Counted from the first letter of the stretch, positions 1 to 64,000 are shown. The stretch: 64,000 nt of DNA from Oligoflexales bacterium (GCA_947494335.1 CANLUT010000001.1:1109649-1173648); one strand, 5' to 3'. A program made the numbers and translations. The notes: a model not told the origin generated them from the sequence alone.

Positions 1-2850
1 AAATGAGCAGGTCGAGCAATCGGATGGATCGGCCGCGAACGTCTGTGTCAACTTAATCTCGCGCAGTCGGGACGCCCAGCGTCTCTCCACAGCAGCAAAG
101 GCGTCTACAAGTGAGGCCGGTTTATTTCGTTTACTGAGTAATCCCTTGCTTATGAGATCGTTTTTAGCAGTCTCACCGATAGCAACAAAGGTAGGTTTAC
201 CGTCCGTTAAATTTAAATACCCGGCGGTCATGACATCAATCGCAGGCTGGACGGATGATGTAGAACCTCCAAGTCCAGTCATTGACAGTGCCTTTGCATA
301 AAGCGGCAATTGGGGCTCAAGCCCTTCGGCAACCATGCGGGTTTTCGGCACAGTCGAGGTTTTGTAGTCCATGATCAGCGGACCTGCTTCGGGACTTCGA
401 TGAAGCACATCGATACTGCCGTGCAGCTCAATCTCCATGTCATCAATCATCATTGCGAGTTTATTTGATTTTCCAAATTCGACTTCTGTTGTGACAAGGT
501 CTGGATCCCAGCCTTTCTCGAACAAGACCTGCCAATAGTTGGCGATCGTTTGCCAACCGCTTCCATTCATGTGTTGGAATTGTGCGGTTCTGGCTAAATC
601 TTCTGGAATGATGGAGCGTGCAATGGCATCCAAACGTTCGTGGGCCCAAGCTCCAAAGGCGGAGACTAATTTTGGATGATGTCGCCATTGCAATCTTGGC
701 TCGAGATCTGGGAGATCCTCTTTTGCAAAGAATAACTCCAAAACTTTATGGAGCAGGTTACCAGTGCTCAGATGGCTGCGGTCTTCCGGTAGTTCGATGG
801 ACTCAAGGCGGCGGCAATGAAGCAAATATCGATAGGGGCACCAGATCAGATGGCGCAGCCTCGATGCCGACATCGAGCTGATTAGGCGCCCCGCATCCTG
901 AACCTTTCCCTCGCAATCCGTATTAGTGGAAAGCGTTAAAATATCGAATAGGGGCTCCTGCTCCTTGTTACATAGGATCGATGCGGCCTTTTCCCCGGGG
1001 TCTATGATCCGCGGCTCGATTTTGCTCGCAAGCATTTCAATCCATCGAGAGCGAATTAAAGGCTTTTCTGCGTCCCATTGAGCGTAGGTCAATTCGACAG
1101 CCTCTAAGCGACTGGTCAGCAAGTGGAATGTTGTGTCTTCAAGGGATTCAAGATCTTTCCAAGCAGGAAGCCCCATGGCCCGTCGCATTTGATTGTCGAT
1201 GAGGCTATCGCGCGGAAGACCCTGCGGAAAGCTTCCTTCAGTACAACCTAGAATAAAAACGGCAGAAAATGGTATGTAGCGAGCCTCCGTCAGACCGATA
1301 ACCTGCAGCCCACTGAGGGGCTCTCCCTTGTCCCGCAGGCTTTCCTGACTAGCCATGCGGTAAACGTTAGCTAAAAATTTAGACCAGTCCGCTGAAGTGT
1401 ATTGACGAATGACGTCCAACTGGACCACCTGTTTGACGGCTTTGTCAAAGGCTTCAGACCAAGGCTCCTCTTGGGTTGAGCTATCGCTAGTGGATAATGC
1501 TTTCATTAGGCTTACGACCGTATTTAAAAGACGCTGACTCGCAGCCTCGATATCCGTATCCGGTGATCGGAAGCACCAATGAACGGCCTCTTTGATGTAA
1601 TTTGCCGAAGCCGCATCGATGCGACGTTCGAAATAGCGGATGACGTCATCACCAAAGCGGCCAAACGCAGGAAGATTTTTTAGCTCACGTTGAAATGCGG
1701 AGTCATCGAATCCCGTCGGAGCATTAAAAAGATTCTTGGTGATAGAGCTCAAAATATATTGTGCAAATCCATGAATTTCGTTACCGCGACCTAAACTTGT
1801 CACAAGACGAAACCACCGACCAACTTGGCTTTGGGACCATGAAGTGGCCAATGGCATGTTGATCGGAACATTTAACGACGAACTCAAAGCGCTTATAGCA
1901 GGCCCGTACGTTTCCTCATCGGGAACGATCACTGCGATATCATGGGCAGGCATGCCTTCATCAATGAGGCGCTGGACAGACTTTAAAACATAAGTCACCT
2001 CGTGGGTGATATCTGTGCAGCCTGTAATCTTGCGCACGCCTTTGGCCCATGAGCCTTGCGACTCAGACGAGGCCTTTAGTCCAATGCTTTGGCGTAAATC
2101 GGCCAAAGGAGACGTCAGGGAGGTGGGTGTCGGCTCATCTAACCAGACGGATACCGGGTCAAGGGCTGCTAGAGATCTGAGACATTTGCTCTCTACTGGA
2201 GGTAAAGATGTCAATCCGGCAATCAAGATTTTTCCTGGTGGTAAACTAGCAAGTTTTCTATCAGGCGCCGCTTCCACCCAATTGTAGACAGCTTGGCTGC
2301 GAGAGGTCTCTTTGGTCGTCCACTGAAATTTCGATAGCGTATGCTGGTAGTCTTCAAGCGCATTGAAAACGTCGTCGACGCGTTGTTTAAGTTGTTCGTA
2401 GGCTTCGCCTTGGCGGCGCCAATCATCTGCCAAGTATTGTTTCAGCCGTTCTTTAGCGGCGTACTCATCGCCACTGCGAGCAAGCTCGGCAGCGAGGTGA
2501 ACCAATTCGTGAGCATGCCGGGTGTTTGTGTGAAGTGGGCGCGGGGATTGACTGGCGCGCTGCGTAAGAACATGCTCCATGATCAGTTCACACTGAGAAC
2601 TAACCATAACCAAGTTTTCGTTATGATACTCAACAATGATTTCAGACAAAAATCGATCCCAAGTCCAGAGACGAGGGAGAAACGCTGTTCCATTATCAAT
2701 GAGAGCGAGCTCTCTGCTGAGATAAAGACATAGCCGTTGCGTTGGAAGGACTAGATTGACATCGGCGCGCAATGGGCCGGGCGGGAGTGCTTTTGATAAC
2801 TCCGCAATTAAGCATGTTCCAGATGGCAGGGATCGGTGTCCATTCAACAT
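1..2850 (-). CDS. addB: AddB-type helicase-nuclease subunit, PD-(D/E)XK family (partial, runs off left edge)
   Basis: A continuous minus-strand frame starts at ATG 2850 and is still open at base 1, giving 950 residues without the C-terminus. The N-terminus has an AddB-like pattern (VNLVLPTQRLCLYL, then FLPRLWTWDRFL, about residues 31-68), followed by an inactivated-helicase-like body. The nuclease domain is clear: CPYRY at 671, GNLLH with its His near 701, GSIDV with Asp814, DYK with Asp828 and Lys830, and QLPLYA at 847-852, the usual order of RecB-family nuclease motifs. AddB works with AddA in resecting double-strand breaks for recombination; addA would be expected just outside the window to the left. 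The ATG has only a weak ribosome site, so the exact start is uncertain. An orphan RecB-like nuclease is the alternative. Confidence 0.85.
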   Translation of the reverse strand, partial: MLNGHRSLPSGTCLIAELSKALPPGPLRADVNLVLPTQRLCLYLSRELALIDNGTAFLPRLWTWDRFLSEIIVEYHNENLVMVSSQCELIMEHVLTQRASQSPRPLHTNTRHAHELVHLAAELARSGDEYAAKERLKQYLADDWRRQGEAYEQLKQRVDDVFNALEDYQHTLSKFQWTTKETSRSQAVYNWVEAAPDRKLASLPPGKILIAGLTSLPPVESKCLRSLAALDPVSVWLDEPTPTSLTSPLADLRQSIGLKASSESQGSWAKGVRKITGCTDITHEVTYVLKSVQRLIDEGMPAHDIAVIVPDEETYGPAISALSSSLNVPINMPLATSWSQSQVGRWFRLVTSLGRGNEIHGFAQYILSSITKNLFNAPTGFDDSAFQRELKNLPAFGRFGDDVIRYFERRIDAASANYIKEAVHWCFRSPDTDIEAASQRLLNTVVSLMKALSTSDSSTQEEPWSEAFDKAVKQVVQLDVIRQYTSADWSKFLANVYRMASQESLRDKGEPLSGLQVIGLTEARYIPFSAVFILGCTEGSFPQGLPRDSLIDNQMRRAMGLPAWKDLESLEDTTFHLLTSRLEAVELTYAQWDAEKPLIRSRWIEMLASKIEPRIIDPGEKAASILCNKEQEPLFDILTLSTNTDCEGKVQDAGRLISSMSASRLRHLIWCPYRYLLHCRRLESIELPEDRSHLSTGNLLHKVLELFFAKEDLPDLEPRLQWRHHPKLVSAFGAWAHERLDAIARSIIPEDLARTAQFQHMNGSGWQTIANYWQVLFEKGWDPDLVTTEVEFGKSNKLAMMIDDMEIELHGSIDVLHRSPEAGPLIMDYKTSTVPKTRMVAEGLEPQLPLYAKALSMTGLGGSTSSVQPAIDVMTAGYLNLTDGKPTFVAIGETAKNDLISKGLLSKRNKPASLVDAFAAVERRWASRLREIKLTQTFAADPSDCSTCSF

Positions 2851-2970
2851 AGATGGCAGTATGCCTAAAACAAATCACCAATTCCTTAAAAAACACGCCG
2901 AGGAGCTGATTTAATTGCCGCCCAATAACCCATTAAAGCTGGCATGTTACAAGAGCTTGTCAGACCCTGG

Positions 2971-3058
2971 CGACAGTGTCCGAAGACTCGGATGTGTTGC
3001 GCGTGAGAGGTTCTAGAGGCCCCCTCCCAAAATAAACTCTCAGTTCGCAACACTGTAA
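2971..3058. ncRNA. Candidate structured RNA (nested hairpins)
   Basis: The gap between the CBS gene and addB is not protein-like but folds well. ACAG (2973-2976) pairs with CTGT (3053-3056); inside it is a small hairpin TCCGA/TCGGA (2979-2983 with 2988-2992), then a 7-bp stem TGTTGCG/CGCAACA (2995-3001 with 3046-3052) continuing into TGAGAG/CTCTCA (3004-3009 with 3037-3042). Read on the minus strand the small hairpin lies on the 3' side next to a long rod, which recalls 6S RNA, but the conserved 6S bubble sequences were not recognised. The strand is not settled. A cis-acting leader of addB is another possibility. Confidence 0.35.
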
Positions 3059-3066
3059 ATAGTAAA

Positions 3067-3118
3067 GGCAGGGGTAAGCCGGTTCGTTAGCCCCCTTCAG
3101 GACTGGTTTATCCCTGCC
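3067..3118. terminator. Long inverted repeat, possible terminator of the CBS-domain gene
   Basis: A 16-bp stem is formed by 3067-3082 and 3103-3118 with a 20-nt loop. On the plus strand all 16 positions pair if G-U pairs are allowed; on the minus strand four become A-C mismatches. It follows the CBS gene stop by about 35 nt and a weak T-rich stretch (CCTTTACTATTT) follows on the minus strand. It may end transcription from 4000 or be the last hairpin of a plus-strand RNA that includes 2971-3058. Confidence 0.4.
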
Positions 3119-3151
3119 GACCTAATTTTCCGGTCACTAATTGGATTGGCG

Positions 3152-4000
3152 TTACTTTTTGGAGAGACTTGGCATGTGCCACTTGTTGAGAATCAGCCAC
3201 GATAGGTAACTAATGTCTATGGGCTTCATCGCAATCTCTTGTCGCTCCTGATCCATATATTTTTTGAAGACTGGTATCAGACTTGGTTTTGAGGTCGTAA
3301 GAATCAGATGGAACTTTGCCTTTACAGCAACAGGAATCAGATTGTGAATATCTTTATCAGCGTAGCCATCCATATCGAGGATCAACGTAAACTTCTCGGC
3401 GTTATGATCGCTGGCGAACTGATGCAGATCAGTCACCTCCCTTGTGTCAAAGCCAAGCTTATTAAATAACGCAACGTAACTATTTGTGAAGCTGCGCGTA
3501 CTTGTGAGTACGCCAACCGTTGGCTTTGATGTCGTTTTGGCGGGAGCTTGCGCCTGCTTTCTGTCTTTATCTTCCAACATATAAAATCGCGCGACATCGG
3601 TGATGCTGATAATACCCACAAGGTTGTCTCTCTTGGCCTCCTTCGCAGAAAGAACGGGGAAATGGCGAATGCGCTGCTCCAGGTGTAGCTTCACGATTTG
3701 TTCGCGGAAATCCTCGAGCTGCACAAATGCGACAGGTCTAGTCATGATCGTTGAAACCGTTCTTGTGAGCTTGTCCCCCATATCGAGTAGGGTAAATTTG
3801 CGGACGATGTCGCGCTCGGTAATTATTCCGACAATTTGCCCGTTGGGCTCCTCTACAAGGACGCTCGAGATATTGTTTTTAATCATTTCCAGGACCACAT
3901 CCTGTATGAGCGCATCCTGGTTTACGAAAACCACATTGCTATTAATGAGCTTTTGACCAGGTTTATGTGTGGATTCTTTAGATGGTAGTGGCTCACTCAT
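3152..4000 (-). CDS. CBS-pair protein with C-terminal receiver-like domain
   Basis: 282 residues, no signal peptide, so cytoplasmic. Two CBS motifs form a Bateman module (about residues 19-78 and 83-145; GIITERDIVRKF and GIISITDVARFY are typical), a fold that usually binds adenine nucleotides as an energy or redox sensor. After an Ala/Thr/Lys linker, residues 160-282 look like a response-regulator receiver: GVLTSTRSF at the first strand, LILDMDG with Asp209/Asp211 at the phospho-acceptor position, LTTS at the conserved Thr/Ser, and Lys259 in MKP. The usual acidic pair after strand 1 is missing, so phosphorylation is doubtful. It follows the M28 peptidase gene by 19 nt and probably shares its transcript. 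The target is unknown and no output domain is visible. Confidence 0.8.
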   Translation of the reverse strand: MSEPLPSKESTHKPGQKLINSNVVFVNQDALIQDVVLEMIKNNISSVLVEEPNGQIVGIITERDIVRKFTLLDMGDKLTRTVSTIMTRPVAFVQLEDFREQIVKLHLEQRIRHFPVLSAKEAKRDNLVGIISITDVARFYMLEDKDRKQAQAPAKTTSKPTVGVLTSTRSFTNSYVALFNKLGFDTREVTDLHQFASDHNAEKFTLILDMDGYADKDIHNLIPVAVKAKFHLILTTSKPSLIPVFKKYMDQERQEIAMKPIDISYLSWLILNKWHMPSLSKK

Positions 4001-4019
4001 TGATTTACTTCCTGAAAAT

Positions 4020-5648
4020 TTAATTTTTTCGTAACCGCATGCGTCGCATTGCGATCATTTTGCCGTCAGCTGCATATGCTGAAACCCGCCAGATATCGTT
4101 TTCTGCGATCGCAACGTCCTCAGCAGAGACGAAAAAGGCGCGACCAGATTTTTGCGTAGCTAGTGCTGTATCAGTCATCATGCTTTGACAGCCCATTTCC
4201 GTACCAGAGACGATTTTGCAAAACTCAACACTGGCCGCCGTCTCGCTAACCGAGGCGACTAGCCTGTCGCCTCCATTGCTTCCTGTTAATGCAGCCAACC
4301 GGATATCGCCCGACGTTGCTTGTTGAGCAGCCCACTCCGTAGCAGAGTCACTAACAGCTGCCGTGTAGCCCGCCTCGTGGCTTAGAAACGCAAGTGCAAG
4401 TTTTGTGAAACGCGCGGCCAGTGTGAAGTTCAGACGGCCAACGAGGTCTTCAATGGTGTGTAAGGCTCGGTTATAGTCGTTCGGGTTTTCGAAGGCAAAA
4501 GCGGCATGGTATCCCTGATTGGTCCATGATTTATGATCTGATGTTCCAGGCGACAGCGCTCCACTCTTCCAAGTGCCTCCAAGATAGATGGAGATCAAAT
4601 CTTTTAGGTGGCGAACCAGTACAGGGCTGGTATCAGTTGTAATAATATGAATTGTTTCGTCATTAAGGATCGATGAGTAGCCGATCATATCCAGTTGCAG
4701 CATCGAAACAATGGTGGAGCCCGCATTTTTGCGCTTACCTGCAATATCAGCGCTACCAATGAGGCCGACCTCCTCGGCTGCGTAGGCATGAAGCTCGACA
4801 TTTCTTTTAAACAGCATGTTCTTAGCTTTTATCAAGCGCAAAATCTCTGTAAGAGCAGCAACACCTGAGGCATCATCATCAGCCCCTGGTGCCTGACTTT
4901 GGTCGCTGCGATTGATCGAATCCAAATGCGCGCCCAGGACAACGGTTTCTGTTGAGGCCGTCGAGGCCGGAATTTTAGCGATTACGCTTTTTTGACTGGT
5001 ACCAGTATGTGACTCTTGTGTGACGGAAGCGCCGGACGGAAGCAAAGCCTGCCAACTCGCATAGATCGCATCAGAGGGTATATTTGGGGATGTATCGGCA
5101 TGATAGCGTGTGGACTGGTTTTGAAGCGTCAACGTCGTGGCTTTGATGTTCTCACTTGAGACATCACTCAGAATGCTAGTGATGGAGCTTGACTTAACAC
5201 TTGTCGGAACGAGAGGGGAGGCTGCATTTCCGCGAGTCAAGGTCGCTAAATTTGTTTGCGGATCTAAGATCTCGAGTGCACCACAGGCACCGATGTCTTC
5301 ATGCGCCAGCGCAGCTAAGTCATCACGTTCTGCGGAGGAATTGACAGTGAGTATAGCTCGACCAACGCGAGTTTCCGGGGACGAAAAATAGGCAAAGGTG
5401 CGCGGGTCATGCAGAAGAGATTTCGCGTAATCTGATCCAGGATGAAAACTAACCATAACCAGTTTTGATTTGTTATTTAAAAAAATGTTTTTAGCGCTTT
5501 CCTGAAATAAGAAACTTCTTCCAGTATTAGACCAGGAACCCAACACTAGAGAAAAACGAAGCACTCCTTCGTCGGGGACGCCGCTTATTGTCAAACAAGA
5601 TAAAACGAGGACAATGTAGCCAACTGAACTTGGGAAAAAACGTTTCAA
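4020..5648 (-). CDS. Secreted M28-family zinc aminopeptidase
   Basis: 542 residues with an N-terminal signal segment (about residues 8-25). The M28 di-zinc site is complete by eye: His241 and Asp243 (GAHLDS), Asp257 (PGADDDASG), catalytic Glu292/293 (AEEVG), Asp320 (QLDMIGY), SDH at 370-372 and a candidate last zinc His at 397. Such enzymes remove N-terminal residues from peptides in the periplasm or medium. About 200 residues before the catalytic domain and about 110 after it are not recognised. The start is TTG at 5648, which overlaps the TGA of the upstream mini-lipoprotein gene (TTGA), so coupled translation is likely and supports this unusual start. The CBS/receiver gene follows in the same direction. 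Confidence 0.88.
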   Translation of the reverse strand: MKRFFPSSVGYIVLVLSCLTISGVPDEGVLRFSLVLGSWSNTGRSFLFQESAKNIFLNNKSKLVMVSFHPGSDYAKSLLHDPRTFAYFSSPETRVGRAILTVNSSAERDDLAALAHEDIGACGALEILDPQTNLATLTRGNAASPLVPTSVKSSSITSILSDVSSENIKATTLTLQNQSTRYHADTSPNIPSDAIYASWQALLPSGASVTQESHTGTSQKSVIAKIPASTASTETVVLGAHLDSINRSDQSQAPGADDDASGVAALTEILRLIKAKNMLFKRNVELHAYAAEEVGLIGSADIAGKRKNAGSTIVSMLQLDMIGYSSILNDETIHIITTDTSPVLVRHLKDLISIYLGGTWKSGALSPGTSDHKSWTNQGYHAAFAFENPNDYNRALHTIEDLVGRLNFTLAARFTKLALAFLSHEAGYTAAVSDSATEWAAQQATSGDIRLAALTGSNGGDRLVASVSETAASVEFCKIVSGTEMGCQSMMTDTALATQKSGRAFFVSAEDVAIAENDIWRVSAYAADGKMIAMRRMRLRKN

Positions 5649-5824
5649 GGTTGTTCAAACCTCCAACTGCCTTTTTCATAGTCAGACTGACCATCCCAGT
5701 CTGCAGGTATCAAGGCTGAAGGATCCGGTCCACTTGTGCGTTTAGATGTCCCGCATCGAAGCAACGTCACAGATGCTGCCAGCGCAGTTCCAAGCATAAA
5801 TAAATAGATTTTTCGGTGTCGCAT
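5645..5824 (-). CDS. Small predicted lipoprotein, coupled to M28 peptidase
   Basis: A 59-residue frame from ATG 5824 to TGA 5645-5647. The N-terminus is a lipoprotein signal: basic start MRHRK, hydrophobic stretch YLFMLGTALAASVTLL and Cys24 in LLRCG. The mature part is short, polar and acidic and ends WRFEQP. Its stop overlaps the TTG start of the peptidase gene, so both are probably translated from one message. The nearest AGGAG is 19 nt upstream, too far to be convincing, so the ribosome site is unclear. Function unknown; an accessory or anchoring role for the peptidase is a guess from position only. Confidence 0.6.
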   Translation of the reverse strand: MRHRKIYLFMLGTALAASVTLLRCGTSKRTSGPDPSALIPADWDGQSDYEKGSWRFEQP

Positions 5825-5852
5825 GACCGAAATTGTAACAAATCTCCTTCAT

Positions 5853-5882
5853 TTGGACAAAATTCTGCATTTAATCTATAGT
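5853..5882 (+). promoter_or_regulatory. Probable sigma70 promoter of sppA
   Basis: TTGGAC at 5853-5858 and TATAGT at 5877-5882 with an 18-nt spacer, about 50 nt before the sppA start and in an AT-rich gap between divergent genes. Recognised by similarity to TTGACA/TATAAT only. Confidence 0.55.
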
Positions 5883-5932
5883 TTTTATTCGGTTTTGCTT
5901 TCTTAACACCATGAATCAGGAGCCTCGACGCC

Positions 5933-7798
5933 GTGAGTGATTGGAACTCTGAAGATACCCGTAGTCTTCCTCCCGAAAGACAAAATTTTATTGTGCGCTG
6001 GTCAAGTCGACTGTTTGCATGGCTGCGCAATGCTCTTGCCATATTTGGTCTCGTGGCCGTGGTGATCCCTTTGATCATCGTGTGGAGCTTCTTCCGCATG
6101 ACCGATGCACAAAAACCAGCGAAGATAGCCATCAAAGACACTGGCAAACCAGCAACACTGTGGCTGGCTCTCAATGCTCCGATCATGGAACACGAGCCAA
6201 GGTTTGGTGAATCGTTTTTCCGCGAAATTTTCGGTCGTGAAGAAGGGATTTATCTACCGACCATTAGGTCAGCACTTCGCAAAGCCTCTGCTGACAAGGG
6301 TATCAAGGATGTTCAGGTCGCTTTGGATGGTGTGTCAGGCAGTGCTGCGGACCTCGAAGAATTGCGTCAAATGATTTTGGACTTCAAGGCTAGCGGAAAG
6401 CCAACGCATAGCTGGGTCGCCCATCTCGACAATGCAGCATTGATGATTGCAAGTGCGACCGATCAGATCAGTCTTAATCCTGTGGCTGAAGTGTCCCTTC
6501 CTGGCCCGGCGTTTCCAATGACCTATTTTGGAGATGCCTTGCGGAGGCTAGGTGTTGAGATGCAGGTCGTACGGACAGGTAAGTTCAAAAGTGCTTTCGA
6601 ACCTTTCATTGCAAACGAACCGAGCCCCGAAAGCCGTGAAGCATTGTTATCTGTTGAGGGTAGTCTTCGCGATCACCTGGTCAAGAACGTCGCCCAGGGA
6701 CGTAAGAAACAAGATAGCGAGGTCTTTCTTTGGTTTAAAGAAAGCTTTTTCACTCCGGCAAAGGCTAAAGAAATGGGAATAGTCGATGACCTTGCCTACA
6801 TGCCGACAATCGACCTAAAAGACCCTCAAAATGTTCTTGCTGAGGACTATGATGCGGACGAATCGATTACCGCCAAGCTCAGCAAAGGTTATAGCCTAAG
6901 ACCTGATGAGGGACTTGGATTCATCGAGGCCGTAGGTCAGATCGTCTCCTCTGCTGACGGAGAAAGCGCGATTACTCCTGACGACATGGAGCAAGAATTA
7001 AACTGGGCGCTAAATGACGATAACGTCAAAGCCGTGATTCTACGAATATCGAGCCCGGGTGGAAGTGCATCCGTCGCAGATTTCATATGGGACCGCGTAA
7101 AAACACTAAATGAGAAAAAACCGGTTGTTGTGAGTATGGGTTCGGTAGCGGCATCAGGTGGCTACTATATCGCAGCGGGTGCAAACAAAATCTTTGCTGA
7201 TCCGTCAACCATCACAGGATCTATTGGCGTCATTGGCATGCTGCCAAGTCTAGACGGCATGAAAGACAAGTGGGGCGTGAGCTTCCACACTATTACACAG
7301 TCAAATCGTGGTGCCGTTCTTGGAATGAAAAAGATGACTTCATCTGACCAATCCTATCTCCAAGCTACTGTTGAAGATGTTTATCGCACGTTTAAGTCCC
7401 GGGTAGCCGATGGTCGTAAGATGTCCATGGAAAAAGTCGAATCTTTGGCTCAAGGTCGCATTTACACGGGTGCGCAGGCTAAGGACCATGGCCTCGTTGA
7501 TGAACTGGGCGGATTAAAGGAAGCATTTCAGTACGCAAAAAAGGTGGCGGGTTTGGATGAAAACCGCCTGTATCCGATTCATCGTTTTCAACCGGAAGAG
7601 TTCTCTCTAAGTGATTGCTTTACAAGTTTGAGCAAGATTCGCAAATGCTTCCGCCGTCACGGTAGTCTCATGAGGACAAATATCACGGAAAGTTTGCTTG
7701 ATGATGAAGTTCGTGACGTTCTTAAGTTACAGCGCGTCGCAAAAGCAGCCAAAGAGTCTCGTGTTATGGCTATCTTGCCGGTCACTCCGAAGCTTTAA
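5933..7798 (+). CDS. sppA: Signal peptide peptidase SppA, 67K type
   Basis: 621 residues, the length of the long two-domain SppA. One membrane anchor lies at about residues 32-54, with the rest facing the periplasm, where SppA cuts up released signal peptides. The split catalytic dyad is present: Lys219 in FKSAFEPF in the N-terminal half and Ser408 in VAASGGYYIA in the C-terminal half, close to Lys209/Ser409 of the E. coli enzyme. The second half also has GSIGVIG. The start is GTG 5933, preceded by CAGGAGCC at good spacing. It stands alone, divergent from the mini-lipoprotein/M28/CBS genes, with its own promoter. A short C-terminal tail beyond the protease core is not recognised. Confidence 0.95.
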   Translation: MSDWNSEDTRSLPPERQNFIVRWSSRLFAWLRNALAIFGLVAVVIPLIIVWSFFRMTDAQKPAKIAIKDTGKPATLWLALNAPIMEHEPRFGESFFREIFGREEGIYLPTIRSALRKASADKGIKDVQVALDGVSGSAADLEELRQMILDFKASGKPTHSWVAHLDNAALMIASATDQISLNPVAEVSLPGPAFPMTYFGDALRRLGVEMQVVRTGKFKSAFEPFIANEPSPESREALLSVEGSLRDHLVKNVAQGRKKQDSEVFLWFKESFFTPAKAKEMGIVDDLAYMPTIDLKDPQNVLAEDYDADESITAKLSKGYSLRPDEGLGFIEAVGQIVSSADGESAITPDDMEQELNWALNDDNVKAVILRISSPGGSASVADFIWDRVKTLNEKKPVVVSMGSVAASGGYYIAAGANKIFADPSTITGSIGVIGMLPSLDGMKDKWGVSFHTITQSNRGAVLGMKKMTSSDQSYLQATVEDVYRTFKSRVADGRKMSMEKVESLAQGRIYTGAQAKDHGLVDELGGLKEAFQYAKKVAGLDENRLYPIHRFQPEEFSLSDCFTSLSKIRKCFRRHGSLMRTNITESLLDDEVRDVLKLQRVAKAAKESRVMAILPVTPKL

Positions 7799-7973
7799 TT
7801 TCATATTGCATGTCGGGGGCACTATTTCTGCGGGCGTTCGGAGTAGAAGCCAACCGCAAAGTTGGTAACTGCCGTACAGTCAAGCCTGAATTGTCGCCAG
7901 GTAAGGGGCTTCCCGCAGTGCCTGGCCGGACTTGGTGCTATTCAGCTTGTTGCGTTTGGCAAGGTGTCAGGTG

Positions 7974-10094
7974 CTATCTCACACAGACGTACGCGTTGGT
8001 CGTATTCTTTGTGGCGTAAGCATTCACACCGCAAGTGATGGATGTGTTGTACGTATAGCCAGTCGCTAAACCAACTCCCCAACCATTGCCACTACTTGCA
8101 CTGTTTGATGAACCGGTCCAATACCATGAGTTAAGGGATGCCTGCGTAATCCAGTTGGTAGAAACTGCAGAGCGAATCCCATGAATGTAGGCCTCCATAA
8201 GCTCTTTCTGCGTCGGTAATCTCCAGCCCGTCACGCCATTATGATCTAGATTTTGACAATTAGCCCAAGCCGCATCCCAAGCAGCGGTTGATTGACTTTT
8301 ACTCCACCAAAGTCCCGTGATTTTATCTTGCATTGTGCACCGAGCAGAATCTGTAGCACAATTAGAAGGTGCGCCACTAGAAGCTGTCGTTACGTCTTTC
8401 CACACGTTTGCGTCACCTGCTGTCGACTCAATACCGCCACAGTCCGTATCGCTTCCCCATGCAGATACTACACTTGCTGGCAAACCTGATGTGTTATTAT
8501 TGTAGTCATCAATCGTGTCCCATATATCGGCTGTGGTTCCCGTTGTAACTGCAGCTTGACCAATACTCGAAATAGATCCATCGTAATTGAAACGGGCGGA
8601 ATTGACACGATTGCGGCATGTTGGCTTAAGCTTACCCGCTACTCCATTGATGATTTTCCCAATGCGGACATCCCAAGGATCCGGCACGACAGGCTGAGTT
8701 ACTGATCCAGATTCTCCAAAAATATCCACGTCGTCGCGTATATTTGCACCAATGATGTCACTATCACCAGCCCCCGTATAGCGAACACCGTCCGCCCCGA
8801 AATATTGAAATGTTGCAGATGACTTGATCTGAGCATTGAAATTCGCTGAGGTTAAATCTGTTCCGCTAGATCCTGCTAGTAAATAGTTAGCACTTGGGAA
8901 CGCGCCCAGAGTGCCAGCTAAGGTCACACCTGCTTTAATATTGCCAGGTGAGAGGTTACTCAAATCTGCCGACTTATATGTTGCTGTAGTTACACATCCT
9001 GTTAACCCATTGTTTGAACAATCTGCCGGTTTTAAAGTGGCTAACCCAACTACGCCTAGAATCGTAGTACCGTCGACAATAGTTTCGCCAGCGGGGGAGT
9101 TAGCAGTACCAGAGTAGTAGCCAGCTCCAGGAAATGACACCGTCAAATCCCAAGGACCCCTGTTGGCCAACGAGGGTGTTTGCAAATCCCCTGTTTCTCC
9201 ATAGGGGCCTGATCCAGAAAGTACATTACTAGCCGATGGGAGCGTGAGGGTACCCGAACTACTGGTTCCATTCGCTCCATAGGTGGTTCCAATTAATACT
9301 TTCGCTGGCGGCGGCAATGTTAAGTTACCGACAACACCAGCAACAGTTGAACCATTTAAAATTCTGGTGGAATCAAAATTTGACATCTTTGCAGCTCTGA
9401 AAGTCGTTCCATCAACAACACATGATCCGGCTCCATCAGTGGAGCAGCCCAAAGGACTTGGGGCGAGTGATCCAGGAACCCCTGCGATAGTGACCCCAGA
9501 CTTGATATGGCCGGGAACTAAATTCGCCGTCGATACTGGTTTGTAGCTCGCGCCATCCACAATGCAATTAGAATCCGCTTCAGATAGACAGGCTTGGGCC
9601 AGCGCCCCACCGCAATTTTTTGTCCCAGTCTGTTTTTCTCCGTTGATATCAATGTAGGATCTGGAGTTACAAATATCAGAGGCTTCACCAGTCCATAACG
9701 GAAGGTCATTATCTGTTTGATTTGCGATGAGATTGAGGGTTCCTATCTCTGTTGACACACCTTGAATAATTTTGACTGAGCGAAGCCCCAAGCCAGCGCC
9801 TTCTGGCATGATGAAAGATGCGGCGCTGCGGCTCAGGATAGATAAAGGCACATCTTTGAAAGACCCATCTGCAAGTACAACTCTGGCTTTCAGGGTTTTC
9901 GAAACAAAAAAATTTCGCCCGGTGATCGTCACAATATCTTCGGGCTTTGCAACAAGAGGGCTGAACGCAGTCACCGAAGTCAAAAAAGATCCTCCCGCAG
10001 TCTGGACGTCAAGTTTACTCGTAACGAACCCGCAGGCCTGCAGGAGGAACGCGACACAGAGAAACGCACATTGTTTTTGAACCATTGCGCGCAT
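7974..10094 (-). CDS. Large repeat lipoprotein with IPT/TIG and DUF1566 (Lcl-type) domains
   Basis: 706 residues. The lipobox LLQAC puts the lipidated Cys at residue 21. Residues about 38-115 look like an IPT/TIG immunoglobulin-like domain (VTITGRNFF). Next come degenerate repeats of about 45 residues built on a Cys pair, VDGT-like segments and NIKAGVTLAG-type strands (clear near CIVDGASY, CVVDGTTF and CVTTATY). The last 120 residues are a DUF1566 domain: KITGLWWSKS, NGVTGWRLPTQKELME and a final Cys. This is the make-up of a large surface-exposed lipoprotein, perhaps an adhesin; substrate unknown. ATG 10094 has GGGAG 7 nt upstream. It is transcribed alone, and the 175-nt gap to sppA holds no convincing terminator. 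Confidence 0.8.
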   Translation of the reverse strand: MRAMVQKQCAFLCVAFLLQACGFVTSKLDVQTAGGSFLTSVTAFSPLVAKPEDIVTITGRNFFVSKTLKARVVLADGSFKDVPLSILSRSAASFIMPEGAGLGLRSVKIIQGVSTEIGTLNLIANQTDNDLPLWTGEASDICNSRSYIDINGEKQTGTKNCGGALAQACLSEADSNCIVDGASYKPVSTANLVPGHIKSGVTIAGVPGSLAPSPLGCSTDGAGSCVVDGTTFRAAKMSNFDSTRILNGSTVAGVVGNLTLPPPAKVLIGTTYGANGTSSSGTLTLPSASNVLSGSGPYGETGDLQTPSLANRGPWDLTVSFPGAGYYSGTANSPAGETIVDGTTILGVVGLATLKPADCSNNGLTGCVTTATYKSADLSNLSPGNIKAGVTLAGTLGAFPSANYLLAGSSGTDLTSANFNAQIKSSATFQYFGADGVRYTGAGDSDIIGANIRDDVDIFGESGSVTQPVVPDPWDVRIGKIINGVAGKLKPTCRNRVNSARFNYDGSISSIGQAAVTTGTTADIWDTIDDYNNNTSGLPASVVSAWGSDTDCGGIESTAGDANVWKDVTTASSGAPSNCATDSARCTMQDKITGLWWSKSQSTAAWDAAWANCQNLDHNGVTGWRLPTQKELMEAYIHGIRSAVSTNWITQASLNSWYWTGSSNSASSGNGWGVGLATGYTYNTSITCGVNAYATKNTTNAYVCVR

Positions 10095-10407
10095 AGGAAA
10101 ACTCCCGATGATTTACTTGAGATTTCGGCTAAATCTCGATTTTCTTTAGATTTTAATCAGGCTTAAACATCGAGAATCTTTGTTTAGATTAAGTCAACGT
10201 TTACAGTTGTTTATCGAATAAATTAAGTTCCCTACGAATTCGGAAGGGCTATTAATTGGAAGGTATGACGAGCCGAGCTGAATGAAATGTCAGATGCTCA
10301 AAAGTGCGAAAATTTTAGATCTCCGAGCACTTCAAACATGCCTAAATAATTTGTTGTCTACCCATCTCAAAGTACGCTGTGAGAAAAATCAGCGCGCCAT
10401 AAATGCC
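10095..10407. other. Gene-free AT-rich gap
   Basis: About 310 nt between the start of the repeat lipoprotein gene and the end of the VC0807-like gene. It has no convincing frame and no strong hairpin. TTTAGATT occurs twice near 10136-10190. It presumably carries the promoter for the minus-strand lipoprotein gene, but no clear -35/-10 pair stands out. Confidence 0.4.
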
Positions 10408-11163
10408 TTATCGCTTACCCTGGCTTTGCTCACTCAGAATTTGCTCGATTTGCAGACCCGTCAGAGTTTTTAAACCTCTGATGAGCATCCATACCGCCAC
10501 CATCATGACGATCATACTCGGCAACACAATGACCGGATAACTGAGGGCTGTCATGCGCCCGAGCTCGGCATTGAATTCTGGCGTTCCCGCTGGTGACTTC
10601 AAGATCCAAATAGCTAGAACAAAGTTCAAAATTGCGGAAATCACAAACGAGATGGCTAACACCAGTGTTGTCTTGAACATTAACTTGGAAAAGCCGTCAC
10701 GGGTGCCCTTAGCATCCAAAGCGGCCTCGACTCGCGGAATATTAATCACGCGGTCATTGTATAAAATAAGTTTCACCAGAGGTTTTGACGTTTTCATCGA
10801 TCCAAGAGTCACGAGTGCAATGATCCCGGGAATTGAGGCTTCTTTAGCCGCAAACCAAACACCGTCGACCTGCAAAAGACCAAGGCCTCCGGTCAATAAA
10901 ATGCTTACAAATCCGAGGATCGAAATGAAATTGTGGTGTCTGGTGGTGAAAAACTCCCAAGCACCGTAAATCACAGGCAAACTTAACGCGATCAGCATCG
11001 CCACCACTGGCCCAAGCTTATCTGGAGATGAAAATTTGTTCAAAATGACAGCAGGGAACACAATATTCACCACGAGGTTCAAGATGGCATTTGGGTTTTT
11101 ATGCTGAACCTGACCCTCGACAGGACGTCCTGTCTGGTTTGCGGCTGAATTTGGTGTGGACAT
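10408..11163 (-). CDS. VC0807-like integral membrane protein
   Basis: 251 residues from ATG 11163, chosen because GGAG lies 6 nt upstream; a longer frame to 11259 has no ribosome site. About six hydrophobic segments are visible (ILNLVVNIVFPAVIL, VVAMLIALSLPVIYGAW, FISILGFVSILLTGGLG, IPGIIALVTLG, a pair around LVLAISFVISAILNFVLAIWI, and a last near VIVLPSMIVMMVAVWML). The spacing, the PVIYGAWEF segment and the FKTTLVLAISF loop fit the VC0807-type family, whose function is not known. It is divergent from the Lys-rich mini-protein gene, with a 90-nt shared control region. Confidence 0.6.
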   Translation of the reverse strand: MSTPNSAANQTGRPVEGQVQHKNPNAILNLVVNIVFPAVILNKFSSPDKLGPVVAMLIALSLPVIYGAWEFFTTRHHNFISILGFVSILLTGGLGLLQVDGVWFAAKEASIPGIIALVTLGSMKTSKPLVKLILYNDRVINIPRVEAALDAKGTRDGFSKLMFKTTLVLAISFVISAILNFVLAIWILKSPAGTPEFNAELGRMTALSYPVIVLPSMIVMMVAVWMLIRGLKTLTGLQIEQILSEQSQGKR

Positions 11164-11252
11164 GCGTGGCTCCATCGGTTTGAATGACGATTCTATGCCA
11201 GTTCGGCATAAAACATCAACCCGTCGAAACTGAAATGACAGGAGTACGACCC

Positions 11253-11447
11253 ATGGCAACTAAAGCTGCAAAAAAAGTCAAAGAAGCATTCAAAGTCGTT
11301 AAGAAGCGTAATGGACGTTGGTCCGTTAAGGGCAGCAACGGCAAGTTCATCAACGGCGAAGAAAAGGTCAAAATCCTTGTCGGCAAGGGTTTGGTCAAAG
11401 TTCTTAAGAAGAAAGAGGGCGCAGCCCCAGCTCCAGCCGCCGAGTAA
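11253..11447 (+). CDS. Small lysine-rich basic protein
   Basis: 64 residues from ATG 11253, with AGGAG 8 nt upstream; in-frame extension upstream has no ribosome site. About a third of the residues are Lys or Arg, it has no signal peptide, and it ends in an Ala/Pro tail (APAPAAE). The core VKKRNGRWSVKGSNGKFING followed by GEEKVKILVGKG reads as a small beta-rich fold with Gly turns. The charge suggests a nucleic-acid or ribosome-associated protein, but this is inference. It sits directly before topB with a hairpin between, and it is not a recognisable HU or H1-like protein. Confidence 0.65.
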   Translation: MATKAAKKVKEAFKVVKKRNGRWSVKGSNGKFINGEEKVKILVGKGLVKVLKKKEGAAPAPAAE

Positions 11448-11461
11448 ATTAAGCTTCACCG

Positions 11462-11492
11462 GGGAGTGCGGGCCTCAAGTGCCTGCACTCCC
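11462..11492 (+). terminator. GC-rich hairpin between the mini-protein gene and topB
   Basis: GGGAGTGC (11462-11469) pairs perfectly with GCACTCCC (11485-11492), with a further GGC/GCC pair inside. It starts 14 nt after the mini-protein stop. No T-run follows, so it may only partly separate the two genes, or act as a 3' stabiliser. Confidence 0.5.
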
Positions 11493-11512
11493 TGACTAAT
11501 GTTTGCTGGTCC

Positions 11513-14029
11513 ATGTCAAAATCCCTCATCATTGCTGAAAAACCTTCGGTCGCTCGCGACATCGTCGCCGCCTTGGGTGGATTTTCCACCATGGGGCAAA
11601 CTCCTCAGGGAGTTACCGTTTGGGAATCTCAAGACTACGTCTGCTGTCACGCCCTCGGGCATCTGGTCGAGCTCTATGAGCCCGAGGATTATAACGCCGC
11701 ATACAAATCATGGCGTTTTGCCGATCTACCGATTGTGCCCGACTCCTTTCTTTTGAAACCAAAAGCGGACACAGCGCAGCTACTGCGCGTCATCAAGCAG
11801 CAACTCAATCGACCTGACATCACCGAAATCATCAACGCATGTGATGCGGCACGGGAAGGTGAGTTGATATTTCGTGAAATTATCCAAAACAGCCTTTGTA
11901 ACAAGCCGCAAACACGAGTGTGGCTGCAAAGTTTGACTGCAGAATCCATACGCGGCGCATTTGCCGCAAGAAAATCGGCTCACGATTTTAGTGGGCTTGC
12001 CAATGCAGCCCATGGGCGCTCTCAAGCCGATTGGCTTATGGGCATGAACTTATCGCGAGCTGCCACCCTAAAGCTCGCACGGGCTAGCGACGGCGGAGTT
12101 TGGAGCATCGGCCGTGTGCAAACTCCGACATTGGCTATGCTAGCGGAGCGCGAGTTTGCGATTTTGACTCATGACCCTAGGCCATTTGAATCGGTCACAG
12201 CGACCTTCGCGGCACCGGACCATGAATACGAAGGTAAGTGGATTGCCTCTGACTTAAAGGGAGCTGAAAACGTGGCTGATGAGCGTGGGCGTATCTTTGC
12301 CCCTGAGCTCTCCCGCAATTTAATGGCAAAATTAGCACCAGGCATCGCGGCTCAGGCAAGCGAGACGCGTAAATCGCGCGAGATGAAAGCACCGCCACTT
12401 TTTTCTTTAACGGCCTTACAGCGTCATATGTCGAATCGCTACCAGTGGACTGCAAAACAAACTTTGGATGTAGCGCAGAAGTGTTACGAGACACATAAAG
12501 TCATCACATATCCACGTACCGAATCTGACGCCTTGCCCGAGGATTACCGGGACAAAGTGCGCACAATTTTTGAAAAACTAAAATCAATTTCAGCATACAA
12601 AGAACTCGCTGAAAGACTTGTTACAAGTCCGTGGCATAATGAAAGCTCAGTTTTTGATGACAAATCTGTAAGCGATCACTTTGCCATCATACCGACTGGA
12701 AATTTTCCGGCGTCATTACCCAGCCAAGAGGGTTTATTGTTTGATGCCATCATTCGTCGCTTGCTTGCATCACTCATGCCACCAGCCATCATTGATCAGG
12801 TGGAGCGGCGCACGATCGCTGCCGGAGAGACCTTTCTGACTGGTCCTGAGGAGTTTGTCCGAGTTCCAGGCTGGCAAGAGGCAACGACAGATACAACTGC
12901 GCGTCGCAAGAAAGATTTGACTTTAAAACCACTGGTAGCTGATGCACCCATCAAACTGCTTAAAGCAGAATTGAGCAAAGACGAAACCAAGCCGCCCCCT
13001 CGTCTGGGTGAGGCGCAGCTACTGACGTTGATGGAGCATGCAGGTCGGCATGTAAATGATCCAGAAATGGCGCGCGTCTTGCGCGAAACCGGTGGACTTG
13101 GAACCGCTGCCACCCGCGCTGAGATTATCGAAAATTTGAAAAGTAAAGATTATGTTTACGACAACTTGCAGCCTACGACCAAGGCACTGCATCTAATTCG
13201 CTTTCTAAAACTCGCGCGTGCAGAGCATCTAACATCACCGCAATTAACAGCTGAGCTTGAACAGCATTTGCGTATGGTGGAAGAGGCCTCACGCACAAGA
13301 GACTCTTTTATCCAGGAAACCGCACGCTCAGTCGACACCTCTCTGAAGGCCATTACAGCATTTGATCTTGAAAAAAGTTTTGATCATGCGCCGTCGCTTG
13401 GTCACTGCCCTCGTTGCCACGCAACAGTGCACGAACGCATGTGGAATTATACTTGCGCTAGCAATCGTGCTACCGACGGAGGCTGCGGCTGGACTTTACC
13501 CAAGGACTGTGATGGTCGTTGGCTTGATCCTCAGTCTGTGAGTCGTATCCTCGGTGCAAATACTGACGGCATCACCCTCGGTGGGTTTCCTGTAGCCGGC
13601 AAATCATCCCCTGGGCCTAAAAGAGTGTTAAAAATTAATGCCGGTAGTCTAGAAATTCTCGACGAATCTGGCCGCGAGCTTAACGCCAACTTTCACACAT
13701 CAGAATCCAAATCTTCCACGCGTCGCCGTGTGACATGGGGGTCTTGTCCGATCCACAAGGCCGATGGATGTCTTATTGTTGAGACTAAGAATGCGTTCAT
13801 GTGTGAAACGAAGCTACGTCACCTGAAAGAGGGGCGCCCCGAGGCACCAGGATTTCAATTACCAAAATCTATTTGCGAACAGCGGCTGAAATTCGAAGAC
13901 ATCAATTCATTCATCACCACCGGTCGCACACGATTGATCGAAGGCTTCAAATCTCGCGGCGGGAAAGTATTTGATGCCAGGGTCGTCCGTAACCCAGCTG
14001 GGTCTTGGACTTTTGAGTTCAAAAGCTAA
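11513..14029 (+). CDS. topB: DNA topoisomerase III-type (type IA)
   Basis: 838 residues. The N-terminal Toprim domain starts at once (SLIIAEKPSVARDI) and contains NACDAAREGELIF, the acidic metal-binding motif. The active-site tyrosine is Tyr333 in VITYPRTESD, and residues up to about 610 form the type IA core. A zinc-ribbon-like module follows (CPRC, then a later Cys and GGCGW, about 630-660), and the last 150 residues include a topoisomerase C-terminal-repeat-like segment with RGGKVFDARV. TopB unlinks single-stranded and precatenated DNA during replication and recombination. The N-terminus suits TopB rather than TopA. ATG 11513 has no strong ribosome site. Single gene, facing the convergent ZIP gene. 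Confidence 0.93.
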   Translation: MSKSLIIAEKPSVARDIVAALGGFSTMGQTPQGVTVWESQDYVCCHALGHLVELYEPEDYNAAYKSWRFADLPIVPDSFLLKPKADTAQLLRVIKQQLNRPDITEIINACDAAREGELIFREIIQNSLCNKPQTRVWLQSLTAESIRGAFAARKSAHDFSGLANAAHGRSQADWLMGMNLSRAATLKLARASDGGVWSIGRVQTPTLAMLAEREFAILTHDPRPFESVTATFAAPDHEYEGKWIASDLKGAENVADERGRIFAPELSRNLMAKLAPGIAAQASETRKSREMKAPPLFSLTALQRHMSNRYQWTAKQTLDVAQKCYETHKVITYPRTESDALPEDYRDKVRTIFEKLKSISAYKELAERLVTSPWHNESSVFDDKSVSDHFAIIPTGNFPASLPSQEGLLFDAIIRRLLASLMPPAIIDQVERRTIAAGETFLTGPEEFVRVPGWQEATTDTTARRKKDLTLKPLVADAPIKLLKAELSKDETKPPPRLGEAQLLTLMEHAGRHVNDPEMARVLRETGGLGTAATRAEIIENLKSKDYVYDNLQPTTKALHLIRFLKLARAEHLTSPQLTAELEQHLRMVEEASRTRDSFIQETARSVDTSLKAITAFDLEKSFDHAPSLGHCPRCHATVHERMWNYTCASNRATDGGCGWTLPKDCDGRWLDPQSVSRILGANTDGITLGGFPVAGKSSPGPKRVLKINAGSLEILDESGRELNANFHTSESKSSTRRRVTWGSCPIHKADGCLIVETKNAFMCETKLRHLKEGRPEAPGFQLPKSICEQRLKFEDINSFITTGRTRLIEGFKSRGGKVFDARVVRNPAGSWTFEFKS

Positions 14030-14072
14030 CGATTAGAATCGTGGTTCGGAACTTCAAATCTTACAACCAGAT

Positions 14073-15011
14073 TCAACCAAGAGCCGTATCCAAAATCATC
14101 ATCATTATAAAACCCACCATCAAGCCCATGGTGGCGAATGTTTGATGGCCATTGCGATGTGTCTCTGGAATAACCTCATGGGACACCACAAAAATCATGG
14201 CACCAGCAGAAATACCCATCGCCATAGGGTAAGCAAACGGAACACCACCCGCTAAAAACACACCGAGCAATGCCCCAAGCGGTTCAAGAGCTCCCGTCAA
14301 TGCCGCAATCAAAACGGCCTTCCAAGCCTGTTTCACGACACCGCGCAGCGCAAGGGCGACGGCAAGTCCTTCTGGAACATCTTGAATCGCGATCGCGGTA
14401 CTGACTGGCAAACCAACAGCCATGTCACCTTTCGAAAAACTGACACCAAACGCCATGCCCTCGGGTAGATTGTGCAATGCAATTGCAAATACAAAAAGCA
14501 TCATGCCACCGTATGCTTGATGCCCTGGTCCAAAACTTCCTGCATTCTGATGATTGTGCGGCGTAAAGGCTTCAAGACCAAGCATTAGAAAAATACCGAT
14601 GATCATCCCTGCGACCACCAGCAAACTACCATAGACCTTCGAGCTATAAATCAGAGTACCGGCATCCATACCGGGTATGATCAACGAAAACGAACTAGCT
14701 GCCAGCATCATACCTGCAGCAAAGCCAAGCATACTGTCTTCAACCTTGGCAGGAACCGCTCGAATGAATAGGGCAGGGAGGGCACCGATAGCCGTTGCTG
14801 CAAACCCACCCATTCCAGCCCAAAAAGCCAAGCGAACTGGTTTTGAAAATCCGTCAGACAGCATTCCCGCAAGGTTCTGTGACAGAATCACAATGACTGT
14901 TACCAAAGCGGCTAAAAGACCAAGACTCATCCATGGTCGCCTGAGAGCGTGATGGAATGCTTCTTTAATCCATTTTTGGGACTCAACACGATTCATAAGT
15001 TTTTGTGCCAC
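14073..15011 (-). CDS. ZIP-family divalent metal transporter
   Basis: 312 residues with eight or so membrane segments. The two metal-binding helices are plain: HNLPEGMAFGVSFSKG in TM4 and IQDVPEGLAVALALRG in TM5, and a short loop with several His/Asn (TPHNHQNAGSFGPGHQAYGG) lies between TM3 and TM4. ZIP proteins carry zinc, iron or manganese into the cytoplasm; the metal cannot be told from sequence. The longest frame begins at GTG 15011, with ATG 14996 as an alternative; neither has a clear ribosome site. No Zur- or Fur-like operator was recognised in the 300-nt upstream gap. Convergent with topB, no terminator seen between them. Confidence 0.9.
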   Translation of the reverse strand: MAQKLMNRVESQKWIKEAFHHALRRPWMSLGLLAALVTVIVILSQNLAGMLSDGFSKPVRLAFWAGMGGFAATAIGALPALFIRAVPAKVEDSMLGFAAGMMLAASSFSLIIPGMDAGTLIYSSKVYGSLLVVAGMIIGIFLMLGLEAFTPHNHQNAGSFGPGHQAYGGMMLFVFAIALHNLPEGMAFGVSFSKGDMAVGLPVSTAIAIQDVPEGLAVALALRGVVKQAWKAVLIAALTGALEPLGALLGVFLAGGVPFAYPMAMGISAGAMIFVVSHEVIPETHRNGHQTFATMGLMVGFIMMMILDTALG

Positions 15012-15317
15012 ATCAAATCAATATCTTTAATATTAAACGATTTAATCCTTTAGGGACACTCGACGGTATTTAGCTATCTAGAAAATCAATCTCCGATTCC
15101 ATCCCCGCACTTGTAGCTAAATGCTCCAAATACCCATGGCAGACCTCAATTCCAAAGTAGAGCTCGCCAATGGGAGCTGCCGGCCTGAGATGTAACCATC
15201 TAAAATAAATTGATTAAATTATATCTTTTGAATATTTACTAAACTGATTTCATTAATTGCCGAATCCTCTAGCGCAGGAAAAGCAGCCCTTCTGCTTTTC
15301 CCCTTAGAGGAGGTTTT
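15012..15317. other. Divergent intergenic region
   Basis: About 300 nt between the starts of the ZIP and Gly/Thr-repeat lipoprotein genes. It is AT-rich at 15200-15260 and likely holds both promoters. It has no plausible frame. The only clear structure is the hairpin at 15277-15301. Confidence 0.4.
15277..15301 (+). promoter_or_regulatory. Perfect 10-bp hairpin in the 5' leader, next to the ribosome site
   Basis: GGAAAAGCAG (15277-15286) pairs perfectly with CTGCTTTTCC (15292-15301) with a 5-nt loop. It ends only a few bases before GAGGAGG, the strong ribosome site of the lipoprotein gene starting at 15318. Such a placement can protect the message or influence ribosome access. A weak terminator of an unseen leader is less likely. 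Confidence 0.5.
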
Positions 15318-16127
15318 ATGTTTTCCGTGCATCACGGCGCCCGCTGGGCGTTCTGTGCGGCTTTGACAGTCATCGCCATCATTTTAAGTGCGTGCGGACA
15401 AGATCCCGCGTTCACGGAAAGTGAAATGACCGCAAGCTCCGCCGATGGCAGCATCGCGGATTCAGGTGACCCAGATCAAGGTGGCGAGTCTGTCACGACC
15501 GCTCAAAAAGGACAGGGTTCAACCGGCTCTTCAGGATCCACAGGAGGCAGCACCACCGGTGGCGGTTCAACAACCGGAGGTGGAACTACGACCGAAGGTG
15601 GAACTACGACCGGAGGTGGAACTACGACCGGGGGAGGAACAACCAATCCTCCAACACCGCCTTACACTCCGCCACCAGGCTATGCAGCCAATACTCCAAA
15701 AACGGACGTTCTCGTTGAAGACGGCGGATCTTTGGTGTTACCAGGCGTCAAAGCCATCAAGGTGGGCGTTAACTTCGAAGACCTTTCCGACTTTGACTTA
15801 AATGACTCTGTTCTTTGCTTTACTGGTGGCTTCAAAATAGAGGGACGCCGCGTCATCAGTTACAAAAAACAATCCGTCGCTGCGCAAGTCTGGAATAACT
15901 CTGACTGCGGACACTTCATTACGGTACAAATCCGAGACCGCAGTGGAAAAATGACGCAAACATTCCGTTATAATGATCGGGTCACGACCTCGGCAACGAT
16001 GAACTTTGACGTCGGCAGCTCGATGCATGTCATCATGGAAAACTTTGCCAACTCAGGTTGTATTGGCCCTATCGGTATGGACCATCCGCAACGAGCCGAA
16101 GTCGCACCAAACCTTTGTCGCAGATAA
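15318..16127 (+). CDS. Lipoprotein with Gly/Thr repeat linker
   Basis: 269 residues. The signal peptide ends in a lipobox, LSACG, so the mature protein is probably lipid-anchored. Residues about 70-115 are a Gly/Ser/Thr-rich linker of near-identical GGGTTT units, followed by a Pro-rich stretch (NPPTPPYTPPPGY). The last 150 residues form an unrecognised globular domain with four Cys (VLCFTGGF, NSDCGH, SGCIG, PNLCRR) and beta-like patterning, plausibly two disulphides. The GAGGAGG ribosome site 5 nt before ATG 15318 is one of the best in the window, which suggests high expression. Monocistronic, with a hairpin leader before it and a strong terminator after it. Confidence 0.7.
   Translation: MFSVHHGARWAFCAALTVIAIILSACGQDPAFTESEMTASSADGSIADSGDPDQGGESVTTAQKGQGSTGSSGSTGGSTTGGGSTTGGGTTTEGGTTTGGGTTTGGGTTNPPTPPYTPPPGYAANTPKTDVLVEDGGSLVLPGVKAIKVGVNFEDLSDFDLNDSVLCFTGGFKIEGRRVISYKKQSVAAQVWNNSDCGHFITVQIRDRSGKMTQTFRYNDRVTTSATMNFDVGSSMHVIMENFANSGCIGPIGMDHPQRAEVAPNLCRR
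15543..15645 (+). repeat. In-frame 18-nt tandem repeat coding the Gly/Thr linker
   Basis: The unit GGAGGTGGAACTACGACC recurs three times almost unchanged between about 15577 and 15630, with degenerate copies on both sides. Each unit adds six residues (GGGTTT or EGGTTT), so copy-number change alters linker length without a frameshift. Confidence 0.8.
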
Positions 16128-16166
16128 CGAGCGTAAAGCACTGACAGAGGCAAGAATCGTTTTTAT

Positions 16167-16201
16167 AAATCGAGGTGAACAGCCGCTGTTCACCTCGATT
16201 T
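16167..16201. terminator. Rho-independent terminator after the Gly/Thr lipoprotein gene
   Basis: A perfect 16-bp stem, 16167-16182 with 16186-16201, and a 3-nt loop, 40 nt after the stop. The stem begins with AAAT and ends with ATTT, so it could act in both directions. Confidence 0.85.
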
Positions 16202-16393
16202 CATTTAGCTTCAATGTCCCAAATAGCTACAGAAGATCTGGGGCCATTTGAAACACTTAGGTGCATAGATCTTCGTAACTACTCAATCACACGTCGACAA
16301 AAAGCTACAAGACTCTGGCACAAGTTGTGCTTTGTCATGAATAAGTCCCTAACACACGAGGGGAGATTTAATCATTCACCGAGGAGTGCTTGT

Positions 16394-16522
16394 ATGAAAA
16401 ACATCTTGCTGCTGACTCTGGTTTTAATGGCAACACTCGTAGCTAGAAGCCCTATGAAAAAACCATCCACAGATCATCTCTTAGCTACGTCTGAGCTTTT
16501 TGCGCTGACACTTAGACCTTAG
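16394..16522 (+). CDS. Short exported peptide, 42 residues
   Basis: ATG 16394 is preceded by GAGGAG 8 nt upstream, a strong ribosome site. The product is nearly all signal peptide (MKNILLLTLVLMATLVARS) followed by about 23 residues, KKPSTDHLLATSELFALTLRP. The frame is open further upstream without start signals, so the ATG is chosen. The stop overlaps the 3' end of pgi by 11 nt, in convergent orientation. No family is recognised. It could be an exported or membrane-inserted micropeptide; function unknown. Confidence 0.5.
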   Translation: MKNILLLTLVLMATLVARSPMKKPSTDHLLATSELFALTLRP

Positions 16523-17849
16523 GTTTTCCGAGTAACTCAAACATTTTGAGTTTATAGGCTTCCACGCCTGGTTGATTAAATGGATTTACACCCAGCATAA
16601 TTCCACCAACCGCACATGCTGTTTCAAACATGGCAAACGCAGCACCGATTGTCTCAGCCGAAAGATCTGTAAGACGGATCTCCAGGGCAGGAACTCCTCC
16701 TTGGCTATGGGCTTGACGCGTAGCGAGCATGGCCGTGTCGTTAATCGTATCTACAGCTCGGCCCTCTAAGTATTGCAGCTCATCAAGGTTTGATCCCGTC
16801 ACTGGGACCTTGATCGATGGTGTTTCCTGGCCTTTGCGAAGCGTCCGAGGACGATCGACAGCCAGAAAGGTCTCCATCATCGTGCGCGCTCCCTCTTGCA
16901 TGTATTGACCCATGGAATGGAGGTCCATGGTGCACTCAATACTGGCAGGAAATAAGCCCATTCCCTCTTTGCCGTCACTTTCTCCAAATAACTGCTTCCA
17001 CCATTCCACAAGATTACGCATCTTCGGTTCCGGGTATGCGACCACTTCAATACGTTTTCCTGCGTTCCAAGCAGCAGTGCGACACTGCGCGTAGTTTAGC
17101 GCCAGTCGACCAAGTGATTGGGGCTTTTCTTGGGAAAGGTCTTTGAAGACTTGATCAGCACCAGTCAAGAGCCCGCGAATGTCAACACCGTGCAACGCCA
17201 GCGGAACAAGTCCTACTGCTGTTAACACACTGTATCGGCCCCCGACGGAATCAGGAACTTCAAAGGTTTTATAGCCACACTCAGTGGCTAGTTTTCTGAG
17301 TGCCCCTTTACGCGCGTCGGTGGTAGCAATAATGCGCTCGCCTGCGGAGCCCCCGTAACGCTTTTCCATGAAGTCTTTGATCACCCGAAACGCCACACCA
17401 GGCTCCGTCGTGGTTCCGGATTTTGAAATCACGTTCACAACTGGTTTACGGACAGCCATAAGATCGAGGAGTTCACTGAGACTCGTCTCTGACATGTTGT
17501 GGCCCGCAAATACCATCATGGGTTTCCCGGAAACCGTGGCTTTAGAGCCCATAACCGACGCAAATGTATGCGTCGTTAAATCTGACACCGCACGACTACC
17601 AAGATAGGAACCACCAATACCGATGACCACAATAAGATCGAAATCAACTTTGTAGGACTTAAGCCAGTCTTCGATGGCAGTCGCTAGAGCAAACCCTTCG
17701 CTCGCTGGCCAATTGAACCAGCCTGTGTACTCAGAACCCTTACAGGTCTTGGCTTTAAGAGAATTTAGAGCTGCCATAGCTGACTGCTCCAAACCATCAG
17801 CTGCCTGGTTTAAGGTTTCGCCAAAATATTTTCGATCTAGCTTTAGCAT
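16512..17849 (-). CDS. pgi: Glucose-6-phosphate isomerase
   Basis: 445 residues, the short bacterial form of the enzyme interconverting glucose-6-phosphate and fructose-6-phosphate. Family signatures are present: the phosphate-binding VIGIGGSYLGSRAV and SKSGTTTEPG, GGRYSVLTAVGLVPLAL, and near the end the active-site region with HSQGG. The first gene of this group ends only 3 nt upstream (FabG4-like stop at 17853), so pgi is the last gene of a three-gene minus-strand unit with the reductase and the MaoC-like dehydratase. That mixture of glycolysis and fatty-acid genes may simply reflect co-transcription. No terminator was seen past the stop, where it overlaps the 42-residue peptide gene. Confidence 0.95.
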   Translation of the reverse strand: MLKLDRKYFGETLNQAADGLEQSAMAALNSLKAKTCKGSEYTGWFNWPASEGFALATAIEDWLKSYKVDFDLIVVIGIGGSYLGSRAVSDLTTHTFASVMGSKATVSGKPMMVFAGHNMSETSLSELLDLMAVRKPVVNVISKSGTTTEPGVAFRVIKDFMEKRYGGSAGERIIATTDARKGALRKLATECGYKTFEVPDSVGGRYSVLTAVGLVPLALHGVDIRGLLTGADQVFKDLSQEKPQSLGRLALNYAQCRTAAWNAGKRIEVVAYPEPKMRNLVEWWKQLFGESDGKEGMGLFPASIECTMDLHSMGQYMQEGARTMMETFLAVDRPRTLRKGQETPSIKVPVTGSNLDELQYLEGRAVDTINDTAMLATRQAHSQGGVPALEIRLTDLSAETIGAAFAMFETACAVGGIMLGVNPFNQPGVEAYKLKMFELLGKPKV

Positions 17850-17852
17850 TAC

Positions 17853-19196
17853 TTACCGTCCAATTAGATTCTGACCACAGACGCGAATCGTTTCACCGTT
17901 AATACAAGCCGACACATCAGAGAGCAGAAATGTCACGGCCTGCGCGACATCATCAGGCTCACCAGCTTGTTTGAGGGAGTTAAAGCGACGCGCCACTTCG
18001 CGCACAGCCACAGGCATCGCCTGCGTCATGCGAGTTTCAATGAAGCCTGGAGCGACGCAGTTGAAACGCATCTGGCCGCAACGTTCCGACTCTGACCACC
18101 CTCGTGCGTAGCCAATAAGACCTGCCTTGGTGGCGCCGTAATTAGTTTGCCCAGGGTTACCTGCAATACCACCCACACTTGATAAAAATACAAATGATGC
18201 ATCTTTGGCGCTAACGAAATCATGCTCTTTACTCATCATCATTTCAGTCATGGCAACAGGGACGCCGAGATTCAAATTAAGGACTGAATCCCACGCATCT
18301 GATTTCATTTTAAATAACGTCTTGTCGCGCGTCACACCAGCGTTATGAACGACGCCGTGCACTGGAGCAAACTCCCGCAGCTTACGTACCGTCTGTACGA
18401 CAGCATCTTCCTTTAAAAGATCTACCGGAATAATCGTGCCGTGTACCTCCCGGGCCATCGCCTCAAGAGCTGTCATCTCGTGAGGACGATCAAGAAGGAG
18501 AATTTTGGCGCCCTCAGCAGCAGCCCGACGAGCGATGGCGGCTCCAATTCCTTGGGCAGCGCCAGTCACAAGAATTGTTTTGCCATCAAGAAGTTTTTCG
18601 TAGCGACCCGACGCTGTTTTGTGTCCGGAAGCTGTCACGACTTGTCCAGTAATGTAGGACGCGTGGCCACTCAAAAGAAACCGCACCACACCGCCAAAAT
18701 CAATACCTTCGTCGGCCACCAACAAATTGACCGTAACGCCACGGCTTCCTAATTCCTTACCAAGACTTCGTACAAAGCCAGCCAAGGCGTCTTGCGTTGC
18801 GACCGTGACGGGGTTTCCCGACCCCTTTGTGGTCTTGGAGACAATGAGAACATGGGCACAGGGTTTTAATTTACCAATGCGGGGATGAAAGAACTGATAC
18901 AAATCAGTCAACGATTCTGGCGACTCTAGAGAACTGGCATCAAACAAAAGCCCGTCCACCTTACTCGGATCACCAGAAATCACAGCACCTGCGTCTTGCA
19001 AAGCCCCCGCCAGCTGACCATAAAAGCCACGCGACTCATACCCACCAATTGCAAACTCCTTGCCGGAAAGGGTTGTATGAGCCCATGGTGCGCGTTCACG
19101 CTTCAGAACTTGGGGGAGGGGAATCGGTAGTCCTGTTTGTTTGACCACCTTCCGCGCAAGCGTGTTGCGACTTAAAGATAAAAAGAAATCTGACAT
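17853..19196 (-). CDS. High-molecular-weight 3-oxoacyl-ACP/CoA reductase (FabG4-like)
   Basis: 447 residues, nearly twice a normal FabG. The C-terminal half is a complete short-chain dehydrogenase: TGAAQGIGAAIARRAAAEG binding the nucleotide, NAGVTRDKTLFKM, catalytic Ser in LSSVGG and YGATK (Tyr and Lys), and a VAPGFIETRMT loop. The N-terminal half is a degenerate Rossmann-like domain without the Gly motif, as in mycobacterial FabG4. It would reduce 3-oxoacyl thioesters with NAD(P)H. ATG 19196 has AGGAG 8 nt upstream. The next gene upstream is a MaoC-like dehydratase, the same pairing as FabG4/HtdX, so they likely carry out consecutive steps on an acyl chain. Confidence 0.88.
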   Translation of the reverse strand: MSDFFLSLSRNTLARKVVKQTGLPIPLPQVLKRERAPWAHTTLSGKEFAIGGYESRGFYGQLAGALQDAGAVISGDPSKVDGLLFDASSLESPESLTDLYQFFHPRIGKLKPCAHVLIVSKTTKGSGNPVTVATQDALAGFVRSLGKELGSRGVTVNLLVADEGIDFGGVVRFLLSGHASYITGQVVTASGHKTASGRYEKLLDGKTILVTGAAQGIGAAIARRAAAEGAKILLLDRPHEMTALEAMAREVHGTIIPVDLLKEDAVVQTVRKLREFAPVHGVVHNAGVTRDKTLFKMKSDAWDSVLNLNLGVPVAMTEMMMSKEHDFVSAKDASFVFLSSVGGIAGNPGQTNYGATKAGLIGYARGWSESERCGQMRFNCVAPGFIETRMTQAMPVAVREVARRFNSLKQAGEPDDVAQAVTFLLSDVSACINGETIRVCGQNLIGR

Positions 19197-19222
19197 CGTG
19201 TTTACTCCTGCATCCGTGTGTC

Positions 19223-20065
19223 TTATTGGGTGGGCATTTCTGAGAGTCTAGCGATCATATGTGGCTTTACGCCGGCCTGATCAAGTACCCTCATCTCCAG
19301 GACTCCACCATCCTCCCACCAGCGGTAACGAAGGTTAGCTGGCAGTAGTACGGGAAGTTTGAACTCTGATTCCATGCGAATTTTATTTGCCATCATCTGA
19401 ACTGGGTGCATCGCGCATGCGCGCCCCACAAGCCACATGCCATGAAGCATCATTCCTTTGAATCCCAGAGCTTTGGCCGTCATTGCGCTCAGGTGAATCG
19501 GATTGATATCACCTGTCAACCGCGCATAACGTCGCGCTGTCCAAGGGTCAACCGCCCATGACGCGTCATGAGCGCTCATATGATTATGGACTGGATTCGG
19601 GGGACGCGGACCATCTCGTTTGACCCCCTTGCCTCTGCGGTACATGGTCATGGTGGTCGTCGAAATAACTTTTCCCTCGACTGAGGCTTCCGTCATCATG
19701 TCAAATTCGATCCCGCGTTCCACCAACCGGTGCCCCTCGACCCAGCAGCGGTACGAGACCACCTCATCCACACGCAGAGGGCGAATCTGGTCAATCACCG
19801 TCCGGATATGAATGGTTCCCATGGCCTGAAAGGGGAACTTCGGGTCAGAAAGGTGCTTCAGGTGAGTCATGAAGGTGGCGACCGCAGGAAATACGGGAGG
19901 TACAACCCCGTAGTCAGGCAGGTCCCACTCCTTACGCAGTCCATTATATAGAGCACGATTTGCGGGGGCAGCCTTTAGGCTTGTCTCAATCCGCGGAATA
20001 GACTCCCCGGCTTTGAGACCTGGCTTTGGCAACATCGAGCGCCAATAAATCAATAAAGAATTCAT
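19223..20065 (-). CDS. MaoC-like (R)-3-hydroxyacyl-thioester dehydratase (HtdX-like)
   Basis: 280 residues. The C-terminal part holds the hydratase-2 motif GDINPIHLSAMTAKALGFKG with the catalytic Asp and His, then MMLHGMWLVGRA. The N-terminal half looks like a second, motif-free hotdog domain, giving the double-hotdog size usual for HtdX/HTD2 proteins. It would remove or add water on 3-hydroxyacyl-CoA or -ACP. It precedes the FabG4-like gene by 26 nt and is transcribed first in the unit that ends with pgi. The ATG has AGG about 10 nt upstream and shares a 120-nt divergent control region with typA. Confidence 0.85.
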   Translation of the reverse strand: MNSLLIYWRSMLPKPGLKAGESIPRIETSLKAAPANRALYNGLRKEWDLPDYGVVPPVFPAVATFMTHLKHLSDPKFPFQAMGTIHIRTVIDQIRPLRVDEVVSYRCWVEGHRLVERGIEFDMMTEASVEGKVISTTTMTMYRRGKGVKRDGPRPPNPVHNHMSAHDASWAVDPWTARRYARLTGDINPIHLSAMTAKALGFKGMMLHGMWLVGRACAMHPVQMMANKIRMESEFKLPVLLPANLRYRWWEDGGVLEMRVLDQAGVKPHMIARLSEMPTQ

Positions 20066-20188
20066 TAAGATAAACCTTGTAAAAAATTTTCCAAACAGCT
20101 GGAAATTCTACTTAATTTCGACTATTCTCGCCGCTCCAAAAATTAGACTGTTTTTTAAGCAACAGACCCGCCGTTAAGGAGCCTCATC

Positions 20189-22081
20189 GTGGCCATCGAA
20201 TCCGCAGAACACCTGAGAAATATATGTATTATTGCGCACGTTGACCACGGCAAAACAACATTGGTCGATCACCTTCTCCGTCAAGGCGGCACCTTTCGCG
20301 ACAATCAAGAGGTCGCTGAGCGGGTCATGGACTCCATGGACCTTGAGCGCGAGCGCGGAATTACGATTATGGCCAAGAATACGGCCGTCAAATACGGTGA
20401 TAAAAAGATTAATATCGTCGACACCCCGGGTCACGCCGACTTCGGCGGTGAGGTCGAGCGGATTATGGGCATGGTCAATGGCGCCATTCTTTTGGTTGAC
20501 GGTGCTGAAGGTCCTTTGCCGCAAACACGTTTCGTACTTCAAAAAGCACTTCAGCAAAATTTACGCATTATCCTCGTAATCAATAAAGTTGACCGTCCCG
20601 AGTGCGAAGGCGGTGAGCGTATCCGCGAAGTTCTCAATCAAACCTTTGACCTGTTCGTGGACTTGGGCGCCTCTGATGAGCAAGCTGATTTCCCAATTAT
20701 TTATGCCTGTGCACGTCAAGGCTGGTGTACGACCGATCTCGATGAAATTCCTGCTCTGATCAACGGCACCAAAAAAGGCTCTTTAAAGCCGATGTTTGAC
20801 ACAATTCTAAAAACTGTAGAACCACCTAAGGTCGATTTGGAAGCTCCATTTCGCATGCTGATTTCAAACCTAAGCTACAACGACTTCGTTGGTCAGCTAG
20901 GCATTGGCCGTGTCTTCTCGGGCACTGTTCGTAAAAACCAACCGACCGTTCGCCGTGGTGTCAATGATGCAGACCAGCCACTCGATGAAAACTTTGTGGC
21001 CACTAAAATCTATACCTACGACGGCCTAAAGCAGGTCGAAGTTGATGAACTTCAAGCGGGAGATATTGGTCTAGTTGCAGGCTGCCCCAACTATCAAATT
21101 GGCGACACGCTGACCGCGAACAAAGAAGTTGCCATCATCCCACGAGTCACAGTTGAACCACCTACATTGGCGATGATTTTTTCCATCAACACGTCTCCTC
21201 TTTCTGGGCAGGAAGGCGACGCCATTCAGTCCAGAAAACTGCGCGACAGGCTGGTTAAAGAAACCCGCATGAACGTTGCCTTGAAGTTTGAAGAAACCGA
21301 TCAGCCTGATCAGTTTCGCGTACTCGGTCGCGGTGAATTGCAGTTTGCGGTCTTGATTGAACAGATGCGCCGTGAGGGCAGCGAATTCATGGTGGCCCGT
21401 CCAGCCGTCCTTTATAAGACCGATGCTAACGGTAATCGCTTAGAGCCCGTCGAACTGGCAGTCCTTGACCTACCAGAAGTTTACGCTTCGGATGTGACGC
21501 GTCTATTCCAGGAGCGCCGCGGTATCTTGCAGAAATACGAAAATCAGTCCGTAGCCTCCACTGGTGGAACCTCTCGCGTTCGCCTTGAAATCGAAGTCCC
21601 AACCCGTGGACTATTAGGGATGCGCAGTAAATATCTAACAGCCACAAGAGGAGAGGGGCTCTTCAGCTCACAGCTTCTTGGCTATAAAGATCACCGCGGC
21701 GAGATCATTCACCGAATTAACGGCGCTCTGATTTCAGATCGTGACGGAGAAACCGTAGAGTACGCTTTGTTTAGCGTCGAGGAGCGTGGCAATCTTTTCG
21801 TGGGCCCTGGCGTAAAAGTATACGAAGGCATGATCATTGGTGAACACGCCAAAGAAAACGACCTCAACGTCAACTGTTGTCGGGAAAAGAAATTGACTAA
21901 CGTCCGCGCTGCAGGGGCTGAAATATTGGTAACGCTCCGATCACTTCGCAAGATGAGTCTCGAACAGTATATCGAGTGGATCGAAGACGACGAGTGGATC
22001 GAAGTGACTCCAGAAAATATCCGAATTCGTAAAAAAGTTCTGAAACAAAACCTGAGATCTGTGAAGCGTGAACGCGACTAA
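20189..22081 (+). CDS. typA: Ribosome-associated GTPase TypA/BipA
   Basis: 630 residues with all TypA domains. G1 is [15 protein letters not shown]2 ERGITI, G3 [15 protein letters not shown]4 NKVDRP; then EF-Tu-like domain 2, EF-G-like domains III and V, and the TypA-specific C-terminal domain, including TNVRAAG and [18 protein letters not shown]. TypA binds the ribosome and helps assembly and stress adaptation, especially in the cold. The start is GTG 20189 with AAGGAG 7 nt upstream. The stop overlaps the GTG of the SCO gene by 14 nt, so the two are probably co-translated. It is divergent from the HtdX-like gene. Confidence 0.97.
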
Positions 22082-22688
22082 CGCCAAAAAGAAAGTCATG
22101 CTGATGGTCTATCTCACCATCACTCTTGGCGCCCTAGCCATGTATGACCGGTATTTTGTGGATGATAAGTCACGCTATCAAGGCCTCGTGATGATGAATG
22201 ACAGCTCAGATAAGCTGCCAGATCATGGTCAAATTACGGGTGAGTATGTTTTTACGGATCAAGATGACGAAGACTTTGCAACGAGTCAAATGGCAGGCCA
22301 CGTTTGGCTAGTTAGCTTTTTCTTCACAAGCTGTGATGGACCCTGCCCACTGCTTAACGCTCAAATTGCCGGTATTTTGTCCAAAAATAATGACGTTCAC
22401 GCCCTCTCGATAACGACAGACCCTGAAACCGATACGATCGAGGTTTTGGAAAAATATGCGCAGAGTTTCAAAGCTCGCCGCGAACAGTGGTCTTTCGTAC
22501 GTACTGACCAAGACTCGATGATCAAATTCGGTCAAACAGTTTTAAAGTTACCGGTGGGCGAAGAGCCGGACGCACATTCACTACGTATTGTTCTCATTGA
22601 CAAGGCCGGCCACATCCGCGGCTGGTACGACAGTCAAGAACCAAATGTGGTTGCCACTATCACAAAAGACCTAAAATCCATTCTTTAA
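22068..22688 (+). CDS. SCO1/SenC-type copper chaperone
   Basis: 206 residues with one N-terminal membrane anchor (about 10-26) and a thioredoxin-fold domain outside the inner membrane. The copper ligands are present: Cys89 and Cys93 in TSCDGPCPLL and His170 in PDAHSLRI. SCO proteins deliver copper to the CuA centre of cytochrome c oxidase or act as thiol reductants; no oxidase gene lies in this window, so the partner is unknown. Its GTG start at 22068 lies inside the end of typA, with no independent ribosome site; an in-frame ATG sits ten codons further in. A long palindrome follows the stop after 2 nt. Confidence 0.9.
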   Translation: MNATNAKKKVMLMVYLTITLGALAMYDRYFVDDKSRYQGLVMMNDSSDKLPDHGQITGEYVFTDQDDEDFATSQMAGHVWLVSFFFTSCDGPCPLLNAQIAGILSKNNDVHALSITTDPETDTIEVLEKYAQSFKARREQWSFVRTDQDSMIKFGQTVLKLPVGEEPDAHSLRIVLIDKAGHIRGWYDSQEPNVVATITKDLKSIL

Positions 22689-22690
22689 TC

Positions 22691-22762
22691 AATTTGGGGG
22701 AAACACAACCAAACCCAAATTTTATTTTGAGCAATTTGGGTTTGGTTGTGTTTCCCCAAATT
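22691..22762. terminator. 30-bp palindrome, bidirectional terminator-like
   Basis: Arms 22691-22721 and 22733-22762 pair over 30 bp with a single bulged G and an 11-nt AT-rich loop. It starts 2 nt after the SCO stop. The ends AATTTGGGG/CCCCAATT-type recall the imperfect repeat at 36093-36152. It is longer than most terminators need, so it may belong to a palindromic repeat class. Confidence 0.7.
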
Positions 22763-22860
22763 AATTGGATTCCTTGGCATTGATATTGCAATCACCTGTA
22801 ACGCGCCCGTCGTAAGAAGAGCGCTTTTAGTGACGTAAATAATCTACAAGGAGACTGTTG

Positions 22861-23451
22861 ATGAAAACTTTTTTCATGCTGCTGGCATGTATAGTCGGGC
22901 TTGCCTGCGAAAGCGGTGCTTATGCCGAGTCGGGGTGTGTCGTAAGGCTAACTCAGGATGAAACCTGTGACTCCGGCGTCAGAATTAACAGTGGTTTAGA
23001 CACTGCACTAAACGGCTGTGGGAACCCAAGTTCAAACTTCGCAGAAATTACGGGATTATATTGCCGAAGTCCATATCCATGCTTCAAAGACTATCCTAGC
23101 TCCTACCAAGTCGGCAGCGATATTTTGGCTTGGTATAATTGCTACTTTGGCGCTGTAACTATTCCTCCAGTGACTGGCCCTGAGGGCATTGTTGAGCACG
23201 AATCGGAGGGCTGCGTCGTGAAAAATGTTCCCGATCTTAATTGTCCCGCAGGACGCAGACTTTACAGCCAACTTGACTCCCGACTCACGGCCTGCACCGA
23301 AAGTGCTCTTGATAACGCTGAGATTGAGGGCGCTTTTTGCAAAAGTAGTCTCAAATGTTATAAAGACTTTAGAAGCGCCTACCGCGACGACGGTACCATC
23401 TATGCATGGTATAACTGCCAACCCGGTGCCTTTCCCATCTACGGTCCTTAA
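22861..23451 (+). CDS. Exported protein with duplicated six-cysteine domain
   Basis: 196 residues from ATG 22861 with AAGGAG 8 nt upstream. The signal peptide ends near AYAES. The mature protein is two copies of one domain of about 75 residues, each beginning GCVV and ending AWYNC, with six Cys at matching spots (GCVV; ETC or LNC; GC or AC; YC or FC; PC or KC; NC) and matching DY/DF and GA elements. Even Cys numbers suggest three disulphides per domain, formed in the periplasm. The family is not recognised; internal duplication is the only firm statement. It stands alone between two long palindromes. Confidence 0.7.
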   Translation: MKTFFMLLACIVGLACESGAYAESGCVVRLTQDETCDSGVRINSGLDTALNGCGNPSSNFAEITGLYCRSPYPCFKDYPSSYQVGSDILAWYNCYFGAVTIPPVTGPEGIVEHESEGCVVKNVPDLNCPAGRRLYSQLDSRLTACTESALDNAEIEGAFCKSSLKCYKDFRSAYRDDGTIYAWYNCQPGAFPIYGP

Positions 23452-23458
23452 CTTATTT

Positions 23459-23520
23459 TAAATTGGTACCACCCGGCCTATTTCCAATTCTAAATGGAAT
23501 AGGTCGGGTGGCACTAATTT
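23459..23520. repeat. Imperfect palindrome, member of the GTGCCACCCGAC family
   Basis: Arms of about 26 bp around a loop containing ATTTAGAA (minus strand) lie between convergent genes, 8 nt after one stop and 18 nt before the other. Read on the minus strand it begins AATTAGTGCCACCCGAC, the same as the element at 24748-24815, although the inner stem sequence differs. It probably acts as a bidirectional terminator. Pairing is slightly better on the plus strand, where two of three defects become G-U pairs. Confidence 0.75.
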
Positions 23521-23537
23521 ATTTAGCGCTAATTTAT

Positions 23538-24602
23538 TTAGCGAGCTCGCTCGTATTGCTTTGGCCAACTGATGGTGGTTCCCAACTCTTGGGCTGCATG
23601 CAATGGAAAGTAGGGGTCGCGTAAGAATTGACGCGCAAGAAAGATCACGTCGGCCTTACCAGACTTTAAAATGGACTCGGCTTGCTCACCAGTCGTGATG
23701 AACCCGACCGCACCCGTGAGGACACCAACATCTTTGCGAATACGCTCCGCAAATGGCACTTGAAATTCTGGTCCTGCCGGAATTTTTGCATCCGGCACTA
23801 GACCTCCAGTTGACGCATCAATCAAGTCAACTCCAAGTTTTTTGAGCTCGTGGCATAGAACGACTGATTGCTCAATATCCCAACCTCCGTCAACCCAATC
23901 TGTGGCAGAAATGCGGACAAATACCGGTAAATGATCTGGCCAAACGGACCTGACAGCTCTTGCTACCTCAAGTGGCAGACGCATTCTCCCAGCAAGATCT
24001 CCGCCGTAATTATCCATACGACGATTTGAAAGAGGGGATAGAAACTCATGCAGAAGATACCCATGCGCCATATGCACTTCCACAATATCAAATCCTGCAG
24101 TTAGTGCTAGATGAGCCGATCTCTTAAACTGTTCCAGCACCTTATCTATATCAGTCAATGTCATCGCCTCCGGAGTTTGATATCCGTTAGCAAAAGGTAT
24201 CGCACTCGGGGCTAGGGGAACCCAACCTCCTTTACTAATTGGCACTGGGGCACCCCCATTCCAAGGAGCCGCTGTCCCAGCCTTTCGACCTGCATGAGCC
24301 AACTGGATGGCGGGTGTCGCTCCTTGGCCCTTAATGAATTGAGTTATTCTCGTCAAAGATGATGCTTGCTCTTGGTTCCATATCCCAAGGTCTTCAGGAG
24401 AAATCCTGCCTTCTGGAGAAACGGCTGTTGCCTCACACATCACAAGTCCTGCGCCACCTACGGCGCGACCACCTAAGTGCACCAAGTGCCAATCATTAGC
24501 GACACCATCGACGGCCGAATACTGACACATCGGTGAAACAAAAATTCTATTTCTGATGGTTAGGTCTCGAATTTTAATTGGCGAAAAAAGTAGAGTACCC
24601 AT
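23538..24602 (-). CDS. Old yellow enzyme family NADH:flavin oxidoreductase (YqjM-like)
   Basis: 354 residues from ATG 24602, chosen for GGGAG 6 nt upstream; the longer frame to 24641 lacks a ribosome site. The FMN-dependent TIM barrel starts LLFSPIKIRDLTIRNRIFVSPMCQYS, with the Cys and Tyr typical of the YqjM subclass. The substrate-binding pair is in QLAHAGRK, the active-site region continues with HMAHGYLLHEFLSPLSNRR, and phosphate binding is near GAVGFIT and the final ARQFLRDPYFP. Such enzymes reduce alkenes with an electron-withdrawing group and help against electrophiles. The gene is bracketed by two related palindromes. Confidence 0.93.
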   Translation of the reverse strand: MGTLLFSPIKIRDLTIRNRIFVSPMCQYSAVDGVANDWHLVHLGGRAVGGAGLVMCEATAVSPEGRISPEDLGIWNQEQASSLTRITQFIKGQGATPAIQLAHAGRKAGTAAPWNGGAPVPISKGGWVPLAPSAIPFANGYQTPEAMTLTDIDKVLEQFKRSAHLALTAGFDIVEVHMAHGYLLHEFLSPLSNRRMDNYGGDLAGRMRLPLEVARAVRSVWPDHLPVFVRISATDWVDGGWDIEQSVVLCHELKKLGVDLIDASTGGLVPDAKIPAGPEFQVPFAERIRKDVGVLTGAVGFITTGEQAESILKSGKADVIFLARQFLRDPYFPLHAAQELGTTISWPKQYERAR

Positions 24603-24747
24603 GTTTAACTCCCTAATGACTGGCAACCCGATGGTCGTCATTTTGACATATTGTCAATAGACGTAATACTAGTTTACTAGATTCTGAGCTTAAACCACTC
24701 CTGCAAATCGATCGGTGATTGCGCAACCGGATGGACCTGTATCAACA

Positions 24748-24815
24748 GTTTAATTAGTGCCACCCGACGTATTCACATTTAGAAATGTGAATACGTCGGG
24801 TGGCACTAATTAAAC
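24748..24815. repeat. Perfect 33-bp palindrome, GTGCCACCCGAC family
   Basis: 24748-24780 is the exact reverse complement of 24783-24815, with two bases between. It shares its outer arm (AATTAGTGCCACCCGAC) and loop (ATTTAGAA) with the element at 23459-23520, while the inner stem reads GTATTCAC instead of CTATTCC, with matching changes on the other arm. It lies downstream of the Cys-rich lipoprotein gene and upstream of the OYE gene. Confidence 0.85.
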
Positions 24816-24841
24816 GAATTAAAGGGCACCAATTAAATCAG

Positions 24842-25618
24842 TTAGGGCACGACTTTGAACTGTTTGCAGACTGTCACGACACCTTTGCAGGTGACTCCAG
24901 GGGGCAGCAGATTATCGGGCGAATTGACGCAGTCGGTGATCACACCAGCTTCCTGATAACCATTGGGACAACTCACTTTGTCGGGCAAATGCTTTCCGGC
25001 GTTGAGAATTTTGATATCAGTAATTACCGCGGTGCTTTTTCTTACAACTTGCGTCACCGGGATAGTGCGTCGACAGAAGGAATAAAATCCCCAAGAATCA
25101 CCTAGAAGATAACCCACTTTATGGTGGTTTTGACCCGCAATGGGTCCAGCACCCTCCCATCCCGCAGGACACTCCGCATTAACATAAAAATGAAAGTCCG
25201 TGGCTACACGCTCCCCAGCAAGCTTACCCTTGGCACGACAAATACGTCGATTGCCGAAACAACGGTTGCTAGGCGTATTCGTGCAATCTCCGACAATTCC
25301 AGCACCGGCATCCTCTGAACCGGCCTCACAAAGCGGGGCAGCTGTGCCACATGCTTTGTTATTGGCACAAGAACCCGGACCATCGCCGCTGAAATAAAAG
25401 CTAGCAAAAGCCTGACTCAAAAGAGCACGGCCGCCGTCATCTGACTCAAGAGGATTGCCACCTGGATCGGGGGTACCAATACAAGGCTTGGTCGGTGTTG
25501 GTTTACACTTTCCATCTGTTGCCTTTTTGAAAATCTTGCCGCTATCACCAGCAAAATTACCCTCGGCGCAGGAGATCGTGAGTAGAAGTGAAAAAACACA
25601 AAGACTAAACAGTTTCAT
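24842..25618 (-). CDS. Cysteine-rich lipoprotein, unknown function
   Basis: 258 residues. The lipobox LTISC places the lipid anchor at about Cys17. The mature protein has around 18 Cys, many in near-repeated contexts (CTNTPSNRC, then later CVNSPDNLLPPG), suggesting two related halves, each with a CP(A/N)G(W/Y) motif before GAG or EAG. With many likely disulphides it is probably surface or periplasmic. The family is not recognised. The gap to the next minus-strand gene (25728) is 110 nt with no obvious promoter. The 33-bp palindrome downstream could end its transcript. Confidence 0.65.
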   Translation of the reverse strand: MKLFSLCVFSLLLTISCAEGNFAGDSGKIFKKATDGKCKPTPTKPCIGTPDPGGNPLESDDGGRALLSQAFASFYFSGDGPGSCANNKACGTAAPLCEAGSEDAGAGIVGDCTNTPSNRCFGNRRICRAKGKLAGERVATDFHFYVNAECPAGWEGAGPIAGQNHHKVGYLLGDSWGFYSFCRRTIPVTQVVRKSTAVITDIKILNAGKHLPDKVSCPNGYQEAGVITDCVNSPDNLLPPGVTCKGVVTVCKQFKVVP

Positions 25619-25727
25619 ACGACCCCCGTTTTAAGACGAGATCGGCTTAAGGCATAAATGTCTTTAGAACGTTTTGATTTTTAAAAAAACACCTTAAATT
25701 TCGGAGCCTTAAATCGACTCTTGGAGT

Positions 25728-26117
25728 CTATTTGCGGGCCACTGAACCCCGCGACTTATTCCAGGAGATTGTGACATTTTCGCCCCAATCAGTTGAAAAC
25801 ACGAGGGCTGTAGGCTTCACCTTAGCGTCGGAGGCGGGTAGGGAGCATCGCCATTCACCGGGAATCATACCCATACCATCAGCGTACCATCCCGCATCCC
25901 ATGTGTGTTTAATTGACCCCTTGGCAGGAATTGTTTTTGTGGTCATCTCAATTTTTTCACCCTTCCAAGCCGCAGACTTTTCAAGCGTGCAATTCAGGAC
26001 CACAGGCGACGAATCAAAATTTTTAAAAGTCCAAACCGTGGGCGTGTTGCAGCAAGTCGCTGCGACAACTTGGGTCGAGAAAACAATCCAGCACGCAGCT
26101 AATAAAAATACTTTCAT
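25728..26117 (-). CDS. Small exported protein coupled to fabH
   Basis: 129 residues from ATG 26117; the frame continues upstream into fabH but the ATG overlaps the fabH stop in TAATG, which makes coupling likely and supports this start. The signal peptide MKVFLLAACWIVFSTQVVA ends at a good cleavage site. The mature protein has paired Cys (CCNTP, LNC, WRC), a TFKNFDSSPVVLNC strand pattern and several Trp, compatible with a small beta-sandwich. No family is recognised. Its tie to a fatty-acid gene may only reflect gene order. Confidence 0.65.
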   Translation of the reverse strand: MKVFLLAACWIVFSTQVVAATCCNTPTVWTFKNFDSSPVVLNCTLEKSAAWKGEKIEMTTKTIPAKGSIKHTWDAGWYADGMGMIPGEWRCSLPASDAKVKPTALVFSTDWGENVTISWNKSRGSVARK

Positions 26118-27136
26118 TACGCCCCCCACACAACCAACGCTGCGCCCCATGTAAATCCAGCACCAAAGGCTGTCATCATGATCTTATCGCCTGGCTTGAC
26201 ACGACCCGCGCGCACGCACTCATCAAGAAGGGTGGGGATCGTTGCGGCCGATGTGTTTCCATATTTGTGGATGTTGTTGTAAATCTTTTCCGGAGGAATC
26301 TTCATACCAAGAGAGATGTATTCGTTAATCCTCAGGTTGGCTTGGTGAAACAACCATAGATCAATATCTGCGACACCGAGGTTTTGATCCTTGAGCACTT
26401 CGTTGATCACTTCAGGCATGCGCGACACAGCATTTTTGAACACAAACCGTCCATCCATGTAGGGATTATGGCCTGCAGTTTTTAGATGTTCTTCTTTGAT
26501 CCAACGCCCACCGACTGCACTAGGATAGACAACGCCCAGTTTATCTGTGTGTTTACCTTCCAAACGAGTAATGACCCGTCTGATACCAAACTCTGGATTT
26601 TTTGCAGGCTCAAGGATCACTGCGCCTGCTGCATCACCAAAAAGCACAGCAGTGTCACGCCCACGATCAGTCATATCAAGGGCTACACTTTGAATTTCAA
26701 CACCAACGAGCAGGATTCTTTTATATTGACCAGAGGCTATCAGCGCTTGGCCAACTTCGAGACCGTAAACAAATCCCGAGCACTGTGCCCGGATATCAAG
26801 ACCGGGGGTTGTGTCGAGACCAAGCTTCGCCTGAAGAAATGAACATGTACCCGGGAAAAACTGCTCGGGAGACAATGTGGCCACCAAGATAAAATCAATG
26901 TCGGTCGGCTTTAGACCCGCCGCTGCGAGAGCTTTTTGAGACGCTTCAAGGGCAAGATCTGAAGGTGTGACACCTTCATCCACGTGGCGGCGTTCTTCAA
27001 TTCCTGTTCGCTGGCGGATCCACTCGTCAGATGTATCCATGATCTTTGAGAGATCATCGTTAGTAACAACCCTAGGAGGCACAGCCATACCGGTGCCGGT
27101 CATAGCTACTGGAACAATGTGACGATTTGCGGTCAT
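26117..27136 (-). CDS. fabH: 3-oxoacyl-ACP synthase III (KAS III)
   Basis: 339 residues from ATG 27136, chosen because GGAG lies 9 nt upstream; TTG 27151 is an in-frame alternative. The thiolase-fold enzyme joins acetyl-CoA to malonyl-ACP to start fatty-acid synthesis. The catalytic triad is present: Cys119 in IRAQCSGFVYGL, His in LFHQANLRINEYI and Asn in YGNTSAATIP, plus the C-terminal FGAGFTWGAALV. It is away from the usual plsX/fabD/acpP cluster, so it may be a second KAS III with different primer specificity; the FabG4/HtdX-like genes lie 7 kb away. It overlaps the small exported gene by 1 nt. Confidence 0.94.
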   Translation of the reverse strand: MTANRHIVPVAMTGTGMAVPPRVVTNDDLSKIMDTSDEWIRQRTGIEERRHVDEGVTPSDLALEASQKALAAAGLKPTDIDFILVATLSPEQFFPGTCSFLQAKLGLDTTPGLDIRAQCSGFVYGLEVGQALIASGQYKRILLVGVEIQSVALDMTDRGRDTAVLFGDAAGAVILEPAKNPEFGIRRVITRLEGKHTDKLGVVYPSAVGGRWIKEEHLKTAGHNPYMDGRFVFKNAVSRMPEVINEVLKDQNLGVADIDLWLFHQANLRINEYISLGMKIPPEKIYNNIHKYGNTSAATIPTLLDECVRAGRVKPGDKIMMTAFGAGFTWGAALVVWGA

Positions 27137-27199
27137 AGTAGGGTGCTCCAACGATGTACTGAGGCACGATTATGGCTTAAATCCAAGGAATTTCCAACT

Positions 27200-27221
27200 A
27201 AAACGGCCCGTTTCCGGGCCG
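27200..27221 (-). terminator. Rho-independent terminator of the redox operon
   Basis: On the minus strand, CGGCCCG and CGGGCCG form a 7-bp GC stem around a GAAA tetraloop, followed by TTTTAG. It lies 28 nt after the stop of the last operon gene (27249). Confidence 0.9.
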
Positions 27222-27248
27222 CTTCATTATCATGATGGATGTCAGTAA

Positions 27249-28277
27249 TTATTGGCACATAGAGCTGAGACCACTCGGCAGACTACCGGAAGAGTTCTTA
27301 ACGACCTTACCAGTTCGATCCACCAACAGGAAGGTTGGCGTCGACGTCACAGAGAAGTTAAACAGACGTCCAAAAGCTGAGTGACCACTGGCGTACTCGT
27401 ATGAATGCGAGGCAGTCCAGCTATTTTGAGAGACAACGTCTTTCCAATCAGACAGCTGATCCGGAGGAATGACGGTCATAAATGTACACTTACCAGAACC
27501 ACTGAATAAAGACTTAAACTGACTGTCGGTATCAAGCCTCTGCGCCATCGTTACACAAGGACCACAGCCAGGCCTCGAAAAGTCAACCAACAGGTACTGC
27601 TTTGAGAAAACCTCAGATAGGGCGATCTCACCAGACCCGGTACCGAGTTTAACATTCAAGTTGGCTGGCAATGCCGCTGGGCCCTGCGTCTGCGGCAAGG
27701 TTTGCGGAGTTGTTTGCGGCGTCGTCTGAGGCGTGGTTTGCGGAGTTGTTTGCGGCATCGTCTGAGGGGTTGTACCCAAGTCAGATACCGTTTGCTTTTC
27801 TGGCAAACCAAGTTTACGACCCGCATCAGTGATCAGAAGTGACAACGATATAGGAATTTTGTCATCTTTGGTCATCTGAGCAGTAATGCGACTAGCTTGC
27901 GCCGGCGCATAGTAGACGTCACTCATTTTGGTCGGCTTTGACACATTATCAAGTTTTCCCAATTCAACAGTGACATCATAGTCACAGCCTTTGCGAATTT
28001 TTTCCTGAATACTTACCAACTTCGTGGCAACGATATATTGCTTGATCTTTGTCGCTTCAGGGCAAGCTGCGTCAACCGGCGCAATCATCAGGTGCATACC
28101 GTTGACTGGCTTTGAGCCATCGGACGCTACGAGCGTTTCAACAGCCGGAAGCTTCACGTTTACGCTAGAAACGCGACTCGCCGTACCACGCATGTCACTT
28201 GAATTGTAGGCGGGCACGCAGGAGACAACCATCATCAAAGATGCGAGCACACCCATTCCTGTAACGTTATAGAACAT
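27249..28277 (-). CDS. Thioredoxin-fold lipoprotein (CGPC) with TPQT-repeat linker
   Basis: 342 residues from ATG 28277 with GGAGG 5 nt upstream; a longer frame has no ribosome site. Lipobox VVSC gives lipidated Cys20. Residues about 30-170 are an unrecognised domain, then a TPQT repeat linker, then a TlpA/thioredoxin domain with active site Cys238-Gly-Pro-Cys241 (SRPGCGPC) and the cis-Pro loop TSTPTF. It is therefore a membrane-tethered thiol-disulphide enzyme in the periplasm or at the outer membrane. The start overlaps the end of the barrel gene by 11 nt. It is the last gene of the five-gene unit. Whether it reduces or oxidises cannot be judged; CGPC is typical of reductases. Confidence 0.85.
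   Translation of the reverse strand: MFYNVTGMGVLASLMMVVSCVPAYNSSDMRGTASRVSSVNVKLPAVETLVASDGSKPVNGMHLMIAPVDAACPEATKIKQYIVATKLVSIQEKIRKGCDYDVTVELGKLDNVSKPTKMSDVYYAPAQASRITAQMTKDDKIPISLSLLITDAGRKLGLPEKQTVSDLGTTPQTMPQTTPQTTPQTTPQTTPQTLPQTQGPAALPANLNVKLGTGSGEIALSEVFSKQYLLVDFSRPGCGPCVTMAQRLDTDSQFKSLFSGSGKCTFMTVIPPDQLSDWKDVVSQNSWTASHSYEYASGHSAFGRLFNFSVTSTPTFLLVDRTGKVVKNSSGSLPSGLSSMCQ
27688..27771 (-). repeat. In-frame 12-nt tandem repeat coding TPQT units
   Basis: About seven degenerate copies of a 12-nt unit (plus strand GTTTGCGGAGTT-like) code for TPQT/MPQT/LPQT in the linker of the CGPC lipoprotein. Length variation would keep the frame and change the reach of the thioredoxin domain. Confidence 0.8.
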
Positions 28278-29301
28278 ACTTACCTCCAATTCCAACATGA
28301 CCAATCAACGAATCCGACTCGGTGCTTTGATAACGACCAAGAAATCCAAAAATCTCAGACACATTTTCTGTCACTGGCCCTGTTACATGACGCCAGCGCA
28401 GACGCAACTGGGAGGAACTCGAATTTCTATCAATGGTGGGGGACTCGATCGATCTTGGCGTTTCCGTTTCCCAATGTAAACGATGTACCACGGCACCAAT
28501 CCAACGATCAGAAAGATGCTGGTGCAGCTGTCCCTCGACACCGCGGCCACGGATTTGACCGTAGTCAGTGTTTTGCTTGACCCCATGGCGGTCATTTTGT
28601 GCCGCTAGTTTCAAATGAATGGCTGTACGGGTCTCTGATAAAAAGTAACGGCCTTCAACACTACCGGAATCAGCAACAGGACGATCTGAGCTCGTTGATA
28701 GGGTGCCTCTCGCCATCATCATGGCGTAGGTTGTCGCTAGCCAGGTTACGCCTAGCGTGTAGTTTTTACCAGAAATGTGGGCTGGGGTGATAACCCGCAG
28801 GCCGTCCGTATCCATGTAGTCGCGAACTTTACGCTCGGTTCCTGATTGGGTGACCTCAAGTGTCGTGAGAATCGTGGCCTTGTTCCACCATTGACCGCCA
28901 CGAATGGACATGTAGCGATTCATCGTTTTGCCTGTATTCGTAGCCAGACTGTATCCATAGGACGCGCCAATGGTGGTCAGCTGATCAATCGTCTGGTCAA
29001 CGTTAACGCTGCCCCTTCGCTCGAGCGTTAGCATGTCTTTGCCATACGCGTCTGGCCCATATGATTCTAAAAGAGTTTGTTGGACCATGATCTGGGTGGA
29101 GTACCCAGATTCCGCAAGGTGATCACCCGTGTGCATCACACTTGTAGTTGCGAGAGTGTCTTTATATTTGGATCCGACAAAACGCGTGGCAGAGGCGTCA
29201 AATACTGTTTCATTTAAAGCCATGGCAGTGGGCTGCCAAGCCATAAATAAAGCCGTGCTCACGGTCGAGATTTTACCGGCAAGTCGGGCAAGCACTACCA
29301 C
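28267..29301 (-). CDS. DUF3570-like predicted outer-membrane barrel protein
   Basis: 344 residues from GTG 29301, 5 nt after a GGAGG; GTG 29295 is nearly as good, and a longer frame to 29334 would overlap the DUF4266-like gene more. The signal peptide (about LARLAGKISTVSTALFMAW to TAMA) is clean. The mature part alternates polar and aromatic residues in repeated strands ending GIGGKYVL, as expected for a transmembrane beta barrel. The position directly after a DUF4266-like lipoprotein is the usual place of DUF3570 proteins, although similarity by eye is modest. It may form a channel for the substrate of the neighbouring thioredoxins. It overlaps both neighbours, so coupled translation is likely. 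Confidence 0.65.
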   Translation of the reverse strand: MVVLARLAGKISTVSTALFMAWQPTAMALNETVFDASATRFVGSKYKDTLATTSVMHTGDHLAESGYSTQIMVQQTLLESYGPDAYGKDMLTLERRGSVNVDQTIDQLTTIGASYGYSLATNTGKTMNRYMSIRGGQWWNKATILTTLEVTQSGTERKVRDYMDTDGLRVITPAHISGKNYTLGVTWLATTYAMMMARGTLSTSSDRPVADSGSVEGRYFLSETRTAIHLKLAAQNDRHGVKQNTDYGQIRGRGVEGQLHQHLSDRWIGAVVHRLHWETETPRSIESPTIDRNSSSSQLRLRWRHVTGPVTENVSEIFGFLGRYQSTESDSLIGHVGIGGKYVL

Positions 29302-29491
29302 TGCTACCTCCACCGGAAATGGACGAACGTTCATATTTCACAGCAGCATTACTGATAGCAGCATCGGACATGCTACCCGTTTTTGCTGGATCCATGGTCG
29401 GATCTAGCAAATGACCTTTATTGAGCGAAATGCCTGGGTAAACACACCCAGTAAGACTCAATACAACTGCGATCGTGAGCAAATACTTCAT
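29273..29491 (-). CDS. DUF4266-like short lipoprotein ending in a CxxC tail
   Basis: 72 residues: lipobox LTGC with Cys16, then KGHLLDPTMDP, a motif typical of DUF4266 (Lys-Gly-x-Leu-x-Asp-Pro-x-Met), a short helix, and a Gly/Ser-rich tail ending ACPTCR. DUF4266 proteins usually end in a Gly/Cys tail, so the last residues are probably functional, as a redox pair, metal ligand or modification site. ATG 29491 has AAGGTG upstream. It lies 6 nt after the CTGC thioredoxin gene and overlaps the barrel gene by about 28 nt. Confidence 0.75.
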   Translation of the reverse strand: MKYLLTIAVVLSLTGCVYPGISLNKGHLLDPTMDPAKTGSMSDAAISNAAVKYERSSISGGGSSGSACPTCR

Positions 29492-29497
29492 GTCGAC

Positions 29498-29998
29498 TTA
29501 AGCACCTTTCTTTAAGAGGCTTTCAAGTTCTTGCTGCGAGGGGTGCCCCTTAAATCGCTTAAGAATCGTCCCGTCCTTTTTGGCAACGATCACATACGGC
29601 AAACTGTCTACTTTGGATGCTTCAGCGAAATACTTGCCAGAGTCATCCAAGTAGGATTTTGAAAGGGCAAATTTGGCCGCGTCAGGTTTATTGGCAAAAA
29701 ACTTAAGAGCCACATCTTTGGTCTCATCAAGTGAGACCGAAACATATGCTACCTTCGGAAAGCTTTCGAGCGTCTTGCCGAGTTGGCTCATAACCGTACC
29801 GCATCCAGTGCACCAGGACGCCCAGAATTGATAGATCACGAGGTCACCCTTATCAACACCGGCAAGCTGACCGGAGCCTGACAGGGCTGGAAGAGGCTTG
29901 GAAGGCTTGGCAAGCTTATCGCCTGCGGCGAACGTATCACTAGCCGAAATAAGTAATCCAAGTGCTAAAACAAAGGATGAAAGCGATAAATTTTTCAT
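29498..29998 (-). CDS. TlpA-like periplasmic thioredoxin (CTGC)
   Basis: 166 residues. A normal signal peptide ending TFAAG exports it in soluble form. The thioredoxin domain has active site Cys63-Thr-Gly-Cys66 in FWASWCTGCGTVM, the usual KDVALKFF helix and the cis-Pro loop DSLPYVIV. TlpA/ResA-type proteins keep periplasmic cysteines reduced, for example for cytochrome or copper-centre assembly. ATG 29998 has GGAG 9 nt upstream. It is the second gene of the unit, 30 nt after the CESC lipoprotein gene. Confidence 0.9.
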   Translation of the reverse strand: MKNLSLSSFVLALGLLISASDTFAAGDKLAKPSKPLPALSGSGQLAGVDKGDLVIYQFWASWCTGCGTVMSQLGKTLESFPKVAYVSVSLDETKDVALKFFANKPDAAKFALSKSYLDDSGKYFAEASKVDSLPYVIVAKKDGTILKRFKGHPSQQELESLLKKGA

Positions 29999-30028
29999 AA
30001 GTTGTTACTCCGTGAGGTCAGACAAGAA

Positions 30029-30610
30029 TTACTGATTCAATGCCTTGGCAACAGCGGCTTCAACACCTTTATAGGCTTCATCTTGATTCAAAATCTGACC
30101 CTTGCCATCTTTGGCAACCAGAATGTACACACCAAAATACTGAGTCGTCTTGGATCTAACTTTCTTAATCACTGCAAGACTGTCATCTATGACGTAAGGC
30201 GCACTTGCCGCATAGGTTCTAGTAAAGGTTGAATATTCCGCTGCCGTATACTCAGAGGCTTTGTTTGGGAAAATTACCATGCGACTGACTTTAGAGCCGT
30301 ACTTGGAAAGTACGGAGGCTACATAAGGTCCCTCAGTTTTGCAGGACTCGCAGGTCACACCAGCAAATTGAAAAACAGTTAAATCAGCGGTGGACTTGGC
30401 TGCAATCGAAGCCAAAGACACCATACCTGAACCTTGAAGAACCATGAGTGATGATGCGCCAATATCAGCCAGGGACGATGTTTGGTTGTTCTGCTGAGTC
30501 GTCGTATTCGTTGGAGGTTGTGGGCGATTTCCCGAGTCCTTGGCAGCTGGAGGCTGGCAACTAACTAACATCGAGATCAAAGACGCGTGCATAGCCAGCT
30601 TAATCAACAT
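30029..30610 (-). CDS. Thioredoxin-like lipoprotein (CESC)
   Basis: 193 residues. Lipobox LVSC gives lipidated Cys18, followed by a Pro/Thr/Gln linker and a thioredoxin-like domain with Cys87-Glu-Ser-Cys90 in FAGVTCESC. The usual Trp before the first Cys is replaced (GVTC), and the cis-Pro loop is unclear (VYILVAKDG), so activity may differ from a standard TlpA; a redox sensor or metal-binding role is possible. ATG 30610 has AAGGAG 8 nt upstream. It is the first gene of the redox unit, so the promoter lies in the gap to ppk1. Confidence 0.75.
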   Translation of the reverse strand: MLIKLAMHASLISMLVSCQPPAAKDSGNRPQPPTNTTTQQNNQTSSLADIGASSLMVLQGSGMVSLASIAAKSTADLTVFQFAGVTCESCKTEGPYVASVLSKYGSKVSRMVIFPNKASEYTAAEYSTFTRTYAASAPYVIDDSLAVIKKVRSKTTQYFGVYILVAKDGKGQILNQDEAYKGVEAAVAKALNQ

Positions 30611-30963
30611 AACTCAATCTCCTTTGCTTTGGACTTTGGTTTAGTGTTGGCAACACCAAGAAACCTTGGAGCAATAAATGTTCCAGACCAACCTCGGGTC
30701 GCAACCCCTAATAATCAATGCCTTTGGCAACTTGCACACCCCAAACCAGCCGTCAAAAGCTTTGACAGTGTCAATCCCGAAGGCTAATGCGGCTCGTGGG
30801 CTTGATTTTGACAAAAGACATCTTAAGTTAAGAATATCATGGCAGTGCCCCTAGACCACGGGGTAACTTCTACCCACGGACAACTGCAGTGTATGTGCCT
30901 TACAATCATAAGGAGAGACCGGGAGGCGTTTGCCCCCTATCAGAGCATCGGAGGCTCGCTAAT
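30611..30963. other. Divergent intergenic region between redox operon and ppk1
   Basis: About 350 nt with no convincing gene; short frames on both strands lack ribosome sites. It must carry the promoters of the redox operon (minus) and ppk1 (plus). No Pho-box or other operator was recognised. The sequence from 30889 is open in the ppk1 frame but probably leader. Confidence 0.4.
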
Positions 30964-33339
30964 ATGTCGGATAGACAAGCGGCTGAAAAATCAGCCGAAA
31001 AAATTTCGGATCGGTCCACAGAAAAACCGTCTGTTGAACCTGCGGCAGGTATGCACGAGCCGGCCCCTCATCAGACCCACGCAGCTGTCCCAATAAGGTC
31101 CGCGCACCTCTCGGCTGCCGCCAGTAGGCTAGCCAAGATCCACACAGAGCGCTACCTGAACCGAGAGCTTAGTTGGCTTGAGTTCAACTCTCGCGTTTTG
31201 GAAGAAGCCTTAAACCATTCTGTTCCCCTGCTTGAGCGCCTCAAGTTTGTCAGCATCTTCATGGGTAACCTCGATGAATTTTTCATGGTGCGCGTCGCCG
31301 GCCTGCGCAAGATGGTTCAGGAGGACATCAAATCAGGAAGTGATTCACCCGACGAACTACCGGGAGAAGAGATTCTTGCACAAATTCGTCTCCGGGTTCT
31401 GGAGATGACCGGGATTGCCTATGATGCACTTCTCCACGACATCCTTCCGGCACTTTCTAACGAAGGAATTGAAATCGTATCGGTAACGCAGCTGCCGGCA
31501 GATGCAAGGACAAGCTTGGCGCAGTACTTTAGTGACAACGTACTTCCTGTTCTCACGCCCTTGGCGGTAGATCCGGCCCACCCATTTCCATTCTTAACCA
31601 ATCTCGCCCAGTATCTTGTGGTGCTATTCAAAGACGTCAACTACCACAGCCAGCTGGGAGCGCCACCAATCGGGCTCGTGGAAATTCCGTCTGTATTACC
31701 ACGTCTAATTCCGGTCTCATGGAAGACTGACAAAAAACAGTTTGTACTGCTCGAGGATCTGGTCAAAGCCAACATCGGTAAGCTTTTTATGGGATACGAA
31801 CTGGCTGACGCGCATCCTATTCGTGTGACCAGAAATCTTGACTATACACTGCTTGAAAACGAAGTGGTCGACTTACTAAAATCCGTTCAGCGCGAGCTCA
31901 CCAATCGTGAACACCAAGAGGCAGTGCGACTTGAACTCGGCGGAAAGCTCCCCAAAAGTGTCATTGAAATATTAAAGCGTGAGCTACATGTGACAAATAA
32001 GGAGATCTACGAGTCTCCAGAACCCTTGCTGATACCTGGTTTGATGACGCTTTACCATCTGCCGATGCCAAACCTGAAAGATCCTGCGTTTAACCCGCGT
32101 CTGCCCATGCAGATGATGAGTAACGAGGATCTATTTGCCCTGATCAGTCGCGAAGATATCCTGTTACACCATCCCTACGACAGCTTTTACCCGGTCGTCG
32201 AATTGCTTCAGATTGCGGCTCACGATCCAAACGTACTGGCTATCAAGCAGACCCTTTACCGAAGTGGCGGTGACAGCCCCATCATCGAAGCTCTGATCGC
32301 TGCGGCAGAAAACGGCAAACAAGTCACCGTGGTGGTTGAACTAAAAGCTCGATTTGACGAGAAGAACAATATTTCTTGGGCGCGCCGTCTAGAGCGCGCC
32401 GGCGTCAACGTGGTATTCGGATTTATTGGTTTAAAAACACACGCCAAAGCCACGCTAGTTGTGCGCCGAGAGGGCAACAAACTCGCACGTTACGTGCACT
32501 TGTCGACGGGAAACTACAATTCAAATACGGCAAAACTTTATACGGACGTGGGGTTTTTCAGCGCTAATCCAGACCTGGCTGATGACGTTGGGCAGCTATT
32601 CAACATTTTAACGGGCTTTAACATTCTGACTGGCGAGGCAAAGCTACGTAGAAAGCACATTGTCCCCAACCTAAAAAAGCTCCTCATCGCACCGATTACC
32701 TTGAGGCCAAGACTGCTTGATATGATCAAGCGCGAGATCCAGTTCAAAAAAGAGGGCGGAAAAGCCGGTATCATCATCAAGGTCAACGCAGTAACCGACA
32801 AAGAACTCATTGATGCGCTGTACGAAGCGAGCCAGGCTGGTGTCGAGGTTCACCTGATCGTGCGCGGCATGTGCTGCCTGCGCCCTGGAGTCAAAGGACT
32901 ATCTGAAAACATTTACGTGACATCGATCATTGACCGTTTTCTCGAACACAGTCGTATTTACTTCTTCTATGCCGGCGGCAAAAAGGAAGTTTACATGGCA
33001 AGTGCCGACATGAGCCCTCGTAACATGGATCGAAGGGTCGAAGTTTGCTTCCCGCTCGAGTCTAACGATGTCAAAGAGCATGTCACCAACCACATCTTGG
33101 CCACCTATCTTTCCGATAACACCAAGGCCTGGCTACTGTGCCCAGATGGCAGTTACATCAGGCGCCAGCGCGGAAGCCATGAAAAAGAAGTCAGATCGCA
33201 GCAGAAGTTCATTGAGCTGGCCCGTGACTACGGCATCAAATCGATCCCGTACGAAATGGCCATCCGCCACAACACGGTTAAGGAAAAAGGCACAAGACCT
33301 GTAGCCAAATCAAAGAAAACCCAAGTCAAAGACCACTAA
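30964..33339 (+). CDS. ppk1: Polyphosphate kinase 1
   Basis: 791 residues from ATG 30964, which has GGAGG 9 nt upstream; the frame extends 25 codons further without a ribosome site. The enzyme makes inorganic polyphosphate from ATP at the membrane. The core begins RYLNRELSWLEFNSRVLEEA, with DEFFMVRVAGL; the autophosphorylated His is His493 in GLKTHAKATLVVRR, followed by HLSTGNYN. RPGVKGLSENIYV and MSPRNMDRRVEVCFPL are the usual C-terminal motifs. An N-terminal extension of about 60 Ala/Ser/Glu-rich residues and a Lys-rich tail are extra to the family's 690-720 residues. No ppx or Pho genes are adjacent. Confidence 0.95.
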   Translation: MSDRQAAEKSAEKISDRSTEKPSVEPAAGMHEPAPHQTHAAVPIRSAHLSAAASRLAKIHTERYLNRELSWLEFNSRVLEEALNHSVPLLERLKFVSIFMGNLDEFFMVRVAGLRKMVQEDIKSGSDSPDELPGEEILAQIRLRVLEMTGIAYDALLHDILPALSNEGIEIVSVTQLPADARTSLAQYFSDNVLPVLTPLAVDPAHPFPFLTNLAQYLVVLFKDVNYHSQLGAPPIGLVEIPSVLPRLIPVSWKTDKKQFVLLEDLVKANIGKLFMGYELADAHPIRVTRNLDYTLLENEVVDLLKSVQRELTNREHQEAVRLELGGKLPKSVIEILKRELHVTNKEIYESPEPLLIPGLMTLYHLPMPNLKDPAFNPRLPMQMMSNEDLFALISREDILLHHPYDSFYPVVELLQIAAHDPNVLAIKQTLYRSGGDSPIIEALIAAAENGKQVTVVVELKARFDEKNNISWARRLERAGVNVVFGFIGLKTHAKATLVVRREGNKLARYVHLSTGNYNSNTAKLYTDVGFFSANPDLADDVGQLFNILTGFNILTGEAKLRRKHIVPNLKKLLIAPITLRPRLLDMIKREIQFKKEGGKAGIIIKVNAVTDKELIDALYEASQAGVEVHLIVRGMCCLRPGVKGLSENIYVTSIIDRFLEHSRIYFFYAGGKKEVYMASADMSPRNMDRRVEVCFPLESNDVKEHVTNHILATYLSDNTKAWLLCPDGSYIRRQRGSHEKEVRSQQKFIELARDYGIKSIPYEMAIRHNTVKEKGTRPVAKSKKTQVKDH

Positions 33340-33372
33340 CAGCATTGTTCACAAATTTCAGGAGATCCTACG

Positions 33373-34329
33373 ATGATGAACATGAAGCTTTTGCTCCTTG
33401 CAGCTCTTGTTACGGCCGGTTGTAAAACCCCATCATCTGACGGCTCCAAACTGAGAGACGCCACCCCTATTGACAAAGAGGATCTTCCGCCTGTGCGGCT
33501 TGCCTTCTGGGCTGACAAAGAGTTCGTTTACCGTGGCTTCTGCTCCTGGTCGACAGCGCCGTTTAACCGTGGAAACTGCACGGACGATATGGTGCGCGTT
33601 CCCGTATCAAAATTTAATGAGTACTTTAAGCGTCTAGAGATGATGCCGGACGGCTATTCCAATACTGGAGATGCGCCTACGGGCACAGAGGCGCAGAAAG
33701 CCACCGCAGAACTTCTATCAACCCTCCAAAATCGGGATGACTTGGCCTGGGTCCCCATGCAGCGCCGCGTCTCTGACGATCTCAGGCAACAAATTAAACT
33801 CAGTGACGGCGCTCTGCAGTTGGCGTCCAGACTAAACCAATTCTTTTTGGGCATGGGCCAGACCCGCGCCGTCATGCCTCCCTTTATGGTCTCCATTTTC
33901 GAGCTCACGGGTCGCGGCGCCATTAAAATTGGCCTTAGGAACGGGCTAAAGAAGGATCAAGCCGTCATTGTTCAGGACGGTAAAGCGCTGCGTCAAGGCA
34001 CAGGATTTTTTGACCTGTTTAAGGAAATTGCCGCAGAACAAGACGGTCGTAAGCCAACCTGTCAGCTATACAACAACGGGAAGGACGCCCTACCAGCGAA
34101 AACAATACTGTTTGTCAGCGGCTGGGACCGATTTAATCCTGATCATTCTGACGTGACAAGCTTTAGGCTCTATAAGGACGCCGAGCTGACCAAAGAGACA
34201 GGCTACATGACCTGCGTCGGCGCTTTCACAGAATTTGAAGGGAAGCCCCTACCGAGCTTCCCTTTAGGCGAACTGCTCACGACGTTTAAAGATCAAAGTG
34301 ACTTCATACTGCAAGGCTACATGGAATAG
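33373..34329 (+). CDS. Predicted lipoprotein, unknown function
   Basis: 318 residues. The short signal peptide MKLLLLAALVTAGC gives a lipid-anchored Cys at about residue 17. The mature protein is globular with four further Cys (FCSW, NCTDD, TCQLY, TCVG) and no recognised domain; the segments LAFWADKEFVYRGFCSW and TILFVSGWDRF look conserved in character. AGGAG lies 9 nt before ATG 33373; ATG 33382 is also in frame. It follows ppk1 by 33 nt without a visible terminator and may be co-transcribed. It converges with the next lipoprotein gene. Confidence 0.65.
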   Translation: MMNMKLLLLAALVTAGCKTPSSDGSKLRDATPIDKEDLPPVRLAFWADKEFVYRGFCSWSTAPFNRGNCTDDMVRVPVSKFNEYFKRLEMMPDGYSNTGDAPTGTEAQKATAELLSTLQNRDDLAWVPMQRRVSDDLRQQIKLSDGALQLASRLNQFFLGMGQTRAVMPPFMVSIFELTGRGAIKIGLRNGLKKDQAVIVQDGKALRQGTGFFDLFKEIAAEQDGRKPTCQLYNNGKDALPAKTILFVSGWDRFNPDHSDVTSFRLYKDAELTKETGYMTCVGAFTEFEGKPLPSFPLGELLTTFKDQSDFILQGYME

Positions 34330-34340
34330 ATCTGCACCGA

Positions 34341-35516
34341 TCAGCCACCCGTTTGAGGTGGCGAGGGATCCGGTGCTGGCGCAGGCGGAGGTTGCGAACC
34401 CGCGCGTCCGGCGGGCGGCGCAAACGCACTGCAGGTTGATTTCTTCTCTTTAATGGCGGCAGCCAGCACTTGGCCCAGCTCTTTTCGAGCGGTCATATTT
34501 GAACAGTCGAATACTTTGTCTGTCGGAAATGCGGTGAAACTATTTTCTGCACCATCCACCCAGAACTTGATGACTTTCCTGGTGGCTGTTTCAACTGATC
34601 CATACATGTTCTTGGCACAAACTTTGAAAGCTGCAGCGGGCGCCGTCAGACAGAACGTCACGTCCTTATCGATAGCCACGCCCTGACAGCCTTGCATTGG
34701 CAACGGAATGCGGTCGGACGTCGACTGACTTGGCTTTCTGCCACCACCTGCCCCCATGCTCGACGGTTGCCCCTGACAGAGGTCACCTTGAACCTTGGAA
34801 CGCCCTTGCTGACGCTCTGCGTCAGATGGGCGGTACTCTTTTACGACTCCCGGCGCCATCGGCGGCTGACCAGGTTTACGCTCAAAATGTCCCATCGCAG
34901 CGACCATATCTTCGGGCTTCACATTTGGTCGAGCTGTCACCATACTGCCGACAACAGCCTGAGTCACGGTGGGCCCGAGTATCTCTGTTGGGTCAAAGTT
35001 TCCAGCCTCGTCAGTTGGCAAATTGGATTGCTCATCTTCAGGCAACGAGTTGAATATGCGAACATCCCCAGCGTTAGCCACAAGATTGTTGGCAAATGAC
35101 GCCACAGCGTTGCTAATGACTGACTCATCGAGGCTTGGAGCCACTTCGGCAATCTTCGTCACGGCATACTCTGTCAGATCACTAAACATCGCCGTTAGAT
35201 TTTCGAGGACGGTACCCGAATAACTGGTGTCTTCATCCAAACTAAGTAAACTTGTCAGCTCTTGCGCCTTGGTTTGGACGCTCGTGACCACGGAACTTTG
35301 CTGGGCATCACTGAGCCCAAGCTCCGACATAACTGACTTAAACGACTCCAAACTGGAGTTTACCGCATTCAAGAAAAGCTGCGTTGTCGTTGCGTTTTCA
35401 ACCGACTTTGAGCAGCTACTGCTGGTTAAACATTTCATCCATGATCCGCAGCCTTGCGTCATAGATAGCCCGGCTACTAGACTCAATCCAACTATTCCAC
35501 TTCTGATGAACCCCAT
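34341..35516 (-). CDS. Predicted lipoprotein with helical N-terminal part and Pro-rich tail
   Basis: 391 residues from ATG 35516, preceded by AAGGGGGTG; the frame extends to GTG 35531. The signal peptide ends in a lipobox, TQGCG. Two Cys (KCLTSSSC) follow, then about 130 residues of Ser/Thr/Glu-rich helices that may form a coiled stalk, then a region with Cys pairs (DLCQG, QGCQG, FCLTA, VCAK) and a Pro-rich end (PPPAPAPDPSPP). The C-terminal codons contain a GCCACC/GGTGGC inverted repeat at 34344-34362, which might aid termination in either direction. No family is recognised. Confidence 0.65.
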   Translation of the reverse strand: MGFIRSGIVGLSLVAGLSMTQGCGSWMKCLTSSSCSKSVENATTTQLFLNAVNSSLESFKSVMSELGLSDAQQSSVVTSVQTKAQELTSLLSLDEDTSYSGTVLENLTAMFSDLTEYAVTKIAEVAPSLDESVISNAVASFANNLVANAGDVRIFNSLPEDEQSNLPTDEAGNFDPTEILGPTVTQAVVGSMVTARPNVKPEDMVAAMGHFERKPGQPPMAPGVVKEYRPSDAERQQGRSKVQGDLCQGQPSSMGAGGGRKPSQSTSDRIPLPMQGCQGVAIDKDVTFCLTAPAAAFKVCAKNMYGSVETATRKVIKFWVDGAENSFTAFPTDKVFDCSNMTARKELGQVLAAAIKEKKSTCSAFAPPAGRAGSQPPPAPAPDPSPPQTGG

Positions 35517-35531
35517 ACTCACCCCCTTCAC

Positions 35532-36196
35532 CCGGTTTTGGGTCGGACGTCCCCCTCCTGAACCTTAAACATTCTTTTGGATCTGCTTCGCTTAAATGTA
35601 TAATTTTTAATCAGGCCACTTGTTTGTGATTATTTTTTAATCATACTTCGCCCTGTCAACCCCTGCTCTCGTTCAATATACCCGATGGATACATCTTAAC
35701 TACCTGTTTTTATTGATATTTTAGCCATTTCTGAATGCGTTCATTATACATCTGTATTTTGAACAAATAGGCTCAAATATAACCATTTGATATGATTTTG
35801 ATTATTAAATAAACAGCACCGCCAGTAAAACAATTGCTACGTGCTTTTTATTTATTCAGCAGCACCATTTTTGGCGTCGTTGTTTTGTGCATTTGTAAAA
35901 TTGCATATTTTTTGAACATTTAGACGTTTAGAACGGGCGAGGGGGGTCCAAAAATCGGGTAACCCCACGCAACCAGCAAGTAAAAGGCCAAAAAGTTCGG
36001 AGGGTATCCAAATTTCTCAAAAATGGGAGGCTTTCGATTTAATTCAATTTCAATGGGCAGCATAAAAATCGAAAGAGGTCGGGGACGCAAAAAAATTGGG
36101 CCATCGGACCTAATTCATTTCATTACTGAAATAAGTCGAATGACCCCAATTTAACCAAACGAAATAGGAAGGGTGGCAACAAATTAAAACTAAGAA
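35532..36196. repeat. Gene-free AT-rich region with imperfect inverted repeats
   Basis: 665 nt with no credible frame. The left part is a leader or promoter region for the lipoprotein gene at 35516. The right part (36000-36190) is packed with inverted repeats: CTTTCGATTT (36031-36040) with AAATCGAAAG (36066-36075), and an imperfect pair running from AAATTGGG (36093) to CCCCAATTT (36152). GAAATAGGAAGGGTGGCA at 36161-36178 resembles one arm of the palindrome at 23459-23520. This looks like decayed palindromic or REP-type repeats gathered downstream of the gene at 36197. Confidence 0.5.
35629..35659 (-). promoter_or_regulatory. Possible promoter of the 35516 lipoprotein gene
   Basis: A perfect TTGACA (35654-35659 on the minus strand) and AATAAT (35629-35634), with a 19-nt spacer, longer than ideal. 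It lies about 110 nt upstream of the start codon. Confidence 0.4.
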
Positions 36197-37189
36197 CTAG
36201 TCCAGCCAGAACATGCGCATACGCACATAATCGTGGATTAAGTTGTCCTCAATTGCACAGACGGAGCCCACAACATTTTTTTGCAATCCGTCACGCCAGT
36301 TGGATTCAGTTTCACGGCGCTTAGCCTCACAAGCTTCAAAGGTCGAATACTTCACGGACGTGAGATCTGTGGCCAATGGCTGCATCACGATACCAGCAGC
36401 GTAGAGGTAAACGGTGGATGTGTAGTTACTACCGCCACAAAAAAAGATTACCGACTGACCGTCCGCCCTCGAAAACACTTCCTGCATCACACTACGATTG
36501 TTTTCGCAGGCCTGTAGGCTCCTAAATTGGCCCTCACCATATTGCACAAGAGGCAATTTTTTGTCCGAATAATAGAACGCGTGCATCGTCGTTCTATTCT
36601 CAGACGTTTTGATTTTCACCTTCACATGTTGTGCACCATAAGCTCCTAAGGTTGTTTTTAAGGCCCCCTCAAACGCCGCGGGATCACCGTTCATTCCGTG
36701 ATAAAAATCTTTAGCGAGGTGATCTGGAGTCAGTTTAGGGGTTCCAAATCCATCAATACGCATGGTCCACACAGTCTCAAAATCCTCTCCACCGCGATCA
36801 AGGAAGCAATAGGCTAGCAGAGGCTCCAATCCAGTCGCTTGCTTAAAGGTTGCCAAGTCCTCATCGTAGTGGGCTGCGCAGTCTTCAGCAGAGTTGTAAA
36901 GCCCATGAACATAATCAAACTCATCATACGTAGAAACCAAGTTAGCTAAAGTTGGCTTTGCGTATTCTATGACCAAGTCAAATGTTCGCGAAGGATTCAC
37001 CTCGCACCCATGATTCAGAACGGTTGCTTCTGCCAATTGTGCGAACTTTGGCACAATCCATTGCTCCGAAGCCTGACAGCTCTGCTCCGTCGAGGCGATA
37101 CGCGGAAGCCTGTAAGTATGAATCTCAGCAATTGCAGGAGACGCTGTCAGAAATGCGAAAACTGTTGTCAAAAATGAGCGACGAATCAT
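36197..37189 (-). CDS. Exported protein of unknown function
   Basis: 330 residues with a clean signal peptide ending SPAIAE. The mature part has about ten Cys placed in similar settings: EQSCQASEQW, NSAEDCAAHY, SLQACENNRS and FEACEAKRRE, each a C-terminal helix cap within an x-A/S-x-x-C pattern, which suggests an internal fourfold repeat. It has no known domain. The ATG overlaps the stop of the upstream gene in ATGA, and GGAGG lies 7 nt upstream inside that gene, so the two are coupled. Both products are exported and could form one complex. Confidence 0.65.
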   Translation of the reverse strand: MIRRSFLTTVFAFLTASPAIAEIHTYRLPRIASTEQSCQASEQWIVPKFAQLAEATVLNHGCEVNPSRTFDLVIEYAKPTLANLVSTYDEFDYVHGLYNSAEDCAAHYDEDLATFKQATGLEPLLAYCFLDRGGEDFETVWTMRIDGFGTPKLTPDHLAKDFYHGMNGDPAAFEGALKTTLGAYGAQHVKVKIKTSENRTTMHAFYYSDKKLPLVQYGEGQFRSLQACENNRSVMQEVFSRADGQSVIFFCGGSNYTSTVYLYAAGIVMQPLATDLTSVKYSTFEACEAKRRETESNWRDGLQKNVVGSVCAIEDNLIHDYVRMRMFWLD

Positions 37190-38751
37190 TTGGAAACCTC
37201 CATGAGTTCAATAAAGCTATGGGACTGCATAGGTCGCAAAATCCCCTGATTTGGAACCTTTAACTTGATACCCTTTTTTGTTCGCATACCGACATAGGCA
37301 CCACCGGGACCGTCGGTATCAAGAGCAAACTTACCCGTAAAGGGATCAAAGGAAGTCTCCGAGAAAGGCTTTCTTGGAGATAAGTCTGAATACCATACAT
37401 TACCCTGGATGGTGAGCGGAGAAAACGGGTCTTTTGAGCTGGTAGCGCGGTCGGACATGGCAACGATCATGTCAACATTGAGCTTTCCATCACTGAAACC
37501 TCCAGCCAACTTAGTATCCAGTTTTGATGGATCAGATAGTAAAATACTCCCCGAAGAGGCGAGAGCAAAGCGACCAACGAAACCAAACCGACGGGAAAAC
37601 CAACGCCCCTCAGCAACACCGCCGCCAATCCTAGTGATGGTCAGAATCATGTCAGTTGTGTTGTCCGATCGATCGAAAACCAGCTCACCATCACCTTGGG
37701 TCAATGGTCTCGGGTCAAATTTAGTGTTGATTGATTCATCGGTTTCCGTGTGGCCACCGTACCGGATACTGGAAATAACTGACACAAGTCCAGCTGCACG
37801 TTCCGCATCAGTTCCTGAGGAGCTCGGGTAGGTCGTAACAGAAATACTCATGGGACGGTAAACATCCATGCGCTCTAGATGGACGAATCCCTTATAAACG
37901 CCGTCAACACCTTGTGCAGGGGCTCGATCATCAACCTTGATGGTCCACTGAGGACTACTGACTTTAAACTCCATAACGTCACCGCGGACACTCTCTCCAG
38001 AGGAGCGGTTGTAACGACACGTACCGCACGTAATTCCGCCGTCATCGATAGAGCACGGCATTGATCCGTAAGCGCCGTGAAAATCAATGTGCCCAGTAAA
38101 TATATCGTAGTCAGAATCGTGAAAAACTTTCGTGACGCAAGTACTGGCGCCTGTGGGGCAACCTGCTCCTCCGTTATCGCCAATTTGAGCCATGATAATG
38201 AACGGCGCAAAAGGGTCCGTTCTATTCGTAGCGATAGGGTGTGACGGACTTGATTGAATCTGAAGCCTCCGTCCAACACCTTCGCAAACACCTCTGTACT
38301 CGCCCCAAAGTCTTTGAACCAAAGGACGCTCAACTTTCACCGTATTTTGCTGCTGTAACTGAAGCTGCCCAACCACACCGAGAGCTGTTCTTAGCTTAGC
38401 CTCCAAGGCCTCGCCACGAAAGCCTTCCACAATAAAGTGTAATTCCCGCTCGGCCCCGTCAAAAACGAGAGTACCACTGGCTTTGTCGTAGACTACGTTT
38501 CTATATTCGTAACTAGCGTATTCATCGCTGTCAAAATTTCCAAAATAAAGCACCAACGTCGCGCGAAGCTTGATCGTTCGATCATCTTCACTCTCTTTTA
38601 TAAAGTCTAAACGTGCGGCCTGGTCTTGAGCGCGATGCTCGTGGCGTAGAAAACCGACAAAGCGACCGAACTCTGCCGACGCAAAGGCCCCATTCGTTGC
38701 CGCCGTACATGACGACCATAAAGCAAACATGAAAACCATTAGGTATCTCAT
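37186..38751 (-). CDS. Exported beta-rich protein of unknown function
   Basis: 521 residues with a signal peptide (MRYLMVFMFALWSSC, possibly a lipobox at SSC, or cleavage further on at AFASA). The mature part has many alternating strands; YKGFVHLERMDVYRP and a later TGKFALDTDGPGGAYVG are typical stretches. Three Cys pairs (GCPTGASTC, SMPC, TCGTC) lie mid-protein. No family is recognised. It is the first gene of a two-gene unit with the protein at 36197 and has its own promoter. ATG 38751 has AGAGGG just upstream. Confidence 0.65.
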   Translation of the reverse strand: MRYLMVFMFALWSSCTAATNGAFASAEFGRFVGFLRHEHRAQDQAARLDFIKESEDDRTIKLRATLVLYFGNFDSDEYASYEYRNVVYDKASGTLVFDGAERELHFIVEGFRGEALEAKLRTALGVVGQLQLQQQNTVKVERPLVQRLWGEYRGVCEGVGRRLQIQSSPSHPIATNRTDPFAPFIIMAQIGDNGGAGCPTGASTCVTKVFHDSDYDIFTGHIDFHGAYGSMPCSIDDGGITCGTCRYNRSSGESVRGDVMEFKVSSPQWTIKVDDRAPAQGVDGVYKGFVHLERMDVYRPMSISVTTYPSSSGTDAERAAGLVSVISSIRYGGHTETDESINTKFDPRPLTQGDGELVFDRSDNTTDMILTITRIGGGVAEGRWFSRRFGFVGRFALASSGSILLSDPSKLDTKLAGGFSDGKLNVDMIVAMSDRATSSKDPFSPLTIQGNVWYSDLSPRKPFSETSFDPFTGKFALDTDGPGGAYVGMRTKKGIKLKVPNQGILRPMQSHSFIELMEVSK

Positions 38752-38820
38752 AAACCCTCTACTTTACCGGACGCATCTAGGATTCTAGGCACGAAACTTG
38801 GACCGTCCGACCCCCTGCTT

Positions 38821-38848
38821 TCTATACCGCCACCACGACAGGGGTCAA
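38821..38848 (-). promoter_or_regulatory. Probable sigma70 promoter of the 38751 unit
   Basis: On the minus strand TTGACC (38843-38848), a 16-nt spacer and TATAGA (38821-38826), about 70 nt before the start codon. Confidence 0.6.
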
Positions 38849-38994
38849 CCCAACATTTTTCCTGTATCAGTATGATATTTTTGGTTTTTTTAAAATGTTA
38901 GAGTTTTTTCAACCGGCCAGCCCCCAATTTCTCTCGAAAAAACACCCCAGAGATCCCCGTGATACACTATTGAGTCCATGTCTTAAGGATACGC

Positions 38995-40512
38995 ATGCAG
39001 CTAAGAAAATCTGTCTTTTTCCCTCCGTATTTATCACTGGTTTTGGCTGTCGTGATGGCAATTGCCCTTCCTTCAGACTTCAAAGCTTTGATGACAAGTC
39101 TAAACGCTTGGGTCCTTCACACGTTCGGAACCCTATTTTTGCTCACTGGTCTTGGCCTTCTTATCGTCAGTATCTTGACCCTAATCTCTCCCCTTGGATC
39201 AGTGACAATAGGCGGCCCCGATGCAAAGCCGCGTCTTTCCCGCTGGCAGTGGTTCTCCATCAACTTGACCACATCCGTGGCCATAGGAATTTTGTTTTGG
39301 GGGTGCGCCGAGCCGATTTACCACCTGGAGACTCCTGCACCGTATGACTTGGTCAGCCCAGGCTCCGTCGAAGCGGCCCATCGCTCAATGGTGACGATGT
39401 TTCTGCATTGGACGCTTATTCCATACGCGATGTATGCCGTCCCAGCGGTTTTGTTCGCTTACGCGTTTTATAACTTAAATAAGTCTCACTGCCTTGGCTC
39501 GTTATTTTCACCCCTATTAGGTGACTCCAGAATTAGGCTCTTGGGTTATATTCTTAATCCTATTTGCCTCTTTGCACTGGCAACCGGCATGGCTGCATCC
39601 CTGGGTACAGGGCTACTAACCCTTTCGGGAGGCTTGGAACAATTAATCGGGATCCAAAAAACAAGCGTGACCTTGGCATTGATCGCTTTGACGATCGTTG
39701 GTGCATTTATCTGGTCATCCGTAAAAGGCCTTAATTCAGGTATCAGTAAGCTTGCCGCCTATAGTTCATGGACATTAATTGGCATTGTGGCATTCGTCTT
39801 TATCGCTGGACCGACACTTGTCATTGTCAACATGTTTACGGAGTCTTTTCCTCGCTTCCTGGCTGAACTTCCTATGAGGGCTCTTGCCGGAGGCAATCCA
39901 TTTACGCTCAGTTCCTGGAGTTATGATTGGACTGTTTTTTATTGGGCCGTTTGGATGGCATGGGCTCCAATCACTGCGATCTTTCTAGGTCAGATTGCTT
40001 ACGGCCGAACGATTCGGGATTTTTTATTGATGAATCTTCTTCTGCCGGCTCTGTTCAGTGCGATATGGATGGGTGTTTTTAGCGGCGTGACACTCCATCT
40101 TGAACTCACTCAGCACACTGGATTTTCGGGCATCATAAAGGCATCAGGAGCCGAGGCTGCATCGTACACAATGTTTCGCCAGCTCCCACTGGCCGGTCTT
40201 TTAATTCCTACTTTTGTCGTGATTTCGTTTCTCTCATTCGTCTCAGGGGCTGATGCAAACACGACGGCCATGGCTGCCATCAGCCAAAAGAATATGACTC
40301 AGACGAATCAAGAACCCTCTAACGCGCTCAAGATAGTCTGGGGTCTTTTGATCGGCATCGTCAGCTGGATCATGGTATCGCAAAGTGATCTTGACGGCAT
40401 TCGCATGCTTTCAAATCTCGGAGGACTACCCGTCTTATTTCTTGAGATGGGCTGTATTCTATCTCTCGCAAAACTCATTTGGGATTCATTTAAATCACTT
40501 GGACAAAAATAA
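38995..40512 (+). CDS. BCCT-family transporter (betaine/choline/carnitine type)
   Basis: 505 residues with about 12 membrane helices and very short ends. The family signature lies at FYWAVWMAWAPITAIFLGQI followed by AYGRTIRDFLLMN and LLPALFSAIWMGVFSG; the glycine-rich TM3 region is near GILFWGCAEPIYH. BCCT proteins bring in quaternary ammonium compounds for osmoprotection or as nutrients. The long charged C-terminal domain used for osmosensing in BetP is absent, so this is more likely a nutrient or proton-coupled transporter; the substrate cannot be stated. AAGGAT lies about 7 nt before ATG 38995. It is monocistronic, and the next 270 nt hold no gene. Confidence 0.9.
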   Translation: MQLRKSVFFPPYLSLVLAVVMAIALPSDFKALMTSLNAWVLHTFGTLFLLTGLGLLIVSILTLISPLGSVTIGGPDAKPRLSRWQWFSINLTTSVAIGILFWGCAEPIYHLETPAPYDLVSPGSVEAAHRSMVTMFLHWTLIPYAMYAVPAVLFAYAFYNLNKSHCLGSLFSPLLGDSRIRLLGYILNPICLFALATGMAASLGTGLLTLSGGLEQLIGIQKTSVTLALIALTIVGAFIWSSVKGLNSGISKLAAYSSWTLIGIVAFVFIAGPTLVIVNMFTESFPRFLAELPMRALAGGNPFTLSSWSYDWTVFYWAVWMAWAPITAIFLGQIAYGRTIRDFLLMNLLLPALFSAIWMGVFSGVTLHLELTQHTGFSGIIKASGAEAASYTMFRQLPLAGLLIPTFVVISFLSFVSGADANTTAMAAISQKNMTQTNQEPSNALKIVWGLLIGIVSWIMVSQSDLDGIRMLSNLGGLPVLFLEMGCILSLAKLIWDSFKSLGQK

Positions 40513-40780
40513 ATCACAGCTCATGGACGCCACAGATCAAGGCTAATGGCTCTAAATCACTCGATCTGCGGGATTACAGGGAGCACGATGCACATCGGGC
40601 TGTTTGCCAGCTCATCTTGGTCACTATTCTTGTGAAAACCTCATCCGAAAAAACAGGGCGTTAACGAACGACTGTTCAATTATTCGTCTTCCTTAATGCA
40701 TGGCATATGACTTGCTCACGATGGCCTGTTGCCGCAGGCATTTCAAATGAATCAATCATCACTAAGGAGATCTCATCACT

Positions 40781-41233
40781 ATGAAAACTTTAAAAAATAA
40801 ATTGATAAAAATTAAGAACATGGCACCGTTGGCCTTAGCGGGTTCAGCATTGCTCTCTCAAACAATTTTTGCAGCGGATATCACCTTAACAGGCGCACAA
40901 GCACAACAGTTAGCTCAAACGCTTCAACAGATTGGAGTTCAGTCATCACAGGATGAGCAAGGCGGCCGAGTTCTCCTCACCCGCGAAATTAATTGTACAC
41001 GCCAGGTCACCCAAAATGTCCAAACAGACTGTATGGTACATGAATACACGCAGGATATCCGCATTCAAACGCAAAGTGAACTCGCCAGTCAATTGTATCA
41101 GCAACTGCAAAGTGCCGGCGCACAGTACGACTCCGATACCCCGGAAGAAACTAAGGTCGGTGTTTATATGCTGAGCTGCTACCAGAGCCTTAGACCAGAC
41201 CAATCCCAATGCCAAGGCCAAGCGCACAACTAA
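40781..41233 (+). CDS. Small exported protein, Gln-rich
   Basis: 150 residues. The signal peptide is long and basic (MKTLKNKLIKIKN, then PLALAGSALLSQTIFAAD). The mature protein starts ITLTGAQAQQLAQTLQQIG, is rich in Gln and Ser, and has five Cys (INCTR, TDCMV, LSCYQ, QCQG), so disulphides are likely. A repeated pattern of LAQ/LAS and QLYQQLQSAGAQ indicates two related halves of about 45 residues. Unknown family. AAGGAG lies about 11 nt before the ATG. The triple DUF1036 gene follows after 36 nt, so an operon is possible. Confidence 0.65.
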   Translation: MKTLKNKLIKIKNMAPLALAGSALLSQTIFAADITLTGAQAQQLAQTLQQIGVQSSQDEQGGRVLLTREINCTRQVTQNVQTDCMVHEYTQDIRIQTQSELASQLYQQLQSAGAQYDSDTPEETKVGVYMLSCYQSLRPDQSQCQGQAHN

Positions 41234-41269
41234 CTTTCAGAGAAAAAAGAACAACGAAAGGAATCTCGT

Positions 41270-42463
41270 ATGCAATCAAAACTAACCCCAGTGTCCACCA
41301 TGGTCGGTGGTTTTTGGACGGCATTACTATTGTCAAATGCTGCCCATGCAGCAAGCGACACCAAATTAAATTTATGTAATGAGCATGAACAGAACCTCTA
41401 TGTTTCAGTAGCTTATGAGCCTGAGGCCGGATCCCCGTTTATGGCGCGCGGATGGTGGTCAATTCCGACCAAAGAGTGTTCTGAAATAAGTTTTCCTCTC
41501 GGATCAGATAAGATTTTACTCCATGCTGTTTCAGAGAATGGCGCACTACAATGGGTAGGTGATCAAAAACTCTGCGTTAACGTTTATGACAAATTTGATT
41601 TCGAGGACGCTGGTGCACAAAACTGTGCAGAAGAAGGCCTGGAGACCAGAGGCTTCAAAGAACTCTCCGTTTCAGCTCTGGCCTCTCTTGAACCTGGAGA
41701 AACTCCGACGTACAAGTTTTTGCCAAGCGATGCAGTCAAAAGTGGATCACTTGTTAAAATCTGTAACGATTCGTCCGAGGATGCCTACGTGTCATTTTCA
41801 CAAAAATCATCTGCGACTACGAGCACTCTCGTCGACGGCTGGTTTAAAATTCAACCATCAAAGTGTTACGAGACACTTCGAAGACCTTCGGCCAACGAAC
41901 TGCTCTTATTTGCTCAGTCCTCATCAGGCCACATGCGATGGAAAGGTGACGTCGCTCTTTGTACCGACGATTACGATGGATTTCAATTCACGGACGCCCA
42001 AAGCATGACATGTGACGGTGACAATCAGAGATGGCAGCGATTCCGTAAGATTGACATGACGTCGTCATCTACAGATTTTGAGTATCGTTTGCGCGGAGAA
42101 GATGCTCAGCCGGTTCGCTCTATTGTCAAAATCTGCAATACACGGAGCGAGAAACTGTACGTTGCCACAGCGTGGGATAACCTCGACTTTCCTGGTCAAG
42201 TGGTTTCCATAGGCTGGCTTAATTTAGAGCCAAATAAATGCTCTGACGACCTTGCAGTCAATGGTAATTCACTGTTGCTGTATGTTGACAAGGATGACGG
42301 CGAGGCGGTTATTTCTGGGACAACACAAGTATGCGTTAACCTAGAAGACGGCTTTGAATTCGGTAATTCTACCGCCATGAATTGTAGCGGTGAAGATCTC
42401 ACGAAACTCGGGTTTGCGTCTCAGCCAATTGCTGCCGGCGCAGTTCGCATCGACATACCTTAA
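41270..42463 (+). CDS. Exported protein with three tandem DUF1036 domains
   Basis: 397 residues with a signal peptide ending AAHAAS. Three copies of a DUF1036-like domain follow at about residues 33-135, 163-265 and 285-390. Each starts LNLCN or VKICN, then has a Tyr-Val strand (NLYVSVAY, DAYVSFSQ, KLYVATAW), a GWW/GWF/GWL turn, a xxKC (TKEC, PSKC, PNKC), and ends with LCVN/LCTD/VCVN...FxF and a last Cys. DUF1036 is usually a single small periplasmic domain of unknown role, so three in one chain is unusual. AAAGGA lies 6 nt before ATG 41270. A strong terminator follows. Confidence 0.8.
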   Translation: MQSKLTPVSTMVGGFWTALLLSNAAHAASDTKLNLCNEHEQNLYVSVAYEPEAGSPFMARGWWSIPTKECSEISFPLGSDKILLHAVSENGALQWVGDQKLCVNVYDKFDFEDAGAQNCAEEGLETRGFKELSVSALASLEPGETPTYKFLPSDAVKSGSLVKICNDSSEDAYVSFSQKSSATTSTLVDGWFKIQPSKCYETLRRPSANELLLFAQSSSGHMRWKGDVALCTDDYDGFQFTDAQSMTCDGDNQRWQRFRKIDMTSSSTDFEYRLRGEDAQPVRSIVKICNTRSEKLYVATAWDNLDFPGQVVSIGWLNLEPNKCSDDLAVNGNSLLLYVDKDDGEAVISGTTQVCVNLEDGFEFGNSTAMNCSGEDLTKLGFASQPIAAGAVRIDIP

Positions 42464-42476
42464 AAATCCTGTCCTT

Positions 42477-42505
42477 GGCGACTCATCCACGAGCGGTGAG
42501 TCGCC
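42477..42505 (+). terminator. Rho-independent terminator after the DUF1036 gene
   Basis: GGCGACTCA (42477-42485) pairs perfectly with TGAGTCGCC (42497-42505), followed by TCTTTCTATTT, 13 nt after the stop. Confidence 0.85.
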
Positions 42506-42510
42506 TCTTT

Positions 42511-44256
42511 CTATTTGGCGCAGGATGCGGGTCTTGGCCACCCTACAGCGTCAGCCACCGCGGGCAAGAGCTGTAAGGTCTTCTCAACAGCATGGGCTGG
42601 GATTTTTGAAACCTTTGGTCCCTCCAATACGACTTTCGTTCGCATTTGAGACAACTCGTTCCAGTGACCGTGTTGACCGGCCGGAACAGGCGTTGCGAGC
42701 ACACCGTTATTCAGCGGCTCTGGGTATTTGGCCTGGAAGGGCTGAGGAATGGGAGACCATTTAGCACGAGCCAATAAAAACTTATCTTCTACGGAGTTTT
42801 TAAACGCCACCCCTTCACCTGCAAACGCCATGATCCACGGAACCTGTTTACCAATCAGGCCTTCAGCTTCTGCTTCTGGAGACCCGCGCACGATGACTTT
42901 GCCAAAAAGGGGTCTCCCCGTCAGGTCAAGCTGCATGCCTCGAAGAGTTTCTGCGACGCGTTCAAGATTTAAACTAGCGGGAGGATCTTGAGCCACATCA
43001 CCTTGAGGCGGATAAAGGTACAATGCTCCCCCACCCGTCATCACTGTTCCCTGTGCCGCGATCTCTTCAGTCAAAATTTTTCTTGCATTCAAAACATACG
43101 CTATTGCCGACATTCCGTGGTCACCAAGCACCACAAGGTCGGCAGATCGCGGAATCATACTTAGAATTGAGCCTAAATCCCGATCAAACTCGGCAATGTA
43201 CTGAACGACTTCAGACTCGACAGCCTGATCCTTGTAATATGCATGCAGCAACGCATCCAAATCTTCAAAATATAAAAACAATGCATCCAGATCTGCCTTG
43301 GCAAGCATCAAGCGATTGGCGCGAACGACATCTCGCCTACGATGCTTCATTGACGCCAGGTACGACTTGGTTTTTGACTGAAATCGGTAATCTCTGAGTG
43401 CCGAGAAGGTGAGATTGGCACGATCTAGCTCGTCGCGAAAGTCACCGGCCATACTAGGCATAATCTGTATCGGGGAGACTTCGACAGAAATATCTGGCTC
43501 CTGGGATAAAAGCATAAAGCTGACGCTGGCGCGGCGGTCCACATTCCCAATCTTTGTGGTAAAAAAAACGTCGACCGGTTTTGCGAGCTCTAGAGCCGAC
43601 ACTGCACCCCACGGTGTTTTGACGCTGACGACTCCCTCCGCATTTGCCGTCAGTTCAATCGGGTACTTTTTCTCGGCTTGTTCACGATCAGGGATCGTTG
43701 CACCGACCGTCACGCCTTTGACCACCGAAAGAATCTGCGAGGTTGATCCGGGATTGTCGTAAAAGATACCGGCATCGGATGAACGAGCCTCACCAACACC
43801 ATCAATTGACGGATAAAGCGATGTTCCCACGCGGAAGCCACTTGCACGTAAGCGCGCGACCCAATTCTCCGGTGCATAGGGCTTATTAAATCCACTGGTA
43901 GTCCCCTGCCCCGTCCATGTGTTGTTATCTAATATTCCATGAGCCCCTGCCCCTGCACAGGTGATGGTTGAGATGTGAGATGGGGCTGTGATAGTTGGGT
44001 TGATAACCTTGAAATTTTGGCGGCCTCTAGCCGACTTCAAAAGCCAGATCAGACCCCGTGGATGAGGATTTTTGATTTTGGATGTCCAGACACTCAGCGC
44101 CTCTGGCTGAAATCCATCTAATGACATCCATACGAGTTTCATTCTACTGGGAGCTGGTTTGGAATTGCGTTTGGATTCATCCTTTGAGGCCACTGTCGGC
44201 TTGGCGTTGGACATTAGAATCAATGCCGACAATAACAACATCAAATTCATCTTCAT
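42511..44256 (-). CDS. Exported alkaline-phosphatase-superfamily phosphodiesterase
   Basis: 581 residues from ATG 44256, chosen for AAGGGG 9 nt upstream; a longer frame runs into the glutathione peroxidase gene. The signal peptide is MKMNLMLLLSALILMSNA. The nucleotide pyrophosphatase/phosphodiesterase fold is shown by LVWMSLDGFQPE (metal Asp), NPTITAPSHISTITC with the nucleophilic Thr, FEDLDALLHAYY with Asp and His, and VVLGDHGM with the second-site Asp-His; a late HGHWNE may give the last His. The substrate cannot be told; nucleotides, phospholipids and phosphonates are all cleaved by relatives. The gene follows the peroxidase gene by 13 nt. Confidence 0.85.
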   Translation of the reverse strand: MKMNLMLLLSALILMSNAKPTVASKDESKRNSKPAPSRMKLVWMSLDGFQPEALSVWTSKIKNPHPRGLIWLLKSARGRQNFKVINPTITAPSHISTITCAGAGAHGILDNNTWTGQGTTSGFNKPYAPENWVARLRASGFRVGTSLYPSIDGVGEARSSDAGIFYDNPGSTSQILSVVKGVTVGATIPDREQAEKKYPIELTANAEGVVSVKTPWGAVSALELAKPVDVFFTTKIGNVDRRASVSFMLLSQEPDISVEVSPIQIMPSMAGDFRDELDRANLTFSALRDYRFQSKTKSYLASMKHRRRDVVRANRLMLAKADLDALFLYFEDLDALLHAYYKDQAVESEVVQYIAEFDRDLGSILSMIPRSADLVVLGDHGMSAIAYVLNARKILTEEIAAQGTVMTGGGALYLYPPQGDVAQDPPASLNLERVAETLRGMQLDLTGRPLFGKVIVRGSPEAEAEGLIGKQVPWIMAFAGEGVAFKNSVEDKFLLARAKWSPIPQPFQAKYPEPLNNGVLATPVPAGQHGHWNELSQMRTKVVLEGPKVSKIPAHAVEKTLQLLPAVADAVGWPRPASCAK

Positions 44257-44269
44257 AGTGGCTAACCCC

Positions 44270-44755
44270 TTATAGATAGCTTTCCAAATCTTTGCCAATG
44301 GCTTCTGGAGAATCAGTAGGTGCGTAGCGTTTGACGACCTGCCCATTTTTATCCACTAGAAACTTTGTAAAATTCCACTTTACAGCCTCACTGCCGAGAA
44401 GGCCTGGAGCCGATGACTTTAAGAAGCTGTATAAGGGCGCTGCATTTGCTCCGTTAACATCAATCTTTGCAAACACAGGAAAGGTGACACCATAGTTCAA
44501 CTCACAAAATGATTTGATCTCATCTTCAGATCCTGGCTCCTGTCCGCCAAACTGATTGCAGGGAAACGCTAGAATCTCAAGTCCTCTGCTCACATTTTTC
44601 TTGTAAAGCTCTTCTAGGCCTTTGTACTGAGGCGTAAACCCACATTTGCTTGCAACATTGACGATCAGCAATGTTTTACCACGAAAGCTCTCCATCGAAA
44701 TATCGTGATTACTGATGTCTCTAACTTTAAACCCATAAATATTTGCACTCGCCAT
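44270..44755 (-). CDS. Glutathione peroxidase family protein
   Basis: 161 residues from ATG 44755 with AAGGA 6 nt upstream. No signal peptide, so cytoplasmic. The peroxidatic Cys is Cys38 in NVASKCGFTPQY, followed by LEILAFPCNQFGGQEPG with the conserved Gln and a second, probably resolving, Cys, and VKWNFTKFLVDKNG with the Trp and Asn. Bacterial enzymes of this type usually use thioredoxin rather than glutathione to reduce peroxides. It is followed by the phosphodiesterase gene after 13 nt and preceded by marC-type gene on the same strand, so a joint message is possible. Confidence 0.95.
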   Translation of the reverse strand: MASANIYGFKVRDISNHDISMESFRGKTLLIVNVASKCGFTPQYKGLEELYKKNVSRGLEILAFPCNQFGGQEPGSEDEIKSFCELNYGVTFPVFAKIDVNGANAAPLYSFLKSSAPGLLGSEAVKWNFTKFLVDKNGQVVKRYAPTDSPEAIGKDLESYL

Positions 44756-44790
44756 TGTCAGTCCTTTCAAACTAAAGAAAATAAAAGTAA

Positions 44791-45432
44791 TTAAAGTGGC
44801 GTTCTTCCAAGAGCCTCCATCACACCACGCACCACAGACTCTGCTGCGAGAGCGGCCAATAAAATTCCCATGACCCGACCGATGACTTCACTTCCCGTAT
44901 TCCCGAGGATCTTAATCAACCTGACTGAGCTGATTAGCGTCAACAGAGTTAGAATCATGACTAATAACAATGCGCCAATTTTACTTGCAAACATCATGGG
45001 AGACTCTAAGAGCCCCTGGGTCTGAACCATGGTCGCCAACATGGCGCCGGGACCGGCAATATAGGGTAACGCTACAGGAAACACTGCTAGGTCTCGGCCT
45101 CCGGTTTCTTCGTGGGTATGCCTAAGATCGTCCCCATGATTTTGAAACACCATCTGCAGACCCACGATAAACAAGATAATGCCACCGGCGATCCTGAAGG
45201 AAGAAAATGAAATGCCCATGCTACGAAGCAGGAAGTTACCGAAAATCGCAAACCCCAAAAGCACCAGCGTTGCAATGAGCACGCCGCGTCGAACAAGATC
45301 CGATCTAGCCTCCGGCTTCATGCTTCGCGTCATCGCCGCCAATAACGGAACCGTCCCGATTGGGTCGATTGCAACCAGCAAAGTTATGAAGTCATTTATG
45401 AACACTTTACTCATCAACATCTCGCTTTTCAT
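44791..45432 (-). CDS. MarC-family integral membrane protein
   Basis: 213 residues with six hydrophobic helices. It shows the MarC signature near the N-terminus (LLVAIDPIGTVPLLAAMTR) and AGPGAMLATMV in the middle, with GGIILFIVGLQM before it. MarC proteins were once linked to drug resistance, but their function is unknown. ATG 45432 has AAGG upstream; in-frame ATGs four and six codons further in (before SKVFINDF) are also possible. The divergent ABC exporter begins 80 nt away. Confidence 0.9.
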   Translation of the reverse strand: MKSEMLMSKVFINDFITLLVAIDPIGTVPLLAAMTRSMKPEARSDLVRRGVLIATLVLLGFAIFGNFLLRSMGISFSSFRIAGGIILFIVGLQMVFQNHGDDLRHTHEETGGRDLAVFPVALPYIAGPGAMLATMVQTQGLLESPMMFASKIGALLLVMILTLLTLISSVRLIKILGNTGSEVIGRVMGILLAALAAESVVRGVMEALGRTPL

Positions 45433-45512
45433 GCCTTAACAGGCTATCATCTTTTGCGAAATCGGGACATTACAAATGGTTGAGGCGGATACCCTCGAGG
45501 AGCCTTTTTGAT

Positions 45513-46565
45513 ATGAATGAGCTCGCCATCAATATTCAGAATTTGGAAAAAACCTATTCGACCTTTAAGAAAGACGCAGGGTTCTCCGGCGCTATCAAAA
45601 GCTTTTTTGTTCGTCAAACAATCCGTATTCCAGCCGTAAAGACCATGTCGTTTAGTATTGCTAAGGGCGAATTTATAGGCTTGCTAGGACCCAATGGCGC
45701 AGGAAAAACGACCCTGCTTAAGATGATGACCGGGCTGATTCCACCGTCCTCTGGATCTGTTACGGCTTTTGGACAGTTCGACACATCAACACGCCCCCCC
45801 GCCTATCTCCGCCGAATCGGCATGGTCATGGGCCAACGCAATCAGCTACACCCAGATCTTCCAGCCATTGACTCTTTTAAGTTGGCGCAAGCGATTTACG
45901 GCATTCCAGACGAACCTTTTGAAAGAAGACTTAAGCAGTCACTCCATCTGTTTGAGATTGAAAGTAAGTTAAATATCCCGGTCCGAAAGCTATCTTTAGG
46001 CGAGCGGATGAAGATGGAGCTTATTTTGGCGATCCTGCACGAGCCAGAACTTCTCTTTCTCGATGAGCCGACGATTGGACTAGACTTCAACGCTGCAAAA
46101 CAGATCCGCAACTTTCTGGCTGAAACCAATCGACAGTTTGGAATCACCATCATTTTAACCTCGCATTACATCAAAGACATCGAGGAACTCTGCAAACGCG
46201 TCATCTTGATTAATGAAGGAGAAGTCGTGTACGACGGTTCGTTAGCAGGATTGGATGTGCGAGTTCAAGGCGAGCGATTATTCAATATTGAAACCGTTGA
46301 CGAATCGAGTCACAGCAAGATCATGCAATGGATTGCTTCGTCCGAGGGGCAAGTCAAGATGACTCAAGATGTCTCCTCAAATGAGGGAATCTCGTTTGCT
46401 GTCAACAGCCAAAAGGTTGGTGAGACCGTTAAGGAGATATTTCAACTTGTGGGTCCTCACGCGATTAGAGATATGACGATCAATGAGCGCAGCCTAGAGG
46501 ATGTTTTTGCCGAGATTTACAGCCGGCGGCCCGGGGCTACGTCCGTCTCAGAGGAGCGCGATTGA
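45513..46565 (+). CDS. ABC transporter ATP-binding protein (ABC-2 exporter)
   Basis: 350 residues from ATG 45513, preceded by AGGAG 10 nt upstream. The nucleotide-binding domain is complete: Walker A GPNGAGKTT, Q-loop MVMGQRNQL, signature LSLGERMK, Walker B LLFLDEPTIGLD and switch His in LTSHYIKD. The helix after residue 20, with KDAGFSGAIKSFF before the fold, and a C-terminal domain of about 90 residues are usual for NatA/DrrA-type ATPases paired with ABC-2 permeases. The stop overlaps the start of the first permease gene (TGATG). Substrate unknown. Confidence 0.94.
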   Translation: MNELAINIQNLEKTYSTFKKDAGFSGAIKSFFVRQTIRIPAVKTMSFSIAKGEFIGLLGPNGAGKTTLLKMMTGLIPPSSGSVTAFGQFDTSTRPPAYLRRIGMVMGQRNQLHPDLPAIDSFKLAQAIYGIPDEPFERRLKQSLHLFEIESKLNIPVRKLSLGERMKMELILAILHEPELLFLDEPTIGLDFNAAKQIRNFLAETNRQFGITIILTSHYIKDIEELCKRVILINEGEVVYDGSLAGLDVRVQGERLFNIETVDESSHSKIMQWIASSEGQVKMTQDVSSNEGISFAVNSQKVGETVKEIFQLVGPHAIRDMTINERSLEDVFAEIYSRRPGATSVSEERD

Positions 46566-47434
46566 TGAGATCACACTCTCACCGAGACCCATGGGAGCTT
46601 TCAAGGTCTTCGGTCGCTTGGACGACGGTCGTCAACGCAAGCTGGCTTTACTTCACCCAATGTATCCAAGCAGCCTTACTTTATCGAAGCTCTCTAGCCC
46701 TATTTGTAGTGACAGAGGCCTTTGCTTACGCTGGATTTATAGCATTTTGGTACAAAGCAGCCGCGAGTAACCCCAATCAAACATTTTACACCCCGTTGGC
46801 TTTAGTTCTTTACTTCGCATTGGCATCCTTTCATCACGGCATTCAACATCACACATCATCTCGTGACATTGGAAGCGACATTAGGCTCGGCAAACTGTCT
46901 TATGCGATCATTCGACCGTTTCCTTATCTTCTGCAGGCCTTGTTACGGAGTATAGCCTTCACCATAACTTACGGAGTCCTGCTGCTGCCGCTTCTAGTCA
47001 TCGCCGTTAAACTTGTTCCCGGGCTCAGCCAGGAGCTCGCAAAAGGATGGTCAATCATACCTTGGTGGCAATACCCAATAGCCATTGTCATCGGAATCAT
47101 GGCGAGCTGCCTTATTCGGATCGTGATCGGTTTACTTGCCTTTGATATGTCGCAAGTTTGGGGGCCCGACACCCTATTTATTGCATTGTATTATTCGGCA
47201 AGTGGCGTCATTTTTCCGATCGACCTTCTACCTGCAACGTTACTGGCCGCCGCACAATGGACACCCATGTACTACATGGTTGGTTTCCCCGTTTTGACAT
47301 TGATGGGCCGGATCTCAAACACAGAATTTAACGAACACGCAAGCCGCGGTTTAATCGTCTTGCTAGCGACATCCGCCATCGTGGCTATTCTTTGGCGTCG
47401 CGGGATCAAGCGCTTCGAGGCAATTGGGATATGA
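46565..47434 (+). CDS. ABC-2 family permease (DUF990-like), subunit 1
   Basis: 289 residues from ATG 46565, overlapping the ATPase stop by one base. It has six hydrophobic segments: LYRSSLALFVVTEAFAYAGFI, YTPLALVLYFALASFHH, LRSIAFTITYGVLLLPLLVIAV, IAIVIGIMASCLIRIVIGLLAF, LFIALYYSASGVIFPIDLLP and a last near LIVLLATSAIVAILW. The amphipathic loop SDIRLGKLSYAIIRPFPYLL and the SGVIFPIDLLP turn fit the DUF990 (ABC2_membrane_6) type. With the next gene it would form a heterodimeric pore. The stop overlaps the next start (ATGA). Confidence 0.85.
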   Translation: MRSHSHRDPWELSRSSVAWTTVVNASWLYFTQCIQAALLYRSSLALFVVTEAFAYAGFIAFWYKAAASNPNQTFYTPLALVLYFALASFHHGIQHHTSSRDIGSDIRLGKLSYAIIRPFPYLLQALLRSIAFTITYGVLLLPLLVIAVKLVPGLSQELAKGWSIIPWWQYPIAIVIGIMASCLIRIVIGLLAFDMSQVWGPDTLFIALYYSASGVIFPIDLLPATLLAAAQWTPMYYMVGFPVLTLMGRISNTEFNEHASRGLIVLLATSAIVAILWRRGIKRFEAIGI

Positions 47435-48243
47435 TGAGATTTTATCTCAAGCTACTTAAGCAACTTTTTTCTCTAAGCGCATCAAGCATGCTCGCTTACC
47501 GAAGTAACGTCGTCTTCTTTTTCTTGTTCGAATCATTTTTCCTTATGGCCAACATGGGAGGAATGTTCCTCGGAGTGAACCTGGCGGGAGGACAGCTAGC
47601 AGGATGGACGCTCGATGAAGTCATGTTCATATCAAGTCTGTACAGCGTGGGGCACCAGCTCTTCGTTACTTTTTGTATGGGTGGACTATTCAGCACGGGC
47701 TGGTTTGTTTGGTCAGGGCGTATGGACTATGTTTTGCTCAAACCTCTGCATCCACTCTTGGCTTTGCATGCTGCTAGTGAGTTTGTCATCAGCAATATCC
47801 CCAATATCATCATCAATGGATGTCTGCTTATCGTATTTTTCTTGAAGTTATTAGCCAACGGCCTAACGGTCTCACTACAGCAGGTCGGTGGCTTGGTTTT
47901 GTTTTTTTCTGCAGGGATGGCGGTTCGCTATGGTGTCGCACTTTTGGTAGTCACACCCGCCTTTTTTGCGGAGAAGTTGGCCGAAGGCGAAGACGCTTAT
48001 TGGTCACTGCAGTCGCTCGCCAAATACCCAACAGGGGTATTCCCACGAGCCATGCAGTGGGTATTCACGTTTGTTTTACCAATAGCCACCATTGCAGCTG
48101 TACCGGCTGATGTGTTCTTCGGTAAAACATCCATGGCCTCAGGCGCGACCTATCTTGGAACAGCTGTGCTTTTTTCATGGCTTACGGTAAAATTCTATGA
48201 GCTTGGAGCTCGTCGCTACCAGTCCGTCAATACCGGAGCCTGA
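47431..48243 (+). CDS. ABC-2 family permease (DUF990-like), subunit 2
   Basis: 270 residues from ATG 47431, overlapping the previous stop by four bases. Six membrane segments are spaced like those in subunit 1, with the equivalent loop WSGRMDYVLLKPLHPLLAL after the second and KYPTGVFPRAMQWVFTFVLP before the fifth. LLKPLHPL and IIRPFPYL correspond, showing the two subunits are related. No substrate-binding protein or accessory gene is nearby; efflux of a lipid, antibiotic or polymer is typical for this group, but unproven here. The CCA-adding enzyme gene starts right after. Confidence 0.85.
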   Translation: MMRFYLKLLKQLFSLSASSMLAYRSNVVFFFLFESFFLMANMGGMFLGVNLAGGQLAGWTLDEVMFISSLYSVGHQLFVTFCMGGLFSTGWFVWSGRMDYVLLKPLHPLLALHAASEFVISNIPNIIINGCLLIVFFLKLLANGLTVSLQQVGGLVLFFSAGMAVRYGVALLVVTPAFFAEKLAEGEDAYWSLQSLAKYPTGVFPRAMQWVFTFVLPIATIAAVPADVFFGKTSMASGATYLGTAVLFSWLTVKFYELGARRYQSVNTGA

Positions 48244-48244
48244 A

Positions 48245-49537
48245 TTGAAAACCCCGCAAAAAACAGCATTTGAAGATGCCAAAATGGTTTTACAAACCCT
48301 CTTGGGTCAAGGGTTTCAGGCGATGTTTGCTGGAGGGTGCGTTCGCGACCGGCTGCTTGGTAGGATACCAAATGACTACGACATCGCCTCGGCTGCAACT
48401 CCCGATCAGGCTAAAGCTGTATTTGAAAGCGCCGGATTTCGGGTAATTCCTACGGGCATTGAGCATGGAACAATAACTGTTGTATCGCCCTCTGGCCCTG
48501 TTGAGATCACGACCTTAAGAAAAGATGTTAAAACTGATGGTCGTCACGCCATTGTAGCTTTCGACAACGCCACCTTTGAAGATGATGCCCAACGCAGGGA
48601 CTTCACGATAAACGCAATGTTCGAGGATCTTCACGGTGAAATTCATGATTTCCACGGCGGCCAGCAAGATCTTCAAAATCATCACCTGCGCTTTGTCGGT
48701 GACCCAGTAAAACGGATTCGCGAAGACTATCTTCGAATTCTTAGGTTTTTTCGTTTCTGGTCCCGACTTGACTTCACGCCAGACAACCTCGCCTTAGAGG
48801 CCATAGGTAATGAGTGCGATGGATTAAGACATATATCCCAGGAACGTATTACATCGGAGCTTTGGGGAATATTTTCTACACAATATTCAGCAGATCCTCT
48901 CAAAAAAATGGAAGAGCTTGCCGTGACAAAGCTCATACTGCCAGAGGCAATAACTCTCTCGCATAAGGTGCAACTCATCCTTAGGGATGCCAGCAACACT
49001 CCAGAAAATATTCGGCCTTGGATCGTGGGCAGCATTGTTACAGGAATTCTTGAAGACACAGCCCCTAAATCAGACGACGTTGTAAAACTGGCACGACGAC
49101 TGCGCATGAGTGAAAAACAGGCTCAGATATGGGGAAACATTTACCACGGCTGGCAGCAATGCTTATCGATTCCGCGTGAACGGGCGTCAGCGTTGCTATT
49201 TGCCGAACGACTAGAGGCAAATGAACATCATCATAATTTGATCAATTTTTATGGTCCGATTTGGCAATTTTTTTCTCGTCACGAGGTAACCGGCAAAAAG
49301 GGCGAGCAATTTGGTTGGATCATTTCCACTGACCAAACCTTTCAAGAACAGCGTCGCATGCAACTACCGCTGAACGGACATGACATCACGGAATTTAGGC
49401 CTGATTTGGACGGTAAAAAAATTGGCGAGGCCCTTACTATCGCGCGCAGAGCCTTCCTTAATGGTCAATGGAATAGTCGCCACGATGGTCTTCAGTTTAT
49501 CAAAGGCCTTGACCTTAAAAATAGTAACCGTAGCTGA
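48245..49537 (+). CDS. CCA-adding enzyme / poly(A) polymerase family nucleotidyltransferase
   Basis: 430 residues from TTG 48245, chosen because GGAG lies 6 nt upstream and it avoids the permease gene; ATG 48197 would overlap that gene by 47 nt without a ribosome site. The class II nucleotidyltransferase head has FAGGCVRDRLLGRIPNDYDIAS with the Asp pair, RRDFTINAMFEDLHGEI, and the neck motif RIREDYLRILRFFRFWSRL. The enzyme either repairs tRNA 3' CCA ends or adds A tails; sequence alone does not separate the two. The linker-arm region is short and there is no HD domain visible. Its 3' end overlaps the convergent DUF4105 gene by 23 nt. Confidence 0.9.
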   Translation: MKTPQKTAFEDAKMVLQTLLGQGFQAMFAGGCVRDRLLGRIPNDYDIASAATPDQAKAVFESAGFRVIPTGIEHGTITVVSPSGPVEITTLRKDVKTDGRHAIVAFDNATFEDDAQRRDFTINAMFEDLHGEIHDFHGGQQDLQNHHLRFVGDPVKRIREDYLRILRFFRFWSRLDFTPDNLALEAIGNECDGLRHISQERITSELWGIFSTQYSADPLKKMEELAVTKLILPEAITLSHKVQLILRDASNTPENIRPWIVGSIVTGILEDTAPKSDDVVKLARRLRMSEKQAQIWGNIYHGWQQCLSIPRERASALLFAERLEANEHHHNLINFYGPIWQFFSRHEVTGKKGEQFGWIISTDQTFQEQRRMQLPLNGHDITEFRPDLDGKKIGEALTIARRAFLNGQWNSRHDGLQFIKGLDLKNSNRS

Positions 49538-51509
49538 GACCACCGCCACCTTTGATTTCATTCGTGAAGTGTGCGAACAATGACACTTCATGTGCATTAT
49601 TCAGTAGCTTCGTCACCTTAAGCTCCGCCGAGCGTTCCCACACTCCATTTCTACTTGCATCGTGAAAGAAATGGGGACGCAACCAAACACTTTTCAATGA
49701 GACCTTAGATGTTTCAGAAAGGTCAGACAACAGCCCCAACATTCCACCACCAGCAGCGTTAAGACTGCGGTATCCACGGCAGTTCACCGCCAGACGAACC
49801 AGCCCCAACGCAAAAAATCTGGCCGAATTAACTCGTGTCGAGGCTCCAACCCCTCCGCCCATGGAATGCTGATGACAGCTTCCTTCAGCATCATCAACAC
49901 CAACGGGAACTGACGAAAGACCAAACGTCCACGATAAAGGTTTCTTAACACGCCCCAACGGAGGAATCGATAATACTTCAAACGGAGTCGCCGAATGAAG
50001 ACGCAGATTCGATTTGCCATTTGTCATATTTTGACGGAATTTAAACTCAAGCATTTTTAGTTCAAGCTCCCGCGAATAACCATGAGACGGCGTTGCCAAA
50101 TCATGGAGCGTTGGCCTCCAGTCAAAATCTACTGCTCGGACTTGCTCTGATTTTATTTGATGAACCCCTGCGGAAACACCGACGCGCATTGACCAATGAC
50201 CACGATCAGGGCGTTCATCAAATGGAATCTTATCTATCGGCTTTGGTGGAACCAAAACAATTGATCGCGCCTTTAGGAGATCGAGTCGTCTCTGCTTTTG
50301 TTTCTCCGGAAGTTTATTACCAACAACATCTTCATCAAAATCAATATAATCAATGGCAGCATCAATAACTGAGGCCTTCCCATCATTATTTAAGCCAGCC
50401 AATACATCGTCAATGACGACAGGGTTTTGCTGAATCAATTTCTTGAGTCGGGCAACTCCATCATCATCAAGATAAGACTCACGCTGAACATATGTCGACA
50501 AGGCCGACGGACGATATTTTGGCGGTTTCGTAAGCCCAGGTTGCGCTACAACGGCGCGCAGCGTGTCCGCAGGCGTTGCCATGACATTAAATGATTTGGC
50601 CAAATTCATGCCTGGATTTACGGTTTCGAGAACGAGCAGCAGGATATAGGAGCAGTTCTCATCGATATACCAATAATCTATCTTAACGGGCCCGACTTCC
50701 CACAGAGTCAGCATCAAATTTTTGACCTGCTGCTCAGATATATTTAGTGGGTATTCCCACAAGTCACGGCTTTCGGCGTTGTTGTATTCCTGCACTTTTA
50801 AGTAATAAGGCATCAAACTGAACGTACCAGCAAACTGTCCAGTTAGCCCCATGAGCGGGTAAAGCAGTGCATTATCTGTTGTAGGATTAGCTGCAAAATT
50901 AACTGCAGAGTCCAACAATGCATTGGGCTCACCATCCCCCGGCCCCTTGCCGCGGTGTATCCTCAGGAATGTATGCCCAAACATCGATGCGGGATTATTT
51001 ATAAAGTAGGATGCGAAGACAAGTGAGATACCCTGCGCTGACTGCTGCTGAAGAAAACGGTCCAGCTCCTTACAAGTGACTTTTGGAAGGAGTTCATTAG
51101 GGATCTGAAGATTTTCTACAATCCATGCAGACCGTCGCGGAAATCTACACAGCGCATGATCATCCGGCTTATCATTTATAACCGGAAGAAAAAGCGCGTC
51201 GATCGACGCGTACAGCTCAGAGTGAAGATTTGTTTTTCCATCTTTAGCGAAAAAAAACTCGGACGAGTCCACCACGCTCGAGTTTCGGCCAGCCAAGCGA
51301 GTTACATATAAAAGTTGTGCGCGCCATGCTGGACTTCCATGCAGTTCAATCTCATCAGCACGCTTCTTCCACGCCTCAGCAGCTTGCAACTGTTCAATCG
51401 CTACAGGAGTATTGGATGCAAAAAGCCCCGTTTCGCCTCCCCCACTCAGCATGCAAACCACGAAGGCTTGCATGGTTAATTTGAGTGGAGATTTAGCGAA
51501 ACGGAGCAT
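49515..51509 (-). CDS. Exported DUF4105 (Lnb-type) protein with C-terminal barrel
   Basis: 664 residues with a signal segment (TMQAFVVCMLSGGG to LFASN). The DUF4105/Lnb N-terminal periplasmic domain occupies about residues 130-310: FINNPASMFGHTFLRIHRG, then ESRDLWEYPLNI, and YWYIDENCSYILL, with the His and Cys usual in this papain-like family. The C-terminal 300 residues are strand-rich and end LSYGYYF, probably an outer-membrane barrel. Lnb-type proteins act on lipoproteins or other acyl substrates at the cell surface; the role here is inferred. ATG 51509 lacks a clear ribosome site; ATG 51473 is the other choice. Confidence 0.8.
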   Translation of the reverse strand: MLRFAKSPLKLTMQAFVVCMLSGGGETGLFASNTPVAIEQLQAAEAWKKRADEIELHGSPAWRAQLLYVTRLAGRNSSVVDSSEFFFAKDGKTNLHSELYASIDALFLPVINDKPDDHALCRFPRRSAWIVENLQIPNELLPKVTCKELDRFLQQQSAQGISLVFASYFINNPASMFGHTFLRIHRGKGPGDGEPNALLDSAVNFAANPTTDNALLYPLMGLTGQFAGTFSLMPYYLKVQEYNNAESRDLWEYPLNISEQQVKNLMLTLWEVGPVKIDYWYIDENCSYILLLVLETVNPGMNLAKSFNVMATPADTLRAVVAQPGLTKPPKYRPSALSTYVQRESYLDDDGVARLKKLIQQNPVVIDDVLAGLNNDGKASVIDAAIDYIDFDEDVVGNKLPEKQKQRRLDLLKARSIVLVPPKPIDKIPFDERPDRGHWSMRVGVSAGVHQIKSEQVRAVDFDWRPTLHDLATPSHGYSRELELKMLEFKFRQNMTNGKSNLRLHSATPFEVLSIPPLGRVKKPLSWTFGLSSVPVGVDDAEGSCHQHSMGGGVGASTRVNSARFFALGLVRLAVNCRGYRSLNAAGGGMLGLLSDLSETSKVSLKSVWLRPHFFHDASRNGVWERSAELKVTKLLNNAHEVSLFAHFTNEIKGGGGLSYGYYF

Positions 51510-51539
51510 CAGATACTTAACTACCGAAACATCAAAGCA

Positions 51540-52136
51540 TTAATTGTAGAGACGTACGCAGTTCTTACTCAGATTCTCGTCACCGCTGATGACTTCCATA
51601 TAACCTGAAACAACTGCATCAGAGTTTTGCTCGGTGAAAAGGCTAGCGTACTTTTGCTGACTCAGAGTCTGGAATGCAGCCAAGTCACTGTCATTTTCTG
51701 CGCAACCAAGAATATCCGCAAACGCTTCGAGGACTTCGCCCTCGCCTTGGGACGCTTCTTTTGACAACTGAGCATAGTTCATCTCGACAAATACTTTACG
51801 CTCTTGTGCAGACGCTTCACCACCAGGGCCATCCTTACAGTTGGATGTACCTGTTGTGATTCCAAAAGTCTGACTGTAGGAGCAACCATTAGTCGTTGCA
51901 GCAAAAGCCTGCATAAATCCTGGCTTAGATCCAAGAACAATAGATCCAAGTCCGCAACCAGCTGGACCGTAAGCTGGCACATAGCCGCCGCCAGACGTGT
52001 CTGATGTTTCACCAGAAGCATCTTTTTTCTTCTTCTTTGTTTTCTTTTTCGCTTCTTGCGCCATAACTGACTCAGTAAAAACTCCAGAAAGCGCCAAGCT
52101 CAAAACACCTAGGGACAAATATTTGATTACTTTCAT
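51540..52136 (-). CDS. DUF3015 exported protein with basic N-terminal linker
   Basis: 198 residues. The signal peptide ends SVMAQ and is followed by a run of Lys (AKKKTKKKKKD) and a Ser/Gly linker before the DUF3015 domain. The domain has GPAGCGLGSIVLGSKPG, then TNGCSYSQTFGITTGTSNC, typical of the family, and a helical C-terminal part with two more Cys. DUF3015 is a periplasmic domain of unknown function, often present in several copies per genome. The second copy follows upstream in the same direction (52176), 40 nt away, so the pair arose by tandem duplication. Confidence 0.85.
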   Translation of the reverse strand: MKVIKYLSLGVLSLALSGVFTESVMAQEAKKKTKKKKKDASGETSDTSGGGYVPAYGPAGCGLGSIVLGSKPGFMQAFAATTNGCSYSQTFGITTGTSNCKDGPGGEASAQERKVFVEMNYAQLSKEASQGEGEVLEAFADILGCAENDSDLAAFQTLSQQKYASLFTEQNSDAVVSGYMEVISGDENLSKNCVRLYN

Positions 52137-52175
52137 CTTATAATTTCCTTCTTAATAGGCTTTGATTGTCAAAGA

Positions 52176-52673
52176 TCAGATTGCAACAAACGTGCAGCCA
52201 GTTGCTGTTGCCGGCACAGAGCGAAGCTCCGTCTTAACCGACTCAAGTACGGCATAAGCACCGGGAGCTGCGAAAATCTTCGCGTGTGATTTTTGAAGTT
52301 GAGCGTGCGCAGCGCCAGTCACATCTGCAGAACAACCCAAGGTTTCTGTAAATGCAGATAGGGTTTCGCCTTGGCCACGCGCCATATCCTTAGATAATGG
52401 TGCTAGGTTGTTTGCGATAAAATCCTGTTGACCCTGTAAAGCGGCTGCTTCAGCCGAAGAACCCGCACAATTGGACGTGCCGGTTGTGATACCAAACGTC
52501 TGATTACCGCTGGTACCGTTCAATGTTGCAGCAACAACCTGAATAATTCCCTTTTGTTTTCCGAATACGATAGAACCCAAACCGCAGCCTGCCATGCCGT
52601 AGCCTGCAGCACTCGCGACCTGTGCACTTACTGCAAACCCAGTCACCATCAACCCTAGAATTACTCGTTTCAT
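52176..52673 (-). CDS. DUF3015 exported protein
   Basis: 165 residues from ATG 52673, with GGAG and GGGG just upstream; a longer frame to 52706 is less likely. The signal peptide ends VASAAG. The domain is MAGCGLGSIVFGKQKGIIQV then TLNGTSGNQTFGITTGTSNC, followed by helices with CSAD and TGCTF. It lacks the Lys-rich linker of its neighbour at 51540. It is first in the two-gene unit. Function unknown. Confidence 0.88.
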   Translation of the reverse strand: MKRVILGLMVTGFAVSAQVASAAGYGMAGCGLGSIVFGKQKGIIQVVAATLNGTSGNQTFGITTGTSNCAGSSAEAAALQGQQDFIANNLAPLSKDMARGQGETLSAFTETLGCSADVTGAAHAQLQKSHAKIFAAPGAYAVLESVKTELRSVPATATGCTFVAI

Positions 52674-52882
52674 GAGCCCCTCTCCATTTGAGTCCAAAAA
52701 AGACATCGTTCAAGTTACAGGAACAAAAGCCGCTACTTCAGACACTGAATTTATGACACTATTGTATCCGACTTTTCTGGAACTAGGCAATAGAATTGAA
52801 ATAAATTGGTAACTTAGTCCCCAAGGCCTGCTGCGCATTGGGTTGCTGATCCCGATGATCATTGGTCCACAAGGAGCGTCGC

Positions 52883-53524
52883 ATGACCCAAGGTGGGAAG
52901 ACAAGTTTAACAGCCATTGTTGCCGGTGCAACAGGGCTTGTCGGGCAAGAAATTGTACGTCAGCTCTCTGCAAGTCCACGTTATAGCAAAATCATAATAC
53001 TCGTCCGCCGTGATACCAACTTATCAGCACTACCAAAAGTGGTGGCCCAACCGTTCCCGGCTAGCGATGAAATACTTAAAGCAGATCAGGTTTATTGCTG
53101 CCTCGGTACGACCATCAAAAAAGCAGGGAGTCGTGAAGCATTCCGTCACGTCGACTATGAACTGGTGATGCAGCTGGCAAGCTGCGCAAAAAAGGGGGGC
53201 GTACCTAGGATGGCCGTCGTTACTGCCATCGGCACGAGTTTATCATCACCTTTCTTTTACTCCCGAGTGAAGGCCGCTGTTGAGAGAGATCTCAAAGCAA
53301 TGAAGTTTCCTCAGCTAGATATTTATCAGCCATCTTTGCTTTTAGGAGACCGAACCGAGTTTCGCCTTGGCGAAAAAATCGGAGAGCTATTTGCAAAAGC
53401 TCTCGACCCATTTTTGATCGGCAGTTTTCGCACGTATGCTGCCATCGAAGCTCGAGAACTCGCCAAACATATGATTGAGCAAACCAACTCGCCCGATCTC
53501 TCCGTCGTTCAAGTTAAATCGTGA
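52883..53524 (+). CDS. NAD(P)-binding oxidoreductase, TIP30/HTATIP2-like
   Basis: 213 residues from ATG 52883 with AAGGAG 6 nt upstream. A single Rossmann domain of the extended/atypical SDR class: VAGATGLVGQEIVRQL binds the cofactor, YCCLGTTIKKAGS and HVDYELVMQLA follow, and the catalytic pair is YSRVK (Tyr and Lys) with a preceding SSP. The last part, QPSLLLGDR, is usual for TIP30-like proteins. Substrate unknown; relatives have been linked to quinone or sugar-nucleotide reduction and to stress. It is alone, divergent from the DUF3015 pair and followed by about 180 nt of non-coding sequence. Confidence 0.85.
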   Translation: MTQGGKTSLTAIVAGATGLVGQEIVRQLSASPRYSKIIILVRRDTNLSALPKVVAQPFPASDEILKADQVYCCLGTTIKKAGSREAFRHVDYELVMQLASCAKKGGVPRMAVVTAIGTSLSSPFFYSRVKAAVERDLKAMKFPQLDIYQPSLLLGDRTEFRLGEKIGELFAKALDPFLIGSFRTYAAIEARELAKHMIEQTNSPDLSVVQVKS

Positions 53525-53708
53525 TTCTAATCGGGGACACTAAACGGGGACGATAAAATGAGACAGACAAGAAGTCCGCCCTGAAAGGGTAACTCCGACG
53601 TTGTGGATTCGGCCCACGTGCACAAATAACGTGGACTTTCCTAGGAGCATTTGCCAGTTTTCAGTCAACTCTCAGACTCGACCAATCGATCCGTCACTCA
53701 AGTTCTAT

Positions 53709-54566
53709 TCAAAACGTAAAACCAGTCGCTACATGAGCGCCTACGGCAGCCGCTGACTTAAATTTTAGATTTTGCTCGATCAGATCATAGATCTTTTCGT
53801 CACTGTCGACCGTTGAAGAGCTATACAGCGGGACATGAAACTCAGGCCCAGCATGCAATGAAACCCTATTGCGAGACACCAATAGGAATTGAAAGCGAGA
53901 TCTTAAAGATAAAGCTATGAGTCGCGCTCGGCCCTCGGATTCAACGTCGCCTGCCGAGGGCTTCATATTGATTTTGATCGTTGCAGTATCGTATACGAAT
54001 GATAAATCGGACACCCAAGGAGCCTCGCGGTACCGCTCGCCAAAAACCCACCCCAAAATAAATGCACTGGACGAATATTGAAACTGGTTCACCGTCCAAG
54101 GCTCATTACTTAACAAAACAGTCCGACCCTCTAGCCCTCGGTGCCACAAATCACGACGAGCAAGCCCTCCTAGCAGCACTCCTCCGCGCGGCACAGAAAA
54201 TTCCACCTCAGCGCCCCCAAAGGGTGCCGTATGATAATAACTTGCCGGGTGAGGATTCCCCTTTACTTCTGGGAACCGCGTATTGTAACGGATCGGGCCG
54301 CCACCCTGATCACCAACGATCAAAGAGACCTTTGCGGTTTGCTTGGTGTGAGGATACTTCCAGTCGCGAGCACTTTGCGGCATCTCGCCAGGTGGTATCA
54401 GGTCTGTTTGACCTGAAGGAAGTTGCGGATCGGTTGCAAAAGTCGGAGCGGCCTGGTGTTTGGCTGGCTGAGCAGCGTGAACACATACCTCCGGTAAACA
54501 CACAAAAACAGAAACTACACTCGCCTGCGCGAATATTCTGCCTCTACCGCGTCTGGACTTAGTCAT
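53709..54566 (-). CDS. Predicted outer-membrane barrel protein
   Basis: 285 residues. A signal peptide (basic start TKSRRGRGR, hydrophobic FAQASVVSVFVCLPEV, cleavage near VHAAQ) is followed by a Pro/Thr-rich linker to about residue 75 and then alternating strands with Gly, Tyr and Trp. The last residue is Phe (VATGFTF), the pattern recognised by the barrel assembly machine. No family is recognised. It overlaps the end of the arfB gene by 8 nt, so both are on one message although their jobs seem unrelated. GGAAGG lies upstream of ATG 54566. Confidence 0.65.
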   Translation of the reverse strand: MTKSRRGRGRIFAQASVVSVFVCLPEVCVHAAQPAKHQAAPTFATDPQLPSGQTDLIPPGEMPQSARDWKYPHTKQTAKVSLIVGDQGGGPIRYNTRFPEVKGNPHPASYYHTAPFGGAEVEFSVPRGGVLLGGLARRDLWHRGLEGRTVLLSNEPWTVNQFQYSSSAFILGWVFGERYREAPWVSDLSFVYDTATIKINMKPSAGDVESEGRARLIALSLRSRFQFLLVSRNRVSLHAGPEFHVPLYSSSTVDSDEKIYDLIEQNLKFKSAAAVGAHVATGFTF

Positions 54567-54963
54567 CGCGAACCTTCCTTCGCGCCTTTTTTACATCAGA
54601 TCGCTGCCTTTTAACTTCAACGCGCTTACGTTGAGAGGAATAAGTTGGCTTGGTGGCAACCCGCTTCTTCGGAGGAAGCCACACGCGACGCAGCATGTCT
54701 TGTAACTTCTCGATGCAGCGTCTTTCGTTCGTTGACCGGTCACGGCTTTCATCAGAGTGAATCACCACCACACCGTCAGACGTTAAACGACTTGCAAAAT
54801 TCTCCCTAAATCGATGTTTTACGTCCTCTGGTACCCACTCGGCTGCTTGGAGGCTCCAACGCATGATTGCTTTACTTGACGTCTTGTTGACGTTTTGACC
54901 GCCGGGGCCACTGCTTCGCGCAAACGTGAATTCGAGTTCAGAGATGGGGATCAGTAGCGCCAA
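54559..54963 (-). CDS. arfB: Alternative ribosome-rescue factor ArfB (YaeJ-like peptidyl-tRNA hydrolase)
   Basis: 134 residues. The release-factor catalytic loop is RSSGPGGQNVNKTSSKA with Gly21-Gly22-Gln23, and the C-terminal 30 residues are a basic tail (SSQRKRVEVKRQRSDVKK) that enters the empty mRNA channel of a stalled ribosome. It frees ribosomes that lack a stop codon. The length matches ArfB and there is no codon-recognition domain of RF1/RF2. The start is TTG 54963 with AAGGA 7 nt upstream; no ATG is close by. The barrel gene at 53709 overlaps its end. Confidence 0.95.
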   Translation of the reverse strand: MALLIPISELEFTFARSSGPGGQNVNKTSSKAIMRWSLQAAEWVPEDVKHRFRENFASRLTSDGVVVIHSDESRDRSTNERRCIEKLQDMLRRVWLPPKKRVATKPTYSSQRKRVEVKRQRSDVKKARRKVRDD

Positions 54964-55078
54964 GGAAATTTCCTTTCAATCAAGACGCCATGATCGTATC
55001 ACGAAATTAATTTATGATTAAGAGTCGAATATTGGCACTCTAGCTTCGATCCATGAAAGATCGCATGTCATCAATTTT

Positions 55079-55405
55079 TCAAGCCGCAGACAAACCCAAA
55101 TCAAGTGCCAACTCTAGGACAAAGGACGCGTCAACCGCCGATTTCTCAGGCTTTTCGTCGGCGATCGCATCTAACACATGCCCGACTAACAAAAATTCAT
55201 CCTCAGTCGTAGGAAGCCCTGGGATCTGAAATGGACCAAGCAATGCACTCAAAGACGCTCCATCATTTTCTCGACCCTTCAATGCTGCAAAGTAGTCTTT
55301 GAAACTCATCACTGGATTCATTATAGTGACCCCACTCGACTCAGTTTTTTCCGTTGGCGTGATTGCCCGCGGAGATAAATGTGAGTCGGCAAAAGCTGCC
55401 GGCAC
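55079..55405 (-). CDS. Small acidic cytoplasmic protein, unknown
   Basis: 108 residues if begun at GTG 55405, or 80 if begun at ATG 55321 (MNPVMSFKDYFAAL). The C-terminal 75 residues look protein-like: acidic, with amphipathic helices (FKDYFAALKGRENDG, SFVLELALDLGLS). It has no signal peptide or family. Neither start has a strong ribosome site, so the first 28 residues are doubtful. It lies between arfB and rarA, divergent from rarA with a 63-nt shared gap. Confidence 0.5.
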   Translation of the reverse strand: MPAAFADSHLSPRAITPTEKTESSGVTIMNPVMSFKDYFAALKGRENDGASLSALLGPFQIPGLPTTEDEFLLVGHVLDAIADEKPEKSAVDASFVLELALDLGLSAA

Positions 55406-55468
55406 TTAATTGCCTAGTGTTTTAATAGAATCCCAAGCACCTGTATTCTTTGATCTTTTAGGGCATTT

Positions 55469-56773
55469 ATGTTGGAGTTTTCACAAAATCCAGATGAAAG
55501 ACCCCTTCCAGAACGGGTCAGACCGCGTGAGATGGACGCGATTCTCGGACAGGAACACATCTGGAAACCAGGGTCGCCGCTGAGGCGCCTTGTAGAGTCC
55601 GATCAAGCGCACGCCATCCTACTCTGGGGCCCACCAGGTACCGGCAAAACCACCATCGCTCAGCTCATTGGACATCAAAGCTCTCGTAAGCTCGTCTGTA
55701 TTTCTGCCGTTCACGCCTCGGTCAAAGATCTTCGTGCCATGATCGATCAATCCGCGTGTGCGATTGCCAATGGCGAGAAAGCTCACATCCTGTTTGTGGA
55801 TGAAATTCACAGGCTATCGAAGAATCAACAAGATGTTCTTCTGCCCGGCATGGAAACCGGATTGGTTCGCTTCATTGGTGCAACCACAGAAAACCCATCT
55901 TTCACTGTCAACAACGCGATTTTATCGCGCTGCCTGACGTTCAACTTAAAACCATTGAGCGACAAAGCTTTGGTCACCATGATGCAAGAAGCTATGGCGT
56001 CTGGTGATCCATTATTTTCCAACACGCAGGCAGATAATGATGCACTCACCATGATTGCACAGGCAGCGCGCGGCGATGGGCGGCAATGTTTAAATCTTCT
56101 CTCTGCCGCAGCAACCTGCGCCGAAGTAGACGAAGCCGGTCATAAACTGATTTCCCGCAAGACGCTGGAGTCTCTCGGAACGTCGCTTCCACTTCGCTAT
56201 GATCGCGACGGCGATCAACACTATGATGTTATATCTGCTTTCATAAAGTCCATTCGCGCAAGCCATCCCGATGCTGCCGTGTATTATTTGGCGCGCATGA
56301 TCGAATCCGGCGAAGACCCTGAGTTTATTGCACGTAGGCTTTTGATCAGTGCCAGTGAAGACATTGGTAACGCCAATCCCACAGCGCTACTCATTGCAGA
56401 CTCAACAATGCGCGCCGTTCAAGCCCTCGGACTTCCGGAGGCCAGAATCGCTCTGTCCCAATGCACGACCTATCTTGCGGCATCGCCGAAAAGTAATCGT
56501 GCCTACAACGCCATTAACGTTGCATTAGACGACGTACGAAAAACCGGCGTGCTCGAAATACCGATGCATTTGCGCAATGCACCGACAGACTTCATGAAAC
56601 GACAAGGTTACGGTCAGGGCTATGCTTACGCTCACGACGACTTGGAAAAGGCACGGCGCATGACGTACCTGCCTAGTGAGCTAAAGGGAAAAAACTACTA
56701 TCAACCAATCCCGGTTGGAGCAGAGCGTCAACTTATTGAAACTTTGAAACATTTGAGACCACTGGAGGACTAG
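55469..56773 (+). CDS. rarA: Replication-associated recombination ATPase RarA (MgsA)
   Basis: 434 residues. An AAA+ clamp-loader-like ATPase: RPLPERVRPREMDAILGQEH at the start, Walker A LLWGPPGTGKTT (51-62), Walker B ILFVDEIHR, sensor GATTENPSF, and arginine finger region LSRCLTF. The C-terminal MgsA part has YYLARMIESGEDPEFIARR and the conserved end YGQGYAYAHD and YLPSELKGKNYY. RarA works at stalled forks with SSB. It precedes purH by 3 nt, so they likely share a transcript though their roles are unrelated. Confidence 0.96.
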   Translation: MLEFSQNPDERPLPERVRPREMDAILGQEHIWKPGSPLRRLVESDQAHAILLWGPPGTGKTTIAQLIGHQSSRKLVCISAVHASVKDLRAMIDQSACAIANGEKAHILFVDEIHRLSKNQQDVLLPGMETGLVRFIGATTENPSFTVNNAILSRCLTFNLKPLSDKALVTMMQEAMASGDPLFSNTQADNDALTMIAQAARGDGRQCLNLLSAAATCAEVDEAGHKLISRKTLESLGTSLPLRYDRDGDQHYDVISAFIKSIRASHPDAAVYYLARMIESGEDPEFIARRLLISASEDIGNANPTALLIADSTMRAVQALGLPEARIALSQCTTYLAASPKSNRAYNAINVALDDVRKTGVLEIPMHLRNAPTDFMKRQGYGQGYAYAHDDLEKARRMTYLPSELKGKNYYQPIPVGAERQLIETLKHLRPLED

Positions 56774-56776
56774 CAT

Positions 56777-58360
56777 ATGACTAGAGGAGCGTCACGTGTC
56801 GCACTTGTATCAGTAACCGACAAAACGGGGGTGATCGAGTTTGCACGAGGGCTCGCTCAGCTGTCATTTAAGATTCTCTCAACAGGTGGCACTGCAAAAC
56901 TTCTTCGCGAAGCAGGAGTCAACGTTACAGATGTCGCGGACGTTACCAAATCCCCAGAGATTTTGGGCGGACGCGTCAAAACCCTTCACCCAGTGATTCA
57001 CGGCGGGATCCTCGCCGATCGCCACAACCCAGCTCACAATGGCGACTTAAGTCGTCTTGGGATTGACGGCATCGACGTGGTGGTCGTTAATCTTTACGAC
57101 TTCGCCAAAGACGCTCGAGAAAAAAACTTACCACTGGCTACAGCGATCGAACACATTGACATTGGTGGACCTACGATGCTGCGAGCGGCCGCGAAGAATC
57201 ATCGTCACTGCTTGCCGGTTATTGATCCTAACGATTACGGCTCTGTCTTGGATTTCTTCACATCAGAGAAAGAAAACACCGCATTTCGCGAACAAATGGC
57301 CGCTAAAGTTTTTGCGCAGACGGCTGCCTACGACCATATGATTTCCGAATATTTCCAGCAGCGCAAAGCGAGCAATGCGGCAGCGAACCAAACCCAGCTT
57401 GAACCCAAAATGGAAATCGTTCAAACACTGCGCTACGGGGAAAACGCCCATCAATCGGCTGCGTTTTATCGCCCTAGCAACGAGCGCGCGACAGGTCTTG
57501 CGGCTGCCCAGTTTCTTCAAGGCAAAGAACTCTCCTACAACAATTATGTGGACCTTGATGCGGCAGCTGCCATTGTGGCTGATTTAGCGCCATTGCCTGC
57601 CATGACCATCATCAAACACACAAACCCTTGCGGGACAGCGGCTAGTCCGAGTCTGACCGCCTCCCAGTTATTTGAGCAAGCCCTTAGCTGCGATCCAAAG
57701 TGCGCCTTTGGCGGGATCGTAGCATCCAATATTCCTATCGATGAAACTTCAGCCAAAGCAATGGCGGATATTTTCTTGGAATGCGTGATTGCACCTGATT
57801 ATTCTCCAGGGGCTCTTCGCGTATTTGCCGCCAAGAGAAATCTACGAGTCCTAAAATCAGAGGCTGTCTTGGAATCTGGACGAATGAAGTCTTCCAGTAA
57901 ATCTTGGAAATCCATTAATGGAGGGCTATTGGTGCAAGACGTGGATACGTCCGTGCCAAGGCCTGAAACATGGACCTGCGCAACAAAAGCAAAACCCGAT
58001 GCGAGCATATTGGCTGACATGGCCTTTGCGATGACGATCTGCAAGTACGTTAAATCCAACGCCATTGTCTTGTCGTCAGGTCTAAGAACCATTGGCGTTG
58101 GTGCAGGTCAAATGAGCCGCATCGACAGCGCCCGGTTTGCCATAGAGAAAGCCAGGGAATTGGCCCATGAGGTGCCCGGATCTGTGCTCGCATCAGACGC
58201 TTTCTTTCCGTTTCGAGACACGGTCGACCTCGCAGCAAAAGCGGGAATCAGAGGCATCATCCAGCCAGGAGGAAGCCTCAGAGATCAGGAGTCCATTGAT
58301 GCAGCAAATGAGCATGGTCTAGTGATGATGATCACGGGTACGCGTCACTTTAGGCACTAG
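56777..58360 (+). CDS. purH: Bifunctional AICAR transformylase / IMP cyclohydrolase
   Basis: 527 residues, catalysing the last two steps of IMP synthesis. The IMP cyclohydrolase domain (1-200) starts ALVSVTDKTGVIEFARGL and has STGGTAKLL, GGRVKTLHP and IDIGGPTMLRAAAKN. The AICAR transformylase domain has LRYGENAHQSAAFY, KELSYNNYVDLDAA, the catalytic KHTNPCG, and ends DGCFFP-like in DAFFPFRDTVDLAAKAG and IQPGGSLRD. ATG 56777 follows rarA by 3 nt. No PurR-like site or riboswitch is visible upstream. Convergent with the gene at 58368, with only 7 nt between stops. Confidence 0.97.
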   Translation: MTRGASRVALVSVTDKTGVIEFARGLAQLSFKILSTGGTAKLLREAGVNVTDVADVTKSPEILGGRVKTLHPVIHGGILADRHNPAHNGDLSRLGIDGIDVVVVNLYDFAKDAREKNLPLATAIEHIDIGGPTMLRAAAKNHRHCLPVIDPNDYGSVLDFFTSEKENTAFREQMAAKVFAQTAAYDHMISEYFQQRKASNAAANQTQLEPKMEIVQTLRYGENAHQSAAFYRPSNERATGLAAAQFLQGKELSYNNYVDLDAAAAIVADLAPLPAMTIIKHTNPCGTAASPSLTASQLFEQALSCDPKCAFGGIVASNIPIDETSAKAMADIFLECVIAPDYSPGALRVFAAKRNLRVLKSEAVLESGRMKSSSKSWKSINGGLLVQDVDTSVPRPETWTCATKAKPDASILADMAFAMTICKYVKSNAIVLSSGLRTIGVGAGQMSRIDSARFAIEKARELAHEVPGSVLASDAFFPFRDTVDLAAKAGIRGIIQPGGSLRDQESIDAANEHGLVMMITGTRHFRH

Positions 58361-58367
58361 ACTCAGT

Positions 58368-58943
58368 TCAGCGCACCAAGGTCAACGTTCCTTTGACGAG
58401 AAAAAGGCCCTCTGATGGCGAGCGGTAAATGGTGTCCATCTGTCGAGAGGGTGCACGGCCAAGAGTCATCCGAACACCTTCTGTCATAAGTAAAGCCGTC
58501 TGCTCCGAACTTTCTGCGAAAAATTTGCGATCTTCGTCGCTTAACTCAATCGAAAACACTTTCAACAAGTCAGCTCGCTCAGCCGTTAAAACTGAATCGA
58601 CACCGGCCTCCCCCCATTGGAATGTGACAGGAATCTCGGTTGTATCGATCTTTAGCTTCCACTGGCTAGGAGCGGACTGGAACAAGATCCCTGACGCCGC
58701 ATAGGACTCTGCTCTTGTACCCATGGTGGCGCCCTTTCCAGCAGAGCCGATAACCTGCCAGCTTGCTAGAACCTTCAAGGCACCCGAAGACTGGGCCCCC
58801 TTGGCGGCTAATTTTGATGCTTTTTTAATCGATCTTGAGGGTGCTGGAGCCGATTCCGCAGCGATTGTCGGCGAAGGCGTGACGACAAGTGATGCCATCA
58901 CAACATTCAAGAAAAAAATTAGGCATTTAGCCATGAAATTCAC
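58368..58943 (-). CDS. Exported hypothetical protein
   Basis: 191 residues from GTG 58943, which has AGGAG 5 nt upstream. The signal peptide (MAKCLIFFLNVVMASLVV to TIAAES) is followed by an Ala/Ser/Lys-rich linker and a globular domain of about 130 residues with strands VLASWQVIGS, SQWKLKIDTTEIPVTFQWG and a final FLVKGTLTLVR. It has no Cys in the mature part and no family is recognised. It is divergent from the gene pair at 59016/60419, about 70 nt apart. Confidence 0.65.
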   Translation of the reverse strand: MNFMAKCLIFFLNVVMASLVVTPSPTIAAESAPAPSRSIKKASKLAAKGAQSSGALKVLASWQVIGSAGKGATMGTRAESYAASGILFQSAPSQWKLKIDTTEIPVTFQWGEAGVDSVLTAERADLLKVFSIELSDEDRKFFAESSEQTALLMTEGVRMTLGRAPSRQMDTIYRSPSEGLFLVKGTLTLVR

Positions 58944-59015
58944 TTTAACTCCTGAAACCCAATAGGTTATAGTATTTCATAGAAACGACATGCCTTCCAC
59001 CCTTGATAAGACCAT

Positions 59016-60422
59016 ATGGAGTTGTCCGAAGTGACTCGCTCGAAGATATCACTGATGATGCTAAGCCTTGCTGCTTGCATGGGATTTTTCATTAGTGGTT
59101 TTGGTGCGGCGCAGACACTTCACACCGCTCCCATTGTTATAACGGGGGCTCAAGTCAATCACATGACGAGATTTCCCATCGTATCCTATCGACTATTTCG
59201 ATCCACTGCATCGGGACGAGCTGAGATTATTCCGTTTCAAATCGACGAGATCAACGACGACTCTGACTACGTCCTTGATCAAGGCTCGCGCGTCACTGCA
59301 AATACCGGCAACGGAGTTTTTGACAGCCAAGATGAATTATCATTTATGGGCGATGATGTGGGTCCTGTCGTGGAACCCACCACTTGGCCCGGCCAAAAAC
59401 CGCATATTGTTTTTGAACTCCGTATGAAACACCCACAAGGCAACCCCATGGGTCCGCAGATGGGAGCCGTCTACGTCGGTATTTACTTTGGTGGAGCCCC
59501 AGCACTGAGCTCCAAAAAGTATGTTGTCTTTAATCGACCGCAAGCATTGGTTCACACATCCCGTTACCGCTATCAGTTTGATCAAAAAAACTGGCTTGTA
59601 GCCCGAAAGGTTGAAGTCGCAAAAGGTAATACCAATCCAGCGGTTTACGATCCTGTTTTAGACTCTACGACTTTTTACCTAAAGGGTGACTTGAAATACT
59701 TCATCACCGTGGAAGCCAATCACCGAAGCGTTGAAAGCGACCTCGAGGCCTGGAAAACAGGCCCAATTCGAACCATCGTTCGCGTGTCATTTCACTACAA
59801 TCTTCTTAAACTCAAGCTCGAGCTTGGCATGTATACGGAGATCAGCTTCTTCTCAAACGCCGTCAATCTGCCGGCAATACTGTATAACCCCATTGACGGA
59901 CGCAAATCCCTCAACTCAGGCAGTGGTTTTTATTATGGTCTTGCTTTACGGGACAATCCCAAAGACTACGTCATAGAAACCAATATGGCTCCATTTAGCC
60001 TGGCCAACCAAGGTACCGGCGGAAAGCTTCTCGAAAGCGGCAAAGATCTCCTCGGAAAACTTATGGGAAAGCAACAGCAATCGTCTGATACGAGGGGCCT
60101 CTACTGGGTTTCCATGCAGGGAAAAGATCGCAGCATCTTCTTTGAGATCACTCCGTCACCTGAACTTCAAAAAACTGGAATGGCCCCCGAGCTTTACCGC
60201 GAAGACAAGAGTGCTGAAGAGCTAAAAGGGCGAAGTAATGATAAAGTAGCTCATGTGGGAGAAAGTCCCGTCAATCTTGGTATCTGGTTTGACGCCACCA
60301 AAATTGGAGACGGCGAGCAGAGTATGGGATTTCGGTTGTTTTTCGAGAATGTGATGGCCCCTGAGCGATTGGCTGTATTCAAAAGTCTATCCCAATGGAA
60401 ATACGAGGTGAGGCGCATATGA
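59016..60422 (+). CDS. Exported beta-rich protein of unknown function
   Basis: 468 residues from ATG 59016; GTG 59031, with GGAG 9 nt upstream, is a good alternative that gives a shorter signal peptide. The signal part is ISLMMLSLAACMGFFIS with cleavage near GAAQT. The mature protein begins with strands (PIVSYRLFRS, IIPFQIDEIND), has DSQDELSFMGDDVGP, an acidic motif reminiscent of calcium-binding loops, and a long strand-rich centre. No known domain could be named. The stop overlaps the next ATG (ATGA), so the following cytoplasmic gene is translationally coupled. Confidence 0.65.
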   Translation: MELSEVTRSKISLMMLSLAACMGFFISGFGAAQTLHTAPIVITGAQVNHMTRFPIVSYRLFRSTASGRAEIIPFQIDEINDDSDYVLDQGSRVTANTGNGVFDSQDELSFMGDDVGPVVEPTTWPGQKPHIVFELRMKHPQGNPMGPQMGAVYVGIYFGGAPALSSKKYVVFNRPQALVHTSRYRYQFDQKNWLVARKVEVAKGNTNPAVYDPVLDSTTFYLKGDLKYFITVEANHRSVESDLEAWKTGPIRTIVRVSFHYNLLKLKLELGMYTEISFFSNAVNLPAILYNPIDGRKSLNSGSGFYYGLALRDNPKDYVIETNMAPFSLANQGTGGKLLESGKDLLGKLMGKQQQSSDTRGLYWVSMQGKDRSIFFEITPSPELQKTGMAPELYREDKSAEELKGRSNDKVAHVGESPVNLGIWFDATKIGDGEQSMGFRLFFENVMAPERLAVFKSLSQWKYEVRRI

Positions 60423-61384
60423 CAAATTCGATCGAGAATCGTGACGAATTGCCCCTTGAACCCGGAGTTTTTGCCATTCCTGCGACACCTGACCTCGAGC
60501 CAACGCCGGAGGCGATTGCCGTTCGTGGAGCAGCGCGCACCACTTGGGACGAGCATGACGAATCTACGTCCACAGACTTCCCAATGATCGTGTGGCTTCG
60601 CGGCGACGAGCCTTGGTTTTCGCAATTTGATATGGACGCCGAGGCTGTCATGTCAGCCCTTGGGATCAAGCGCTCACGTTTAACACAAATCTCTGGCAAG
60701 GAGCTGCGCGTTGGACGAGTGCGTATGGATCGTTATATCCGTCCAGTTTACCGAAGCTTGGATGTGGAAGAGTATTTAAAATGGACGAGAGCGACAGCTT
60801 CGCACCAGAAGTCATCGGACGCAATCAAGTTGGCCGTCGATCAACTTCAACAACAGTCGGAAAACATTCAAACAACCCTGGCATCCGTAACATCGTCCTT
60901 TGCTGATGCTTTGAAATCCGAAATGTCGTTGTTTATTTCTGAGTGTGTCTCCTCTGGGATTGCTCCAGTTGTTGAGGGCTTTGGAAGCTTTGTGAACTCA
61001 ATGAATGAGTCCGTCACCAAACTTGAATTATCGGTACAATCAGCGACGACATCACTTGGTGAATCAACCTCGTCACTTAGCAAAACAATAGAAACACTGG
61101 CACTCAAGCAGTCCGCTGCGCTCGAGGCCGTTACACTACAGATGAACCAATTGTCGGAGAAAACCGCTCTTATGGAAGAACGTATGAGTGCCTGGGATCT
61201 GATGATTCAGGCTAACTTGGGACAGATCACTCAAGACCTGGCAGAACTTCGCAAACCAAAACGTTTCGAAAAAGCCAAAGGTCGAAAGCCCAAACGCCAA
61301 ACCATCGAAAATCAGTCGACGACGTCCAGTCGTGCATTTGCAGGTCGCAACGCGCCAACCAGAAGAAAGCCGGCTAAATTCTGA
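60419..61384 (+). CDS. Helix-turn-helix and coiled-coil protein
   Basis: 321 residues from ATG 60419, overlapping the previous stop by four bases, with GAGGTGAGGC upstream. No signal peptide. Residues about 60-125 resemble a MerR/excisionase-like winged helix (DAEAVMSALGIKRSRLTQIS then RYIRPVYRSLDVEEYLKW). Residues about 140-265 are a heptad-rich Ser/Thr/Glu/Leu coiled coil, and the last 50 are strongly basic (RKPKRFEKAKGRKPKRQ and a TRRKP end). The layout resembles KfrA-type DNA organisers, but that is similarity of plan only. Why it is coupled to an exported protein is unknown. Confidence 0.6.
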   Translation: MTNSIENRDELPLEPGVFAIPATPDLEPTPEAIAVRGAARTTWDEHDESTSTDFPMIVWLRGDEPWFSQFDMDAEAVMSALGIKRSRLTQISGKELRVGRVRMDRYIRPVYRSLDVEEYLKWTRATASHQKSSDAIKLAVDQLQQQSENIQTTLASVTSSFADALKSEMSLFISECVSSGIAPVVEGFGSFVNSMNESVTKLELSVQSATTSLGESTSSLSKTIETLALKQSAALEAVTLQMNQLSEKTALMEERMSAWDLMIQANLGQITQDLAELRKPKRFEKAKGRKPKRQTIENQSTTSSRAFAGRNAPTRRKPAKF

Positions 61385-61457
61385 GAGACTGCTACGGAGT
61401 CCCAAAACCACTCTGAGATAATTGCCGCATAGTGTGCGAGGCATTACAAACAGCTTG

Positions 61458-61634
61458 TCACGACAACTTGCGCTTCCTGTGCATCAGGTTGTACACCGCT
61501 GTCACCACTAGTCCGACCAAAAAAAGAAAAAATAGCGTTTGAGCAATCCATGCCGCTGTACCAGCGACGCCGCCAAAACCAAAGAATCCGGCAATGATCG
61601 CCAAAATAAGGAACGCGAGTGTGTAATATAACAT
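61458..61634 (-). CDS. DUF1328 small membrane protein (YtjA-like)
   Basis: 58 residues: ATG 61634, stop TGA at 61458-61460. The sequence is the family pattern: MLYYTLAFLILAIIAGFFGF with GGVAGTAAWIAQTL, a second helix FFLFLVGLVVTAVYNL and a basic end MHRKRKLS. DUF1328 proteins are two-helix inner-membrane proteins, commonly near envelope and general-stress genes. GGAGG lies 6 nt before the ATG. The BON gene lies 76 nt upstream in the same direction. Confidence 0.93.
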   Translation of the reverse strand: MLYYTLAFLILAIIAGFFGFGGVAGTAAWIAQTLFFLFLVGLVVTAVYNLMHRKRKLS

Positions 61635-61710
61635 CTAAGCCCTCCAATTTATTGATTCGCTCTCATCAACATGAAGCTTTCGGCCGAAGCTCACTGATTA
61701 GAAAGCTAGT

Positions 61711-62067
61711 TTAACCACATCCGGGGCCACCACTGATTGACCCATGACTTGCTTCCTTCTTCTTTTCTGGAGTGGCGATCGGCGCTGCTTTCGCTCCAAG
61801 ATCTTTCTTCACGGGGGCGACTGTAACCTTGTTCTCGATACTGGTAACGCCCTTCATACGTTCAGCTGTGGCAGTGATACCTGCAATCAGCGTTGGATCA
61901 TCCACATGCCCTTCAAGAGTTACGACACCACTTTTCACACAAACAGATAGGCCTTGAATTTTACTGCCCATGGATCGGGAGATTGAATCCTTAATTTCGC
62001 GCTCCATTGCACTATCCGAGTCCTGTGTAGGTTTTGCTGCTTTCTTTTCTGTTTCTTCAGATTTCAT
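61711..62067 (-). CDS. BON-domain protein
   Basis: 118 residues from ATG 62067 with AAGGAG 6 nt upstream. One BON domain occupies about residues 20-82: EREIKDSISRSMGSKIQGLSV, then VVTLEGHVDDP, and MKGVTSIENKVTV, the usual two-half pattern. It is flanked by Lys/Ala-rich tails and ends GGPGCG. BON domains bind phospholipid surfaces or polymers and are common in osmotic- and envelope-stress proteins (OsmY). No signal peptide is present, unlike OsmY, so it may be cytoplasmic or use an internal route. Next to DUF1328 it suggests a stress regulon, which is inference. Confidence 0.88.
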   Translation of the reverse strand: MKSEETEKKAAKPTQDSDSAMEREIKDSISRSMGSKIQGLSVCVKSGVVTLEGHVDDPTLIAGITATAERMKGVTSIENKVTVAPVKKDLGAKAAPIATPEKKKEASHGSISGGPGCG

Positions 62068-62366
62068 GCTGTTCTCCTTTACTTTAAAATTTGGAGCCAC
62101 TCGCCCCTGACATTTACCTGCATTCTTTGTGCCGAAATGTTCGTCTCATCGCTATCCTTTAAATTGATATCAATAGCCTTCCAATTTTTGATCGTTGCTG
62201 CTTTCCTTCGTGCAAATAACAATCTGCATCACAATTTGTTCGCGCAAGCCAAGTCGAACAAAGTGCGTCAATTGACACCGGAAGAATTGGTCGACTCATG
62301 ATTCGCCTACTGCCAGGCGATGTGGATTCAGCGGAAAACCTCGTATAAATTTTGGAGCATTGCTGC

Positions 62367-62528
62367 ATGGAAAGTGAAAGTAGAATCAGTGATTTGGCTC
62401 GATTGCTGCCTGCACGACGTCGTGTAACAGCCCTCCTCATTTTGCACGCCATTAGTTGGCGCATAAATTGCTACGAAGTGGGGCGTAAAATTAGGCGTTT
62501 TCCGAAAACAGACGTGAAATATGTTTGA
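62367..62528 (+). CDS. Candidate 53-residue basic protein
   Basis: ATG 62367 is preceded by TTGGAG with 9-10 nt spacing. The product MESESRISDLARLLPARRRV and onwards has about 10 Arg/Lys, a short helix ARLLPARRRVTALLILHAISW and a basic end KIRRFPKTDVKYV. No family. The region 62100-62550 is otherwise unassigned, and the frame could be chance. Confidence 0.35.
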   Translation: MESESRISDLARLLPARRRVTALLILHAISWRINCYEVGRKIRRFPKTDVKYV

Positions 62529-62550
62529 CAATTTGAAGTGAGGATTATCT

Positions 62551-63287
62551 ATGAAACCGCGCTATCACATAAATCGTTCAGCTCTAGCATCTTCATTATT
62601 AACTGTGGCGTTTAGCTTTGTTCCAAATATTGCGTTTTCTGCAGATCCAGGCGGATTGGTTGAGGCCGCCCAACAAAAGGCCTAAGAAATAGTGGGAAAA
62701 GATACGTCGCGACTAAAATTTGACAAAGGATCATCAAGCCTTTCATCTGCTGACCAGAGTGAGCTTCGCACGATGTATAATGCCGTTAAAGAGGACGCTC
62801 GAATAAGAGAGATTGTCGTAGCGGCATACGCAGACCTTCCGTACCCAAAAGACCAGAAATCAGACCTACCTAACAAGTCGAAGGGCCTAGCCACCAGGTG
62901 AGGCGAAGAAATTAAAAAATTCCTCACGGAACTTGGAGCCAAAAATGTTCGTGTTGTAAATATGGCAAAAAAAGCCACATGGTTGGAGCGTACGTTTGAC
63001 ACAAAGGAGGCGCAATTAAAGCAAGGTGCATCCGAGTCCCCTTCGAAAGTCGATCAAGATGACATGTTCTTTGAAAGCCTAGGTAAGCATCTCCAAACAG
63101 AGGGCGGCCCTGGCAATGCTGTTGTTGTCATACGCCATGACTAAAATCTGATTTAACAAAGGTTGTATACGGTCCAGACTTGCTCCTATTGAAACCCAAA
63201 GATCAAGTCTACATCCTAGCTCTTCTAAGAAATTCAAAACTAATTGTTGGCCCAACGACGGACTCTGGCGAAATCCAGAGTCCGTGA
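62551..63287 (+). pseudogene. Decayed exported gene with two in-frame stops and a frameshift (OmpA-like remnant)
   Basis: From ATG 62551 one frame reads a good signal peptide (to NIAFSADPGG), meets TAA at 62683-62685, continues protein-like to TGA at 62899-62901, and again to TAA at 63142-63144. Near 63140 the sense shifts frame and continues (KSDLTKVVYGPDLLLLKPKD, then LIVGPTTDSG) to TGA 63285-63287. The second section, with LKFDKGSSSLSSADQSELRT and GEEIKKFLTELGAKNVRVVN, resembles an OmpA-like periplasmic domain. Intact codons between the defects suggest recent loss. The final part contains a 10-bp hairpin (63259-63284). Recoding is the less likely reading. Confidence 0.7.
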
Positions 63288-63301
63288 GCAAGGATCCATT
63301 A

Positions 63302-63808
63302 ATGAAAAAGATTATTTACGTTTTCTTAATTTTAACGAGTGGTTTTGCATATGGTTCGAATTCAGAGAATTCGGATGCCTCGGAACGAGGCCGTCGGATA
63401 GGGATTGGCGTCTCCTTCTCAAGACTAACCGGGGTGTCTCTATATGCAGACACTAGTTACAAAGACTTCGTCCAAGCAGTGATTGGCTTTACTAATGACA
63501 ACAGCTACGCTGCTACAGCTGATTATGCTTTTGGGCATCACTACGCTTTTAGCAGTATTCCAAGTGTTACACCCTATTGGGGTCTAGGAGCTGTTCTATT
63601 GCACGATCAAAGTGATTATTGGTCTAACTACGCACGGGATGCAAGTCCAACATCGACATACTTAGGCGCAAGAATTCCTGTGGGTTTGAACCTGCTCATT
63701 CCCAATACCCCGGTGCAATTTGCGGCAGAAATTGCTCCATCCCTACTTTTTAAACCAGCTATCTATAGTTTTTTACAGGGTTCATTCAGTGTCAGAATCT
63801 TGTTTTAA
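63302..63808 (+). CDS. Small outer-membrane barrel protein
   Basis: 168 residues from ATG 63302 with AAGGA 7 nt upstream; the frame extends to GTG 63284. The signal peptide is MKKIIYVFLILTSGFAYG. The mature protein of about 150 residues alternates in strands with Gly and Tyr (RIGIGVSFSRLTGVSLYADTS, YWGLGAVLLHD, PVQFAAEIAPSLLF) and ends SVRILF with a terminal Phe, as in eight-stranded barrels. Family not recognised. It directly follows the decayed gene and shares its AT-rich composition, unlike neighbours to the left, so the segment may have come in together. Confidence 0.65.
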   Translation: MKKIIYVFLILTSGFAYGSNSENSDASERGRRIGIGVSFSRLTGVSLYADTSYKDFVQAVIGFTNDNSYAATADYAFGHHYAFSSIPSVTPYWGLGAVLLHDQSDYWSNYARDASPTSTYLGARIPVGLNLLIPNTPVQFAAEIAPSLLFKPAIYSFLQGSFSVRILF

Positions 63809-64000
63809 CGCTTTTTTTATATAGTTTGGAGCTTCTTCTGCTCGGCGCTGTTTCAGCTCGGTTTCCTCGACAGTGGGACATTGGCAGCGACATTCGGCGG
63901 CACTTTTGAATTATCCACTTATCTATCTGTTTCCATTGCTTTTTTTGGATTAATTTGTGCCTTTGTAAAAATGGGCCGATATCTCTTCAGGGGCCCATGA
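63809..64000 (+). other. Tail of window, open hydrophobic frame without a start
   Basis: After the barrel gene stop the same frame stays open to TGA 63998-64000 and reads like membrane protein (IVWSFFCSALFQLGFL, ELSTYLSVSIAFFGLI). It has no ATG, GTG or usable ribosome site, only an internal TTG at 63880. It may be the remains of a truncated membrane-protein gene. No terminator follows the barrel gene beyond a short T-run. Confidence 0.25.

Follow-up and report, generated by a model that had tools for sequence, protein, structure and literature searches.

A conserved cluster of a predicted outer-membrane barrel, a CPTC-tailed lipoprotein and thioredoxin-type proteins in Oligoflexales-like bacteria: a possible thiol redox module

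Results

A compact five-gene unit

The window, a stretch of 64,000 nucleotides from the genome of an Oligoflexales bacterium (3.34 Mb, 97% complete), contains five genes that lie head to tail on the minus strand from 30610 to 27249 (Table 1), as the first-pass annotation of this DNA had described. With the starts that we chose, the intergenic distances are, in gene order, +30, +6, -23 and -11 nt. The starts of the barrel gene and of the last gene differ from those of the longest ORFs and were chosen, upon inspection of the start regions, by the GGAGG or GGAGGT upstream of them: GGAGGT stands just upstream of the GTG of the barrel gene, and the ATG of the last gene has the context GGAGG-TAAGT-ATG. 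The Shine-Dalgarno sequence of the barrel gene sits within that part of the lipoprotein gene before it which encodes the Gly/Ser arm. The unit ends at what had been called a textbook terminator, and the description holds: a hairpin with a 7-bp G+C stem and a GAAA loop (-21.6 kcal/mol) is followed by the U-run TTTTAGTT.

Table 1. Genes and terminator of the five-gene unit (positions counted from the first letter of the window)
Feature	Position	Strand	Details
Trx1 lipoprotein gene	30029..30610	(-)	lipobox ..MLVSC-Q; CESC active site
TlpA/ResA-type soluble periplasmic thioredoxin gene	29498..29998	(-)	Sec signal; CTGC active site
Small CPTC lipoprotein gene, 72 aa	29273..29491	(-)	C-terminal CPTCR
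Predicted outer-membrane beta-barrel gene	28267..29295	(-)	start GTG 29295; listed ORF from ATG 29334
Trx5 two-domain lipoprotein gene	27249..28277	(-)	CGPC; start ATG 28277; listed ORF from TTG 28304
Intrinsic terminator of the five-gene unit	27196..27221	(-)	CGGCCCG-GAAA-CGGGCCG then TTTTAGTT

Separate internal promoters, which the first-pass annotation had set against a single unit, do not rise above chance. The whole region has seven promoter-like matches for 4.3 expected (sd 2.3), and the sole one within the unit on the coding strand, at 27952-27925, agrees in 9 of 12 positions. Upstream of the unit lies a divergent gene (30889-33339) that by eye resembles a polyphosphate kinase, and downstream, on the same strand, a FabH-type gene.

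Three thioredoxin-type proteins with different active sites

The thioredoxin-type proteins of the unit have the three different active sites first described for them, CESC, CTGC and CGPC, and each of these is kept by class across relatives. Genes 2 and 5 encode TlpA/ResA-type thioredoxins, having the fold (Thioredoxin_8 / Thioredoxin_2 over the Pfam cut-off) together with a CxxC and a cis-Pro that are both invariant. For the soluble TlpA-like protein the Thioredoxin_8 match stands at 4.6e-10 and the proline at the cis-Pro position is P134. Trx5 is made of an N-terminal beta domain, a linker of TPQT repeats and a C-terminal ResA/TlpA-like thioredoxin domain, and its model resembles ResA/DsbE/TlpA structures. 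As to Trx1, its class motif is C-x-[S/T]-C, with a CxxC invariant within the linked family, and the cis-Pro position is occupied by Gly in the window protein and by G, A or N in most relatives. The match of Trx1 to the fold is weak for the window protein (Redoxin, E 0.11) and reaches 1.7e-4 in one relative; matches to the Trx1 profile at E < 1e-15 are confined to barrel-bearing genomes.

By the Lol rule of E. coli, the residue at +2 of a lipoprotein tells its membrane, and lipoproteins without Asp at this position go to the outer membrane. This residue is Gln in Trx1, Val in the CPTC lipoprotein and Val in Trx5, so that by this rule all three would be outer-membrane lipoproteins. The prediction lends no support to the earlier suggestion that the two lipid-anchored enzymes might sit on different membranes.

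A small lipoprotein ending in a cysteine pair

The third gene encodes a lipoprotein of about 57 residues when mature, in which a lipobox, a Lys, an LLDPxMDP motif, a Glu, a Gly/Ser-rich arm and CPTC follow one another; the window protein ends in GSSGSACPTCR. In all 21 lipoproteins (21/21), CPTC with one to three further residues forms the C-terminus. CPTCG resembles half a zinc knuckle, and zinc-ribbon profiles match the tail weakly (E 0.2-0.35).

The protein had been taken as DUF4266-like, and this stands in so far as it is plausibly a remote relative of that family (PF14086), below the cut-off, with which it shares the small size, the lipoprotein nature and the Gly-rich tail. Pfam returned no match for the window lipoprotein; its best relatives score 17-19 bits, under the curated cut-off of 27 bits, and the consensus of the version B lipoproteins (see below) aligns to profile positions 2-47 of 50 with 20.1 bits and an E of 0.0013, also under the cut-off. 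The tail is where the likeness ends: DUF4266 proteins finish in CXC (PMC8238504), which is present in none of the 21 lipoproteins, all of which carry a CXXC (CPTC) instead. A search of the phylum with the PF14086 profile found no member. A hand-written DUF4266-type consensus scored as PF14086 (1.1e-25) and had no match among the plasmids that were searched with it.

A predicted 16-strand barrel without cysteines

The product of the fourth gene is a predicted outer-membrane beta-barrel, with a signal peptide and an even number of strands, 16 in the AlphaFold model (mean pLDDT 84.5). The top Foldseek matches of this model are general outer-membrane barrels, with query TM of ~0.3-0.6 and no specific relative among them, and a sequence search of the PDB with the barrel profile gave no match. 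Cysteines and the [S/T]GA[S/T] motif are both missing from the window barrel. Neither is conserved among its relatives, where two of 17 barrels have one stray [S/T]GA[S/T] each.

The first-pass annotation had called this protein a DUF3570-like barrel. Its nature as a barrel is predicted here as well, and kinship with DUF3570 is not detectable: PF12094 (cut-off 25 bits) has no Pfam match in the window or in the 43 genomes of the order. Membership was rejected after the single protein, 17 relatives and consensus sequences had all fallen short of the threshold, relatives and consensus giving an E of about 0.066-0.09 over just 29 residues.

With the facing of residues set by strand alternation and hydrophobicity, not by coordinates, positions that face the lumen show stronger conservation than those that face lipid (p = 0.002), and the charged residues R229, R285, E289 and E291 are assigned to the inside. 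The histidines of the lumen vary among relatives. A conserved surface site was considered and dropped, as conservation on the extracellular and periplasmic sides does not differ significantly (p = 0.20).

The barrel and the CPTC lipoprotein are inherited together

Searched independently, the profile of the barrel (in 58 genomes of the phylum) and that of the CPTC lipoprotein (in 43 genomes of the order) converged on an identical set of 13 of 43 genomes, none of them outside the order (Oligoflexales-like); public records of relatives carry the labels Pseudobacteriovorax or Oligoflexales MAGs. The pairing is obligatory at the level of the locus too: the lipoprotein gene adjoins the barrel gene at 21/21 loci with a continuing contig, while a 22nd barrel (L022) lies at a contig end and the CPTC gene of the same genome at another (L042). 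The trees of the two proteins both show a split between a version A and a version B, with support 1.0, and largely the same subgroups, which is what evolution of barrel and lipoprotein as a pair would give.

A TlpA-type gene adjoins the pair at 19 of the 21 loci. At one of the remaining two it is absent, barrel and CPTC genes standing there without adjacent thioredoxins (L015 in G012), and at the other a contig end is nearby (L020 in G011). The exact five-gene order recurs solely in one genome of the same genus (L013). At other loci, gene 5 is divergent (L017, L018, L019, L023), comes first (L021), is fused with Trx1 into one lipoprotein (L024, L025) or is missing (L014 in G020). The cluster is kept in other genera despite low protein identity. 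It is a conserved unit and not a chance neighbourhood, and the linkage of barrel, CPTC lipoprotein and thioredoxins in relatives bears out the first-pass reading of one redox and outer-membrane unit. Most relatives are draft MAGs, in which the identity of flanking genes was mostly judged by eye.

Version A is the type found in the window. The window genome carries both versions, its version B copy lying outside the window (contig 1, ~1,055,816-1,059,342). In version B the barrel gene is followed by that of the CPTC lipoprotein, then by the gene for a lipoprotein 570-630 residues long, in which two CxxC pairs are accompanied by many more cysteines, and lastly by a TlpA-type gene; across the eight copies of this version the last three genes keep a constant order and the position of the barrel is slightly variable. 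A scan of genome contigs with the single window lipoprotein gave no match. A further scan beyond the phylum, which used alignment A3 and one short peptide pattern and would miss distant members, retrieved seven loci, all in Oligoflexales-type or proteobacterial MAGs already among the relatives.

No ApbE, no haem protein and one unlinked DsbD

Published clusters of the ApbE-linked type bring together thioredoxin, DUF4266, DUF3570 and, often, DsbD; flavinylation has been demonstrated for one DUF3570 protein, at two [S/T]GA[S/T] sites, and a VIT1 iron transporter is present in 25 DUF3570 clusters (PMC8238504, the only place in the open literature where we found DUF3570 or DUF4266 named). The lack of ApbE remarked upon at first for the five-gene unit extends to the whole window genome. 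There is none in any of the ten genomes of the family, and 10 of the 13 genomes that bear the cluster are devoid of it. Elsewhere in the order ApbE was not beside the cluster at any context read, these contexts being mostly an Nqr operon, recognised by eye (L043-L047, L049-L051).

No haem protein is encoded within the five-gene unit, and the MtrB_PioB profile has no match in the 43 genomes of the order. The window genome has one DsbD, unlinked to the cluster. DsbD occurs in 41 of the 43 genomes of the order, and its presence was discarded as a correlate of the cluster, being nearly universal and hence uninformative. Since it is both unlinked and nearly universal, any role of DsbD in the module is assigned by default only.

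Discussion

The first-pass interpretation as a whole is partly supported by our analysis, which adds to it the strict pairing of the barrel with the CPTC lipoprotein, the invariance of CPTC, the finding that the genome as a whole is devoid of ApbE and the existence of a second, paralogous cluster. We propose that the products of all five genes form a single thiol redox module of the outer membrane, a proposal whose chances we judge to be evenly balanced. The single DsbD would deliver electrons to the soluble TlpA-like protein, in a direction that we infer, and this protein would reduce the two lipid-anchored thioredoxins on the periplasmic side of the outer membrane; these would hand the electrons on to the CPTC cysteines at the C-terminus of the small lipoprotein. 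Going by sequence alone, the flexible 57-residue arm could work as a swinging shuttle, docked to the 16-strand barrel or threaded into it. The barrel, without a redox group of its own, would then be a sheath or port where the CPTC arm meets its candidate substrate, a disulphide outside the cell or else a metal ion; no gene for a substrate or acceptor shows conserved linkage to the module. In its strongest form the proposal describes a thiol-disulphide conduit across the outer membrane, in which the barrel and the lipid-anchored CPTC swinging arm would carry reducing equivalents from DsbD to the surface with neither haem nor flavin, and this we hold to be unlikely.

The resemblance in layout to DUF3570/DUF4266/thioredoxin clusters that had been pointed out at first is supported (PMC8238504). 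Like those clusters, in which ApbE and DsbD also take part, the module combines a small secreted protein that carries a cysteine pair at its C-terminus with thioredoxin-like proteins and a partner, here a barrel, and has DsbD as the likely electron source. Unlike them, it has three thioredoxin-type proteins, a DsbD that is unlinked and no ApbE, and the features that define such a system are lacking: PF12094 does not recognise the barrel as DUF3570, CPTC stands in place of the CXC tail, and there is no flavinylation motif. It looks like a flavin-free variant of this kind of system, from which it may descend or with which it may share ancestry. Other likenesses concern a way of working or a fold. 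The barrel may serve as a sheath for a separate redox carrier, as in the porin-cytochrome conduits MtrCAB and PioAB, but the module has no haem carrier, its carriers would be thiols, and the MtrB/PioB family is absent from the order. Genes 2 and 5 share fold and CxxC with the TlpA/ResA/CcmG (DsbE) thiol reductases, whereas they belong to a putative outer-membrane module and are unlinked to genes for cytochrome c or oxidase assembly. Lastly, a lipoprotein may cooperate here with an outer-membrane barrel as in pairs of the RcsF-OmpA type, although the arm of the module terminates in a CxxC of redox type; we know of no sequence relation between the two.

The main rival to a thiol relay is metal binding by the CPTC tail. 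CPTC would in that case bind a soft metal (Cu, Zn or Fe), the barrel would be a channel for a metal or metallophore, and the thioredoxins would keep the ligand cysteines reduced. TlpA is known to keep the copper-site cysteines of Sco and of oxidase subunit II in the reduced state, and the cis-Pro, which hinders metal binding in thioredoxins, is absent from Trx1 in the window protein and in most relatives. CPTCG is shaped like a metal knuckle, in line with the weak zinc-ribbon matches, and the VIT1 transporters of the published DUF3570 clusters point the same way. Against this, no recognisable metal transporter or regulator recurs beside the loci read (by ORF listings, with flanks partly family-searched), the histidines in the lumen of the barrel vary, and one CxxC needs fewer than three separate thioredoxins to stay reduced. 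Metal handling strikes us, on balance, as somewhat unlikely. We regard as quite improbable that the thioredoxins and the small lipoprotein assist in assembling or repairing other proteins of the outer membrane or the surface, with the barrel as client or partner. Folds of the TlpA/ResA/DsbE kind often serve maturation, and there is a precedent for a small lipoprotein acting with a barrel in LptM, which reportedly promotes the oxidative maturation of LptD. However, the absence of cysteines from the window barrel, and of conserved ones from its relatives, excludes the oxidative folding of the barrel itself as the purpose, and a pairing as patchy as this one (13/43 genomes) is unlike a general need for maturation.

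A true flavinylated DUF3570 system with its ApbE encoded elsewhere would fit the layout, which resembles that of the ApbE-linked clusters, and the remote DUF4266 similarity of the CPTC lipoprotein. It is nonetheless very improbable, with no ApbE in the window genome or in any of the ten genomes of the family, none beside the cluster in the contexts read elsewhere in the order, no conserved [S/T]GA[S/T] in the barrels and no match to PF12094 in 43 genomes. Finally, each thioredoxin is singly of a common type, as would be expected had ordinary periplasmic thioredoxins come to lie by chance next to an unrelated porin, but this is hardly credible for genes that stay linked across several genera at low identity and that have been rearranged and fused with their content nearly constant.

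The electron routes known to lead to or through the outer membrane employ haem (Mtr-type) or, as has been proposed, covalent flavin (ApbE-type). A thiol-disulphide conduit would, if true, be a third chemistry beside the porin-cytochrome and ApbE-flavin systems. A conserved and compact cysteine-pair module with a redox-free barrel, and a CPTC lipoprotein that always accompanies it, would ease the testing of the poorly understood DUF3570/DUF4266 systems, because the flavin is missing here and what remains should be their core. With this module, Oligoflexales-like bacteria, whose envelope redox biology is almost unstudied, also provide a small number of genes that can be tested.

Related clusters

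The window genome carries, outside the window, a paralogous cluster (version B) that comprises genes for a barrel, a CPTC lipoprotein, a multi-CxxC lipoprotein of ~580 aa and a TlpA-type protein. In the window genus, clusters of version B (L026, L039, L040, L041) are adjoined by a protein with the N-terminus MIT(N/H/T)V(S/N)APCLL, which by eye looks like AlgH/YqgE. G034 has a solitary Trx1-Trx5 lipoprotein pair, with no barrel or CPTC gene in the stretch read (L062), and G012 (L015) has the barrel and CPTC lipoprotein without adjacent thioredoxins, this pair being adjoined by a metallo-beta-lactamase-fold protein.

Locations of the features discussed
Feature	Location	Strand
SCO1/SenC-family protein, about 4.6 kb from the five-gene unit	window 22068-22688	plus
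Trx1	window 30029-30610	minus
Trx5 linker	window 27690-27780	minus
Version B cluster	G000 contig 1, about 1055816-1059342 (= L039:5817-9343)	
Trx1-Trx5 pair	G034 contig 3, L062:4390-6053	

Thioredoxin-like lipoproteins

The linker of Trx5 is a tandem repeat of TPQT type, whose length possibly varies from strain to strain. Trx1 and its relatives retain the CxxC (alignment A4), and most members have Gly, Ala or Asn where the thioredoxin fold normally carries its cis-Pro, a substitution that might permit metal binding.
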